Positions 1 through 44,041 of a DNA stretch of 44,041 nucleotides are shown here, in pieces. This stretch comes from Oscillibacter sp. GTDB taxonomy: Bacteria; Bacillota; Clostridia; Oscillospirales; Oscillospiraceae. The DNA is taken from positions 1 through 44,041 of the forward strand of contig JAAVHC010000024.1 in assembly GCA_014799925.1 (NCBI GenBank), read 5' to 3'. The first letter of the stretch is position 1; every line of letters begins with the position of its first letter. Made by a program: the position numbers and the translations under genes. The notes under the pieces are model-generated. The model was not told the DNA's origin. It was given only the letters and a program-made list of their open reading frames with translations, and did not search any database.

Positions 1-28
1 CACCGCTGTATCGACATTATAAAGCACA

Positions 29-102
29 AAAAATAATCCGAGAAGTTTTTGCCGAAAGCCTTGATTTTACTGGCTTTGCGCTCTGCTTCTCGGATTATTT
101 TT
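29..102. repeat. Compound hairpin with a 17-bp perfect outer stem
   Basis: The arm at 29-45 is exactly complementary to 86-102. The 40-nt loop contains a second small stem (AAAGCC at 55-60, GGCTTT at 72-77). It ends in a T run, so it could act as a terminator as well as an oriT-type structure. Confidence 0.75.
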
Positions 103-114
103 CTTCTGGGATAA

Positions 115-146
115 TGCGCCATATCCGAGATCTCGGATATGGCGCA
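115..146. repeat. 32-bp perfect palindrome
   Basis: TGCGCCATATCCGAGA at 115-130 is followed directly by its exact reverse complement at 131-146. The TCCGAGA core also occurs in the stem at 29-45, so the two structures share sequence. A protein-binding site or cruciform near a transfer origin is plausible. Confidence 0.8.
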
Positions 147-155
147 CTTATGCAC

Positions 156-224
156 CGTGTCCGGTGCTGTGCGCCCTGCCGGGGCTGTTGCGTCCTCCGG
201 ACACGATGGGGGCTGCCGCCCCCA
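156..224. repeat. Two further inverted repeats before the relaxase
   Basis: CGTGTCCGG (156-164) pairs with CCGGACACG (197-205). TGGGGGC (207-213) pairs with GCCCCCA (218-224) across a TGCC loop. Both lie within 60 bp of the relaxase ribosome binding site. Confidence 0.65.
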
Positions 225-261
225 AACCCCTGATTTACCAGCAGAATAGGAGGATGAACCA

Positions 262-1696
262 ATAGCAATTTTTCATTGTCCCATTCAGATTATCAAGCGC
301 AGTATCGGCAAATCTGCCGTAGCTGCTGCCGCATACCGCAGCGGCGAACGACTGACAAACGAGTGGGACGGTATAACCCATGATTACACAAATAAGGGCG
401 GCGTGGTTCACACGGAGATCATGCTGCCCGCTCATGCTCCGCCAGAGTTTTCGGACCGCTCCACGCTCTGGAACTCGGTGGAAGAAATCGAGAAAGCCAG
501 GGACGCCCAACTTGCCCGTGAAATCGAAGTTGCCCTTCCTGTGGAGCTGTCACCAGTGGAGCAGTTAGCCCTCATCCGCTCATTTGTCAAAGACAATTTT
601 GTGGCGGCTGGAATGTGCGCTGATTTTGCCATTCATGACAAAGGGACTGGCAATCCCCACGCCCACATTCTGCTGACCGTCCGGCCCCTGCGGGAAGATG
701 GAAAGTGGGGCGCGAAGTGCCGGAAGGTTTACGATCTGGACAATCAGGGCAATCGTATCCCGGATGGTAAAGGCGGCTGGAAGAATCATCGTGTGGATAC
801 CACGGATTGGAATAACCGGGAGAACGCTGAAAAGTGGCGGGCGGCGTGGGCTGCATATGCTAATCGTGCGCTGGAAGCCGCAGGCCGACCAGAGCGCATA
901 GATCATCGCAGCTATGCGCGGCAAGGTATTGAAAAATACCCACCATCCACATGGGGCCTGCTGCCAGTAAGATGGAGCGGCGAGGCATCCGAACGGAGAA
1001 GGGCGACATTAACCGCCAGATCGACGCTGACAACAAACTGCTTAAAGAAATCAAAGCCCGCATTACCCGGCTTTACAACTGGTCAAAGGAACAAGCCCAG
1101 GTTGAACCGGACCAGGGCAAGGAAAGTGTGATTGCCCAACTATGGCAAGCGCGGATGGATACTGCTGCTCCTTCCTATCGTTCTGGCAAAATCAAGAAGC
1201 TGCAAGAGGACGCAAAGTTATTCAATCTGTTGCAGTCCAACAACATCACTTCCATGCAGGAACTTTACGAAAAAGTTTCTGCTATGAACAAAGATTATTA
1301 TGATCTCCGAGGGCAGATTGTCCAAGCGGAACGCCGCCTTGCCGTCCTGGATGAACGTCTGGAAATGTGGACGCAGTACGAGAAGTACAAGCCCATCCGT
1401 CAGAAGCTGGGCAAGTTGAAACCGGGTAAGCGGGAGAAGTACCAGCAGGAGCATGAAGCGGAGTTAGCGTTGTTCGACGCAGCCGCCAGTTTTCTGAAAT
1501 CGCTGAAAGAATCCGGCGAAGCGATCACGCCCAAGGCATGGAAAGCCGAGACTGCAAAGTTGACAGCGCAGAAGGACATGAACTACATAAAATGCGGGCC
1601 ATGCGGGATGAAATCAAGGCCATTGAAAATCTGCGAAAAACCGCTGACCGTCTGGCCCGTGAGGGACAGAACCAGCAGAAAGGACAAGAACGATAA
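262..1696 (+). pseudogene. MobA/MobL family relaxase, frameshifted, with mutated start codon
   Basis: MobA/MobL relaxases nick plasmid or IME DNA at oriT for conjugative mobilization. The N-terminus reads IAIFHCPIQIIKRSIGKS from 262, typical for the family. A histidine motif (GNPHAHIL) lies near 650-670 and a coiled-coil-like C-terminus follows. A strong AGGAGG (248-253) is correctly placed, but the start codon reads ATA and no ATG is in frame. A one-base loss near 940-942, in the EKYP-TIHMG segment, shifts the frame. A second shift near 1587-1592 moves the end (KMRAMRDEIKAIENLRK) to another frame that stops at 1694-1696. Three independent lesions make it a pseudogene. It sits with a HTH gene and ParB and integrase remnants. 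A sequencing error could explain one shift but not all three lesions. Confidence 0.9.
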
Positions 1697-1727
1697 TTTC
1701 AATTTTTGACGAAAGGATTTTACAACT

Positions 1728-2048
1728 ATGGACATGAACCCGTGGGAACGCCGCCAGAAGATTTTGGAGGTACTTTGCCTCCGGCGGCATGAGACTACCG
1801 GCAATCTGGCGCATGAGTTTAACGTCAGCCGGGGAACTATTCACAGGGACCTCATCATCCTGACTTGTTCCTATCCGATTGAAACAATCCAGGGCGGTCA
1901 CGGAGGTGTTAGAGTGGCGGACTGGTTTCACCTGGACCGTCGTGCGCTGAACTCTGCGGAGATCACATTTCTCCGTAAACTGGCGGAATCCCTCAACGGC
2001 TCCGATCTGGAAATGCTCAACCGGATTATCGCCACGTTTTCGCATTGA
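1728..2048 (+). CDS. Small DeoR-type helix-turn-helix protein of the mobile element
   Basis: This 106-aa protein has an N-terminal winged HTH of the HTH_11/DeoR type, with RRQKILEVLCLRRHETTGNL as first helices and FNVSRGTIHRDL as recognition helix. It has no effector-binding domain, only a short helical tail (ITFLRKLAESLNGSDLEMLN). The start is ATG at 1728 with a GAAAGGA site about 10 nt upstream. It lies 31 bp after the relaxase pseudogene and just before a ParB-like stub, so it probably belonged to the element's maintenance or transfer module. The frame is intact although its neighbours are broken. DNA binding is inferred from the fold and the target is unknown. Confidence 0.75.
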   Translation: MDMNPWERRQKILEVLCLRRHETTGNLAHEFNVSRGTIHRDLIILTCSYPIETIQGGHGGVRVADWFHLDRRALNSAEITFLRKLAESLNGSDLEMLNRIIATFSH

Positions 2049-2059
2049 GAGGAACCGCT

Positions 2060-2223
2060 ATGAAAATCAAAATCAGCGATTAAAGATCAATCCCGGACGG
2101 CGGGACATCCAGCAACGGAACGTGGAAGAACTGGCCCGGAGTATCGCCGCCGTTGGCCTAATGAATCCGATCACTGTCACCCAAGACAACACGCTTATAG
2201 CTGGCCTGCATCGGTTGGAAGCC
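2060..2223 (+). pseudogene. ParB-like N-terminal domain stub
   Basis: ATG at 2060 follows GAGAGGA and gives MKIKISD, then a stop. Restoring one missing T near 2081 gives a ParB/Srx-type sequence, including VEELARSIAAVGLMNPITV and TLIAGLHRLEA, the latter being the conserved GxHRxxA box. The frame then runs straight into the reversed integrase fragment at about 2221. The gene is therefore frameshifted at its start and cut off after about 55 codons. Plasmid and IME ParB-like proteins act in partition or regulation. This remnant cannot be functional. Confidence 0.8.
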
Positions 2224-2970
2224 TGCTTCCTTCAATAATTTGCGATGGATGCGGGTGGCCGCATCGGGATGGTACATGGTGCCAGTTACCGGCGAAGGAA
2301 ACATGTAGGGGTTGTCCGGGTGGAGGTCGTGTTCCTGGATCAGCAGATCTACCGTTTGCTGAGGGACCACCACTGTGCGGATAGAGTTCCGGGTCTTGGG
2401 AGCACTTACCTTCAGCTCACCGTTGCGGCCCAGGACGGATTTGCTCACGGAGATCGTGTTTCTGTCCAGATCAAGGTCACTCCAGAGGAGAGCAAGCAGT
2501 TCTCCCCTTCCCAATCCGCTGGTCAGCTCCAGATAGAACATCGGCAGGACATTGCGGTTCGTTGCCGCCTGGAGGTACGCACCAATCTGTTCAGGCTTGA
2601 TGACCCTCATCTCTTTCTTTACCACTTTGGGCGGGTTACAGTCATTGGTGGGATTCTTTTTGATAAGTTCTTCCTTGACTGCCTGCTCTAACGCGCTGTG
2701 CAGCATCATATGAATACCCCGGATGGTCTTTGGACTCAATCCGGGGTTGTTTTTGTTCTGATGTACTTTACCATCGGTACGAAGCCCCTGGTACAGCTTC
2801 TGGAGCCGAAGGCCAGTAAGTTTGTCCAGAGGTATATCATCAATTCTGGGGACTAGGTGATGCTCAATAAAGTTGCTGTAATATTCTTGGGTGGTCGCCC
2901 GAATATCGGGCTTGGAGTAGAGGTCGTACCAGGTATGGAGCCACTCCCCTAGGATGTATTTATAGCCTCA
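2221..2970 (-). pseudogene. Tyrosine recombinase/integrase fragment lacking both ends
   Basis: The reverse strand encodes a phage/ICE-type tyrosine integrase. It has a core-binding domain (GEWLHTWYDLY, IPLDKLTGLRLQKLYQGL) and the first part of the catalytic domain, with LELTSGLGRGELLALLWSDL carrying the first catalytic Arg region. The homology stops at RKLLKEAG, just before the expected HxLRH box, so the second Arg, the His residues and the Tyr nucleophile are missing. At the N-terminus an in-frame stop (2968-2970) precedes GYKYILGEW and no start is seen, so the arm-binding domain is also gone. The 2158-2220 tail is ParB sequence read backwards. This marks a deletion/inversion junction in the decayed element. 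Confidence 0.85.
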
Positions 2971-3262
2971 TCTACCCTATACTCCCACGCCGCGGACTTT
3001 TAAACCCTCGCGACAAAAAATGTGCTTGTGCGGACATGAAAAGTTTTCCAGGGGACTGCTCCCGCAGGCGGGCTTTCTGCCCGCCGGGGATTGCTCATAG
3101 ATGGTGCGGTTGATACGCTCCGCTGCTGCCTATATTTTGGGATTGTCCTATCTATTGGGTGCAATGGCTGTTCCTTTTCATAGTAACGTAGCGATAAAGT
3201 CGGCGCGGTGGCAATTCAAGCTGTCACCGTGCCGATGCTCTGCTGTACCTAACCTTTCTATA
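2971..3262. other. Gene-free stretch with two hairpins
   Basis: I see no credible gene here. GGCGGGC/GCCCGCC form a 7-bp hairpin at 3067-3085. A 12-bp imperfect stem with G-T pairs spans about 3198-3229, just downstream on the reverse strand of the small ORF at 3263-3406, and may act as a weak terminator. The ATG-started frame at 3101 has no protein-like features. Confidence 0.5.
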
Positions 3263-3406
3263 TTACCTCAACAGCGGCATACTGCCTGTGAGCTTGTTGA
3301 CCTTTTTCTTTGCACCACAGATGGCAGCACCCAAATATTGTAAAGTGCTTTCGGGAACGCGGCCCATCTTCTCAATGAACTCGTCATAGCTCTTACAGCA
3401 TATCAA
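3263..3406 (-). CDS. Small 47-aa hypothetical protein downstream of nadE
   Basis: A TTG start at 3404-3406 follows AAAGGAG with 5-6 nt spacing, 17 nt after the nadE stop. It encodes a 47-residue basic peptide with segments CCKSYDEFIEKMGRVPEST and AAICGAKKKVNKLTG, which look protein-like rather than random. It would be co-transcribed with nadE. I do not recognise the family. Base composition is lower in GC than nadE, so it may instead be a remnant of the neighbouring mobile element read by chance from nadE. Confidence 0.45.
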   Translation of the reverse strand: MICCKSYDEFIEKMGRVPESTLQYLGAAICGAKKKVNKLTGSMPLLR

Positions 3407-3423
3407 ACGCTCCTTTCCGGCGT

Positions 3424-5361
3424 TCAGCCGTCCAGCCCTTCCAGCTCCTCCAGCCACAGCCGCGCTGCGGCGTCCGAGGGCATCCGCCAGTCGCCCCGCG
3501 GACTGAGGGCCACGCTGCCCACCTTGGGGCCGTCGGGCAGGCAGGAGCGCTTGAACTGCTGGGCGAAGAAGCGGCGGTAGAAATTCCGGAGCCATTTGAG
3601 TATGACATCCCTGCTGTAGGCCCGCCGGAAGGCGGTTTCCGCCAGACGCAGGACTTTCCGGGGCGGGAAGCCCCAGCGGATGATATAATAGAGGAAGAAG
3701 TCGTGGAGCTCATAGGGGCCCACCAGGTCCTCGGTCCGCTGGGCGATCTCCCCCTGGACCGCGGGGAGGAGCTCCGGAGAAACGGGGGTGTCCAAGATGT
3801 CCTCCAGCACATGGCTCAGCTCCTGGTCCTTCGTGAAATTCTCCCGGGCCGCGTAGTCCACCAGATGGCGGACCAGCGTCTTGGGGATGGCGGCGTTGAC
3901 GCCGTACATGCTCATATGGTCGCCGTTGTAGGTGGCCCAGCCCAGGGCCAGCTCGCTGAGGTCCCCGGTGCCGATGACCAGGCCGCCGGTCTGGTTGGCC
4001 ACGTCCATGAGGACCTGGGTCCGCTCCCGGGCCTGGGCGTTCTCATAGGTGACGTCGTGATTTTCCGGATCATGGCCGATGTCCCGGAAATGGCCGCGCA
4101 CCGATTCGCCGATGGGGATGGTCCGGAGGGTGGCCCCCATGCGCTCCGCCAGCAGGACCGCGTTGTTTTTCGTCCGGTCCGTGGTGCCGAAGCAGGGCAT
4201 GGTGATGGCAATGATGTCGCTGGCGGGCCGGTGGAGCATTCCCATGGCCAGGGCGGTAATCAGCAGGGCCAGGGTGCTGTCCAGGCCGCCGGAGAGGCCC
4301 AGCACGGCGGTCCGGACTCCGGTGTGCTCCAGGCGTTTTTTCAGTCCCAGAGCCGCGATGGTCAGAATCTCCTCGCACCGGCCCGCCCGGTCGGCGGCGT
4401 TCTCCGGGATGAAGGGCGAGGGGGAGACATAGCGGCGGATCTGCGTGACGCAGGGAGTAAACTCCGCCTCATTCCAGCAGAACCCCCTGTCGCCCACAGT
4501 GGGGAAGGGCGTCAGCCGCCGCCGCTCATAGACCAGCCGCTGGACGTCGATGTCGGCGATGGTCAGTCCGGTGGCAAACCGGCGCTCCGCCAGCATGGCC
4601 CCGTTTTCCGCGATCATGTTGTGGCCGGTGAACACCAGGTCGGTGGTGGACTCGCCCTCTCCGGCGTCGGCGTAGACATAGCCGCAGCAGAGGCGGCCCG
4701 ACTGTCCCGCCACCAGCTGGCGGCGGTAGGCGGCCTTGCCCACCACCTCGTTGGAGGCGGAGAGATTCAGGATCACAGTGGCCCCGGATTCCGCCAGACG
4801 GCGGGAGGGCGGGTCGGCGGCCCACAGGTCCTCGCAGATCTCCACGCCCACCTTCAGTCCCGGCACAGCCGGGCAGTCGATGATGGACTGGCCCAGGCCG
4901 GCATACACCGTCCCGCCGTCCGCGGCGCGGAGGGACACGCTCATGTGCGCGTCAATCTCCTCCCCGCTCTCGAACCACCGTTTTTCATAGAACTCGCCGT
5001 AGTTGGGCAGGCCTGTCTTGGGCACCACCGCCAGGACCTCTCCCTTCTGCACCACCACGGCGCAGTTGAAGAGCTTTCCTCCGGCCCGGACGGGCATCCC
5101 CAGCGCCGTCAGGATTTCCAGATGCTTTGTGGCCTCCAGAATCGTGCGCAGCCCCTCCTCGGCCCCGTCCAGCAGCGTGTCCTGCAAGAACAGGTCCCCG
5201 CAGGTGTAGCCCGTCAGGCACAGCTCCGGCAGGGCCAAAATTTTCACGCCCTGCTTGTCCGCTTCCCGCATCATGGTAAAAATCTGCTCCGCGTTGTGGC
5301 GGCAGTCGGCCACCCGGATCTTGGGCGTGCCGGCGGCGACACAGATAAAGCCGTCTTTCAT
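3424..5361 (-). CDS. nadE: Glutamine-dependent NAD+ synthetase
   Basis: NadE converts deamido-NAD+ to NAD+ with ATP, using ammonia released from glutamine. The 645-aa protein is the two-domain form. The N-terminal nitrilase-like glutaminase carries the Glu ([11 protein letters not shown], about residue 46), Lys ([19 protein letters not shown]) and nucleophile Cys ([10 protein letters not shown]) triad. The C-terminal synthetase carries the PP-loop [12 protein letters not shown] and the [19 protein letters not shown] signature. I chose ATG 5361 because GGGGAGG lies about 9 nt upstream and the homology starts there. The frame is open further upstream but passes through a terminator hairpin. A clear promoter lies at 5397-5425. 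Cytosolic; last step of NAD biosynthesis. Confidence 0.97.
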
Positions 5362-5396
5362 AAAGGAAAACCTCCCCGGTTGATTTTTCTTTCCAC

Positions 5397-5425
5397 ATTG
5401 TAACCCCAAAACCGCAAAAAAGCAA
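5397..5425 (-). promoter_or_regulatory. Sigma-A type promoter of nadE
   Basis: On the reverse strand TTGCTT (5425-5420), 17 nt, then TACAAT (5402-5397), about 36 bp upstream of the nadE start codon. The -35 box lies inside the arm of the hairpin at 5415-5457. Confidence 0.7.
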
Positions 5426-5457
5426 CAGGACGCGGCCCGCGTTCTGCTGCTTTTTTG
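5415..5457. terminator. Bidirectional terminator-like hairpin upstream of nadE
   Basis: A 20-nt arm at 5415-5434 pairs with 5438-5457 with one mismatch and one G-T pair. T6 or A6 tracts lie at the ends, so it has terminator form in both directions. No gene converges here, so it may insulate the divergent nadE and 5744 promoters. Confidence 0.7.
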
Positions 5458-5544
5458 TACAAACCGAACCTTGCTCCGGCGGGGCGCCGCCGGCACCCGG
5501 CTGACGGATGCATGACCGATTTTTGAGAAATTCCGGCCCCTCTC

Positions 5545-5573
5545 TTGCAATTTGGTCAGCCGTCATCTATAAT
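5545..5573 (+). promoter_or_regulatory. Promoter of the YczE-like gene
   Basis: TTGCAA (5545-5550), 17 nt, TATAAT (5568-5573). A leader of about 165 nt follows before the start codon at 5744. It contains CAGGAT/ATCCTG complementarity, but I recognise no known riboswitch in it. Confidence 0.8.
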
Positions 5574-5743
5574 AAGGGGGCAGGATCAGGGATACTGTGT
5601 CACAGGGCACGGTGAATTATCCTGTAACAGGCAGCGGCGCGCCGTCTGCGCCATAGAAAAAGGTGACCTTGCATCTCACAATGCGGGGCCGTATCCCCAT
5701 GGAGTGTTTGGATGGTATGCCCCATCGCTTTGCTGGAAGATCA

Positions 5744-6382
5744 ATGTTGAAAAAATTCATTGCCCATTTTGTGCGCCCCCGCATGGGGCGCAGGCTGCTG
5801 GCCCTGACGTTCGGCCTGACCGGGATCGGCGCCTGCGTAGCGGTTTTCAGGATCGTCGGCTTCGGCACGGACCCCTGTTCGACCTTTACCATCGGCGTGT
5901 CCGCCCGTACCGGCGTGTCCTTCGGGACCTGCCAGATGCTGTTCAACCTGCTGATGTTCTTTCCCGTCATCCGATATGACCTCTCGCGGATCGGCATCGG
6001 CACCATTGGGAATATGGTGTGCGTGGGATATATTGCGGATTTCTGCATGAACGTCCTCCGCGCGTGGATCCCGGAGGACGGCCTTTCCATGGCGGCCAGA
6101 ATCGGGATATTCACCCTGAGCATGGCTGTCTTTCTGGCTGCCGCGTCTTTTTATATGGTGGCCGACCTGGGCGTCGCGCCCTATGACGCGATTCCCCAGC
6201 TGATCGCGGCGCGGGTACACAGGCTGCATTACCGGGGGGTTCGTATGCTCTGGGACATTTCCATTTTGTCCATGGGCTTTCTGCTGGGCTCCACGGTCGG
6301 CCTGACGACCCTGATCACCGGCTTCTGCCTGGGCCCCGCCATTGTGTTCGTGTCGAAGCATGTTGGCCGCTGGTTCGAGTGA
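5744..6382 (+). CDS. YczE/YyaS/YitT-type integral membrane protein
   Basis: This 212-aa polytopic protein has about five hydrophobic segments. It carries the family-typical ALTFGLTGIGACVAVFRIVG start, FGTDPCSTFTIGVSARTGVS loop, and DLGVAPYDAIPQLIA repeat. The GxGTDPxS and GVAPYDA motifs mark the two halves of the fold, as in B. subtilis YczE. Function is not firmly known for the family. The start is taken as ATG 5744 with a modest GGAAG 5-9 nt upstream. An in-frame ATG at 5702 is possible but lacks a better site and adds unconserved residues. It is a single-gene unit between its own promoter (5545) and a strong terminator (6388). Confidence 0.88.
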   Translation: MLKKFIAHFVRPRMGRRLLALTFGLTGIGACVAVFRIVGFGTDPCSTFTIGVSARTGVSFGTCQMLFNLLMFFPVIRYDLSRIGIGTIGNMVCVGYIADFCMNVLRAWIPEDGLSMAARIGIFTLSMAVFLAAASFYMVADLGVAPYDAIPQLIAARVHRLHYRGVRMLWDISILSMGFLLGSTVGLTTLITGFCLGPAIVFVSKHVGRWFE

Positions 6383-6387
6383 TACGC

Positions 6388-6427
6388 AAAGCGCCCCGCC
6401 CCTCTGTCACGAGGGGCGGGGCGCTTT
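6388..6427. terminator. Bidirectional rho-independent terminator
   Basis: A perfect 15-bp stem (AAAGCGCCCCGCCCC and complement) with a 10-nt loop, flanked by A3/T3, lies between the converging genes at 5744-6382 and 6441-7241. Confidence 0.92.
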
Positions 6428-6440
6428 GCTGCGGCTTGCG

Positions 6441-7241
6441 TCATTCTGTGGTCACGTTCAGCGTGTAGCTGCTGATTCCCGGCAGAAGGGACAGGAAGGC
6501 TCGTATCATAGCTTCCGCTTCCCGGTCCGCGTCGTCAAGCAATCCCATCTCAATGGCTTTTTCCTGCATGATCGGCTTCTCGGCGCTGATGAACGCGTTG
6601 TAATCGTCAAAAGTGACTTCGTTGAAAAGATTATTTTTGACTTCCAGAACATTGATCGTCTCTTGCGGGATATTGTTATTGACCACCTTGCTGTGGGGCA
6701 GGGTTACCGTGATCGTGCGCGTGTCCTCATTCACGTCCACCTGGATGGCGCCGAAATCGATCCCTGCCTTGACCTCGCCGTCATAGGTAACCAGGATGCT
6801 CGTGCTGCTGAAGGGCATCGTCCATCCCCACAGCCAGGTCTTGCTGGTCTCTCTTCGCGCGGCGTTTGTATACACATACCGCTGGGTAACCAGTTCACTG
6901 ACGGAACTGATCTGCTCCCTGATCTGGTCGCTTGTGATGACGGGCTTGACTTCCTCGATATGAAGGGCGTTTTCCAGCTGGGATTGCAGCGACGCGATGA
7001 TGGATTCCTGCTCCTGCTGCTGCGCCTCCAGCGCGGACACCACGTCCTCCCGCAGGGCCAGCTTCTTTTCCGCGTCCGTCAGCGCGGCCTCCAGGGCTTT
7101 CCTTTCGTTTTGAGAGCCGATGTAAAGCGCGGTCAGGATGACGATCGCGGCCACCACTATGGCGGTGACGGCAGCGACCGGAGCGTAGCGGCGGGGTTTC
7201 CTTCTGACCTCCGCTGATGGATTCGCTTTGAATTTGCCCAT
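6441..7241 (-). CDS. DUF4230 family membrane-anchored protein
   Basis: The 266-aa protein has a basic cytoplasmic N-terminus (KPRRYAP) and one transmembrane segment at about residues 22-42. A coiled coil rich in E, Q and K follows (about 46-90). The DUF4230 domain runs from about residue 97 to the end, with QRYVYTNA, the VKAGIDFGAIQVDV strand and the VTLPHSKVVNNNI loop. This is a type II topology with an external C-terminal domain. The family is common in Clostridia and its role is unknown. ATG 7241 has GGGGAGG 8-9 nt upstream. Its promoter is at 7326-7354 and its end is shared with the terminator at 6388. Confidence 0.88.
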   Translation of the reverse strand: MGKFKANPSAEVRRKPRRYAPVAAVTAIVVAAIVILTALYIGSQNERKALEAALTDAEKKLALREDVVSALEAQQQEQESIIASLQSQLENALHIEEVKPVITSDQIREQISSVSELVTQRYVYTNAARRETSKTWLWGWTMPFSSTSILVTYDGEVKAGIDFGAIQVDVNEDTRTITVTLPHSKVVNNNIPQETINVLEVKNNLFNEVTFDDYNAFISAEKPIMQEKAIEMGLLDDADREAEAMIRAFLSLLPGISSYTLNVTTE

Positions 7242-7325
7242 TGATAAATCCTCCCCTGCTTTTCCGCGCGGCCGGCGCGCGCGGGCTGAACACGCCGTAT
7301 GGATCCGACGTACATTTTTACGGCT

Positions 7326-7354
7326 ATTATATCAAAACATTCCTTCCGGCGCAA
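7326..7354 (-). promoter_or_regulatory. Promoter of the DUF4230 gene
   Basis: Reverse strand TTGCGC (7354-7349), 17 nt, TATAAT (7331-7326), about 85 bp upstream of the start codon. Confidence 0.75.
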
Positions 7355-7390
7355 GGATAATTGCGAAATATGTCGAACCCGCCGCCGCAA

Positions 7391-7431
7391 AACCGGGGCA
7401 CCCCGCTGAAACCCAGCGGGGTGCCCCGGTT
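7391..7431 (-). terminator. Terminator of pepF
   Basis: A perfect 18-bp stem (7391-7408 with 7414-7431) and a 5-nt loop begin 14 bp after the pepF stop codon. AT-rich flanks on both sides make it usable in both directions. Confidence 0.9.
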
Positions 7432-7444
7432 ATTTTCCCTCTCC

Positions 7445-9244
7445 TTACGCCAGCTCTTCCGTCAGCCGGCAGATCTCGTCGATATACCCGCCGATGATCT
7501 CGATGGTTTCCAGCAGCGGTCCGTCGGTGGAGATGTCCACTCCGGCCATCCGGGCCAGCTCCAGAGGCGTCCTTGTGCCGCCGGCGGTCAGGACCCGCTT
7601 CCAGTCCTCCACGGCGGTCCGGCCCTCGGTCTCAATGCGCCTGCATACCTGGGTGGCAACCGTCAGGCCCGCGCTGTAGGTGTAGGAGTACAGGCCCATA
7701 TAGTAATGGGGCTGGCGCATCCAGGTCAGCTCCGCGCCCTCCGTCAGCTCCACGGCGCCGCCCCAGAACTTCTCCAGGGTTTCCCTCATCAGCCGGTCCA
7801 GAGTCTCCGCCTGGACGCCGCCGCCGGCGTCCACGATCCTGTAGACCTCCCGCTGGTAGGCCGCCTCCAGCAGATGGGTGACGAAGTTGTGGTAGTAGGT
7901 GTTGCTCACCATGCTGCTGAGCACCCAGCGGCGGAACCGCCTGTCCGGGTTGGTCTTCAGCATATAGTGGGCCAGCAGCAGCTCGTTCATGGTGGAGGGG
8001 GCCTCCACGAAGTAGGTGGAGACGTTGGTGCCGAAGACGGACTGCGCCTCGTTGCAGAGCCTGAAGTGTCCCGCGTGGCCCAGCTCGTGGGCCAGGGTGA
8101 ACACGTCGCTCATCTGCCCGTGCCAGGTCAGCAGGATATAGGAATGGCTTCCATACGGGCTGGCGCAGAAGCCGCCGGTGGATTTGCCCTGGTTCTGGGC
8201 GAAGTCCACCCAGCGCTCTCTGTAGGCGTCCCGGACCATCTCCTGATAGTCCTCTCCCATGACGGAAAGGCCCTCGACAATATACTTCCGCGACTCCTCG
8301 ATGGTCACCGGGGGCACATAGCCCGGGTCCACGGGCAGCTTCAGATCGGCGTAGGTCATTTTGTCCAGACCGTGGATCTTTTGCAGCAGTCTGGCGTATT
8401 TCCGCATGTGGGGGGCCAGCCTGTCCATGATGAGGTCGATCTGCCGGTCATACATCTCCCGGCTCACCTTCTGGTCGAAGAGCAGGTAGTCGAAGACCGA
8501 CTGGTATCCCCGCTGGTCGGCAATGGTTTTCTCCGCCTGGACATTGGCCTGATAGGCGGCGGCGGTGACGTTCTCGTACTCCCGGAGCTTTTTGGAGAAA
8601 GCGTCAAAGGCCGTGCGGCGCACCTCGGTGTCCTCGACGTGGGAGTAGTGGTCCTCATAGAGGGAGTACCCCAGGGGGAGCTCCTCTCCCCCGGCCCGGA
8701 AGGAGGGGAACCTCATGTCCGCCAGCTTCGCCATGTTGTAGATCTGGTAGGGCGCGTTGATGACGGGCCGCAGGGCGGCCAGCACCCGCTCGGTCTCCGG
8801 CTGGAGCTGGTAGGGCTTCTGGCGCAGGAGGTCCGCCAGGTAGGGCTGGTTAGGCCCGCCCTGCGCGGCGGCTTCGCGCAGAAGGGCCTCGTCCTGAGCG
8901 ATGATCTCGCTGTCGATGAAGCTCAGGCGGCTGCTCATCTGGGCGTACAGCCGGGAGAACGCCTCATCCCGCTCCTGGAGGGCGGCGTCGCCGTAGTCCA
9001 CGGAGGCGGCCAGGCTGCAGTAGTTCCCCAGAAGGATCATCTGCTCCTCCCACGCCCGGTACTTGTCCAGGCACCCCTGGATGGCCGCCACGGTGGTCAG
9101 CTTTCCCTTATAGTCCCTCTCGATCTCATCCGTCAGCCGGCGGACCTTCTCCATGTCGGCGGTCAGCCTGGCCTCGTCGTCATAAATGGCGCTCAGGTCC
9201 CAGGTCAGCTCCGCCGGGACGTCCCTGCGCTTCATCAGTTCCAT
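7445..9244 (-). CDS. pepF: Oligoendopeptidase F (M3 family zinc peptidase)
   Basis: PepF is a cytosolic zinc metallopeptidase that cuts short peptides, roughly 7-17 residues. The 599-aa length is normal. The HELGH zinc motif is seen in FTLAHELGHAGHF at about residue 384, followed by the downstream Glu ligand in FVEAPSTMNELL. The N-terminal lobe begins with RDVPAELTWDLSAIYDDEA, typical of the family. ATG 9244 has AAGGAGG 7 nt upstream. An inverted repeat at 9273-9307 just upstream may be an operator. The gene ends in a strong terminator. It follows the yitT-type gene on the same strand but is separated by 134 bp and is probably transcribed separately. Confidence 0.97.
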   Translation of the reverse strand: MELMKRRDVPAELTWDLSAIYDDEARLTADMEKVRRLTDEIERDYKGKLTTVAAIQGCLDKYRAWEEQMILLGNYCSLAASVDYGDAALQERDEAFSRLYAQMSSRLSFIDSEIIAQDEALLREAAAQGGPNQPYLADLLRQKPYQLQPETERVLAALRPVINAPYQIYNMAKLADMRFPSFRAGGEELPLGYSLYEDHYSHVEDTEVRRTAFDAFSKKLREYENVTAAAYQANVQAEKTIADQRGYQSVFDYLLFDQKVSREMYDRQIDLIMDRLAPHMRKYARLLQKIHGLDKMTYADLKLPVDPGYVPPVTIEESRKYIVEGLSVMGEDYQEMVRDAYRERWVDFAQNQGKSTGGFCASPYGSHSYILLTWHGQMSDVFTLAHELGHAGHFRLCNEAQSVFGTNVSTYFVEAPSTMNELLLAHYMLKTNPDRRFRRWVLSSMVSNTYYHNFVTHLLEAAYQREVYRIVDAGGGVQAETLDRLMRETLEKFWGGAVELTEGAELTWMRQPHYYMGLYSYTYSAGLTVATQVCRRIETEGRTAVEDWKRVLTAGGTRTPLELARMAGVDISTDGPLLETIEIIGGYIDEICRLTEELA

Positions 9245-9272
9245 CGTTTTTCCTCCTTAAAATTTTATCTGC

Positions 9273-9307
9273 ATGATACCATAAAATGTCCGGTTCCATG
9301 GTATCAT
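9273..9307. promoter_or_regulatory. Inverted repeat upstream of pepF, candidate operator
   Basis: ATGATACCAT (9273-9282) and its exact complement ATGGTATCAT (9298-9307) are separated by 15 nt, 29-63 bp upstream of the pepF start codon. The position fits a dimeric repressor site over the promoter. The T tract needed for a terminator is absent. Confidence 0.55.
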
Positions 9308-9378
9308 ATGCCGTCTCTGCGGCTGTTTTAGCATGGGGAGAGGGGCCGTCAGATCTCCGCGCCCCTGGGGCTCCGCCG

Positions 9379-10251
9379 CTACAGGCCGTCCGGCGTATAC
9401 TCGCTGAAGCCCTCTCCCAGCACCTCGTGGGCTTCGCACACAATGATAAATGCGTTGGGGTCCAGGGCTGTGACGGCGGCCTTGATGGCGGCGATCTGGC
9501 TGCGCTTGAAGGCGCAGAGCACCACCTGCTTCTTGTCTCCGCTGAAGCCGCCCCGCCCGTCCAGCAGCGTGATCCCAAGGTCCATCTGGAGCAGCCGCTG
9601 GGCGACTTCGCCGCTGTGGCTGCTGATGATGTAGGCGATCTTGGCGTTGACGGAGCCATACACCACCGCGTCCATGGCCAGGCTGGAGATGTACATGGAG
9701 ATGATGCCGTAAAGGGCGTTGTTCACGCTGTGGAAGGTCATGGCGTACAGGCAGATGACGATCACGTCGATGCTCAGGCACAGCCGCCCGATGGATATGT
9801 GGCGGAACCTGTATTTCAGCAGCCGCGCCGCCAGCTCCGTGCCGCCGGTGGTGGCGCCCACCGTCAGCATCAATCCCATGGAAATCCCCAGCAGCACGCC
9901 GCCATATACGCTGGCCAGCAGCGGCTCCATGGGCTGGAAGGCGTATGCCGCGGCCAGACCGTCCAGCATCAGGGACCCGATGGTCATGGCAAACAGGGAG
10001 GAGATGAGCAGCTTGACGCCCTGCTTGCGCACGCCGATGATAAACAGGGGAACGTTCAGGACAATGGACATCACGCCGATGGGCAGGATGGGGACAAAAC
10101 GGTTAATGATCTGGGCCACGCCGGTAAAGCCGCCCATGGAGATGTTGTTCGGCTGAAAAAACCAGTTGAAGCACAGCGCGTACAGCGCGCTGCCCAGCGT
10201 GATCACGCCGTACTCATACAGCCAGCGCATCATCGGATTCTTGCTCTTCAT
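9379..10251 (-). CDS. YitT family membrane protein (YitT plus DUF2179)
   Basis: This 290-aa protein has an N-terminal YitT membrane domain. It has about five to six TM segments, with NWFFQPNNISMGGFTGVAQII and GATTGGTELAARLL as the two characteristic repeats. A C-terminal cytosolic DUF2179 domain (about 215-290; AYIISSHSGEVAQRLL, KKQVVLCAFKRSQI, FIIVCEAHEVLGEGF) follows. That domain has a ferredoxin-like pattern and is thought to be a sensor or ligand domain. Family function is unknown, although transport is often suggested. ATG 10251 has a GGAGGAG site. A promoter is at 10313-10341 and a terminator-like hairpin lies between promoter and start. Confidence 0.92.
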   Translation of the reverse strand: MKSKNPMMRWLYEYGVITLGSALYALCFNWFFQPNNISMGGFTGVAQIINRFVPILPIGVMSIVLNVPLFIIGVRKQGVKLLISSLFAMTIGSLMLDGLAAAYAFQPMEPLLASVYGGVLLGISMGLMLTVGATTGGTELAARLLKYRFRHISIGRLCLSIDVIVICLYAMTFHSVNNALYGIISMYISSLAMDAVVYGSVNAKIAYIISSHSGEVAQRLLQMDLGITLLDGRGGFSGDKKQVVLCAFKRSQIAAIKAAVTALDPNAFIIVCEAHEVLGEGFSEYTPDGL

Positions 10252-10267
10252 GGCGACTCCTCCATCA

Positions 10268-10296
10268 AAAGCGCGGGACGCTTCGCGTCCCGCTTT
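10268..10296 (-). terminator. Terminator-like hairpin in the leader of the yitT-type gene
   Basis: GCGGGACG/CGTCCCGC with a CTTCG-type loop is followed on the reverse strand by GCTTTTG. It lies after the GNAT stop (10359) but also downstream of a good promoter at 10313-10341. It may therefore end GNAT transcripts, attenuate yitT, or both. Confidence 0.7.
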
Positions 10297-10312
10297 GTGA
10301 ATTATTCACCTT

Positions 10313-10341
10313 ATTATACAATTTCCCGGCGGCTTTGGCAA
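10313..10341 (-). promoter_or_regulatory. Promoter of the yitT-type gene
   Basis: Reverse strand TTGCCA (10341-10336), 17 nt, TATAAT (10318-10313). Predicted transcripts would start near 10306 and cross the hairpin at 10268-10296. Confidence 0.72.
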
Positions 10342-10358
10342 GAGGAAATTGGAAAAGA

Positions 10359-10889
10359 TCATGGTTTCCACAGGATATTTTCCACCGAGACGACATTCTC
10401 TCCCTTGAAATCCAGCTCCATGGTGGTCAGATGGACAAACCCCAGCTTCTCCTGGAGCTTTGCCGACACGGTGTTGAAGTCGAAATGGCCGCACTGAACG
10501 TAGTCCATCCCTTCCTCACAAAAGAGACGGTCGATCACGCCCCGCACCGCCTCCGACATGAGCCCCTGCCGCCGGTACTGCCGGGAGATGCAGAAGCTCA
10601 GGCTACGTCCCTGCTTCCCCGTCAGGGCGGGCAGGTCCAGCAGGTGGGCGGGGACCGGCGTGACGTTCAGGTTGCCGATGACCCGGCCCGTCTTCCTGAG
10701 AATCAGGACATAGCTCCGTTCCTCTTTGTCTTTCAGCCAGTCGAAGGTGACCCGCGCGGCCTCCTCCGTGTCCATAGGGTCGTTGCCCATCATGCGGCAC
10801 ATCTCCGCGTCCATGGCGTAGGCGCAGAAGCCGGCAAAATCCTCCTCCCGGAATTTTCGCAGGATGAGGCGGTCAGTTTCCAGAAACAT
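10359..10889 (-). CDS. GNAT family N-acetyltransferase (RimJ/RimL-like)
   Basis: GNAT enzymes move acetyl from acetyl-CoA to amines. The 176-aa protein begins FLETDRLILRKFREEDF and has the RimJ/RimL type layout. A GRVIGNLNV strand is followed by LSFCISRQYRRQGLMSEA, which carries the acetyl-CoA pyrophosphate-binding Q/RxxGL/A loop, and then SAKLQEKLGF. This subgroup often acts on ribosomal protein N-termini, but the substrate here is unknown. ATG 10889 follows GGAGG. It has its own promoter with an overlapping inverted repeat (10922-10953) and looks like a single-gene unit. Confidence 0.93.
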   Translation of the reverse strand: MFLETDRLILRKFREEDFAGFCAYAMDAEMCRMMGNDPMDTEEAARVTFDWLKDKEERSYVLILRKTGRVIGNLNVTPVPAHLLDLPALTGKQGRSLSFCISRQYRRQGLMSEAVRGVIDRLFCEEGMDYVQCGHFDFNTVSAKLQEKLGFVHLTTMELDFKGENVVSVENILWKP

Positions 10890-10921
10890 GGGGGGGTTCC
10901 TCCGTAAATGATAAAGTCAAT

Positions 10922-10953
10922 TTCAATATAACATATTGAAGCCCTCATTACAA
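10922..10953 (-). promoter_or_regulatory. Promoter with overlapping operator for the GNAT gene
   Basis: Reverse strand TTGTAA (10953-10948), 17 nt, TATATT (10930-10925). TTCAATAT/ATATTGAA, a perfect 8-bp inverted repeat with a 3-nt spacer at 10922-10940, covers the -10 box. This suggests repression by a dimeric regulator. Confidence 0.6.
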
Positions 10954-11019
10954 GAACTGCTGGTTGATCCGATGAAACCATAAACCGGCGCCGCTCATCT
11001 GATCCCGGAAAGAAAGCGC

Positions 11020-11048
11020 GTGACAAAATCCGGCCCATGTGTTATGAT
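11020..11048 (+). promoter_or_regulatory. Promoter of the pyrophosphatase gene
   Basis: GTGACA (11020-11025), 17 nt, TATGAT (11043-11048), about 120 nt upstream of the start codon. Confidence 0.6.
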
Positions 11049-11167
11049 GAACTGGAAAAATCCGGTGTACCGCTTCCCGCGCTGCCCATCATTCCGGCTG
11101 CGCGGCGGGAGGCCGCGAGAGCCCGGGGGTATCTATTACAAAATCTGAAAGCAAGGAGTAACAAGCG

Positions 11168-12784
11168 ATGGAACAGATCTACGTTACCGGCCATCGGAAT
11201 CCGGATACGGATTCCATTGTTTCCGCCATGGCCTACGCGGCCCTGCGCAGCGCGACCGGAGACCGGCAGTACGTGGCCGCCCGCCTGGGCCATATCAGCG
11301 ACGAGACCAGACTGGTTCTCGATCATTTTGGCTTTGACCCGCCTCTTCTCATTAAGAATATGCGCACCCAGGTGCTGGACCTGGACTACGATGTGCCGCC
11401 CATCCTGCATGAGGCGGTGACCGTCAACCGCGCCTGGTCCGCCATGGAAAAGGACAAGCATATTTCCGCCATCCCGATCACGGACGACGAGGGCCGCCTG
11501 CGGGGCATGATGACCGCCGGGGACATTGCCGCCTATGACATGGAGACCATCGGGACGCCCGAGCTGTGGGACGTGCCGCTGTTCAACATCCTCAGCGTTC
11601 TGGAGGGCCAGCCCCTGGTGGAGCCGGCGGAGGCGGTCAATACCGTTTCCGGGGAGGTCATCCTGGCGCTGCCCCAGTCCTCGGAGCTGCCCCCCTTCCG
11701 GCAGAAGGATACCATTCTCATCTGCGGCAACCAGCCGGAGATGCTGCGCGAGGCGGTTGCCTTCGGCGTGGCCTGCATCATTCTCTGTCAGGCGGAGCTG
11801 CCTGACGACGTGCGGGACATGGCGGGGAACACCTGCATCATCTCCACCCCCTATGACGGCTACCGCGCCGTCCGCCGGATTTTCCAGGCCATCCCCGTGG
11901 GCCGCCTGGCGCAGCGGGAGGACATCACCGCTTTCCACCTTACCGATTATATCGACGACGTGCAGGAGGTCGTCCTGAAAAGCCGCTACCGCAGCTATCC
12001 CATTCTGGACGAGCAGGAGCGGGTGGTGGGGACCCTGTCCCGCTACCACCTTATCAGGCCCCGGCGCAAGCGGGTGGTGCTGGTGGACCACAACGAGGCG
12101 GCGCAGTCGGTGCCCGGTTTGGAGGAGGCGGACGTGCTGGCCATTATCGACCACCACCGTCTGGCGGATATTCAGACCAAAAATCCCATCTATTTCCGCA
12201 ACGAGCCGGTGGGCAGCACCTGTACCATCGTGGCGGGGATGTATCAGGAGCGGGGCCTGATGCCCTCGCCCAAGCTGGCGGGCCTCATGGCGGCGGCCAT
12301 CGTGTCGGATACGGTGATGTTCAAATCCCCCACCTGTACGGACCGGGACCGCCGCATGGCGGAGCGGCTGGCCCATATCGCGAATCTGTCTCTGGACGAG
12401 CTGGGCCGGGAGATTTTCTCCGCCTCCACGCCGGAGGACAAGCCGGTGGAGCAGCTGTTGTTTACCGATTTCAAGGAGTTCCACATTGCCGGCCACGACT
12501 TCGGCGTGGGGCAGATCACCTGCGTGGACTCCGACCGCCAGCTGCGGCGGAAGGAGGAATTCCTGAAGCTGATGGAAAAGACCAAGGAGGAGCACAAGTA
12601 CAGCATGATCCTGCTGATGCTGACGGACGTGCTGCTGGAGGGCAGCAAGGTGCTGTGCGTAGGCGGCGAGGACACGTTCCAGCAGGCGTTCAACACGGAG
12701 CTGAAGGAGCACGAGGCGTTTCTGCCTCACGTGATGTCCCGGAAGAAGCAGATCATTCCCATGCTGTCGGCCCTTTGGGGGTAA
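11168..12784 (+). CDS. ppaC: Mn-dependent inorganic pyrophosphatase with CBS and DRTGG domains
   Basis: This family II enzyme hydrolyses pyrophosphate to phosphate and pulls biosynthetic reactions forward. The DHH phosphoesterase core is split: the N-terminal TGHRNPDTDS (residues 7-16) supplies metal ligands, and RVVLVDHNE and IIDHHRLADI follow after about residue 300. A regulatory CBS - DRTGG - CBS insert occupies about 65-300. This insert binds adenine nucleotides in characterised clostridial CBS-PPases. The C-terminal DHHA2 domain ends the 538-aa protein, with SRKKQII as substrate-binding segment. ATG 11168 follows AAGGAG by 9 nt. The gene is monocistronic and is followed by a hairpin repeat element. 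Confidence 0.96.
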   Translation: MEQIYVTGHRNPDTDSIVSAMAYAALRSATGDRQYVAARLGHISDETRLVLDHFGFDPPLLIKNMRTQVLDLDYDVPPILHEAVTVNRAWSAMEKDKHISAIPITDDEGRLRGMMTAGDIAAYDMETIGTPELWDVPLFNILSVLEGQPLVEPAEAVNTVSGEVILALPQSSELPPFRQKDTILICGNQPEMLREAVAFGVACIILCQAELPDDVRDMAGNTCIISTPYDGYRAVRRIFQAIPVGRLAQREDITAFHLTDYIDDVQEVVLKSRYRSYPILDEQERVVGTLSRYHLIRPRRKRVVLVDHNEAAQSVPGLEEADVLAIIDHHRLADIQTKNPIYFRNEPVGSTCTIVAGMYQERGLMPSPKLAGLMAAAIVSDTVMFKSPTCTDRDRRMAERLAHIANLSLDELGREIFSASTPEDKPVEQLLFTDFKEFHIAGHDFGVGQITCVDSDRQLRRKEEFLKLMEKTKEEHKYSMILLMLTDVLLEGSKVLCVGGEDTFQQAFNTELKEHEAFLPHVMSRKKQIIPMLSALWG

Positions 12785-12790
12785 TCTTTT

Positions 12791-12910
12791 GGCCCGGGGG
12801 CTTCGCGCCCCCGGACCCTGCGGGTACTTTTCCCCCACGGGAAAAGTACCCAAAAGCGTGCCCGAACCTACGGTTCGGGACTCCCTTTTGGGCGTCGCCC
12901 AGAGGGCGAC
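12791..12910 (-). repeat. Dispersed multi-hairpin element, copy 1
   Basis: Four perfect stem-loops follow each other: 12794-12814 (CCGGGGG/CCCCCGG), 12822-12851 (13-bp GGGTACTTTTCCC arm), 12861-12879 (CCCGAACC/GGTTCGGG) and 12894-12910 (GTCGCCC/GGGCGAC). Read on the reverse strand, the order and linkers match copies 2 (13163-13290) and 3 (19182-19312). It lies directly after ppaC and may also stop its transcription. Confidence 0.82.
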
Positions 12911-12929
12911 ACCTCATGTTTTTATTTTG

Positions 12930-13049
12930 TTTGCGCCCGTGGCACAGTCTGGTTTTGCCTACCGTACTGCCGTCCGCCTCGCTCCCCTTCTGCGTCTGTT
13001 TCAGTGTGGTCATCGGCAGCCCCTACCGTATCGCTTTGGGGACTCCCGG
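12930..13049 (+). repeat. Dispersed intergenic repeat R2, copy 1
   Basis: About 120 bp starting TTTGCGCCCGTGGCAC and ending GGGGACTCCCGG. It is clearly similar to 17996-18115, with shared blocks CTGCCGTCCGC, CGTCTGTTTC and GCCCCTACCGT. No ORF in it has a protein-like sequence. The rest of 12785-13312 holds only these repeats. Confidence 0.75.
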
Positions 13050-13162
13050 CGGTGGTGAGCAGTCCGACCAGAAGCGGCTTAGCTTCTCCGGGTTCGTTAG
13101 AATCCGTGGGTAGACGAACATTCCGGCGCGTTTTGATTGGTGCTGTCGGTAGAGTCAAACCA

Positions 13163-13290
13163 GTCAGGTCGTAGCGCAAATAAATAAAAACATTCGGGGA
13201 TTCTCAAGGGGTCTCGACCCCTTGAGCGTGCTTTTGGTACTTTTCCCACGGGGGAAAAGTACGAATCCGCTCTGCCCCGGCAGGGGCAAA
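13163..13290 (+). repeat. Dispersed multi-hairpin element, copy 2
   Basis: CAGGTCGTAGCGCAAA leads into a 10-bp stem at 13203-13226 (CTCAAGGGGT/ACCCCTTGAG). A GCGTGCTTTT linker, an 11-bp GTACTTTTCCC stem (13237-13262) and a TGCCCC/GGGGCA stem (13273-13288) follow. The linker and GTAC stem match copies 1 and 3, while the first stem differs in sequence but stays fully paired. Confidence 0.78.
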
Positions 13291-13312
13291 ATCCAAAAAC
13301 AGGAGACCACAT

Positions 13313-13933
13313 ATGGAAGTCGTCAACAACAAAGAAGGAAAACCCCTGGAGTTTTACCTGGAGAGATACAGGGAAATGGACCCCGCCGAAATGGCCGCCC
13401 GGTGCGGCCTGCCCTACAGCGGGGAAACGCGGACCATCGCCATGAACCTGCTGGGGGAGCAGTTTCTCGTCTCCCACCCGGACTACACCGTGGTAGGGCC
13501 CACCCCGCTGACCAACGCGGAACGGATTCTGTTTCTGCGTTATCTGCTGGACGGGCGGAAGACCCAGCCCCTGGGCCAGTACCTGACCTACCGGGAGTTC
13601 CCCTGGGGGGAGGTCTACCTCCAGCAGTTTACCGGCCGGTGCATCAGGCGCTTCGCTTTCTCTTATGGAAGCAAACCGGAGCTGCTGAGCAGGATTATGG
13701 AAAAGCTCCCCGCCAGACGTCTCAGCCGCAGCGATTGCGGCTGGGAGCTGGAGCTGATGGAGGGGCTGACGATCCAGTTCCTCCTGTGGGTGGGAGACGA
13801 CGAGTTCCCTCCCAACGCTCAGATCCTGTTTTCTGACAACTTCCGCTATGCTTTTACGGCGGAGGACCTGGCAAACGTGGGAGACATCGTTCTGAACCGG
13901 ATGAAGAAGATCGGGGCCGGATTGGCCGGGTAA
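13313..13933 (+). CDS. DUF3786 domain protein
   Basis: This 206-aa soluble protein matches the DUF3786 pattern, with an N-terminal CGLPYSGETRTIAMNLLGEQFLVSHPDYTV segment. It also has LTNAERILFLRYLLDG, REFPWGEVYLQQF and the C-terminal FLLWVGDDEFPPNAQILFSDN. The family occurs in anaerobes. A link to corrinoid or metal proteins is sometimes suggested but no activity is established. ATG 13313 has CAGGAGA 7 nt upstream. The gene is preceded by hairpin-element copy 2 and followed by the folT riboswitch promoter, so it is probably monocistronic. No signal peptide or TM segment is seen. Confidence 0.85.
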   Translation: MEVVNNKEGKPLEFYLERYREMDPAEMAARCGLPYSGETRTIAMNLLGEQFLVSHPDYTVVGPTPLTNAERILFLRYLLDGRKTQPLGQYLTYREFPWGEVYLQQFTGRCIRRFAFSYGSKPELLSRIMEKLPARRLSRSDCGWELELMEGLTIQFLLWVGDDEFPPNAQILFSDNFRYAFTAEDLANVGDIVLNRMKKIGAGLAG

Positions 13934-13964
13934 CAAATTTTTCCGGATTTCTTTGTTAAAGTTA

Positions 13965-13993
13965 TTGCAATCATAGCGCCTATGGTGTATAAT
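13965..13993 (+). promoter_or_regulatory. Promoter of the folT leader
   Basis: TTGCAA (13965-13970), 17 nt, TATAAT (13988-13993) preceded by TG. The THF riboswitch starts about 50 nt downstream. Confidence 0.85.
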
Positions 13994-14042
13994 CACCCCG
14001 TTGCCGGGGTGAGGGTCCCGGCGGCGACAACCAAATAGGATT

Positions 14043-14147
14043 GGTAGAGTAAGCATATCGCGTAAAGTGGCAAGCGGCTGGGAAGTTGCCCTTGCACGAA
14101 AGGCCCCCGCGAAATAGGGTCTACGATGGTGTGCTGCATCCGCTACC
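14043..14147 (+). ncRNA. Tetrahydrofolate (THF) riboswitch, folT type
   Basis: The aptamer closes with GGTAG (14043-14047) and CTACC (14143-14147). It has the class hallmarks: GAGTA after the first strand, CGCGTAAAGTG near 14060, and CTGCATCCGCTACC at the 3' end. A long variable internal arm (AAGTGGCAAGCGG...CTTGC) lies between. The class binds THF derivatives and lowers expression of folate genes when they are plentiful. A terminator at 14275-14321 and folT follow, which is the expected arrangement. Confidence 0.93.
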
Positions 14148-14251
14148 TGGGCGGCGCGTTGCGCCGCCGGGACCGGTCTTCTGGCCGCAGGCTGAATGAC
14201 GGTCCCCGGGGCAGCTGGCTGCACAAAGTATCGGGCAAGTGTACTTTGTGC
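14148..14251 (+). other. Structured leader between riboswitch and terminator
   Basis: Three stems are visible: GGCGGCGC/GCGCCGCC (14150-14168), GGGACCG/CGGTCCC (14169-14206) and GCACAAAGTA/TACTTTGTGC (14221-14251). The last is followed by TTCCGTTTT and could be an extra terminator. The leader is longer than a minimal THF expression platform needs. Confidence 0.6.
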
Positions 14252-14274
14252 TTCCGTTTTCCGGGATGTATCCG

Positions 14275-14321
14275 TGCCAATCCTGGCCGTTCTGTACGGC
14301 TTGGATTGGCATGTTTTTGTT
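14275..14321 (+). terminator. Riboswitch-controlled terminator before folT
   Basis: An outer stem TGCCAATCC/GGATTGGCA and an inner stem GCCGT/ACGGC are separated by a 2x2 internal loop. TGTTTTTGTT follows immediately. The position between the THF aptamer and folT fits ligand-dependent transcription termination. Confidence 0.85.
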
Positions 14322-14401
14322 CCGGGGGCCCTGAATGGAAGCCCTACTTTACCTCCTAAACATCAGCCCCACCGGGGCGAAAATTTAAGGAGGAAGCGCA
14401 A

Positions 14402-14485
14402 ATGGAGCGTAACCCGTCAACCAGCGTCCCGCGTTCCGGGACCAGCCCCCGCCAGAACCCCGGGAAGGAGGTGCCGGCCCTGTGA
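14402..14485 (+). CDS. 27-codon upstream ORF overlapping folT
   Basis: ATG 14402 follows a strong TAAGGAGG (about 9 nt). The ORF encodes a Pro/Ser/Arg-rich 27-residue peptide (MERNPSTSVPRSG...KEVPAL) and its TGA overlaps the folT GTG start as GTGA. The folT ribosome binding site AAGGAGG (14465-14471) lies inside it. It most likely couples folT translation to upstream translation or is a leader peptide. I recognise no family. Confidence 0.5.
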   Translation: MERNPSTSVPRSGTSPRQNPGKEVPAL

Positions 14486-15516
14486 ATTGCGCGAACAAGT
14501 CCACCGCGTTGTACGCGACTCCCTTTTCCAAAGCCTACTGGAAAGACGCCGCCGCGGAGCTCAGGGACACCCGGATGCTGGTGTTCGCGGCGCTGATGAT
14601 CGCGCTGCGGGTGGCCCTCAAGAGCCTGGGCATTCCCATCGCCGCCGATCTGAAGATCAACGTCGCCTTCTTCGTCAACGCGTTCGGCGCCATGGTTTTC
14701 GGCCCCGTGGTCGCCATTGTGGCCGCCGCCATCTCCGACACTCTGGGCTGCCTGCTGTTCCCCTCTGGAGCCTACTTTTTCCCCTTTATTTTCATTGAAA
14801 TTGCCGGGTCCCTGATTTTCGCCCTGTTCTTCTACCGGGCCAGGGTCACCGCCACCCGGGTGATTCTCTCCCGGTTCTGCATCGACTTTTTTGTCAACAT
14901 CGTGATGAACACCCCCATCATGTGGGTGTACTACAAGATGGTCCTGGGCAAGTCCTACGTCATCTTCCAGCTGCCCCGCATCATCAAGAATCTGGCGCTG
15001 TTCCCCCTGGAGTCCGTGCTGCTGACGCTGTTCCTGACGTTCATGATCCCCATTGCCAGGCGCTTCAAGCTGGTCTATGACAGCGGGGAGAACCTGAAAT
15101 TCCAGAAGCGGCAGGTTGTCCTGCTGGTGACGCTGTTCGTCATCGGCGTGGGCAGTGTGGGCGGCTACTATGTATACGACTACAATACCAAGAACCACGC
15201 CAGCGGTATGGCCGTCACGGAGGTGGCCGGCATCAACGCCGCCGTCGGCCGTCAGGCGGCCGGCGAGGGCCTGCTGGAGGACGGCCAGATTATTACCGTC
15301 AACAGGGTTTACAAGAAGCTGGGCGGCGATACCACGGTGGAGTTTACGATCTACCAGACGTCGGACGCCACCGACCTGAACGCGGTCTCCGGCTACCTGG
15401 ACAAGAACGCCAAAAAGGATGAAACCCTTACCGCGGCGGGTTCCGGCAGCGCCGTGCTGGTGAAGGGCAGCATCGGGGACGTCACCGGGCTGACCATTTC
15501 CGCGGCGGCGGAATAG
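14482..15516 (+). CDS. folT: Folate ECF transporter S component with C-terminal extracytoplasmic extension
   Basis: FolT is the membrane substrate-binding subunit of a folate ECF importer; the EcfA/A'/T energy module is not in this window. Residues about 1-205 are a standard FolT, with FSKAYWKDAAAELRDTRMLVFAALMIALR, LKINVAFFVNAFGAMVFGPV and the DTLGCLLFPSGAYFFPF loop. Typical FolT proteins stop near 170-200 residues. This one continues with a further TM segment (about 213-232, VVLLVTLFVIGVGSVGGYYV) and roughly 110 residues predicted outside, rich in T, G and A and without Cys. I chose GTG 14482 because of AAGGAGG 10 nt upstream. Regulation is by the THF riboswitch. No ATG competes near the conserved start. 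Confidence 0.93.
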   Translation: MNCANKSTALYATPFSKAYWKDAAAELRDTRMLVFAALMIALRVALKSLGIPIAADLKINVAFFVNAFGAMVFGPVVAIVAAAISDTLGCLLFPSGAYFFPFIFIEIAGSLIFALFFYRARVTATRVILSRFCIDFFVNIVMNTPIMWVYYKMVLGKSYVIFQLPRIIKNLALFPLESVLLTLFLTFMIPIARRFKLVYDSGENLKFQKRQVVLLVTLFVIGVGSVGGYYVYDYNTKNHASGMAVTEVAGINAAVGRQAAGEGLLEDGQIITVNRVYKKLGGDTTVEFTIYQTSDATDLNAVSGYLDKNAKKDETLTAAGSGSAVLVKGSIGDVTGLTISAAAE

Positions 15517-15607
15517 AACGGAACGCCCGGTCGGGAGGCTTCTGTCAAATCCACGCCGGCGTCAAACTTATGCAAGGATATTGTTAAATTTTTGTCACAG
15601 TTGACAC

Positions 15608-15635
15608 TTGAAAAAATTCCTGAATTTGCTATAAT
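15608..15635 (+). promoter_or_regulatory. Promoter of fhs
   Basis: TTGAAA (15608-15613), 16 nt, TATAAT (15630-15635) with an extended -10 TGC. A second TTGACA at 15601 is too far from the -10. The leader is about 160 nt. Confidence 0.78.
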
Positions 15636-15758
15636 TTTCACATAAACAGGGACGGACAGAAACCGGTCCGATTCTCTCCGCGGCGGGGCCGCGGAAATGA
15701 TTTTCGTTATTGGCGCCGGGGTAGCGGATGTATGGAAGCGCGGCGTCAAAATATAAAT

Positions 15759-15789
15759 TTTCCCGGGGGTGGTGAAATATCCCGGGAAA
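15759..15789 (+). promoter_or_regulatory. Hairpin next to the fhs ribosome binding site
   Basis: TTTCCCGGG (15759-15767) pairs with CCCGGGAAA (15781-15789), ending 1 nt before the AAGGAGG of fhs. A further CCGCGG/CCGCGG stem is at 15678-15694. The leader could influence translation, but it does not match the THF or ZTP riboswitch consensus. Confidence 0.5.
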
Positions 15790-15803
15790 CAAGGAGGATT
15801 CCT

Positions 15804-17615
15804 ATGGCAATCGAATTCAAGGACGGCAAGTACGTTGACCCGGAGACCGGGCGGGTGACCCTGGATCCCACCGAGTACAAGGACTGGCAGATCGCGGAGG
15901 AAGCGGAGCGCACCCTGCCCTCCGTGGATGAGTTCCGTGAGAAGCTGGGCCTTCTGCCTGATGAGATCATCCCCTACGGCAAGACTCCCAAGCTGGACTT
16001 CATCAAGATCATGAACCGCCTGAAGGACAAGCCCGACGGCAAGTTCATCGAGGTCACCGCCATCACCCCCACCCCCCTGGGCGAGGGCAAGAGCACCGTT
16101 TCCCTGGGCCTGGTCGAGGGCCTGGGCAAGATCGGCAAGAACGTGGGCGGCTGCCTGCGCCAGCCCTCCGGCGGACCCACCATGAACGTCAAGGGCACCG
16201 CCGCCGGCGGCGGCAACGCCCTGCTGATGCCCATGACCGAGTTCTCTCTGGGCCTCACCGGCGACATCAACGACATCATGAACGCCCACAACCTGGCCAT
16301 GGTGGCGCTGAACGCCCGTATGCAGCACGAGCGCAACTACGACGACGAGCAGCTGGCCAAGCGGGGCCTCAAGCGGCTGGACATCGACCCCAAGCGCGTG
16401 GAGATGGGCTGGGTCATGGACTTCTGCGCCCAGGGTCTGCGCAACATCATCATCGGCGTGGGCGGCAACAAGGACGGCTACCTGATGGAGTCCAAGTTCG
16501 GCATCGCCGTTGGCTCCGAGCTGATGGCCATCCTGGCCGTGGCGAAGGATCTGAAGGATCTGCGCGAGCGCATCGGCAAGATCGTGGTGGCCTACAACCG
16601 CAAGGGCGAGCCCGTGACCACCGAGGATCTGGAAGTGGCCGGCGCCATGACCGCCTGGATGCGCAACTGCATCAACCCCACCATGTGCTACACCGTGGAG
16701 CATCAGCCCATGCTGATCCACGCGGGCCCCTTCGCCAACATCGCCATCGGACAGTCCTCCGTCATCGGCGACCGGCTGGCCCTGAAGCTGTTTGATTACC
16801 ATGTTACCGAGTCCGGCTTCGCCGCCGACATCGGCTTTGAGAAGTTCTGGAACGTGAAGAGCCGCCTCAGCGGCCTGACCCCCAACGTGTCCGTGCTGGT
16901 GGCCACCATCCGCGCCCTGAAGATGCACGGCGGCGGCCCCACCGTGGTTGCCGGCCGTCCCCTGCCCGAGGAGTACACCAAGGAGAACCTGGAGCTGCTG
17001 GAGAAGGGCACCGAGAACCTGTTCCACCATGTGGAGACCATCAAGAAGTCCGGCATCGTCCCCGTGGTGTGCATCAACCAGTTCTACACCGACACCGAGG
17101 CGGAGATCGCCCTGCTGCGCCGTCTGTGCGCCGAGCGCGGCGTCCGCTGCGCCCTGAGCAATCACTGGCGTCTGGGCGGCGAGGGCGCCATTGAGCTGGC
17201 CGAGACCGTTGTGGACGCCTGCGAGGAGTCCAACGAGATCAAGTTCCTCTATCCTCTGGAGATGCCTCTGCGCCAGCGCGTGGAGATGATCGCCAAGGAA
17301 GTGTACGGCGCGGACGGCGTGGACTGGGCTCCTCTGGCTCTGGAGAAGGCCAAGCGCTTCGAGTCCGATCCCAAGTACGCGGACTACTGCACCATGATGG
17401 TCAAGACCCACCTGTCCCTGAGCCACGAGCCCAGCTGGAAGGGCGTGCCCAAGGGCTGGCGGCTGCCCATCCGGGACATCCTGGAGTACGGCGGCGCCAA
17501 GTTCCTGTGCCCCATGGCCGGCACGATTTCCATGATGCCCGGCACCAGCTCCGACCCGGCCTACCGCCGGATCGACGTGGACACCGAGACCGGCAAGGTC
17601 AGCGGCCTGTTCTGA
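15804..17615 (+). CDS. fhs: Formate--tetrahydrofolate ligase
   Basis: Fhs makes 10-formyl-THF from formate, THF and ATP, the entry of formate into one-carbon metabolism and the Wood-Ljungdahl methyl branch. The protein has 603 residues, longer than the common ~557, with an extra N-terminal ~60 residues. The P-loop is [10 protein letters not shown] (89-98). [20 protein letters not shown], the [12 protein letters not shown] region and the C-terminal [16 protein letters not shown] (near the usual MPGL end) are clear. ATG 15804 is preceded by AAGGAGG at 6 nt. The upstream in-frame ATG at 15732 lies in the structured leader. Codon use is strongly biased toward GGC, ACC and AAG, suggesting high expression. 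Confidence 0.97.
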
Positions 17616-17620
17616 GTCCT

Positions 17621-17694
17621 GCCGGACGGGCAAATTCAAGTCTGAACTGCGCAGCCTGGCCGAGTTTGTCACCCGGTAACGGAATACGGGTTTT
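17621..17694 (+). other. Conserved intergenic element A downstream of fhs
   Basis: A roughly 74-nt segment similar to 19994-20063 after fchA. Shared blocks in the same order are CGGACG, ACTGCGC and CCCGGTAACG, then ACGG. ACCCG/CGGGT forms a small hairpin followed by TTTT. It may be an RNA motif, an attenuator or a protein site; no known class is recognised. Confidence 0.45.
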
Positions 17695-17749
17695 GATCGA
17701 GAGACGGTTTCCCGGTTTGTACGGCGTAAGCTGAGAAAGGATGGATGTG

Positions 17750-17887
17750 ATGAACATGACGGAAGTAGCCAGGCTTCTTCTTGGGTTACGGGCCGCCGGA
17801 TGGACGGATAAGGAAATCAATGACTTCATCCTTTATATAGGGACCGGAGAAGATCAGTATAAGCCTAAGCCGAAAACAGAGAGCTAA
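17750..17887 (+). CDS. Small 45-aa protein downstream of fhs
   Basis: The ORF encodes MNMTEVARLLLGLRAAGW and ends with NDFILYIGTGEDQYKPKPK, an acidic-then-basic small helical protein. The pattern looks like a real conserved Clostridia protein, with amphipathic helix and a GTGE turn, but I cannot name a function. ATG 17750 follows GAGAAAGG by about 9 nt. ATG 17741 in the same frame is too close to that site. A strong terminator (17894) follows, so fhs and this ORF probably form one transcript. Confidence 0.7.
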   Translation: MNMTEVARLLLGLRAAGWTDKEINDFILYIGTGEDQYKPKPKTES

Positions 17888-17893
17888 TGCTAT

Positions 17894-17924
17894 CCCGGCG
17901 GCGGGACCCGCCGCCGGGGTTTTT
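17894..17924 (+). terminator. Terminator after fhs and the 45-aa ORF
   Basis: An 11-bp GC-rich stem (CCCGGCGGCGG and complement) with a 3-nt loop, followed by T5. Confidence 0.93.
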
Positions 17925-17995
17925 CTGTGTCCCCTGCGGAGACGGAGGCGTGCTTTTGCCGCCTGCGGGCGGCAGGACGGGGACGGGGGTTTACT

Positions 17996-18115
17996 TTGCG
18001 CCCGTGGCACGGTCTGGCTTCGTCTGAACCTGCTGCCGTCCGCTTCGGTCAGCGAAGCGTCTGTTTCGGCGTGGTGACTCCCGGCCCCTACCGTCCCGCT
18101 TTGGCGGACTCCCGG
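17996..18115 (+). repeat. Dispersed intergenic repeat R2, copy 2
   Basis: Similar over about 120 bp to 12930-13049. Its end (GGACTCCCGG) overlaps the last codons of the reverse-strand ORF at 18088-18357. A GCGTGCTTTT plus GCCGCC/GGCGGC hairpin module, also seen near the other repeats, sits just before it at 17949-17974. Confidence 0.75.
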
Positions 18116-18357
18116 AGCTCTAAAACCTCCAGCATCAGGGAGACCCCTAAACGGAAGCCCTCCCGGAAGTTGATAAACCCTTTGAAGTCCTCAGCCTTAC
18201 AAAGGTTGTCCCAATGGCGCTCGATGAACTCCGGGCCCATGGCTTCCTCGACTGCGTTGTAAAAGGTTCTTTCTTTGAGCCGCAGGGAGAATGGCATTCG
18301 CTTCATCGGATCAGCGTGGGTATAATTTTTGTTGTAGATGTCTTTCAGGATGCTCAT
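18088..18357 (-). CDS. DUF6809-like small protein
   Basis: This 89-aa protein begins SILKDIYNKNYTHADP and has an FINFREGFRLGVSLMLEVL C-terminal helix. That start-and-end layout (ILxDIYxGN ... FxxGFRLGxxxMxEV) is typical of the small DUF6809 family found near HTH regulators in Firmicutes. ATG 18357 follows AAGGAGG by 8 nt. The last residues (RESAKAGR) and the stop codon are encoded by repeat R2, so the original C-terminus may have been replaced. It is divergent from a HTH gene across a large dyad. Role unknown. Confidence 0.7.
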   Translation of the reverse strand: MSILKDIYNKNYTHADPMKRMPFSLRLKERTFYNAVEEAMGPEFIERHWDNLCKAEDFKGFINFREGFRLGVSLMLEVLELRESAKAGR

Positions 18358-18380
18358 GTTATGTGTCCTCCTTACAAAAT

Positions 18381-18410
18381 ATCTCTTTCCGGGATATCCC
18401 TAGAAGAGAT
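18381..18410. promoter_or_regulatory. 30-bp dyad operator between divergent genes
   Basis: ATCTCTT (18381-18387) and AAGAGAT (18404-18410) flank the perfect palindrome GGGATATCCC (18391-18400), all centred at 18395.5. In total 24 of 30 positions are symmetric. It lies between the DUF6809-like gene and the HTH gene and is the likely binding site of the HTH protein. Confidence 0.72.
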
Positions 18411-18445
18411 TATACCATCTAAATTACCGATGTCAAGGAGTTTTT

Positions 18446-18700
18446 ATGTTTTCTAAAGAATTATTTGCCCAACGAGTGCGCGAAGTCCGCAAGCTGCATG
18501 GCGAAACACAGAAGGCACTGGGCGACTGCATCGGTATGAAGGCAAACAACGTCAGTGAGATGGAGAGCGGGATAAAAGCAACCACCTCAGAAAAAATTGC
18601 CAGAATCTGCCGCCATTACCATGTTTCCGCCGACTATCTGCTGGGCCTTTCCGACGACCCGCAGGGCGGGTGTGAGCGGTGGACGGAGGAAGAAGAATGA
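18446..18700 (+). CDS. XRE-family HTH regulator
   Basis: The 84-aa protein is almost only a Cro/CI-type HTH domain, with FAQRVREVRKLHGETQKALG, the recognition region MKANNVSEMESGIKATT and the RICRHYHVSADYLLGLSD tail typical of HTH_3. ATG 18446 has AAGGAG 5 nt upstream. Its stop overlaps the next start (ATGA), so the two are coupled. It is divergent from 18357 across a dyad, suggesting autoregulation and control of the DUF6809-like gene. Confidence 0.9.
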   Translation: MFSKELFAQRVREVRKLHGETQKALGDCIGMKANNVSEMESGIKATTSEKIARICRHYHVSADYLLGLSDDPQGGCERWTEEEE

Positions 18701-19023
18701 TTTTATACCATGCTGTCCTTCCGGCGGAGAACCCTGCAAAGCTGGGTCAGTCTTTGAATATCCTTCTGGTGACGGAGAATCCGTCAGAGCAGGATGTAAG
18801 TCAGGTTGTCCGTTTTTATGGCAATCTTGGGGCCGGGTGGCGGGAGCTGATTGCGGAGGAGCGGGAGTTTCCGGCTTACAGTCACCCTCATCTCTATTTT
18901 AATATCCCGGCGGATCGGCTTTCGGCAGATTTCTGGGGGGAAGAGGTAGAGGAGCTGGCGATTGCGGCGGGGGATACGCCTCCCGGTCCAATGGAACAGG
19001 GTGTTCTGGTGTTTTTTGAGTAG
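18697..19023 (+). CDS. Hypothetical protein coupled to the HTH gene
   Basis: The 108-aa soluble protein (MILYHAVLPAENPAKLGQSL start; HPHLYFNIPADRLSADFWGEE, MEQGVLVFFE end) is acidic, with no TM segment. I do not recognise it. ATG 18697 overlaps the upstream TGA by the ATGA arrangement and GGAGG is 8 nt upstream, which decides the start over the in-frame ATG at 18679. It is probably a partner or downstream product of the regulator cassette. Repeats begin within 160 bp of its stop. Confidence 0.7.
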   Translation: MILYHAVLPAENPAKLGQSLNILLVTENPSEQDVSQVVRFYGNLGAGWRELIAEEREFPAYSHPHLYFNIPADRLSADFWGEEVEELAIAAGDTPPGPMEQGVLVFFE

Positions 19024-19181
19024 GCTTCGATAAAGGTGTGGGCCACCGGTCGATATCCGCCCGCCCAGCCGGCAGGGCAAGACGGAGAGTAACCGCAGGG
19101 CTTGCGGATCAACCAACAGGGCGCATCCGCCAACGCTTCGCCCTCTGACGGCCCAGGAGACTCCGCAGAACAGGCGGACCC

Positions 19182-19312
19182 CCAGGTCGTAGCGTAAAAA
19201 ACAACCCCCGTAGTTTTAAGGAGTCCAGAACCATGGGTTCTGGCGGCTTTTTGGGTACTTTTTGTCCGTACAAAAAGTACCCGCGGGGTCCGGGGCCGCG
19301 CAGGCCCCGGGG
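19182..19312 (+). repeat. Dispersed multi-hairpin element, copy 3
   Basis: CAGGTCGTAGCGTAAA, then an 8-bp stem CCAGAACC-ATG-GGTTCTGG (19225-19243), a CGGCTTTTT linker, a 13-bp stem with arm GGGTACTTTTTGT (19253-19282) and CCGGGGCC/GGCCCCGG (19290-19310). It has the same module order as copy 1 read in reverse. The stretch 19024-19181 shows no gene. Confidence 0.82.
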
Positions 19313-19369
19313 CAACGAATAGAAACAACTACCCCTTGCCCTGAAGGGGCAAAGAAAAGGAGTTTAACT

Positions 19370-19993
19370 ATGGATTTCGCACAAGCGAGTTGTACTGAAT
19401 TTGTAACGGTATTGGCCTCCAACGCCCCGGTTCCCGGCGGCGGCGGGGCCTCCGCCCTGGTGGGCGCCATCGGCACGGCCCTGGGCAACATGGTGGGCTC
19501 TCTCACCGTGGGCAAGAAGAAGTACGCCGACGTGGAGGAGGAGATCATCGCCCTCAAGGCCAGATGCGACCAGCTCCAGAAGGACCTGCTGGACCAGATC
19601 GCCCTGGACGCCAAGGGCTTCGAGCCTCTGGCCAAGGCCTACGGCATTCCCAGGGACGACCCCAACCGGGACAGGATCCTGGAGGAGGCAACCATCCTTG
19701 CCTGCCATGTGCCCGTGAAGATCATGGAGCTGTGCTGTGACTCCCTGGAAGCCATCCGGGTTTTCGCGGAGAAGGGCAGCCGTCTGGCGGTCAGCGACGC
19801 GGGCTGCGGCGCGGTGTGCGTCAAGGCGGCCCTGCAGGCCGCGTCCCTCAACGTGTTCATCAATACCAAGACCCTCCAAAACCGGGAGCTGGCCGAGGAG
19901 ATGAACGCCAAGTGCCTGGGGATGCTGGACAAGTACTGCGCCATGGCCGACGAGATTTTCGAGACCGTCAAGAGCGGATTCTTCAAGTCCTAG
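19370..19993 (+). CDS. fchA: Methenyltetrahydrofolate cyclohydrolase
   Basis: FchA hydrolyses 5,10-methenyl-THF to 10-formyl-THF (reversible), linking Fhs to FolD. The 207-aa protein is of the formiminotransferase-cyclodeaminase C-terminal family. It has VPGGGGASALVGAIGTALGNMVGSLT and KKKYADVEEEI, the catalytic/folate-binding start, then a helical bundle ending FINTKTLQNRELAEEM. ATG 19370 has AAAAGGAG upstream, and a TTGCCC/GGGGCAA hairpin lies just before that site. It is followed by intergenic element B and folD. Cyclodeaminase activity is less likely because no histidine-degradation genes are near. Cytosolic. Confidence 0.93.
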   Translation: MDFAQASCTEFVTVLASNAPVPGGGGASALVGAIGTALGNMVGSLTVGKKKYADVEEEIIALKARCDQLQKDLLDQIALDAKGFEPLAKAYGIPRDDPNRDRILEEATILACHVPVKIMELCCDSLEAIRVFAEKGSRLAVSDAGCGAVCVKAALQAASLNVFINTKTLQNRELAEEMNAKCLGMLDKYCAMADEIFETVKSGFFKS

Positions 19994-20063
19994 GCGGACG
20001 TCCAATCCGAGACTATACTGCGCGGTGTGTCCGGGTCTGCCGCCCGGTAACGAAAACACGGCT
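19994..20063 (+). other. Conserved intergenic element B between fchA and folD
   Basis: About 70 nt beginning right after the fchA stop and ending about 35 nt before folD. It aligns with 17621-17694 through CGGACG, ACTGCGC and CCCGGTAACG. CCGGG/CCCGG (about 20031-20047) can form a hairpin. No known motif class is recognised. Confidence 0.45.
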
Positions 20064-20097
20064 CTAACTTATGAGTAATTGAAAAGAGGATAATGCA

Positions 20098-20958
20098 ATG
20101 GCGAAACAGCTTTTAGGAAAAGAAGTCAACGCGGCGCTGAACGAGCGCATCATTGCCGACTGCGAGGCCGTGAAGGCCCGGGGCGTAACCCCCACGCTGG
20201 CCATTGTCCGCTGCGGCGAGCGGCCCGACGATCTCAGCTATGAGCGGGGCGCCGCCAAGCGGGCCGAGACCCTGGGCGTGGCGGTGGAGAAGTTCGTGCT
20301 CCCCGAGGACGTGAGCAAGGAGGAGCTTCTCAAGGTCATCGACGACATCAACGCCAACGACAAGATTCACGGCGTGCTGATGTTCCGTCCCCTGCCCAAG
20401 CATCTCAAGGCCGACCAGGATGAGATCAGCAACCGCCTGGACCCCCGCAAGGACGTGGACGGCATGACCGACCTCTCCAACGCCGGCGTCTTCATGGGCA
20501 AGCAGCTGGGCTTCGCCCCCTGCACCCCCGCCGCCTGCATGGAGATTCTGGCCCACTACGGCATTGACTGCACCGGCAAGAAGGCGGTGGTGATCGGCCG
20601 CAGCCTGGTGGTGGGCAAGCCCCTGGGCATCATGCTCATGGGGAAGAACGCCACCGTCACCACCTGCCATACCCGCACCAGGGACGTGCCCGCCGTGACG
20701 CGGGAGGCCGACATTCTGGTTTCCGCCGCCGGCGTGCTGAAGAGCCTGACCAAGGACTACGTCCGCCCCGGCCAGATCGTCATCGACGTGTCCATCAACT
20801 GGGACGAGGAAAAGGGCGGCATCGCGGGCGACGCGGTGTATGAGGAGGTGGAGCCCATTGTGGAGGCCATCACGCCCGTGCCCGGCGGCGTGGGCGCCGT
20901 CACTACTTCCGTGCTGATTGGGCACGTGGTGGAGGCGGCCAGGCGCACCCTTGGATGA
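20098..20958 (+). CDS. folD: Methylenetetrahydrofolate dehydrogenase (FolD), cyclohydrolase residues changed
   Basis: FolD oxidises 5,10-methylene-THF with NAD(P)+ and in most bacteria also has cyclohydrolase activity. The 286-aa protein has the family Rossmann half (VVIGRSLVVGKPLGIML; PVPGGVGAVTTSVL). In E. coli numbering the cyclohydrolase Lys56 (YxxxK) aligns with Ala52 here (SYERGAAK) and Gln98 (VQLPLP) with Phe96 (MFRPLP), while Asp121 (DVDG) is kept. This suggests a dehydrogenase-only enzyme partnered by the adjacent FchA. ATG 20098 follows AAAAGAGGA. It is followed 16 bp later by the DUF1576 gene. Confidence 0.95.
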   Translation: MAKQLLGKEVNAALNERIIADCEAVKARGVTPTLAIVRCGERPDDLSYERGAAKRAETLGVAVEKFVLPEDVSKEELLKVIDDINANDKIHGVLMFRPLPKHLKADQDEISNRLDPRKDVDGMTDLSNAGVFMGKQLGFAPCTPAACMEILAHYGIDCTGKKAVVIGRSLVVGKPLGIMLMGKNATVTTCHTRTRDVPAVTREADILVSAAGVLKSLTKDYVRPGQIVIDVSINWDEEKGGIAGDAVYEEVEPIVEAITPVPGGVGAVTTSVLIGHVVEAARRTLG

Positions 20959-20974
20959 TGGGGGGCGGTGCAAG

Positions 20975-22327
20975 TTGGCAAACCAGAAAAACGGATCTCT
21001 GAACAGCGTCAATATCATCCGGATTTTCCTGCTGGCCTCCTCGGTTGCCTATCTGATCGCCGCCGTGGCGGTTCCTGACCGGGGAGAGATGCTGACGGGT
21101 CTGGCGGAGATCCTCATGTCTCCCGCCCAGCTGACCAAGGACGATTTTATTATCGGCAGCATCTCCGGTACCTTCCTGAACGTGGGACTGGTGGGGCTGG
21201 TGTGCGCGGTCATGACGTGCCTGCCCGGCGCGGCGGTCAATGGGGGAACGATTGCCGCGTACTTCCTGACCACGGGGTTCTCCTTCTGGGGCATCAATTT
21301 CCTGAATATGTGGCCCTTTTTCCTGGGCGTGATGCTGTATACCATCGTCAAGCGTGAGCAGTTCCCGAAGTACGTGAACATCGCCATGTTTGCCACGGCC
21401 CTGTGCCCTCTGGCCAGCGAGCTGCTGCTGCGCTACCCCAACAGCGAGGAGGTCCACGGCGTGACCCTCACCGGTGTGGTGCTGATGCTGGCGGTGGGAA
21501 TGCTGATCGGCTTTCTGACGCCGGCTATGGCGGCCCATTCCCCCAACGTCCACAAGGGGTACGACCTGTACTCCGCGGCTCTGCCGGGGGTGCTGCTGGG
21601 TCTGTTCGGGGTAGCGGCGCTGTATAAGACCCTGGGGCACGACGTGCCCGCCATCACGGCGACGCTGGGCGGCAGTCATCCCGGCGTGGTCTGGACGTTC
21701 TGCATCGTGTTTTTCGCCCTGTGCGTTCTGGCGGGCTTCTGGCTCAACGGTAAGAGCTTCAGGGGCTATGCGGCGCTGCTGAGGGACACGGGCCACAAAT
21801 CGGATTTTGTTGCCAAATACGGCCCCGGTCTGGCGATCCTGAACGTTGGCGTCTACGGCCTGATGATCCTGGCCTACTACATTTTGGTCAATGCCATCAG
21901 GGGAGACGCTTTCGCGGGCTTCAACAGCGTGACCCTGGGCATCGTGTTCTGCATGGTGTGCTTTGGGGCGGCCGGCGCGCACCCCGGCAACGTGTGGCCC
22001 ATCATGGTGGGCTACGTGGCATTTTCCTTTTTCTTTACCGTCTGTCTCGGCGGCGTGTTCCCGGTGAATGCCCAGGCCATCATGGTAGGGCTCTGCTTTG
22101 CCAGCGGCCTTGCGCCCATTGCGGGGAACTACGGCTGGTGGGCCGGCGTCCTGGCCGGCGGGATGCACTATCTGCTGGTGACGTCCATCCCGGCCATCCA
22201 CGGGGGCTTCAGCCTCTATAACGGCGGCTTTACCTCTCTGGTGATCGCCGTCATCCTGGTGCCCCAGCTGGAGGCGTTCTGCAAGACGAAGGAGCAGCGG
22301 CTGGCGGCCGGAAACGGGAAAAACTGA
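20975..22327 (+). CDS. DUF1576 polytopic membrane protein
   Basis: This 450-aa protein has roughly 11-12 hydrophobic segments, two internally similar halves, and DUF1576-type motifs PGAAVNGGTIAAYF, GFSFWGINFLNMWPF, AAGAHPGNVWPIMVGY and HGGFSLYNGGFTS. The predicted start is TTG 20975 (MANQKNGSLNS), because no ATG or GTG is in frame nearby and the region is GGGGGCGG-rich. The exact start is uncertain. It sits between folD and 5-formyl-THF cyclo-ligase on the same strand, so it may move a folate-pathway substrate such as formate or a related anion. That is inference from position only. Confidence 0.85.
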   Translation: MANQKNGSLNSVNIIRIFLLASSVAYLIAAVAVPDRGEMLTGLAEILMSPAQLTKDDFIIGSISGTFLNVGLVGLVCAVMTCLPGAAVNGGTIAAYFLTTGFSFWGINFLNMWPFFLGVMLYTIVKREQFPKYVNIAMFATALCPLASELLLRYPNSEEVHGVTLTGVVLMLAVGMLIGFLTPAMAAHSPNVHKGYDLYSAALPGVLLGLFGVAALYKTLGHDVPAITATLGGSHPGVVWTFCIVFFALCVLAGFWLNGKSFRGYAALLRDTGHKSDFVAKYGPGLAILNVGVYGLMILAYYILVNAIRGDAFAGFNSVTLGIVFCMVCFGAAGAHPGNVWPIMVGYVAFSFFFTVCLGGVFPVNAQAIMVGLCFASGLAPIAGNYGWWAGVLAGGMHYLLVTSIPAIHGGFSLYNGGFTSLVIAVILVPQLEAFCKTKEQRLAAGNGKN

Positions 22328-22363
22328 GGAATTTCTATTTCAAGTCATAAGGAGCGATGCGCA

Positions 22364-22930
22364 ATGACCAAGCAGACCCTTCGCGCGGAAGTAATCGCGC
22401 GGGTAAAAAATCTCTCGCCGACCTACTGCCGGGAGGCGGACGAAGCAATATGCCGTTGTGTGATTCAATCCGATGCCTATGAGAAGGCCCGGACCGTCTT
22501 TTGCTTCGTGGGTACGGAGCGGGAGATCGACACCATGCGCCTGATCCACATCATGATGCGGGACGGGAAGGATGTAGCGGTTCCGCTGTGTGTGGAAAAG
22601 GGCGTCATGGAGGCCCGGCGGATCGAGGGAATGGGCGACCTGGTCAGCGGACGCTACGGCATTCTGGAGCCGCGGCTCGCATGCCCGCTGGTGCCGCCGG
22701 AGGATCTGGATCTGGTGCTCGTTCCCTGCTGTACCGGCAACGCCAGGGGGGAGCGGCTGGGCTACGGCGGCGGGTACTATGACCGGTATCTGACGCGGAC
22801 CGGATGCCCCACCATGCTGCTGTGCCGCCATCAACTGGAGCGGGACGACATCCCCGTAGAGGCGCACGACGTGTCGATGGACTATTTTGTCACCGAACGG
22901 GGCGTTGTGGCGTGCAGGAGCAGCCTGTAA
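22364..22930 (+). CDS. 5-formyltetrahydrofolate cyclo-ligase
   Basis: This enzyme converts 5-formyl-THF plus ATP to 5,10-methenyl-THF, returning an inhibitory by-product to the one-carbon pool. The 188-aa protein has the standard KQTLRAEVIARVK start, FVGTEREIDT and the ATP/folate motif GERLGYGGGYYDRYL. ATG 22364 has AAGGAG 9 nt upstream. It closes the folate locus and is followed by a strong terminator, and is probably co-transcribed from fchA or folD onwards. Confidence 0.96.
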   Translation: MTKQTLRAEVIARVKNLSPTYCREADEAICRCVIQSDAYEKARTVFCFVGTEREIDTMRLIHIMMRDGKDVAVPLCVEKGVMEARRIEGMGDLVSGRYGILEPRLACPLVPPEDLDLVLVPCCTGNARGERLGYGGGYYDRYLTRTGCPTMLLCRHQLERDDIPVEAHDVSMDYFVTERGVVACRSSL

Positions 22931-22936
22931 ATGAGG

Positions 22937-22968
22937 AAAATCCCGGAGGGCCTGCCCTCCGGGATTTT
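22937..22968 (+). terminator. Terminator of the folate locus
   Basis: AAAATCCCGGAGGG pairs with CCCTCCGGGATTTT across a 4-nt loop, ending in T5. Confidence 0.93.
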
Positions 22969-23033
22969 TGCGTGTGCTTTTGTGTTCCATCCCGCCGATG
23001 CGTCTCTTTTTTCATTTGATTTCTCTATTCTTC

Positions 23034-23061
23034 TTGCTTTTTCGCTCCGATGCCCTATAAT
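23034..23061 (+). promoter_or_regulatory. Promoter of udk
   Basis: TTGCTT (23034-23039), 16 nt, TATAAT (23056-23061), about 40 nt upstream of the start codon. Confidence 0.75.
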
Positions 23062-23103
23062 GAATATTGGAGAACAAAATTGAATCGGCGGGAGGTACAA
23101 CGC

Positions 23104-23721
23104 ATGAGCGCCATCATCATCGGCATCGCCGGGGGCACCGGCTCCGGCAAGACCACCCTGACCCGGCATTTGAAGGAACACTTTGGCCGCGAGGTCACCG
23201 TCGTCGGCCACGACAGCTACTACAAGCGGCAGGAGGGCAAGACCTATGAGGAGCGGGCCCTTCAGAACTACGACCATCCCAGCGCCTTCGACACGGACCT
23301 TCTCATTCAGCACCTCCGGGAGCTGAAGGAAGGCCGGTCCATTCAATGCCCCGTCTACTCCTACGTGGACCACAACCGCACGGATCAGACCGTGGAGATA
23401 TCTCCCACCAAGGTCCTGATCGTGGAGGGCATCCTGATCTTTCAGGACCCGATCCTCCGGGAGATGTTCGACATCAAGATCTTTGTGGAGACCGACGCGG
23501 ACGAGCGCATCCTCCGCCGGGCCCTCCGGGACGTGGAGGAGCGGGGCCGGACGCTGCGGTCCGTGGTGACCCAGTACCTGACCACGGTGAAGCCCATGCA
23601 CGAGCAGTATGTGGAGCCCTCCCGGAAATACGCCGACATCATCGTCCTGGAAGGGGGCCACAATCTGGTGGCGCTGGAGATGATCATGCAGAGGATTCAG
23701 AACCATATTGACCGGGATTAA
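23104..23721 (+). CDS. udk: Uridine kinase
   Basis: Udk phosphorylates uridine and cytidine in pyrimidine salvage. The 205-aa protein begins SAIIIGIAGGTGSGKTTL, containing the P-loop GGTGSGKT (8-15). It has the substrate region VGHDSYYK and NYDHPSAFDTDLL, and the YVEPSRKYADIIV C-terminal segment. I chose ATG 23104 for the GGGAGG 9 nt upstream; the in-frame ATG at 23050 overlaps the promoter -10 box. Single-gene unit between its promoter and a 17-bp terminator stem. Confidence 0.96.
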   Translation: MSAIIIGIAGGTGSGKTTLTRHLKEHFGREVTVVGHDSYYKRQEGKTYEERALQNYDHPSAFDTDLLIQHLRELKEGRSIQCPVYSYVDHNRTDQTVEISPTKVLIVEGILIFQDPILREMFDIKIFVETDADERILRRALRDVEERGRTLRSVVTQYLTTVKPMHEQYVEPSRKYADIIVLEGGHNLVALEMIMQRIQNHIDRD

Positions 23722-23726
23722 GCTGG

Positions 23727-23763
23727 AAAGGACCGCCGCCCATTGTATGGGCGGCGGTCCTTT
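23727..23763. terminator. Bidirectional terminator between udk and the RNHCP gene
   Basis: A 17-bp perfect stem (23727-23743 with 23747-23763) and a TGT loop. A3/T3 ends serve both converging genes. Confidence 0.93.
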
Positions 23764-23772
23764 CTGAGACTT

Positions 23773-24165
23773 TTATTTCGGAAGCATCCCCTCCAGATGC
23801 TCCAGCGGGAAAGGCGGCCGGGCCAGAGGCCGTACCGCCAGACGCATCAGCTGGATGGGGTCATCGTCCGCCGCCACCCGGTTGGAGTGAAAAACGCCGC
23901 ACCGGCGGCAGCGGTGAATGATGGCCCACTCGCCGCCCTTGCGGACCCAGACTCCCGCTGGCTCCATGTCGCCGCCGCAGTCCGCGGCCCGGTCGCCGGG
24001 CCGGTCGTCCAGGTGGACGCTGTGGAGGCATCTGGGGCAGTGGTTGCGGTGATGAGTGCCGCCGCCCGCCGGCGTTACCAGATGGCCGCAGGCGCGGCAG
24101 GTGAAGGGGCGCTCTTCGTCGGGGCGGAGGTTTTCTCCGCCCTTCTTTTCGCCGTATCGGGACAT
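23773..24165 (-). CDS. RNHCP domain protein
   Basis: The 130-aa protein has several Cys pairs. CRACGHLVTPAGGGTHHRNHCPRCLHSVHLD carries the eponymous RNHCP motif, and HRCRRCGVFHSNRVAADD follows, consistent with zinc-ribbon-like metal binding. The family occurs in Firmicutes and its function is unknown. Cytosolic. ATG 24165 follows AGGAGG by 5 nt. It is preceded by a promoter, a perfect 20-bp palindrome and an 18-codon leader ORF, so expression is probably controlled. Confidence 0.9.
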   Translation of the reverse strand: MSRYGEKKGGENLRPDEERPFTCRACGHLVTPAGGGTHHRNHCPRCLHSVHLDDRPGDRAADCGGDMEPAGVWVRKGGEWAIIHRCRRCGVFHSNRVAADDDPIQLMRLAVRPLARPPFPLEHLEGMLPK

Positions 24166-24214
24166 AAATTCCTCCTGGTATGTTATGCAGCCAACATACG
24201 GGAGGCTTCGCGGT

Positions 24215-24271
24215 TCAGTTTGCGGAAACCTCCCGGGTTTCTGCACCGACCGATTGATTCTTCGTAAACAT
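24215..24271 (-). CDS. 18-aa leader ORF upstream of the RNHCP gene
   Basis: ATG 24271 has AAGGAG 6-7 nt upstream and encodes MFTKNQSVGAETREVSAN, ending about 50 nt before the RNHCP start. Shifting the frame near its end would read LNREASRMLAA, so a frameshifted older small ORF is also possible. Weak evidence. Confidence 0.35.
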   Translation of the reverse strand: MFTKNQSVGAETREVSAN

Positions 24272-24296
24272 ACGTATCTCCTTTCCTTCGTGGTGG

Positions 24297-24316
24297 GATG
24301 AACTGGCCAGTTCATC
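24297..24316. promoter_or_regulatory. Perfect 20-bp palindrome, candidate operator
   Basis: GATGAACTGGCCAGTTCATC is its own reverse complement. It lies 4 bp downstream of the -10 box of the RNHCP-gene promoter, a classic repressor position (TetR-like spacing). No matching regulator gene is adjacent. Confidence 0.65.
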
Positions 24317-24319
24317 TGT

Positions 24320-24348
24320 AGGATACCACAGCAAAAGAGGGAAAGCAA
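24320..24348 (-). promoter_or_regulatory. Promoter of the RNHCP unit
   Basis: Reverse strand TTGCTT (24348-24343), 17 nt, TATCCT (24325-24320). The -35 box lies within the loop and arm of the terminator at 24331-24365. Confidence 0.6.
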
Positions 24349-24365
24349 GGCTTTCCCTCTTTTGC
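24331..24365 (-). terminator. Terminator of the GH13 gene
   Basis: A 15-bp perfect stem (GCAAAAGAGGGAAAG and complement) with a 5-nt loop and a T4 tract, 7 bp after the GH13 stop codon. Confidence 0.92.
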
Positions 24366-24372
24366 GTCGGAA

Positions 24373-25683
24373 CTACCGCTCCATCTTCCAATACTGCACG
24401 CTGTAGGGGGGCAGCTGACTGCCGCCGCCGAAGTCGTGCTTTTCTCCGGTGATGAGGTCCACCGCCGTGCCGCATCCGGCGTCGAAGTGGGCGGTGTAGG
24501 GCGCGCCCTCGGCGTTGACCGCCACCAGCACCCGCTCGCCGTCACAGGCCCGCTCAAAGATGATCTGCCGGTTGGTCAGCACCACGTTCCGGTAGGAGCC
24601 GTAGCACAGCGCCCTGCTGCCCTTGCGGGCGGCGGCCAGCCTGGCAATAAAGGCCGTCAGGCCGTTGCTCTCCGGCCTTTCCAGGGCGGGGCGCAGGGCG
24701 GCGTCGCCCTGACTCTTCCGGCCCTCCACGCCCCACTCGCTGCCGTAGTACACCGACGGCACGCCGGGCATACCGAAGAGGATGCCGTAGGCGGGGCGGA
24801 TGTGTTCCCTGTTGGTCAGGATGCTGGCAATGCGCTCCACATCGTGGTTGTCCAGGAAGCTCAGCAGGTGCCGCCCTTTGTAGAGGGTCCAGTTTTCCGG
24901 GCCGAACTGGCGGGCCAGACTGTGGCCGATCTCAAAGAGGTTCATGGAGTTGAAGCTGGACCACAGGCCCTTGTAGCACTCGTAATTGGTGACGGAGTGG
25001 CAGGCGTTGTCGTTCATCCAGCGGTTGTAGTCCCCGTGGAGGGTTTCGCCCATGAGGACGAAGTCCGGCTTTACCTGGTTTGCGAACTGCCGGATCTGGT
25101 AGAGGTAATCCGGGCTCAGGCAGTAGGCCACGTCCAGCCGCAGGCCGTCGATGCCGAACCGCTCCACCCAGGAGCGGATGGCGTCAAACTGGTGGCGCAC
25201 CACGTCCGGATGGCCCAGGTTCAGCTTCACCAGCTCGTAGTGGCCCTCCCAGGCCTCGTACCAGAAGCCGTCGTTGTAGCCGGTGTTGCCGTCAAAGCTG
25301 ATGTTGAACCAGTCTTTGTAGGGGCTGTCCCACTTTTTCTCCTGCACGTCCCGGAAGGCCCAGAAGCCCCGGCCCACGTGGTTGAACACGCCGTCCAGCA
25401 TCACTTTCAGTCCGGCGGCGTGGAGGGCGTCGCAGACGGTTTTGAAGTCCTCGTCCGTGCCCAGGCGGCAGTCGATATGGAAGTAATCCCGGGTGTCGTA
25501 GCCGTGGCGGTCGCTGTCAAAGACGGGGTTGAAGAGCACCGTGTCCGCGCCGGTGGATTTGATATGGTCCACCCAGTCCAGCACCCGGAGGATGCAGTGG
25601 GACTGCGCGCCGTCGTTATGCTCCGGCGCGCCGCACAGGCCCAGGGGGTAGATCTGATAGATGACGGATTCGTCAAACCACAT
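24373..25683 (-). CDS. GH13 family alpha-glycosidase (alpha-amylase/neopullulanase type)
   Basis: GH13 enzymes hydrolyse alpha-1,4/1,6 glucans. The 436-aa protein has the four conserved regions: MLDGVFNHVG; DGLRLDVA with the nucleophile Asp (about residue 181); MGETLHG with the acid Glu (about 211); and FLDNHDVERI with the third carboxylate (about 278). A C-terminal beta domain follows (VALVAVN-like VLVAVNAEG). No signal peptide is present, so it acts in the cytosol, probably on maltodextrins. I chose ATG 25683 with AAAGGAAT upstream; the longer frame would need a TTG. It is a monocistronic unit with a terminator. Confidence 0.94.
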   Translation of the reverse strand: MWFDESVIYQIYPLGLCGAPEHNDGAQSHCILRVLDWVDHIKSTGADTVLFNPVFDSDRHGYDTRDYFHIDCRLGTDEDFKTVCDALHAAGLKVMLDGVFNHVGRGFWAFRDVQEKKWDSPYKDWFNISFDGNTGYNDGFWYEAWEGHYELVKLNLGHPDVVRHQFDAIRSWVERFGIDGLRLDVAYCLSPDYLYQIRQFANQVKPDFVLMGETLHGDYNRWMNDNACHSVTNYECYKGLWSSFNSMNLFEIGHSLARQFGPENWTLYKGRHLLSFLDNHDVERIASILTNREHIRPAYGILFGMPGVPSVYYGSEWGVEGRKSQGDAALRPALERPESNGLTAFIARLAAARKGSRALCYGSYRNVVLTNRQIIFERACDGERVLVAVNAEGAPYTAHFDAGCGTAVDLITGEKHDFGGGSQLPPYSVQYWKMER

Positions 25684-25795
25684 AATTGCTGTATTCCTTT
25701 CTTTCAATTAGAGACGTCAACTGTCGCCGTGCGGCGGGCCTGGTCAAACACCGCCGTCCATGGCGGGACCGGCCGTCCGCCCGGGACCCATTCCG

Positions 25796-27079
25796 TTACT
25801 CCAGCGTAAACCGCTCGTTCTCCTCCCGGAAGGAGGCGCTGTAGAAGGCCGTCATGGCCTGGATAAGGTAGTCCGTGTCCTTGACGCCCGCCGTCTCGAA
25901 GCAGGAGTGCATGGCCAGCTGGGCCAGGCCGATGTCCACGGCGTTGATGGATACGTGGGTATTGGCGATGAGTCCCAGGGTGCCGCCGCCGGGCAGGTCG
26001 GAGCGGTTGGCGAAATGCTGGGTGGGCACGCCTGCCCGCTCACACAGGGCGGAGAACACCGCGCAGGCCACGCCGCCGGTGGTGTAGCGGACGCCGTGCT
26101 TGATGACCACGCCGCCGTTCATGGCGGGGCGATGAGTTGGGTCGGCGTATTCCGGGTGGTTGGGATGGACGGCGTGGGCGTTGTCTGCGGAGACCAGAAA
26201 GCTGTTGGCAATGGCGGAGAGCCGCTCCCGGCCCACGCTGTCGCAGATGCGCTTCATCCAGTCGATCATGAAGGTGCCGCCGGCGCCCTGCTTGGTACGG
26301 CTGCCGATCTCCTCGTTGTCCATCAGCGCGTATACCGGCACGCTGGCGCTGTCGCGGGCCTCCATAAAGCCCCGGAAGCAGCCCCAGGCGCACTGGAGGT
26401 CGTCCAGACGGGCGGCGGAGATGAACTGATTCTCCGCGCCCCAGATCACGCCCTTCTGCCGCAGGCACAGGCACAGGTCCGTGCCCAGGATGTCCCCGGC
26501 GCCGCATCCGGCGGCCTGGGCCACGATCTCCCGGAACGTGCCCTTTGCCAGCTTCATGCCCATGAGGGGCACCATGTCGCACTTGGGATCGTACTGGAAG
26601 CCCTCGTTGGCGGTCCGGTTCATATGGATGGCCACATTGGGGATCAGCAGCAGGTCCCGGTCCACATAGACCAGCCGGGAGGCGATGGCCTCGCTCCCGT
26701 CCCGCACCAGCACCCGGCCCGCCACGGTGAGGGGCCGGTCCAGCCAGGGGGCGCACAGCATCCCGCCGTACCGCTCCGCGTTCAGCCGCAGATACCCCTC
26801 CGGGCCCTCCACCTCGGCGTTCTCCTTAATGCGGAAGGTGGGCGCGTCGGAGTGGCTGGCGGAGATCATAAAGCCCGTGAAATCCGGCCGGGGAATCCGA
26901 AAGGCCAGCAGCGCCGAGCTGCCGCGGGTCACGTAGTATTTCCCGCCGGGGGCCATGGGCCGCGTCTCCCCCTCGTTCAGCCGCGTATAGCCCGCGGCCT
27001 CCAGCTCCCCGCAGAGATTTGCCACCGCGTGGAAGCGGCTGGGACTGTGGTCCAGAAAGGTCAGCAGATCCTGTATCAT
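25796..27079 (-). CDS. apeB: M18 family aminopeptidase
   Basis: M18 enzymes are dinuclear zinc aminopeptidases that remove N-terminal residues (often Asp/Glu) from peptides in the cytosol. The 427-aa protein shows the zinc-site motifs ISASHSDAPTFRIKENAEV, MDNEEIGSRTKQGAGG, VSADNAHAVHPNHPEY and GGVVIKH, all in order, with the usual length. ATG 27079 has AAGGAG 8 nt upstream; the preceding in-frame TTG is not needed. It is followed 112 bp later by the GH13 gene. A 12-bp hairpin lies in its leader. Confidence 0.95.
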   Translation of the reverse strand: MIQDLLTFLDHSPSRFHAVANLCGELEAAGYTRLNEGETRPMAPGGKYYVTRGSSALLAFRIPRPDFTGFMISASHSDAPTFRIKENAEVEGPEGYLRLNAERYGGMLCAPWLDRPLTVAGRVLVRDGSEAIASRLVYVDRDLLLIPNVAIHMNRTANEGFQYDPKCDMVPLMGMKLAKGTFREIVAQAAGCGAGDILGTDLCLCLRQKGVIWGAENQFISAARLDDLQCAWGCFRGFMEARDSASVPVYALMDNEEIGSRTKQGAGGTFMIDWMKRICDSVGRERLSAIANSFLVSADNAHAVHPNHPEYADPTHRPAMNGGVVIKHGVRYTTGGVACAVFSALCERAGVPTQHFANRSDLPGGGTLGLIANTHVSINAVDIGLAQLAMHSCFETAGVKDTDYLIQAMTAFYSASFREENERFTLE

Positions 27080-27105
27080 CAAAGCATCTCCTTGTTTTAT
27101 AATCT

Positions 27106-27140
27106 ATATTACTTCCGAACGAAAAGTCCGGAAGTAATAT
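27106..27140. repeat. 12-bp hairpin upstream of the M18 gene
   Basis: ATATTACTTCCG (27106-27117) pairs exactly with CGGAAGTAATAT (27129-27140). It lies 27-61 bp before the M18 start and could be a leader structure or an operator. A second stem, TTCGGCC/GGCCGAA, is at 27174-27190. Confidence 0.6.
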
Positions 27141-27230
27141 GTGCCAGGTTTTGCGGTTGCCGCCGGGCAGTCGTTCGGCCAAAGGCCGAATGACCGTCTC
27201 TAAGCGGCGAGCAAAACGGCTCAAATCAAA

Positions 27231-27268
27231 TTTTATGATTCCTGCGTTTAAACGCAGGAATCATAAAA
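27231..27268 (-). terminator. 38-bp perfect palindrome, terminator overlapping the thioesterase gene end
   Basis: The sequence 27231-27249 is exactly complementary to 27250-27268. The last six codons and stop of the thioesterase lie inside one arm. T4 ends follow the stem. A stem this long and perfect suggests a terminator; it may also act as a cruciform. Confidence 0.8.
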
Positions 27269-28018
27269 CCATATGAACGCGTGGTGAATCGTCTTTCCGC
27301 CGTTTTCGCTCCGGATCTCCACCTGATGCTTCCCGTCCTCCGTCAGGGAGTACAGGCAGCGGATGGGCGTGCCCAGCAGGATCTGGCGGCGGAAAGCGAT
27401 TTCCACCGTGTCGGGCAGGTTCTGATAGACCGCCTCCGGCAGGGCCTCAACGGCATAGTCCAGATAGTGAAGGTTGTTCACATGGTGGTTGGTGTCAATA
27501 TCCCGGCGGCCCACTACGGTCTCAAAGGCGGCGGGCGTCCCCTCCGGGGTTTTACCGTTGCCGGAGGGCTCCGCGCCGCCAAAGACGGAGGTCTCATCCA
27601 TCTGGCCGGCGTAGGCGGAGCGGACCGTGTCCGTGATGCGGGTCATCCGTCCGGTGCCGGCGTTCAGCAGCACCCAGCGGCTGGAGCCCTGGGCAACCAG
27701 GTCCCCATCGCTCCGGACCAGGAAGTCGCGGTCCGAGAGGAACCCTTCCATAGCCCGGGGCCAGGTTTCCACCCGCAGCCCGGCCCGCCAGAGGGGCCGC
27801 TTTTTCAGTTCCACCCGCCAGCCGGTAAGAATCCAGTGGACGCCGGTCCGGGGGATGTCCTTCAGTCCGTAGCCCACCTCGTCGGAGGCGATGGCGGCGG
27901 CTTCCTGCAAGATCCGCAGCAGCCCCTGGTGGGTCAGCCGCTGGTCGGGCCCTACGTCGGAGTAGGCCGCGTCAGTTTCATAAAGATAATGAGGCGTATG
28001 AATCACTCCTGTTTTCAA
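27248..28018 (-). CDS. Acyl-ACP thioesterase (FatA/FatB-like)
   Basis: This enzyme releases fatty acids from acyl carrier protein. The 256-aa protein has two hot-dog domains. In the first, HWILTGWRVELKKRPLWRAGLRVETWPR is typical; the second has the RRDIDTNHHVNNLHYLDY motif with the catalytic Asn/His region. TTG 28018 is the likely start, giving MKTGVIHTPHYLYE, but the ribosome binding site is weak (GGCGGACC). GTG 28006 is the alternative. The C-terminus is encoded inside a perfect palindrome. It is 72 bp downstream of the SEDS gene on the same strand. Confidence 0.92.
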   Translation of the reverse strand: MKTGVIHTPHYLYETDAAYSDVGPDQRLTHQGLLRILQEAAAIASDEVGYGLKDIPRTGVHWILTGWRVELKKRPLWRAGLRVETWPRAMEGFLSDRDFLVRSDGDLVAQGSSRWVLLNAGTGRMTRITDTVRSAYAGQMDETSVFGGAEPSGNGKTPEGTPAAFETVVGRRDIDTNHHVNNLHYLDYAVEALPEAVYQNLPDTVEIAFRRQILLGTPIRCLYSLTEDGKHQVEIRSENGGKTIHHAFIWFYDSCV

Positions 28019-28090
28019 TGGTTTGGTCCGCCGCCAACGGCGGCAGTCAGGCGGGGGCGCTCCCCGCCGCCCTGTGGATCAGGCCGGACA

Positions 28091-29260
28091 TCATGTCTTC
28101 CGCAGCCAGTCCGGCAGCGTCCGGCTCCTTACGCCGGAGACCATGCCCATGGCGGCGTAGAGCGCCACGATGGAGCTTCCGCCGTAGCTGAAAAAGGGCA
28201 GCGTCAGCCCGATGACCGGCATGACGAACAGGCACATGCCGATATTTTCAACGGTCTGGAAGACCAGCATGGTCCCGAACCCCACGCAGATGAGCGCGTC
28301 CATACTGCTCTTCGCCAGCCGCGCCGTCTGGAAGCAGCGGTATACCAGGAAGAACTCCAGGACGATGATCGCCAGGCAGCCCGCGAACCCCAGCTCCTCG
28401 CCGCAGACGCAGAAGATGAAGTCCGTCTGCCGGGCGGGGAGGCTGCCGTCGATGACGCCCTGGGTCTGGATGCCGCGGAACAGTCCCTGCCCGAAAAGCC
28501 CGCCGCTGCCCAGGGCCAGCAGGCCGCGGGTCTGCTGGTAGCCCCTGCCCAGGGGGTCATAGCTGTGGTCGAAGAGCACGCGAAACCGTTCCACCCAGTA
28601 TGTCGGCAGCTTTTCAAACAGGGCCAGCAGGCCGATGCCCACGCCCAGGCCGGTAAAGCCGATGGCGAACCAGTACCACGCCAGTCCCGCCGCCAGGGCC
28701 ATGCCCGCGTAGATCACCAGGTACATGAGCCCGCTGCCCGCGTCCCTGGAGAGGACATAGATCCACAGGAACATGAACCCCGCGTGGGCCGCCGGGAGGA
28801 GCAGGGAGAGCAGCCCCTTCATGTTCCGGTTGTCCCGGAACCATCCGATCTGCCTGGCCAGCAGCACCGTGAAGGTCAGACGCACAATTTCCGCCGGCTG
28901 AACATTCAGCGGGAACCCCCTGACCCCCAGCCAGGAGCGGTTGCCATAGGCCGATATTCCCAGCGGCGTGCGCAGCAGGGCGATAAAGCCAATATTAAAA
29001 AGCAGGAACAGCACCCATTTTTCCGAAAAGTGCTCTACGTCGATGTTGGAAAAAATGAAATAGGCCCCGATGCCGATGACCGCTCCGGCGGCCTGGATCA
29101 GCACCCGCTTGAGCTGCGTGTCCGGCCCCAGGTAGTTGGTGGCGCTGGCGATGAGCACGAGGCCGAAGGCCGTACACACCATGCACAGTCCCAGCAGCTT
29201 CAGGTCCGCCTTGCGCACAATATCCTGTACGGATTGCCACATCCGTTTGAAGATGGTCAC
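28091..29260 (-). CDS. SEDS family protein (FtsW/RodA/SpoVE-type glycan polymerase)
   Basis: SEDS proteins polymerise lipid II into peptidoglycan glycan strands with a partner class B PBP. The 389-aa protein has about ten TM segments. It carries the family motifs NVQPAEIVRLTF, YVLSRDAGSGLMYLVIY (with the conserved Asp/Gly region), QQTRGLLALGSGGLFGQGLF and the C-terminal LPFFSYGGSSIVALYAAMGMV. A GTG start at 29260 is supported by GGAGG 8 nt upstream. No PBP gene is adjacent. Elongasome (RodA) versus sporulation or division role cannot be decided from sequence. Confidence 0.95.
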   Translation of the reverse strand: MTIFKRMWQSVQDIVRKADLKLLGLCMVCTAFGLVLIASATNYLGPDTQLKRVLIQAAGAVIGIGAYFIFSNIDVEHFSEKWVLFLLFNIGFIALLRTPLGISAYGNRSWLGVRGFPLNVQPAEIVRLTFTVLLARQIGWFRDNRNMKGLLSLLLPAAHAGFMFLWIYVLSRDAGSGLMYLVIYAGMALAAGLAWYWFAIGFTGLGVGIGLLALFEKLPTYWVERFRVLFDHSYDPLGRGYQQTRGLLALGSGGLFGQGLFRGIQTQGVIDGSLPARQTDFIFCVCGEELGFAGCLAIIVLEFFLVYRCFQTARLAKSSMDALICVGFGTMLVFQTVENIGMCLFVMPVIGLTLPFFSYGGSSIVALYAAMGMVSGVRSRTLPDWLRKT

Positions 29261-29332
29261 AGTATTGCCTCCAGAGAGAGTTTCCCTGTTAGTTTACCAC
29301 ATGATGGGACTTCTGTAAACCGTTTCTGCGAC

Positions 29333-29364
29333 AAAATCCCGCCGTTCCCGGAAGGAAACGGCGG
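29333..29364 (-). terminator. Terminator of hemW
   Basis: CCGCCGTT (29339-29346) pairs with AACGGCGG (29357-29364). On the reverse strand it is followed by GGGATTTTG. It lies about 90 bp after the hemW stop and before the SEDS start. Confidence 0.65.
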
Positions 29365-29454
29365 AAGAAATTCATACCTGGGACAAAGCAGGGTAGTGAG
29401 GGAGGGAAAACGGCGGAGCGGCAGGACATGTCCGGAGACCGTTTCCACCCTCGC

Positions 29455-30663
29455 TTAACGTATCCGGTAGTCATGCTTGACCGCGGCAATCTCCCGGCGC
29501 AGCTTTTCTCCCGCCAGGGCGTCCAGGCACTGACCGATGATCTGATTGGATACCAGGAAGCCCTCGGGAGTCAGCCGCCAGCGCCCGCCCCGGAGGACCG
29601 CGTGGCCGCTTTTCTCAAATTTCTCCAGGACGTTCTGGACGGGCCCGAAGGGCCGCCGGAACCGGTACTCAAACTCCTGCCGGGAGATGCCCTTCGTGAG
29701 GCGTAGGCCCAGCATGATGTACTCGGTGTCCCGGTCCCGGTCGGGAATCCGGTCATTCTCCGACAGGATGTCTCCCTCTGTCTCCACGCCCTCGCAGTAG
29801 GCCCTCAGGTCCCGGACGTAGGCGTACCGCACGCCGCCAAGATCCGAGTGGGCTCCCGGCCCGAAGCCCGCGTACTCTCCCAGGGTCCAGTATTTCAGAT
29901 TATGCCGGGACGCGAAGTCCGGCCTTGCGAAGTTGGAGATCTCATACTGCTGATACCCCAGCATCGCCAGCCGCTTCACCGCCCACAGGTACATGTCCGC
30001 CTGGAGGTCGTCGTCCGGCAGGTCCAGGGCGCTCTGCATGTCCCACAGCGGCGTGCCCTCCTCCACCTTCAGGCCGTAGCAGCTCATATGGTCCGGGAAG
30101 AGGGCGGTGGCTTTTTCCACGGTGTCCTGCCAGCTCTCCATAGTCTGGCCGGGGAGACCGTAGATCAGATCAAGGGACACGCTTTTTATTTTCGCTTTCC
30201 GGGCGGCGGCGACCGCATCCCCCGCCTGGGCGAAGGTATGGGGCCGTCCCAGGGCCTGCAGCTGAGCGTCGTCGGCGGACTGCACGCCCAGGGAAATCCG
30301 GTTGAACCCCGCCCGCCGCAGGGCGCGGAGGGTCCTCCAGTCTCCGGCGCTGTCCGGGTTTGCCTCCAGGGTAATCTCGGCCCGTTTCGCCAGACGATAG
30401 TGCTTCTGCACCGTTTTCAGGATATGCCGCAGCCGCTTTGCGCCCAGCCAGGAGGGCGTACCGCCGCCGAAGTACACGGTATCCACCTCATGGGCAGTGG
30501 TCTGCCGGGAAATTTCCGCCAGCTGGCGGCACAGGGCGGACACATAGCGGTCCATCTGGTCCTCCGCATTGGGCAGGGAGTAGAAGTCGCAGTAAACGCA
30601 CTTGCTCCTGCAAAAGGGGATATGGATGTAAAGCCCCAGGGGCTTGTACTCTTTCTTTTTCAC
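29455..30663 (-). CDS. hemW: Heme chaperone HemW-like radical SAM protein
   Basis: The 402-aa radical SAM protein binds a 4Fe-4S cluster through CRSKCVYCDF (Cys 18, 22, 25). Lack of the fourth Cys after the motif separates HemW from true HemN coproporphyrinogen dehydrogenases. YFGGGTPS, SLGVQSADDAQLQALGR and DLIYGLPGQT are standard, and a HemW C-terminal domain follows. Characterised HemW proteins bind and deliver heme. No other heme genes are in the window. GTG 30663 is preceded by GGAGG and GAGGTGAT sites. Confidence 0.93.
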   Translation of the reverse strand: MKKKEYKPLGLYIHIPFCRSKCVYCDFYSLPNAEDQMDRYVSALCRQLAEISRQTTAHEVDTVYFGGGTPSWLGAKRLRHILKTVQKHYRLAKRAEITLEANPDSAGDWRTLRALRRAGFNRISLGVQSADDAQLQALGRPHTFAQAGDAVAAARKAKIKSVSLDLIYGLPGQTMESWQDTVEKATALFPDHMSCYGLKVEEGTPLWDMQSALDLPDDDLQADMYLWAVKRLAMLGYQQYEISNFARPDFASRHNLKYWTLGEYAGFGPGAHSDLGGVRYAYVRDLRAYCEGVETEGDILSENDRIPDRDRDTEYIMLGLRLTKGISRQEFEYRFRRPFGPVQNVLEKFEKSGHAVLRGGRWRLTPEGFLVSNQIIGQCLDALAGEKLRREIAAVKHDYRIR

Positions 30664-30717
30664 AGCCCATCACCTCGGCCTCCATTGTAACCCAAAGCGG
30701 GGCCGTCTGCAAGGGGT

Positions 30718-31527
30718 TTAGCGGGTCGATTTCCTTTTCTTTCCGTAAAAGAAGGCCAGAATCCCGCCGGTGACGCCTGCCACCGCGGCAACCAGAAGAT
30801 AGGGAACGTAGGACTGCGCGGGCAGCACCGGGGTCCGGGCCGGGGTCAGGCTGGGCGCGGCCACAGCCCGGACGGGAAAGTCCGTGCCGTCGGGCTCATC
30901 CAGACAGAACCAGCTGTTCAGGCGGCCGTACATGTAGCTGACATACCCCCAGGTGCGGCCGTCCTCATCCACGAAAATGCTGCTGATATAGCTGCGGCTC
31001 TCCGATGTGCCGGTCAGATTTTCCAGCACGTGCCACTGACCGTCGGTCTCCCAGGTTTCACTGATCCTCTCCGCGCCGGGATACGCGTAGAAGTTGACCA
31101 CCTCAGGAGTCCCGCCGTAGTCCGCGAATTCGCCGTTGTAGGGCCTGATCCGGTCGGCGTACTCCTCCTCGAAGGAAATGAAGTCATACACCAGCTCCAG
31201 CTCCGACATGGGCACCCAGCCGGAGGTCTCCTTGCCGTCTATCCAGCAGGCGGCCAGGCCGTAGCCGCCGTCGTAGATGAAATAGATACGCAGCTTCTCG
31301 CCGTTCTCAAACTGCGCGCGGACCATGCTGCCGTTGGGCGCGTCCAGAAGAGTGACGAAACCCTCTTTGCCGTTGGCGTAATAGCTGCGGTTCTCATACT
31401 CGCACTGTTCCCGGTGGCGGTCATAAAAGCTGTTGTTGTCGGGCTCCCACATCACGTCCGCGAAAGCGGGCGCGGACAGGGCCAGCAGCATCAGCAGCGT
31501 CAGCGCACAGGTCAATAAGCGTTTCAT
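30718..31527 (-). CDS. Secreted, membrane-anchored hypothetical protein
   Basis: The 269-aa protein has a signal peptide (KRLLTCALTLLMLLALSAPAFA, cleavage about residue 23). An extracellular region starts DVMWEPDNNSFY, with aromatic and acidic composition and an SH3-like feel (GKEGFVTLLDAPNGSMV; CWIDGKETSGWVPMSELEL). A proline-rich linker and a C-terminal TM segment (about 240-260) with a KKRKSTR tail follow. It is probably anchored at the cell surface. GAGGTAT lies upstream of ATG 31527. It shares the SP - ADV - TM - basic tail layout with the small protein at 31681-31875. No function can be assigned. Confidence 0.8.
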   Translation of the reverse strand: MKRLLTCALTLLMLLALSAPAFADVMWEPDNNSFYDRHREQCEYENRSYYANGKEGFVTLLDAPNGSMVRAQFENGEKLRIYFIYDGGYGLAACWIDGKETSGWVPMSELELVYDFISFEEEYADRIRPYNGEFADYGGTPEVVNFYAYPGAERISETWETDGQWHVLENLTGTSESRSYISSIFVDEDGRTWGYVSYMYGRLNSWFCLDEPDGTDFPVRAVAAPSLTPARTPVLPAQSYVPYLLVAAVAGVTGGILAFFYGKKRKSTR

Positions 31528-31604
31528 TATAAATACCTCATTTCTTCTTTTTCCAGATATTGCTTCCGGGCTTTCAGCTCAGAAATAATATTTTCAGCGG
31601 GCAG

Positions 31605-31620
31605 GTCCGCCCTCGCGGAC
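31605..31620. repeat. Small hairpin in the intergenic region
   Basis: GTCCGC-CCTC-GCGGAC is a 6-bp perfect stem between the two secreted-protein genes. Weak terminator at best. Confidence 0.4.
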
Positions 31621-31662
31621 GGGGCCAGTGACGGGACCAATGCCAGCGCAAAACAGAACAAA

Positions 31663-31678
31663 TGTTTCACGTGAAACA
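31663..31678. promoter_or_regulatory. parS chromosome-partition site
   Basis: TGTTTCACGTGAAACA is the exact 16-bp consensus bound by chromosomal ParB (Spo0J). The flanking A and T extend the palindrome to 18 bp (31662-31679). It lies directly after the stop codon of the 31681-31875 gene. Such sites cluster around the replication origin. Confidence 0.93.
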
Positions 31679-31680
31679 TC

Positions 31681-31875
31681 TCACTTTTTCCTGCCCCGGA
31701 ATTTTCGCAGCAGGAACACGGTGACGCCCACCGCCGCCCCTGCCAGAATCCACGGCAGGAACCGCGCGGTGTAAAACACAGCCACCGCCGGTCCGGCGAT
31801 CACGTCCGCGTGCGCGGTGGACATCAGGGCCGGCAGGGTCATCAGGACCAGCAGGGCCGTCATGTACTTCTTCAT
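31681..31875 (-). CDS. Small secreted/membrane protein (64 aa)
   Basis: A signal peptide (KKYMTALLVLMTLPALMSTAHA) is followed by about 15 external residues starting DVIAGP, then a TM segment (FLPWILAGAAVGVTVFLL) and an RKFRGRKK tail. ATG 31875 has GGAGGGG upstream. It keeps the ends of the larger 30718-31527 protein but lacks its extracellular domain, so it may be a reduced paralogue. It probably belongs to the MFS-gene operon. Confidence 0.75.
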   Translation of the reverse strand: MKKYMTALLVLMTLPALMSTAHADVIAGPAVAVFYTARFLPWILAGAAVGVTVFLLRKFRGRKK

Positions 31876-31890
31876 CTCAAACCCCTCCAA

Positions 31891-32223
31891 TTATAGAAGA
31901 TTGATGACGCATCCCGCGCCATAGGAAAACAGATTCACCAGCAGCGCGAACAGAAAAGGCCGCTTTATCTGCCCGGAGTATGCCCGGTAACACCGCCACT
32001 CCACGATCACCGCCGCCGCCTCCAGCACGATGGTCACCGGCAGACCGTTCCAGTGCCACAGCCCGGTTGCCGTGTAGTACAGCAACACCGCAGGCGGATT
32101 GGTCAGGACGTTTACCAGGGCAACCAGACCCAGCTCCCGCCGCCCCCGAAGGCCCCATACCAGAGCGAAGCCCTCCTCCAGAATCAGCGTCAGCAGCAGC
32201 GACACCGCCAGAATCATCAGCAT
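31891..32223 (-). CDS. Small polytopic membrane protein
   Basis: The 110-aa protein has three to four hydrophobic segments (LMILAVSLLLTLILEEGFALVWGL; ALVNVLTNPPAVLLYY; VTIVLEAAAVIVEWRCY; LFALLVNLFSYGAGCVINLL). Its ATG 32223 overlaps the stop of the MFS gene, and GGGGGCGGTGAG precedes it, so the two are translationally coupled. NVLTNPPAVLLYY resembles small membrane proteins found beside the ADV-type secreted proteins in gut Clostridia. Function unknown. Confidence 0.8.
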   Translation of the reverse strand: MLMILAVSLLLTLILEEGFALVWGLRGRRELGLVALVNVLTNPPAVLLYYTATGLWHWNGLPVTIVLEAAAVIVEWRCYRAYSGQIKRPFLFALLVNLFSYGAGCVINLL

Positions 32224-33227
32224 CTCACCGCCCCCTTCCGTAAGGGGAACCACAACAGGACCAGACTGACCGCCGCCATGACCGCATAGCTCACCGGCCC
32301 CGTCAGCAGACTGGGCCACCCCAGCCAGGAGGGCAGGAATCCCAGAAACAGCGCGAAGGTCAGCAGTCCGAAGGTAAACCCCTTGGCTCCCGGCATGGCC
32401 CGCGCCGCCGCCCACAGGGTCACCGGCATGGTCATATTGAAGAGAAACACCGCCAGCGTCCCCGGCAGGGGCAGAGCCGAAGCCAGATACAGCGCCGAGG
32501 CCAGCCCCAGACTTCCGGCGGACGCCTTCTGCGCCCCCAGGCGGTCCATGGCGAAGCCGCCTGCCGTCTTGCCCAGCACCAGGGCCAGGGTCAGGACCAG
32601 CGCCCACCGGCTTTTCCAGGCGAAAGCCTGGTTCATGCCCATATAGGACCGCAGGACTACCACCAGAAACAGCGGCAGCAGCACCCCGTATCCATGAGGC
32701 GCGGCCAGGTCCAGGGCCGCGTTCCCGGAGCGCAGGGACCCGAACACCCGCCGGCACAGCCACACAATGGCCCCGCCCAGTAAAATCAGCGCCACCGGGC
32801 CGATCCACAGCCCCGGCGAATCTCCTTTGCCCCACAGGGTCCCCAGGTACAGCCCCAGGGCCCCCGGCGAGACGAACACGCCCAGCGCCCAGGCCCGCTC
32901 CTGGCTGCGGTTCAGCACGTCGATTCCGCCGCCCAGGTGGAACAGGGCGTTGCCCACCCCCGCCGTCACGGCGGCCGGAAGCGGCGCGGGAACCAGATAC
33001 GCCGCCGCCGTCAGGGCGCAGCCCAGGGCGGCCGCCGCCCCGTTCCGGTCCCACCGGTCCGCCAGCAGACCGAAGGGCATTTGCAGCGCGAAAGCGCAGA
33101 AGTTGTACAAAAGCAGGCACAGCGCGAAGTCCGCCCCGCCGGACAGCGTCCGGAACACCAGCAGCGCGCAGCTCAGATCCACCCAGAAATGGGCCAGACT
33201 GTAGAGGGCCAGCAGCTTTTTGTTCAT
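32217..33227 (-). CDS. MFS transporter-like membrane protein
   Basis: The 336-aa protein has about ten to eleven TM segments. An MFS-type loop (MPFGLLADRWDRNG) follows TM2, and the second half is led by GKTAGGFAMDRLGAQKAS. It is shorter than the usual ~400 residues, so it may lack one or two helices. Substrate unknown. ATG 33227 has AAAGGTG 8 nt upstream; a GTG 18 nt earlier with AAAGGAG is a real alternative. A MITE-like element ends about 200 bp before the start, with its outer repeat only 66 bp away. First gene of an operon with the small membrane proteins. Confidence 0.85.
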   Translation of the reverse strand: MNKKLLALYSLAHFWVDLSCALLVFRTLSGGADFALCLLLYNFCAFALQMPFGLLADRWDRNGAAAALGCALTAAAYLVPAPLPAAVTAGVGNALFHLGGGIDVLNRSQERAWALGVFVSPGALGLYLGTLWGKGDSPGLWIGPVALILLGGAIVWLCRRVFGSLRSGNAALDLAAPHGYGVLLPLFLVVVLRSYMGMNQAFAWKSRWALVLTLALVLGKTAGGFAMDRLGAQKASAGSLGLASALYLASALPLPGTLAVFLFNMTMPVTLWAAARAMPGAKGFTFGLLTFALFLGFLPSWLGWPSLLTGPVSYAVMAAVSLVLLWFPLRKGAVRC

Positions 33228-33292
33228 GGAGATCACACCTTTCACTCCTTTAGACGAAAGTTGCAGGGAAATGTGCCACGGAATTTTCATTT

Positions 33293-33431
33293 TATAGTCG
33301 ACACAGTTGAGAACGAGTAAGTGTTGGGCTTCGCCCAAACCCACCAGGGCTTTGCCCCGTGGGCCGCGCTTTGCGCGGCTTAGGGCTGGGGCGGCCCTAA
33401 ACTTTACTGATTTTCAACTGCTTCGACTATA
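33293..33431. mobile_element. MITE-like element with 28-bp terminal inverted repeats
   Basis: 33293-33320 and the complement of 33404-33431 match at 23 of 28 positions, starting TATAGTCGA. Between them are four hairpins with short TTT/TTC or G-rich loops: GTTGGGC/GCCCAAAC-like, CCCAC-AGGGC/GCCC-GTGGG, GCCGCGC/GCGCGGC and AGGGC/GCCCT. No ORF is present. TA at both outer ends would fit an IS630/Tc1-type TA target. Confidence 0.75.
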
Positions 33432-33446
33432 TATTGTGGGAAGTAA

Positions 33447-33472
33447 GAAAAAGGCAGGCCGCGGCCTGCCTT
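33447..33472 (-). terminator. Terminator of the VWA/MoxR operon
   Basis: A 22-bp perfect palindrome (AAGGCAGGCCG and complement, 33451-33472) is followed on the reverse strand by TTTTTC, about 60 bp after the VWA stop codon. Confidence 0.88.
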
Positions 33473-33531
33473 CCCGTCCTTACAGTATTTCGGTTCCGAA
33501 GAAATTGCCGCGGCGGACAGAGCCGCAAAAG

Positions 33532-34686
33532 CTATCCCCCTTTTTCCCCGGCAAGCTCCTCCAGCCCCTGCCCCTTCAGGGCCCGCTCCAGCAGCTCCGG
33601 AAGCCTCTCCGGAGCGCAGGCAAAACAGGGGATCCCCATAGACGCGATCCGCTGGGCGGTCTGGGCGTCATAGCAGGGTTTTCCGCCGTCGGCAATCGCC
33701 AGCAGCACCACTACCGTCACGCCGGAGTCCTTCATCTCCTCCAGCCGCCTGAGAAGCGCCGCCCGGTTGCCGCCTTCTTCCAGGTCGGAAATCAGAAAGA
33801 ACAGCGTCTTTGCCGGCGCTTCCACCAGGTCCTGACAATAGGCGATGGACTTGGCAATATCCGTCCCGCCGCCCATCTGGAAACCAAAGAGCAGATCGAC
33901 CGGGTCCTCGCACAAGGGCGTCAGATCCATGATCTTCGTATCGAAGGCCACCACGCTGGTCCGCACGGCGGACATGGACGCCAGAATACACGCCATAACG
34001 GAGGAATACAGGATCGACTGCCCCATGGACCCGCTCTGGTCAATATCCAGGATCACATGCCAGCGGTTGACCCGGCTGGAGCGGTCGAAAAACCAGACCC
34101 GCTCCGGGATGACCGTCTTCAACTCCGCGTTGTAATTGCGCAGATTACGCCGGATGGTATAGGGGAAGTCGATGGCCGAAGCCGACGGCAGCGGCGAATG
34201 GGCCCGCCGGTTCAGAGCGGCCGTCACCGCCCGCCGCACGTCGCTCTCCAGCATCTGGTTGATGGTCTCCACGATCTTCCGGATGAACTTCCGGGCGGAC
34301 TCCTTGGACTTCTTGGGGATCTGGTCCTTGAGCATCAGCAGCGTGGACGCCATATTCAGGTCGGGCTCCAGGTCCTCCAGGAGCTCAGGCTCCAGAAGGA
34401 GCTGCCTGAGCCCCTTGCGCTCGATGGCGTCGTTCTGGACCACGGCCACGATCTCCGGGTCAAAAAGACTGCGCAAATCTCCCAGCCACTTGGCGATATG
34501 GGGCGAAGATGGGCCCTTTCCCGCCCCGCTTCCGCCGAAGCTCTCCCCAGGGCCGCCATAAATCGCCGCCAGGGCGCTGTCCATAAGAAGCTCCTCCTGA
34601 GAGAGGGTCCCGCCCCCCATACCAGCAAAGGATTCCTGGGTCTCCGCGCCCAGAATGAGCCGCCAGCGGGCCATTTGTTCTGTCAT
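33532..34686 (-). CDS. VWA domain protein of a MoxR-type operon (YehP-like)
   Basis: The 384-aa protein has a helical N-terminal half (about 1-200) and a C-terminal von Willebrand A domain. The metal-ion-dependent adhesion site is complete: DxSxS in DIDQSGSMG (Asp216, Ser218, Ser220), Thr275 in GGGTDI and Asp301 in LISDLEEGG. MoxR ATPases typically work with a VWA partner that recruits substrates or metal-dependent ligands. ATG 34686 has GGAGGG 5 nt upstream and lies 10 nt after the DUF5682 stop. It is the last gene of the six-gene unit. The arrangement resembles E. coli YehP, a protein of unknown function. Cytosolic. Confidence 0.9.
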   Translation of the reverse strand: MTEQMARWRLILGAETQESFAGMGGGTLSQEELLMDSALAAIYGGPGESFGGSGAGKGPSSPHIAKWLGDLRSLFDPEIVAVVQNDAIERKGLRQLLLEPELLEDLEPDLNMASTLLMLKDQIPKKSKESARKFIRKIVETINQMLESDVRRAVTAALNRRAHSPLPSASAIDFPYTIRRNLRNYNAELKTVIPERVWFFDRSSRVNRWHVILDIDQSGSMGQSILYSSVMACILASMSAVRTSVVAFDTKIMDLTPLCEDPVDLLFGFQMGGGTDIAKSIAYCQDLVEAPAKTLFFLISDLEEGGNRAALLRRLEEMKDSGVTVVVLLAIADGGKPCYDAQTAQRIASMGIPCFACAPERLPELLERALKGQGLEELAGEKGG

Positions 34687-34696
34687 GGTTCCCTCC

Positions 34697-37012
34697 TCAG
34701 ATATCGTCAAAATCAAACTCATCCAGGCCGCTGAGGACCTCCTGCTCAGCTTCCGTCAGGTCGTTCATCAGGACCTCCGCCGCCTGCCGGGCATTGACGC
34801 CCCAGATTTCCCCCAGATTCTCCGCGATGTCGTTCTTCTCCCCGGGCGAGAATTCCGCGAAGGCCCTCCGCAGGAATACCAGCGCCCGCCGGAAGTTCTC
34901 CTCATCCAGGCCCCGCAAATATTCATCCAGATGCCGCCAGAGGCTCAGCCGGGTAATCAAAGCGTAACGGTTCTTCCCGGCAAGCCCCTCGAACCATCCG
35001 GCCCCCAGATCGGCAGGCACTCCGGGAGACAAACGCCGGGAGACCTCCCGGGCCAGCAGCTCCTCGTCCACCGCGCCCCGCTCCAGCAGCACCGCCATGG
35101 CAAATCCCGAGCACAGGGTATTCAGATCGTCCCGGTCGGACACCCGCTCCAGCAGCTTCAGCCACATATCCTGGTCCAGGAAATCGTGGTTCAGCTGTAA
35201 GGCGTTCAGCCTGTCGATGGCCTGCGTGACCGCGGGCGCGGCCTTGGCATCGCAGATACAGGCGTCCTCCAGGGTCAGGCAGGAGCGCAGGTACAGCTGC
35301 TCCAGCAGCGGCACCACCGGCGCGGCGTCAAACCGCCGCAGGCCGCCGTACCGCACCACCAGGCTCAGCTGCTCCGCCGTGGCGGCGACCTCCGCCAGTG
35401 CCGCCGCGTCCACGCTCAGGCCCTGGAGCACCGACAGGGCGTGCTTCGCCGCCTCCGGCATCCCGCACAGGAACGCGTCGGAGAAAATCGCCGCCGCCTG
35501 GGCGATGGACGTGCTGGCCTCAGCCCGTTCCCTGAGGGCAAACGCCGCCGCCCCCTCAATGGTGTCCCCCAGCAGAGAGGATTCCACAATTTCAATTTCC
35601 GCCTCCGGGGTCCACCGCAGCTCCCAGTACTCCCCCCAGTTGGCCCCCGTCTGCCGGGAGGGCAGAAGCCTGGCAAACTGGATATTCAGCACCCGCAGCC
35701 GGTGGAGAAAGAAGGAACGGCGCAGATCTCCCAGGGCGGCGTCTCTGCTTTTCACATCCAGCTTCTCCCGCAGGTCCAGATCCAGCCGCTGGAGCTCCGG
35801 GGCGCGGAACTTCTCCAGGCGCAGAACCTTGAGCTGGCGGTAGAAGTCCTCCTGTACGGAGGTGCGGCTGACCCCCTCCGGCAGGAGGCCGATTTTTTTA
35901 CCGATTTCCGTATCCGCCGCCGCCAGGGAAAGCTCCGAAAACTGCCCATGGCCCATGGTCGTGACCGCCGCGTCCCGCAGGTCCTGGAGCGTGGGATAGC
36001 GGCTCCCCCGCATGGTACGCAGGACCTCCGCAAGCCGCACCGCCTCGATCACCTCGGCAGAGGAGACCAGATTCCCGGCCTTGCGGTGGGCGGCGGCCAA
36101 ACGGGTGAGATAAAGATAGGCTGTCTCTCCGATCCCTTTCCCGTTCATGGCGTCCCACAGAAGCTCAAAGTAACCCGGGGCCCGGTTCCCCGCGCCGTAG
36201 CCCGACCGGGAGGACAGCCGGAAATAGGAGTAGGGCATCAGCGTGGCGGTGCTGTCCAGCCGGGGGAGAGATTTCATCTCGTCATCGCTCATAGGCTGGC
36301 AGGTCTCCAGCCCCCGGACGTGGAAAGCCCCGCAGACGCAGAAGATTTTTTCCTCCGGGATGCCGCCGTTGACGGCGTCCCGGATATTCCGTTTCATATA
36401 GGCTTCCCGGACCAGATTTTCCGCCGTCCGGGCAATGTTGTCCCGCGCCGCCTCCCGAAGCTGAGCGCCGAACGCGTTACAGGCCGCCTGGTACTCTCCG
36501 GAGTCTTCCAGCTGCTCGAAGGTCCTTTCCCAGAAGGTGTCGTGATCTTCACCCGTGAGCGTCTCCAAACGATGGTAGATGGATTCCGTGGTGGCGGAAG
36601 GTTCCTCCGGTTCTTCCAGTTCTTCCGGCGCTTCCTCCTCGTCCTCCATCGCCTCCATTTCCGCGATGGCCCGCTCCTCCGCCGCGGCCTGGAGCGCCAG
36701 GAACACCGACGACGGCAAATCCATGAACCGGCACTCCGCCCCATGCTCATGCGCCCATAAAATCGCCTGGATTTCCGGGGAGTAAGCGGCAAGCGGATAG
36801 AGAATCGTCCGCACCGGCGGGGTCCTGGTATAGGCCATGATGGCGGCGGGGAACCGCGTCTCCGGATGGCAGAGCCATTGCATCTGCTCATTGAGATCAT
36901 CGGGCCCCTCCACCAGTACCAACCGGGGCCGCGCCTCATCCAAAGCCTGCCGCAGGTGGTACGCCGCCCCCGGCGAGAGGTGGCGTATCCCAAACAATAC
37001 CGGTCCGCCCAT
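34697..37012 (-). CDS. DUF5682 family protein (YehM-like)
   Basis: The 771-aa soluble protein has the DUF5682 pattern. It starts GGPVLFGIRHLSPGAAYHLR, then PRLVLVEGPDDL at about residue 30, and a charged DEEEE stretch at about 120-140. CVCGAFHVRGLETC follows near residue 235, and a long helical C-terminal part fills the rest. The spaced GxRH, VEGP and GAFHVRG motifs resemble the TraB/TIKI/ChaN-type putative hydrolase fold. That is my inference. ATG 37012 overlaps the MoxR stop by one base (TGATG). It is the fifth gene of the operon and probably the effector or client-handling subunit. Confidence 0.85.
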   Translation of the reverse strand: MGGPVLFGIRHLSPGAAYHLRQALDEARPRLVLVEGPDDLNEQMQWLCHPETRFPAAIMAYTRTPPVRTILYPLAAYSPEIQAILWAHEHGAECRFMDLPSSVFLALQAAAEERAIAEMEAMEDEEEAPEELEEPEEPSATTESIYHRLETLTGEDHDTFWERTFEQLEDSGEYQAACNAFGAQLREAARDNIARTAENLVREAYMKRNIRDAVNGGIPEEKIFCVCGAFHVRGLETCQPMSDDEMKSLPRLDSTATLMPYSYFRLSSRSGYGAGNRAPGYFELLWDAMNGKGIGETAYLYLTRLAAAHRKAGNLVSSAEVIEAVRLAEVLRTMRGSRYPTLQDLRDAAVTTMGHGQFSELSLAAADTEIGKKIGLLPEGVSRTSVQEDFYRQLKVLRLEKFRAPELQRLDLDLREKLDVKSRDAALGDLRRSFFLHRLRVLNIQFARLLPSRQTGANWGEYWELRWTPEAEIEIVESSLLGDTIEGAAAFALRERAEASTSIAQAAAIFSDAFLCGMPEAAKHALSVLQGLSVDAAALAEVAATAEQLSLVVRYGGLRRFDAAPVVPLLEQLYLRSCLTLEDACICDAKAAPAVTQAIDRLNALQLNHDFLDQDMWLKLLERVSDRDDLNTLCSGFAMAVLLERGAVDEELLAREVSRRLSPGVPADLGAGWFEGLAGKNRYALITRLSLWRHLDEYLRGLDEENFRRALVFLRRAFAEFSPGEKNDIAENLGEIWGVNARQAAEVLMNDLTEAEQEVLSGLDEFDFDDI

Positions 37013-38103
37013 CAGCCGTTCAGCTCCCGGCAGGCCCGGTACAGGGGAAGCCAGGCGCTGCCCCGCTTCTTCATCACGTTCTCCAGGTATTCCTTCCAGG
37101 TGAGCTTGTCCTTGTCCTCATCCTTGACCACCGCGCCCTGAAGGGCGGCCGCCAGGTCCTCGTCAGAGACCCGCCCGTCCCCGAAGCTCCCCGCCAGGGC
37201 CATGGAATTGGCCAGCAGGGAGATGGCCTCGGCGGCGGAGAGCACGCCGGAGGTGGCTTTCAGCTTCTGCTTCCCGTCCAGAGTGGCCCCGGAGCGCAGC
37301 TCCCGGAAGATGGTGACGACCTTCTCCACCACATCCCCGTCGGGCTGGCGGGCGTTCAGGTCCAGCCCCGCGGAGAGCTGGGCCACGCGGGTGGAGACGA
37401 TCTCCATTTCGGTCGCCATATCCGACGGCGTGGGCAGGACCACGATGTTGAACCGGCGCTTGAGGGCGGCGGACATGTCGTTAACGCCCTTGTCCCGGGT
37501 GTTGGCGGTCGCGATGACGGAAAATCCCTTCTGGGCCGGGACCTCCAGCCCCAATTCCGGGACGCTTAAGCGCTTCTCGGAGAGAATGGAGATCAGCGCG
37601 TCCTGGACCTCGCTGGCGCACCGGGAAATCTCCTCGACGCGGGCAATGGACCCGGTCTCCATGGCGCGGTAGACCGGGCTCTTCACCATGGCCTCCGGGC
37701 AGGGACCCCTGGCGATGAGCATGGCGTAATTCCAGGAGTAGCGGATCTGCTCCTCCGTGGTGCCCGCCGTGCCCTGGACGACTTTGGTGGAATCACCGTT
37801 GACAGCGGCGGACAGGTGCTCGCTGAGCCAGGATTTCGCCGTGCCGGGCTCGCCGATGAGAAGAAGGGCGCGGTCCGTCACCAGGGTGGCGATGGCGATT
37901 TCCACCAGGCGGCGGCTGCCCATGTATTTCGGCGTGATTTCCACGCCCCTGACGGTCTCATTGCCGGTCAGGTAGGTCAGGACCGACTTCGGGGACATCC
38001 GCCAGCCGGTGGGGACAGGGTCGGCCTCGGCGGAAATGAGTGCGTCCAGCTCCCTCTGGTAAAGCTCCTCCGCAGGGAGGCGCTGAACATTTTTCTCAGG
38101 CAT
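37012..38103 (-). CDS. MoxR-type AAA+ ATPase (YehL-like)
   Basis: The 363-aa AAA+ ATPase has Walker A GEPGTAKS (84-91), a Walker B-like IARVEEI (153-159), a sensor 1 region IATANTRD (197-204) and an Arg-finger candidate ALKRRFN. Sequence order and the adjacent VWA gene place it in the MoxR family, which forms hexameric rings that remodel or activate proteins. The neighbours DUF5682, VWA and SWIM match the E. coli YehL group. ATG 38103 follows AGGAGGAAT, 16 nt after the HEAT gene. Cytosolic. Confidence 0.93.
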   Translation of the reverse strand: MPEKNVQRLPAEELYQRELDALISAEADPVPTGWRMSPKSVLTYLTGNETVRGVEITPKYMGSRRLVEIAIATLVTDRALLLIGEPGTAKSWLSEHLSAAVNGDSTKVVQGTAGTTEEQIRYSWNYAMLIARGPCPEAMVKSPVYRAMETGSIARVEEISRCASEVQDALISILSEKRLSVPELGLEVPAQKGFSVIATANTRDKGVNDMSAALKRRFNIVVLPTPSDMATEMEIVSTRVAQLSAGLDLNARQPDGDVVEKVVTIFRELRSGATLDGKQKLKATSGVLSAAEAISLLANSMALAGSFGDGRVSDEDLAAALQGAVVKDEDKDKLTWKEYLENVMKKRGSAWLPLYRACRELNG

Positions 38104-38119
38104 ATGGTCATTCCTCCTA

Positions 38120-40018
38120 TTATTTCAGACTATCGATCACCTGCTGTATCCGCGCCTCGGACCAGGTGACGAAGACTTTGAATCTTCTGGCACGGACCTC
38201 CTCCCGGAACCACTCCAGCTCGGCGATCTTCTCGCCGTTGGTCATGCGGCCGCCGACGTACTCTCTGTACCAGCGCTCCAGGTCCAGAGGCGAAATCCGC
38301 TCTCCGGAGGCCCGTGTAAGCATGGGGATCATCCCCTTCCAGTCCGCCCACTCCCGGTAACGCAGGGATTCCACCATATAATCCACGCTGACGCCCGGCT
38401 GGGGCTGTATCTTCTCCAGATTCTCCCGGAAGGCCGCGGCACAGCCGCTGTCCGCCGGGTCCAGGGCGCACAGCGCGATTTCCAGCGGCGCGGCGGTGTA
38501 GACCCAGGTATTGTTCTTGTACCCGCTGGCCCGCCAGAGGGGAACGTCTCCCCCGATGGGCACCAGGGGCAGACTCATCAGCGCCGCCGCCCAGCGGCTG
38601 TCCAGGAAGGGCCTGCCCCGCACACGCCCCGTGAGCAGTCCCAAACCGAAGAGGATGCCCAGCCGCTGGTTCCGGGTGCAGGCGTCCGGCTCCAGCATGG
38701 GAGCGAACCGCTCCCACACCGCCGCCGGGGACTCCGTCAGCCCTGCCGCCAGCACCAGCGGTTCATAATAGAGCCAGCCGTACTTTTCCGCCAGCTCCTC
38801 CGCCAGAGCCCTGAGCGCCGGGGACGGATTCCGCCAGATGGACGCCGACAGCAGTCCCGCAGGCAGGGGCCACTTTCCGTCCCTGCCCAGGAAGGGGGCC
38901 AGTTGGGTGACATTCCGCCGGTTCTGGAATGCGGACAAATTGGACTTCCACCGGGAGCGCTCCCCCGCGTACCACGCCGCCAGTTCCCGGTACAGCTCCA
39001 GCATGGCGGGGCTGTCCTTTCCCAGGCAGGCCTGAAAAAGGGCTTCCAGCCCCTGCCAGAGGACGGTTCCCCAGTTGGGGGCGTCCTTGGCGAAAATCTT
39101 GTCCAGCTGCATTCCCATCAGATCGGCGATCAGATCGCCGTGGAGCGGGTTGTCCGAACCGCTCAAGGCCTGGAGCACGGTCTCCGGCTTCTTTTTTGCC
39201 AGCTCCCGGGTATAGGCCGCCGCCGCCGGGCCGGTCAGGCAGACCATCGCCTGGATGGCTTTCTCCTGGCACTCGCCTTTTTCACTCTTACAGAACGTCT
39301 TGATGCGCTCAAAGTTCTCCTCGCTGTGCCGCAGGGTGTAGATCAGCGGGGCGCGGACGTCCCTGCCGGCGTCCGTCAGCTGGGCGAGGAACCATTCCGT
39401 CTCCCTCCCGCCGGCGATGGCGTCGATGACCTCCACCCGCCGGGCCATGGCCCGCTTGCCCCTGGGATCGAAATTTTCTTTCAGCAGCGGCACCACAGAA
39501 GGGCCCAGCTGCTTGAGGATACCGGCGTTCTGGTCCGCCATGCCGCCGGAACTGTCCCCCAGGCCCGCAATGAGGGCGGGCAGGACCCGGAAGTCACGGA
39601 AAAACTCCGGATGGTTCTCCCAGGCCAGGCGCACAACGGCTTCCCGCCGCCCGCCGGTCCCGGTCAGAGCGTTAAGCAGAGGCGAGAGCTGGCCGTGAGA
39701 GAGGGACAGGCAGGTCCCGCACCCAGCGGGCAGGGGAATCAGCTCACCCTCCATGCCGCTTTTGCCCTGGGTGTAAGCCACCGCGTCCACCAGGGCCAGC
39801 GTATCCAGCAGGAGTCCCGCCCGTTCCTTTGGAGGAGCGGCCAGGAGCTGTTCCAGCCCGGCGGAAATCCGCCCAAACACGGGACTGGCGGCGGCCAGAG
39901 GCTTCATGGCCTCCGCCGCCCGCCGGAGCCGGAAATCCTCGTCCAGCAGACCCACCCCGGCGATGGCCGCCGCCTCCAGGCGCTCCTTGACGTCGTATAA
40001 AGGCTGCAAGCTGCTCAT
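38120..40018 (-). CDS. HEAT-repeat-like protein B, tandem paralogue
   Basis: This 632-aa all-helical protein has repeated FxxxLxxxLxxx and LIAGLGD-type units, suggesting HEAT or ARM repeats. Its first ~210 residues (MSSLQPLYDVKERLEAAA start; FGRISAGLEQLLA; HPEFFRDFRVLPALIAGLGD; NFDPRGKRAMARRVEVIDAI) are strongly similar to the protein encoded just upstream; the rest is clearly diverged. ATG 40018 overlaps the upstream TGA (ATGA). No catalytic motif is seen. It probably serves as a scaffold in the MoxR/VWA system. Confidence 0.85.
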   Translation of the reverse strand: MSSLQPLYDVKERLEAAAIAGVGLLDEDFRLRRAAEAMKPLAAASPVFGRISAGLEQLLAAPPKERAGLLLDTLALVDAVAYTQGKSGMEGELIPLPAGCGTCLSLSHGQLSPLLNALTGTGGRREAVVRLAWENHPEFFRDFRVLPALIAGLGDSSGGMADQNAGILKQLGPSVVPLLKENFDPRGKRAMARRVEVIDAIAGGRETEWFLAQLTDAGRDVRAPLIYTLRHSEENFERIKTFCKSEKGECQEKAIQAMVCLTGPAAAAYTRELAKKKPETVLQALSGSDNPLHGDLIADLMGMQLDKIFAKDAPNWGTVLWQGLEALFQACLGKDSPAMLELYRELAAWYAGERSRWKSNLSAFQNRRNVTQLAPFLGRDGKWPLPAGLLSASIWRNPSPALRALAEELAEKYGWLYYEPLVLAAGLTESPAAVWERFAPMLEPDACTRNQRLGILFGLGLLTGRVRGRPFLDSRWAAALMSLPLVPIGGDVPLWRASGYKNNTWVYTAAPLEIALCALDPADSGCAAAFRENLEKIQPQPGVSVDYMVESLRYREWADWKGMIPMLTRASGERISPLDLERWYREYVGGRMTNGEKIAELEWFREEVRARRFKVFVTWSEARIQQVIDSLK

Positions 40019-41934
40019 TTTCCCATCCCCCACCACACGTTCCATTCCGGGTAGGGCTTCCCGGCTTTCAGAAGCTCGATGGTGTAGGGGATGGCTCTTT
40101 CCGCTGTCTCCTGGGCGCCCTTGTAGATTCCCTTGGAGGCCAGAGCCTCCTCCAGAAGCCCAATGACCTCCTCGGGCGGCAGAGCCTGGGCGGCTTTTTC
40201 CATCAGCTCCCACAGGACAGACAGACGGTTGGCTTTGGGGTTTTTCACCATGGCGTCTCCCAATACGCCCCTGGGACTGCCGCCCAGCTGGAACAGCCAG
40301 CGGCTGTAGGTATACGCCAGCCCGGTCTCCTGGATCCTCTTCCGGAGGTAGGGGATCAGCAGCCGGCGTGTTTCGGCCTCCGACGGGTCAACCAGCTTCA
40401 TCAGGTCCAGGTCAAACTTGTTCACATTCTCCCAATAATAGGAGAACGGAGGAACGCCTCTCCCAGGCACATCTGTATAAACCGCTTGCGTAAGCCGCTC
40501 GATCCATCTCCGGTCCAGGGGCTCGGCGGTGGGCTGGCCGCCGTAGACGACATACCGCCCCTGCTCCTGGTTCCACCACACATCCCCCAGCGCACGAAGC
40601 AGGACGTTGTTGAGCGTTCGTTTGCGGTCGGCGTCCAGAAGGGGCTTTTTCGTCAGGACGCAGGGAGCAAATTTCTTATAGACCTCCGCCGCGGGACGGG
40701 CGAGCAGGGCGGCCAGGAAGCTGATATGCAGATACCGCGTCATACCGGGCCGCCGGTCCCACAGCTCCAGGCAGAAGTCCCGCAAAGGACCGGGGCCGGA
40801 GGTACGCAGGCTGTCCCGCAGGCTGTCCGTCAGCCTCACCCCAGCGAAAATGGAGTTGCCCTTTTCATTGGTCAGTACGTCGAAGGCCTCCATATGGCTG
40901 TCAGCCCAGCGCCAGAGCTCCAGCATCGGCGCGGACGCTTTTTTCCCGATGGCCTGGCACCAGTGGGAAAGCTCCAGCTGTTCCTCCTCAGAAACAGGGC
41001 CCCCCTTTGCCAGCATCCCTTCCAGCTGCTCCCGCAGGCCGGTGGCCAGCAGCGCCGCGGCCCACTCTGTATCCGTATCCCGCAGGAATCTTACGGAACC
41101 GCTGTTTTTTTTCAGCTCTGCCGTCCAGAATTCCCGCACCGCGTCTCCGTCCTGCCTGGCCAGCGCTTGCAGGGCAGCTTCCCGGCTGCCGCTTCGCTCG
41201 GTCTTGATCAGGTCCAGCAGAAGGGCGGTATTGTCCGGGGCGTCGCCCAGGGCCAGGATGACCGCCACACGCACATCCTTCCTTGCCTCCGGCAGGACCT
41301 CCCGGAGCCAGGGAGAGGCTGCCTCGCCCTCGATGGCGGCGATAACCTCCGCCCGGCGGGCCATGGCCCGGTTCCCGGCGGGATCAAAGTCCTGTTTCAG
41401 CAGGGGCAGGGCGGCAGGACCCACCCCCTTCAATATTTTAGCGTTCAGATCGGCGATCTCGCCGTAGCCGTCCCCTAATCCGGCCACTACCGCCGGCATC
41501 ACCCGGAAATCCCTGAAGAACTCGGGGTGGTCCTCCCAGGCGGACTGGATGACCTCCATCCGTCCGCCGCCGGTGGTGGTCAGGGCGGTCAGCAGGGGCT
41601 GGATCTGCCCGTGGGAAATCTGTATGTACGTCCCGCCGCCGGTGGGCAGAGGGGTGATCTCGCCCTCCATCCCGCTCCTGCCCTGGGTATAGGCCACCGC
41701 GTCCACCAGGGCCAGCGTGTCCAGCAGAAGTCCGGCCCGGTCCGGCCCGGGAGCGGAGAGGAGCCTGTCCAGTCCGGCGGAAATCTTCCCGAAGACCGGA
41801 CTGGCGGCGGCCAGGGGCTTCATGGCCTCCGCCGCCCGCTGGAGACGGAAATCCTCGCTCAGCAGGCCCGTGCCCGCAACGGCTGCGGCCTCCAGGCGCT
41901 CTTTTACATCATAAAGAGGCTGTAAACTGCTCAT
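40015..41934 (-). CDS. HEAT-repeat-like protein A, tandem paralogue
   Basis: The 639-aa helical-repeat protein is the first of a tandem pair, nearly identical to protein B at its start (MSSLQPLYDVKERLEAAA). Units such as FRVMPAVVAGLGDGYGEIAD, LPEARKDVRVAVILALGD and REAALQALARQDGDAVREF are typical HEAT. The C-terminal half has its own features (YWENVNKFDLDLMKLVDPSE). ATG 41934 lies 14 nt after the SWIM stop, with GAGGGGGCGGC upstream. In E. coli a HEAT/WGR protein (MolR/YehI) sits near the yehL set, so this may be its functional counterpart (inference). Confidence 0.85.
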   Translation of the reverse strand: MSSLQPLYDVKERLEAAAVAGTGLLSEDFRLQRAAEAMKPLAAASPVFGKISAGLDRLLSAPGPDRAGLLLDTLALVDAVAYTQGRSGMEGEITPLPTGGGTYIQISHGQIQPLLTALTTTGGGRMEVIQSAWEDHPEFFRDFRVMPAVVAGLGDGYGEIADLNAKILKGVGPAALPLLKQDFDPAGNRAMARRAEVIAAIEGEAASPWLREVLPEARKDVRVAVILALGDAPDNTALLLDLIKTERSGSREAALQALARQDGDAVREFWTAELKKNSGSVRFLRDTDTEWAAALLATGLREQLEGMLAKGGPVSEEEQLELSHWCQAIGKKASAPMLELWRWADSHMEAFDVLTNEKGNSIFAGVRLTDSLRDSLRTSGPGPLRDFCLELWDRRPGMTRYLHISFLAALLARPAAEVYKKFAPCVLTKKPLLDADRKRTLNNVLLRALGDVWWNQEQGRYVVYGGQPTAEPLDRRWIERLTQAVYTDVPGRGVPPFSYYWENVNKFDLDLMKLVDPSEAETRRLLIPYLRKRIQETGLAYTYSRWLFQLGGSPRGVLGDAMVKNPKANRLSVLWELMEKAAQALPPEEVIGLLEEALASKGIYKGAQETAERAIPYTIELLKAGKPYPEWNVWWGMGK

Positions 41935-41948
41935 TTTGCCGCCCCCTC

Positions 41949-43391
41949 TCAATATAGCAGCCGGATGACCTGCTCCGGCGTCACTACGCTGTAGGGATGG
42001 AGGCAGATGGTTTTATCCGCCTCATCGTAGAACATTAAGCCGAAGAGGGCGCTGCCCGCCGGGATGGCCGCCGGCAGCATGGCGAGCCTCGCCGTGGAGG
42101 CGTGGTCCGCTCCATCCTCCCGGCGGTCCCGCAGAACGACCCGCCCGCCCTTGGGGTCCTCCAGGACGAAGGTCTCCCCTATCGTGCCGATCTGCCCAAT
42201 GGGGACAAGCACGGCCATATATTTCGGCAGCAGCGTATTCTTGATCTGCCCCTTCACCAGCTTCACCGCAGCCGCCAGGTCCGGCTGGGCCAGAGTGGGC
42301 AGAGCGGCCTGCTCTTCCGGCGTAACGGGCCGGGTGGAGGCGCTGTCCCAGCGGATGCGCCGGTTCCCCTCTCCAGGGTAGGTACACAGCACCGGCACCT
42401 CCAGCAGGTCAAAGCGGCTGTCGTCGCCTTTGACATACTTGAGGGCCTTGGCGGGACGGAGATTCAACGTCTGGTCGATCTGTCCGGTGGCAGTATCCAG
42501 CCACCAGCCCCGCTCGCAGAACTCTTTTTTCGCTTCGTCGTAGGTCACATCGAAGGAAAGCTGGACCAGCTTCGCGTTCTCCCGGAACGCGCCGATGGCC
42601 TGCAGGTCCTCCAGCTTCCAAACGCCGCCCAGCGCCTCGAAAAGGACGGTATCCTCGGCGGAACAGGACCCTTCCTCCAGCTTCTGCTGGAGAAAGACCC
42701 GGGCCTTCTTGATGGTGGAGTGGAGGGCGATGAGCACCCGCAGAGCCTCGCTGTAGGCCGCCTGGGCCTGAGCGGGGTTCTTCTGCACCGTGCGGACAGT
42801 CAGAGCGATGCGGGAAAAGGCGGTCTGGAGCCCGGTGAGGTAGCTGCTGCCCAGGTCCTTGGCCAGCTTGTCGTAGCTCTGGGCGGAAGAACCCGACAGG
42901 GTCCCCACTCCGGCGGTCAACAGCTCAGAGACCATTTTCTCCGCCATGTCCAGCCCCGCCAGCTGCTTATCCAGCTTTTTCTTCCGGGCGGCGGCGTTGG
43001 GCTTCTTGGGTTTTGCGGGAGTCGAGGCGGCAGACTCTTTTTTCGCGGCTCTGGCGGCCTGCCTGGCCCGCTTGTCCGCGATGTCCTGGGGAATGTCCGC
43101 CGTCTCGAAGGGCTTTTGCCCCAATATCTCAAAGAGAAGTCCCAGGGCGTGCTTGCACGGGAACTGCCTGCTGGGACAGGAGCAGCGGCAGACGGGAGCC
43201 TCCGGCTCGGTGAAGTCGGCGGAGACCCGGTAGGGATTTTTTCCGCTCCCGGCACACTCAGCCCAGTAGAGTGTTTGATCGGCTGTTTTGCGGTGAGCGG
43301 AAAAACTGCCCTTTTTTGAGAGTTTCCGCCCATTCTCCGCAGCGGCAGGATTCGGAGCCAGAAGGAGGATGGACTGCTCGGTCAGAGACAT
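41949..43391 (-). CDS. SWIM zinc-finger protein (YehQ-like), first gene of the MoxR operon
   Basis: The 480-aa protein has a SWIM motif CxCx(n)CxH: VCRCSCPSRQFPCKHALGLLF, with Cys70, Cys72, Cys79 and His81. SWIM fingers bind zinc and mediate DNA or protein contacts. A Lys/Ala-rich linker (about 105-140), a helical central part and a C-terminal domain (about 260-480) follow. I chose ATG 43391 with GAAGG about 9 nt upstream; the frame extends further only through the promoter. A promoter at 43440-43468 starts the six-gene unit. The gene set matches E. coli yehL-yehM-yehP-yehQ in content. Confidence 0.9.
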   Translation of the reverse strand: MSLTEQSILLLAPNPAAAENGRKLSKKGSFSAHRKTADQTLYWAECAGSGKNPYRVSADFTEPEAPVCRCSCPSRQFPCKHALGLLFEILGQKPFETADIPQDIADKRARQAARAAKKESAASTPAKPKKPNAAARKKKLDKQLAGLDMAEKMVSELLTAGVGTLSGSSAQSYDKLAKDLGSSYLTGLQTAFSRIALTVRTVQKNPAQAQAAYSEALRVLIALHSTIKKARVFLQQKLEEGSCSAEDTVLFEALGGVWKLEDLQAIGAFRENAKLVQLSFDVTYDEAKKEFCERGWWLDTATGQIDQTLNLRPAKALKYVKGDDSRFDLLEVPVLCTYPGEGNRRIRWDSASTRPVTPEEQAALPTLAQPDLAAAVKLVKGQIKNTLLPKYMAVLVPIGQIGTIGETFVLEDPKGGRVVLRDRREDGADHASTARLAMLPAAIPAGSALFGLMFYDEADKTICLHPYSVVTPEQVIRLLY

Positions 43392-43439
43392 GGTAATACC
43401 TTCTTTCGTGAGAGGTTTTCGCATCTGATGGCATGGGTG

Positions 43440-43468
43440 ATTATACCATATCCCGCCTTGCAGGGCAA
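43440..43468 (-). promoter_or_regulatory. Promoter of the SWIM-HEAT-MoxR-VWA operon
   Basis: Reverse strand TTGCCC (43468-43463), 17 nt, TATAAT (43445-43440), 49 bp upstream of the start codon. CTTGC-AGG-GCAAG (43457-43469) is a small inverted repeat overlapping the -35 box. Confidence 0.78.
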
Positions 43469-43690
43469 GCCATATGTCGCCTCCCCAATGTCGGTGCCGG
43501 TTTATATCATTTCCGGATTGAAAATGAAGACAACATGCTTCGCGTGAATTTATTACGCTGGCAATGATTCCTCCGGCAATCTATAGACGCAGCAAGCTTT
43601 TGGATGATTCAATTGCCGAAGTAATAATGATACCTGCGCAAATCGAATGCCGCGAATGAGAGGCGCCTGCGTTTCGGCCCTGAGACGACA

Positions 43691-43717
43691 AAAGACACGG
43701 CTGACTGCCGTGCCTTT
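43691..43717 (-). terminator. Terminator downstream of the carboxyltransferase gene
   Basis: On the reverse strand AAAGGCACGGC pairs with GCCGTGTCTTT (10 of 11 pairs, 5-nt loop), followed by TTGTCG. It is 175 bp after the carboxyltransferase stop. Confidence 0.82.
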
Positions 43718-43891
43718 CATCGCCCGGAAATAATACTTTGATTTGAACGCTTTCAGCGGTCGGAGGCATCCAGTGCTCCCAGCTATCGGAATATGGCATG
43801 CAAAGGCCGTCTTTCATATTCGCCCGAAGCTGCCGCAAAATCCGCGGCTTCTTTTCCCGGCCAAAAGCAAGTCCCTCCCTTTTATCAGGCC
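43718..43891. other. Stretch between carboxyltransferase gene and its terminator
   Basis: A reverse-strand frame starting with GTG at 43895 covers this region but has no clear ribosome binding site and continues through the terminator to 43581, so I do not call it a gene. 43470-43690, between the terminator and the SWIM promoter, also shows no gene. Confidence 0.4.
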
Positions 43892-44041
43892 TCACAGCGG
43901 AATGTTGCCATGTCTTTTTGGATATTCCGCCCTCCCCTTACCGGACAAAACCTCCAAAGCCCCCGCAATCCGTTTTCGGGTGTCTTTGGGGTCGATCACT
44001 TCATCAATGTATCCCCGTTTCGCCGCAAGATAGGGATTCAA
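43892..44041 (-). CDS. Carboxyltransferase subunit of a biotin-dependent acyl-CoA carboxylase or decarboxylase, C-terminal end
   Basis: Only the last 49 residues are in the window. NPYLAAKRGYIDEVIDPKDT followed by RKRIAGALEVL is the standard C-terminus of the PccB/MmdA type carboxyltransferase (NPYxAAxxGyIDdVIxPxxTR). These proteins move carboxyl groups between biotin and acyl-CoA, either as propionyl/methylmalonyl-CoA enzymes or as part of a Na+-pumping decarboxylase. The stop is at 43892-43894. Which enzyme it is cannot be told from this fragment. Confidence 0.9.
   Translation of the reverse strand: MNPYLAAKRGYIDEVIDPKDTRKRIAGALEVLSGKGRAEYPKRHGNIPL

Follow-up and report, generated by a model that had tools for sequence, protein, structure and literature searches.

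What does an operon do that joins a MoxR-type ATPase and a VWA protein to DUF5682, SWIM and HEAT proteins, when the available portions of the open-licence PMC literature assign no function to MoxR-DUF5682-VWA operons? We analysed such an operon in the window, the whole 44,041-nucleotide stretch of DNA considered here, which comes from the gut bacterium Oscillibacter sp., and tentatively favour, with somewhat less than even confidence, the reading that its products form one ATP-driven hydrolase or remodelling machine whose targets are selected by the tail of the HEAT subunit. The function becomes testable through two handles, namely a candidate active site within DUF5682 and, in the HEAT tail, a clearly marked candidate for target recognition.

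Table 1. Genes, gene parts and flanking signals of the operon.
Feature	Position	Strand	Remarks
SWIM zinc-finger protein	41949..43391	-	480 aa; Pfam SWIM 1.2e-6
HEAT-a	40015..41934	-	639 aa; conserved head ~aa 1-200, variable tail, tail type A
HEAT-a variable tail, aa 261-639	40018..41154	-	identity and dN compared with locus L176
HEAT-b	38120..40018	-	632 aa; tandem paralogue of HEAT-a
HEAT-b tail, aa 241-632	38123..39298	-	similar to stand-alone proteins of apparent immunity arrays
MoxR-type AAA+ ATPase	37012..38103	-	363 aa; Pfam AAA_5 1e-38; 40% identity to E. coli YehL
DUF5682 protein	34697..37012	-	771 aa; Pfam DUF5682 7e-154; relative of E. coli YehM
DUF5682 N-terminal part, aa 1-235	36308..37012	-	TIKI-like motif set
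VWA_CoxE protein	33532..34686	-	384 aa; Pfam VWA_CoxE 9e-46; MIDAS residues present
Promoter-like site TTGCCC-17-TATAAT	43440..43468	-	TG before second hexamer; consensus scan
Terminator, GC-rich hairpin then T run	33447..33472	-	folding compared with shuffles

Six minus-strand open reading frames were confirmed, with the coordinates and the gaps (14, -4, 16, -1 and 10 nt from SWIM to VWA) that the original prediction had given. The terminator placed at 33447 was borne out by folding of 33430-33485, which gave a strong hairpin (-24.6 kcal/mol, z -3.7) that none of 200 shuffles equalled, and the hairpin is missing from the list of the consensus scan. The claimed promoter fared less well: a site is present at 43468-43440, but one such site was found against 1.3 in shuffles, so that its support comes from its position only.

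In order to follow the gene set among relatives, the 80 best-scoring of more than 590 matches were taken as genome loci, giving 81 with the window, and the sample therefore leans to the window's own kind. Within these best 80 of more than 590 matches, and counting relatives with enough contig, DUF5682 follows MoxR in 71 of 74, VWA follows MoxR in 61 of 65, SWIM lies ahead of MoxR in 60 of 65, a HEAT or DUF5691 protein is present in 62 of 65, and all five gene types, anchored on MoxR, occur together in 55 of 59; one further locus, L042, misses this count solely by the distance rule of the analysis. This co-inheritance supports the proposal of a single machine. The claim that six genes are co-conserved holds for the five gene types but not for the second HEAT, which is absent from most relatives: by the HEAT profile, 50 of the 81 loci carry one copy, 4 carry two or three and 27 none. 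In the ORF lists of the loci the longest ORF was retained, and some genes therefore lie beneath longer antisense ORFs, for example the tails in L161 and L166. Fusions of DUF5682 with VWA (L032, L035, L083) and of SWIM with DUF5691 (L022) suggest two contacting pairs. MoxR-DUF5682-VWA core operons span Escherichia, Paenibacillus, Chitinophaga, Deinococcus and Rhizobium, and YehLMPQ-type operons are also found within the window's own family (L181, L186, L187). The operon DNA had no match in E. coli genomes by DNA search or in plasmids, and HEAT-a had none in phage records.

The main feature was missed by the original description of the HEAT proteins as scaffolds: a conserved head of about 200 residues is joined to a hypervariable tail. 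Pfam HEAT_2 matches both proteins under its curated cut-off (1.1e-4 and 0.07), and HEAT-a and HEAT-b are 74% identical over the head (aa 1-200) and 19-23% over the tail. Across 87 inter-locus HEAT pairs whose MoxR proteins are at least 88% identical, taken from the 65 among 73 matched ORFs that are 500-800 aa long and score 200 or more against the profile, heads average 68% identity and tails 42%, with tails below 30% in 35 pairs. As controls, SWIM, DUF5682 and VWA were divided at the 35/60% points of the sequence; they show part-to-part gaps of 3, -7 and -6 and no pair below 30% among 60, 52 and 46 pairs. The same pattern recurs among the closest Paenibacillaceae pairs of those listed, where HEAT tail identity lies below that of the head in 16 of 16. 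Compared with L176, a locus of the same genus, the HEAT-a tail is 52% identical and MoxR, VWA, SWIM and DUF5682 are 86-95% identical; the tail has a dN of 0.40 (dS 0.89), while in the head and the remaining proteins dN is 0.03-0.14 (dS 0.34-0.74). The dN/dS is below 1 in all segments compared (0.45 and 0.37 for the tail, 0.67 and 0.25 for aa 201-260), which gives no sign of positive selection, and we therefore restrict the claim to fast change.

Head and tail also differ in how they relate across loci. In the close group, head identity stays within 60-82% throughout (L178 apart), whereas the tails, with identities of 16 to 68%, sort into groups that cut across the loci, and the HEAT-b tail is no more than 24% identical to any of the 16 further operon tails set against it, taken from aa 261. 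In L042, copies 1 and 2 are 81-97% alike in nucleotides over most of the head, with a break at about residue 225; between L029 and L064 the tail is more alike than the head (85 vs 66%); and two or three HEAT copies with different tails occur in L038, L042, L065, L180 and the window. Stand-alone tail homologues lie among Imm-NTF2, SUKH-3, ankyrin and DKNYY genes, in apparent toxin-immunity arrays. Swapping between heads and tails could not be shown by nearest neighbours, which agreed in 34 of 65 cases, no lower than between the halves of the controls (SWIM 34/60, DUF5682 36/59, VWA 23/55). Recent gene conversion of the HEAT-a and HEAT-b heads was also rejected, since their fourfold sites are 58% alike, within the 55-65% of each head against other genomes; the outlier is the pair of L042 copies 1 and 2 (90%), and the L038 pair (79%) is close to the best between-genome value (78%). 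Equating HEAT with DUF5691 failed as well: Pfam DUF5691 is not found in the window HEATs and is absent among the 25 of 33 families listed by the Pfam scan for the 34 aligned HEATs (the two of the window and 32 candidates among the matches listed), and hhalign gave a weak match over the HEAT repeats (E 0.008, 5% probability). The tail changes rapidly, as if new targets must keep being recognised, and if it selects targets, the operon would combine a constant engine with a diversifying reader.

The original prediction left DUF5682 as a part sensing or acting on a target, and this can be sharpened to a candidate TIKI-like hydrolase on the basis of its motifs and of weak ChaN and TraB matches. The motif set is GIRH (H11), VEGP (E35), SPE (E80), RExxM (R202) and GAFH (H231), and these five residues are invariant in 18/18 and 51/51 sequences, window included, the larger alignment consisting of the window and 50 of 72 candidates. 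Two GxxH motifs, a Glu between them and a conserved basic residue, which are among the marks of the TIKI superfamily (ChaN, TraB/PrgY, erythromycin esterase, RRSP), are present, with GxxH, Glu, Arg and second GxxH in the same order. Among the 25 of 35 Pfam families listed for these sequences, ChaN and TraB are the most frequent after DUF5682; each matches 5 of the 51, with best E-values of 1.8e-4 and 0.012, and the window protein is in neither group. Comparison of DUF5682 with TraB by hhalign gave 2% probability, and the DUF5682 profile, run against solved structures, matched two designed proteins only. The Arg lies 29 residues before the second His in the window protein and 27 in YehM, which retains the TIKI-like motifs; according to the available part of PMC6254334, the distance is likewise 29 residues in RRSP, a TIKI endopeptidase, and the first Glu of its 2His/2Glu set stands two residues before the first His. 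DUF5682 has no counterpart of this Glu: the window protein carries Ile at position 9, and the invariant E80 sits elsewhere. The stretch between the motifs is also longer than in RRSP. The large C-terminal region and the ATPase partner further set DUF5682 apart from the superfamily. Judged by its motifs, DUF5682 looks like a hydrolase of the TIKI/ChaN/TraB type.

The motifs of the other subunits had been described as intact, which holds for SWIM, for Walker A (GEPGTAKS in MoxR) and for MIDAS (DQSGS, GGTD and SDL in VWA), as we take these residues to be. At the presumed Walker B place the window MoxR deviates and reads R-V-E-E-I, with Glu where Asp is usual; both Glu residues are invariant in 13/13 sequences including the window, and E. 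coli YehL has RFEEI. The bpMoxR model is barely above its cut-off (27.5 vs 27 bits, aa 55-110), and a MoxR profile search of solved structures led to midasin. In SWIM, C70, C72, C79 and H81 are invariant in 35/35 sequences (the window and 34 of 51 candidates, for which the Pfam scan lists 25 of 32 families); the SWIM profile gave nothing useful against solved structures.

Based on these data, we propose that MoxR would form an AAA+ ring and that VWA_CoxE, by homology to CoxD-CoxE, NorQ-NorD and RavA-ViaA, would act as its adaptor. DUF5682, presumably held against VWA, would be the acting part, probably a peptidase. Recognition would fall to SWIM and HEAT: HEAT would dock on the machine by its conserved head and bind the target by its hypervariable tail. 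Remodelling of the complex by the ATPase-VWA pair could then allow DUF5682 to cut or trap the target, possibly a foreign or delivered protein. The machine probably cuts or reshapes other proteins. The proposal rests on co-conservation, fusions, motifs, the head-tail pattern, copy-number change and the stand-alone relatives of the tail. Counting against it, most MoxR-VWA pairs whose function is known serve in assembly or maturation, according to the available text of PMC7159879. A bolder version, which we consider unlikely, makes HEAT an exchangeable, antigen-receptor-like part: its conserved head would dock on a shared machine of ATPase and TIKI hydrolase, and the tails, kin to the stand-alone proteins of toxin-immunity arrays, would recognise delivered protein toxins or other invader proteins and pass them on for destruction, with tandem copies that would widen the repertoire.

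Of the other explanations, a maturation factor survives best, although we regard it as rather improbable. MoxR and VWA_CoxE would insert a metal into DUF5682 or remodel it, or do so for a host enzyme encoded elsewhere; DUF5682 would be a client and not the effector, with SWIM and HEAT as client adaptors. NorQD, CoxDE and RavA-ViaA likewise pair a MoxR-group AAA+ protein with a VWA partner, the window's VWA belongs to the CoxE family, NorQD and CoxDE act in this way, and the conserved His/Glu set of DUF5682 could hold a metal. NorQ-NorD is described in the accessible part of PMC13036017 as inserting metal by linker twisting, and that text and the part of PMC7159879 at hand do not describe DUF5682, SWIM or HEAT partners for these pairs. 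A yehM mutation is reported in copper-evolved E. coli, but the available portion of PMC12409786 gives no test of this mutation by itself. Within the best 80 of more than 590 matches DUF5682 is moreover kept with MoxR as regularly as VWA is, and this and its fusions with VWA are more like a working part than a client; a single fixed client would leave the hypervariability of the HEAT tails unexplained.

Anti-phage defence of the MoxR-vWA conflict kind is also unlikely. In the available part of Kaur et al. 2020 (PMC7159879), MoxR-vWA pairs with further partners, as in the window, are the cores of predicted ternary conflict systems, and SWIM, YehL and EreA go unmentioned there. The patchy distribution, nesting across phyla, and the diversifying HEAT subunit would fit such a role, but the Pfam scan of the six proteins at E 1 showed neither a third component of those systems (VMAP, iSTAND, beta-propeller) nor any effector known from them. 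PADLOC matches to the operon were weak (E 0.0013 and 0.0059), no described defence model was matched, and DUF5682 occurs on a single scaffold labelled as putative phage. Defence-island enrichment was not seen in the flanks, where 136 proteins (a random sample of 608 ORFs, all 130 aa or longer and no more than 5 kb away) matched 7 PADLOC families against 49 for 136 controls (from 210 ORFs of 15 regions in 14 genomes that overlap those of the flanks only partly); these are counts of families, not proteins, and of the 49 control families 25 are listed, many being models of one protein. Nine neighbour clusters recur in at least four loci and appear generic by eye (histidine kinases, ABC transporters, reductases and others).

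That the HEAT C-terminal part simply drifts under relaxed constraint, as a plain scaffold in a chaperone that does housekeeping work on one fixed target in the host, we consider quite improbable: solenoid repeats tolerate sequence change, the tail dN/dS is about 0.4 and not above 1, and head and tail neighbours agree as often as in controls, but uniform heads beside tail groups that cross loci, the break in the L042 copies, the L029/L064 tails and the retention of copies with different tails in five loci including the window all speak against it.

The operon has known counterparts. SWIM-DUF5691-AAA-DUF5682-VWA operons of Deinococcus, Bacteroidota and Rhizobium share four families and the gene order with the window, the slot being filled by DUF5691 instead of HEATs; in the Rhizobium operon the SWIM match is split across two ORFs. 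In the Bacteroidota operons this slot is likewise the most variable, the C half of DUF5691 lying below the N half in identity in 20 of 20. The E. coli yehI-yehK-yehL-yehM-yehP-yehQ locus, of the YehL subfamily of MoxR, has MoxR, DUF5682 and VWA in the window's order (YehL, YehM and YehP 40, 26 and 33% identical; BLAST E 7e-84, 2e-32 and 3e-71), and the label YehLMPQ-like holds for these three but not for the identities of SWIM and HEAT. Each locus has a SWIM protein, but YehQ lies downstream of VWA and the window's SWIM upstream, with no YehQ match to its profile at E 10. The yeh region carries a DUF4132 protein (YehI) upstream and no protein matched by the HEAT profiles, whereas Pfam finds no DUF4132 in the six window proteins, the window ending about 0.6 kb upstream of the operon. 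L181, L186 and L187, although of the window's family, contain YehQ relatives (E 2e-7 to 2e-6) and are nearer to the E. coli type than the window is; on this sequence comparison, the window operon is another subtype than E. coli and these three. HEAT-a matches YehI at E 0.05 over 32 residues, and DUF4132 is present in L102.

The six genes and the gaps between them were confirmed on the window sequence exactly where the original prediction had placed them, and Pfam assigns to them the SWIM, HEAT_2, AAA_5, DUF5682 and VWA_CoxE families, with the HEAT_2 match lying below the cut-off for HEAT-a and HEAT-b alike. The hairpin proposed as terminator is convincing when folded (z −3.7). A single promoter-like site was also recovered, for which position is the sole argument, since 1.3 such sites are expected by chance. 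The window is an entire contig (44 kb); the genome it comes from measures 2.97 Mb, is 97.9% complete and contains a single DUF5682 gene, and the nearest named relatives of the DUF5682 protein include Oscillospiraceae. The Walker B motif usually has the form DE; in MoxR its place is taken by EE, as in 13 of 13 sequences, YehL too.

To collect relatives, a MoxR alignment was run against a collection of species genomes; more than 590 matches resulted, of which the 80 best-scoring loci were retained, and gene presence was counted only where the contig extends far enough. Among these best 80, DUF5682 follows MoxR at 71 of 74 loci, VWA is present at 61 of 65, SWIM lies upstream at 60 of 65 and HEAT or DUF5691 is found at 62 of 65. 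The predicted linkage held for five gene types, together at 55 of 59 loci of this set, but not for the second HEAT, which is not general. Locus L042 is missed by the five-part count solely because its three HEAT genes place SWIM beyond the distance limit, and in L063 VWA is more distant, with inserted genes between. The other exceptions have just MoxR and DUF5682 (L040), the core triad without SWIM or HEAT (L083 and L100, a single frame covering DUF5682 and VWA in L083), MoxR alone (L087), just SWIM-DUF5691-MoxR (L110), or DUF5691-MoxR followed by other genes (L114). Counting the window with the best 80, a single HEAT occurs at 50 of 81 loci, two at L038, L065 and the window, three at L042 (two also at a further locus, L180), and none by the HEAT profile at 27, which include cut contigs and DUF5691 types. 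As most HEAT-bearing loci hold a single copy, the six genes make up a machine of five parts, one of which is locally duplicated. At L177 (genome G588, of the window's genus) the operon copy is apparently degraded, with short or split MoxR, HEAT and DUF5682 frames, though a faulty assembly may be the cause.

Type I, the window type, has the order SWIM-HEAT(1-3)-MoxR-DUF5682-VWA and is found in Clostridia, Paenibacillaceae and Bacillaceae. Treponema has it too, with a HEAT that is short, and in the variants L052 and L073 (Myroides) HEAT precedes SWIM. Type II, SWIM-DUF5691-MoxR-DUF5682-VWA, occurs in Deinococcus, Bacteroidota, Rhizobium and others, and three Chitinophagaceae loci (L102, L108, L112) carry a gene of ~975 aa after VWA, which is DUF4132 in L102, the one scanned with Pfam. 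Type III, the E. coli type, is MoxR-DUF5682-VWA-YehQ; in E. coli a DUF4132 protein lies upstream and YehQ follows VWA, whereas the window type places SWIM-HEAT before MoxR. Three loci of the window's own family (L181, L186, L187) are type III, with MoxR 48-49% identical to YehL, VWA 41-46% to YehP, and proteins related to YehQ (E 2e-7 to 2e-6); one genome of the family, G450, carries type I (L180) and type III (L181) operons together. The proposed likeness to YehLMPQ holds for MoxR (40% identity to YehL), DUF5682 (26% to YehM) and VWA (33% to YehP), but not for YehQ, which the SWIM profile did not match. YehL is listed as a named MoxR subfamily in PMC3893208. The window operon is a distinct HEAT-bearing subtype of YehL-type operons, and the machine is real and widespread. 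No functional study of the operon was found among the open-licence PMC listings and abstracts on yehL/M/P/Q, DUF5682, DUF5691, DUF4132 or SWIM together with MoxR and VWA. Fusions of DUF5682 with VWA (L032, L035, L083) and of SWIM with DUF5691 (L022) suggest that the machine may have two sides, an engine (MoxR-VWA-DUF5682) and a recognition side (SWIM and the HEAT-type protein).

Over 443 aligned positions HEAT-a and HEAT-b share 49% identity, and they resemble each other mainly in the head. In a close group (the window, L038, L039, L041 and L042; nine HEATs, 36 pairs), the heads are on average 73.5% identical (66-82) and the sequences from residue 201 on 35.8% (21-70), the drop falling at residues 210-270; means for SWIM, MoxR, DUF5682 and VWA are 77, 89, 76 and 85% (5, 7, 7 and 5 loci). 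Copies 1 and 2 of L042 share 81-97% of nucleotides over most of the head, with one patch at 56%, then 45-69% past residue 225, and 87% in the last 13 residues. The tails form group A (HEAT-a, L038_2, L042_3, L182 and L176 at 50-68%, L039 at 41-45%), group B (L038_1 and L042_2 at 66%, L042_1 at 39-45%) and a loose group C (L041, L179, L183 and the second copy of L180 at 28-36%), the suffix numbering the HEAT copy; the HEAT-b tail is at most 24% identical to every other operon tail compared. Group order varies, as group A adjoins SWIM in the window and MoxR in L038 and L042. Between the window and L176, of the same genus, identity is 95% for MoxR, 89% for VWA, 87% for SWIM, 86% for DUF5682, 80% for the HEAT-a head and 52% for its tail. 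The tail has dN 0.40, dS 0.89 and dN/dS 0.45 (0.67 for residues 201-260), against dN 0.03-0.14, dS 0.34-0.74 and dN/dS 0.09-0.18 for the head and other proteins; against L182, dN/dS is 0.37 for the tail and 0.08-0.25 for the rest. Across lineages, 87 inter-locus HEAT pairs have a MoxR identity of 88% or more, and in 35 of them the tails are less than 30% identical; when SWIM, DUF5682 and VWA are split at 35/60% of their length, the head-tail gap is absent and nothing falls below 30% (60, 52 and 46 pairs). Tail identity is below head identity in 16 of 16 closest pairs listed for Paenibacillaceae; in Bacteroidota variability is highest in the DUF5691 slot, whose C half is less identical than the N half in each of the 20 pairs listed. 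Two results speak against tail exchange: nearest neighbours of heads and tails agree as often as in controls, and dN/dS stays below 1 throughout. HEAT combines a conserved head with a diversifying tail, and this tail would be the recognition part; the machine's mechanism and targets are inferred.

A HEAT-b tail search of 394 genomes of the window's order matched 7, its own counted. In five of the six others the matches are proteins of ~380 aa consisting of the tail alone, 28-33% identical to the HEAT-b tail (over ~200 residues for full ones), with HEAT profile E of 1e-30 to 1e-33 at L162-L165; the sixth, G065, has a HEAT with a head-like N-terminus, judged by eye. DUF5682 is absent from 4 of these six genomes and present in 2. 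The stand-alone tails sit within runs of small genes, where ten scanned proteins (one being a tail) gave Imm-NTF2, SUKH-3, DKNYY, ankyrin, DUF6138 and DUF6892 once each, one weak LRR match alone and two without a match. We take these runs to resemble immunity-gene arrays of polymorphic toxins, and they may be large polyimmunity loci.

Features in the window and in related loci (L, locus; G, genome)
Feature	Location	Strand	Remark
Promoter-like site	window 43468-43440		
MoxR	window 37012-38103	-	Walker B place at residues 155-159
Radical SAM protein, HemN C-terminal domain	window 29455-30663	-	few genes downstream of operon
Gene between DUF5682 and VWA	L034:10857-11774 (G045)		Pfam APH(6)/hydroxyurea kinases, 1.2e-9
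RtcB RNA ligase gene, ankyrin-like gene (by eye) and unknown gene between DUF5682 and VWA	L063:3499-6839		
Stand-alone tails	L161-L165		G341, G293, G353, G331, G076

In DUF5682, residues H11 (GxRH), E35, E80 (SPE), R202, E203, M206, G228 and H231 are invariant over 18 diverse sequences and over 51 sequences, the window being in each set. The TIKI endopeptidase RRSP, as described in PMC6254334, has E3900, H3902, E3930 and H4030, with R4001 as its conserved basic residue; RRSP and DUF5682 alike have an Arg 29 residues ahead of the second His, but DUF5682 has no counterpart for the first Glu in the RRSP set. YehM retains the motif set with an Arg-to-His spacing of 27 residues. ChaN and TraB/PrgY are the commonest Pfam families after DUF5682 itself in the 51 members scanned: ChaN, which Pfam assigns to the Tiki superfamily, matches 5 (best 1.8e-4) and TraB/PrgY 5 (best 0.012); the window protein matched neither in the Pfam scan. 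Ten more distant members scanned singly gave one TraB match (0.12), and an hhalign comparison with 13 TraB segments, of which one is probably in the wrong frame, aligned R..M...GxxH at a probability of 2%. DUF5682 is probably kin to the TIKI superfamily, and the acting part of the machine would likely be a hydrolase, DUF5682.

Operon proteins gave weak PADLOC matches and nothing stronger. No enrichment of defence genes was seen in the operon flanks, where 136 proteins match 7 PADLOC families at 1e-10 (4 proteins match mad3, 2 match mad2 and 1 matches each of the others), against 49 families, many being models of one protein, for 136 control proteins from other regions of the relatives, in genomes only partly the same as those of the flanks.

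The distribution of DUF5682 is patchy: it occurs in 15 of 245 genomes of the window's order, 13 of 250 of its family (12 exceeding the cut-off), 10 of 398 of its phylum (8 exceeding it) and 2 of 4 same-genus relatives listed. A quick DUF5682 tree splits Bacteroidota between two positions, Myroides, Tannerella and Dysgonomonadaceae falling within a Bacillota clade, and puts Treponema among Oscillospiraceae; this nesting would agree with inter-phylum transfer and is no proof of it. Several of these rows are metagenome bins. Among 72,556 plasmid records, 35 contain a DUF5682 match, and of the 15 that were listed several are very large replicons; among 50,697 phage records there is a single match. 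That phage record, L018 (MT835988.1), is a scaffold of 14 kb labelled "Bacteriophage sp." and flagged as unverified, with MoxR-DUF5682-VWA aboard.
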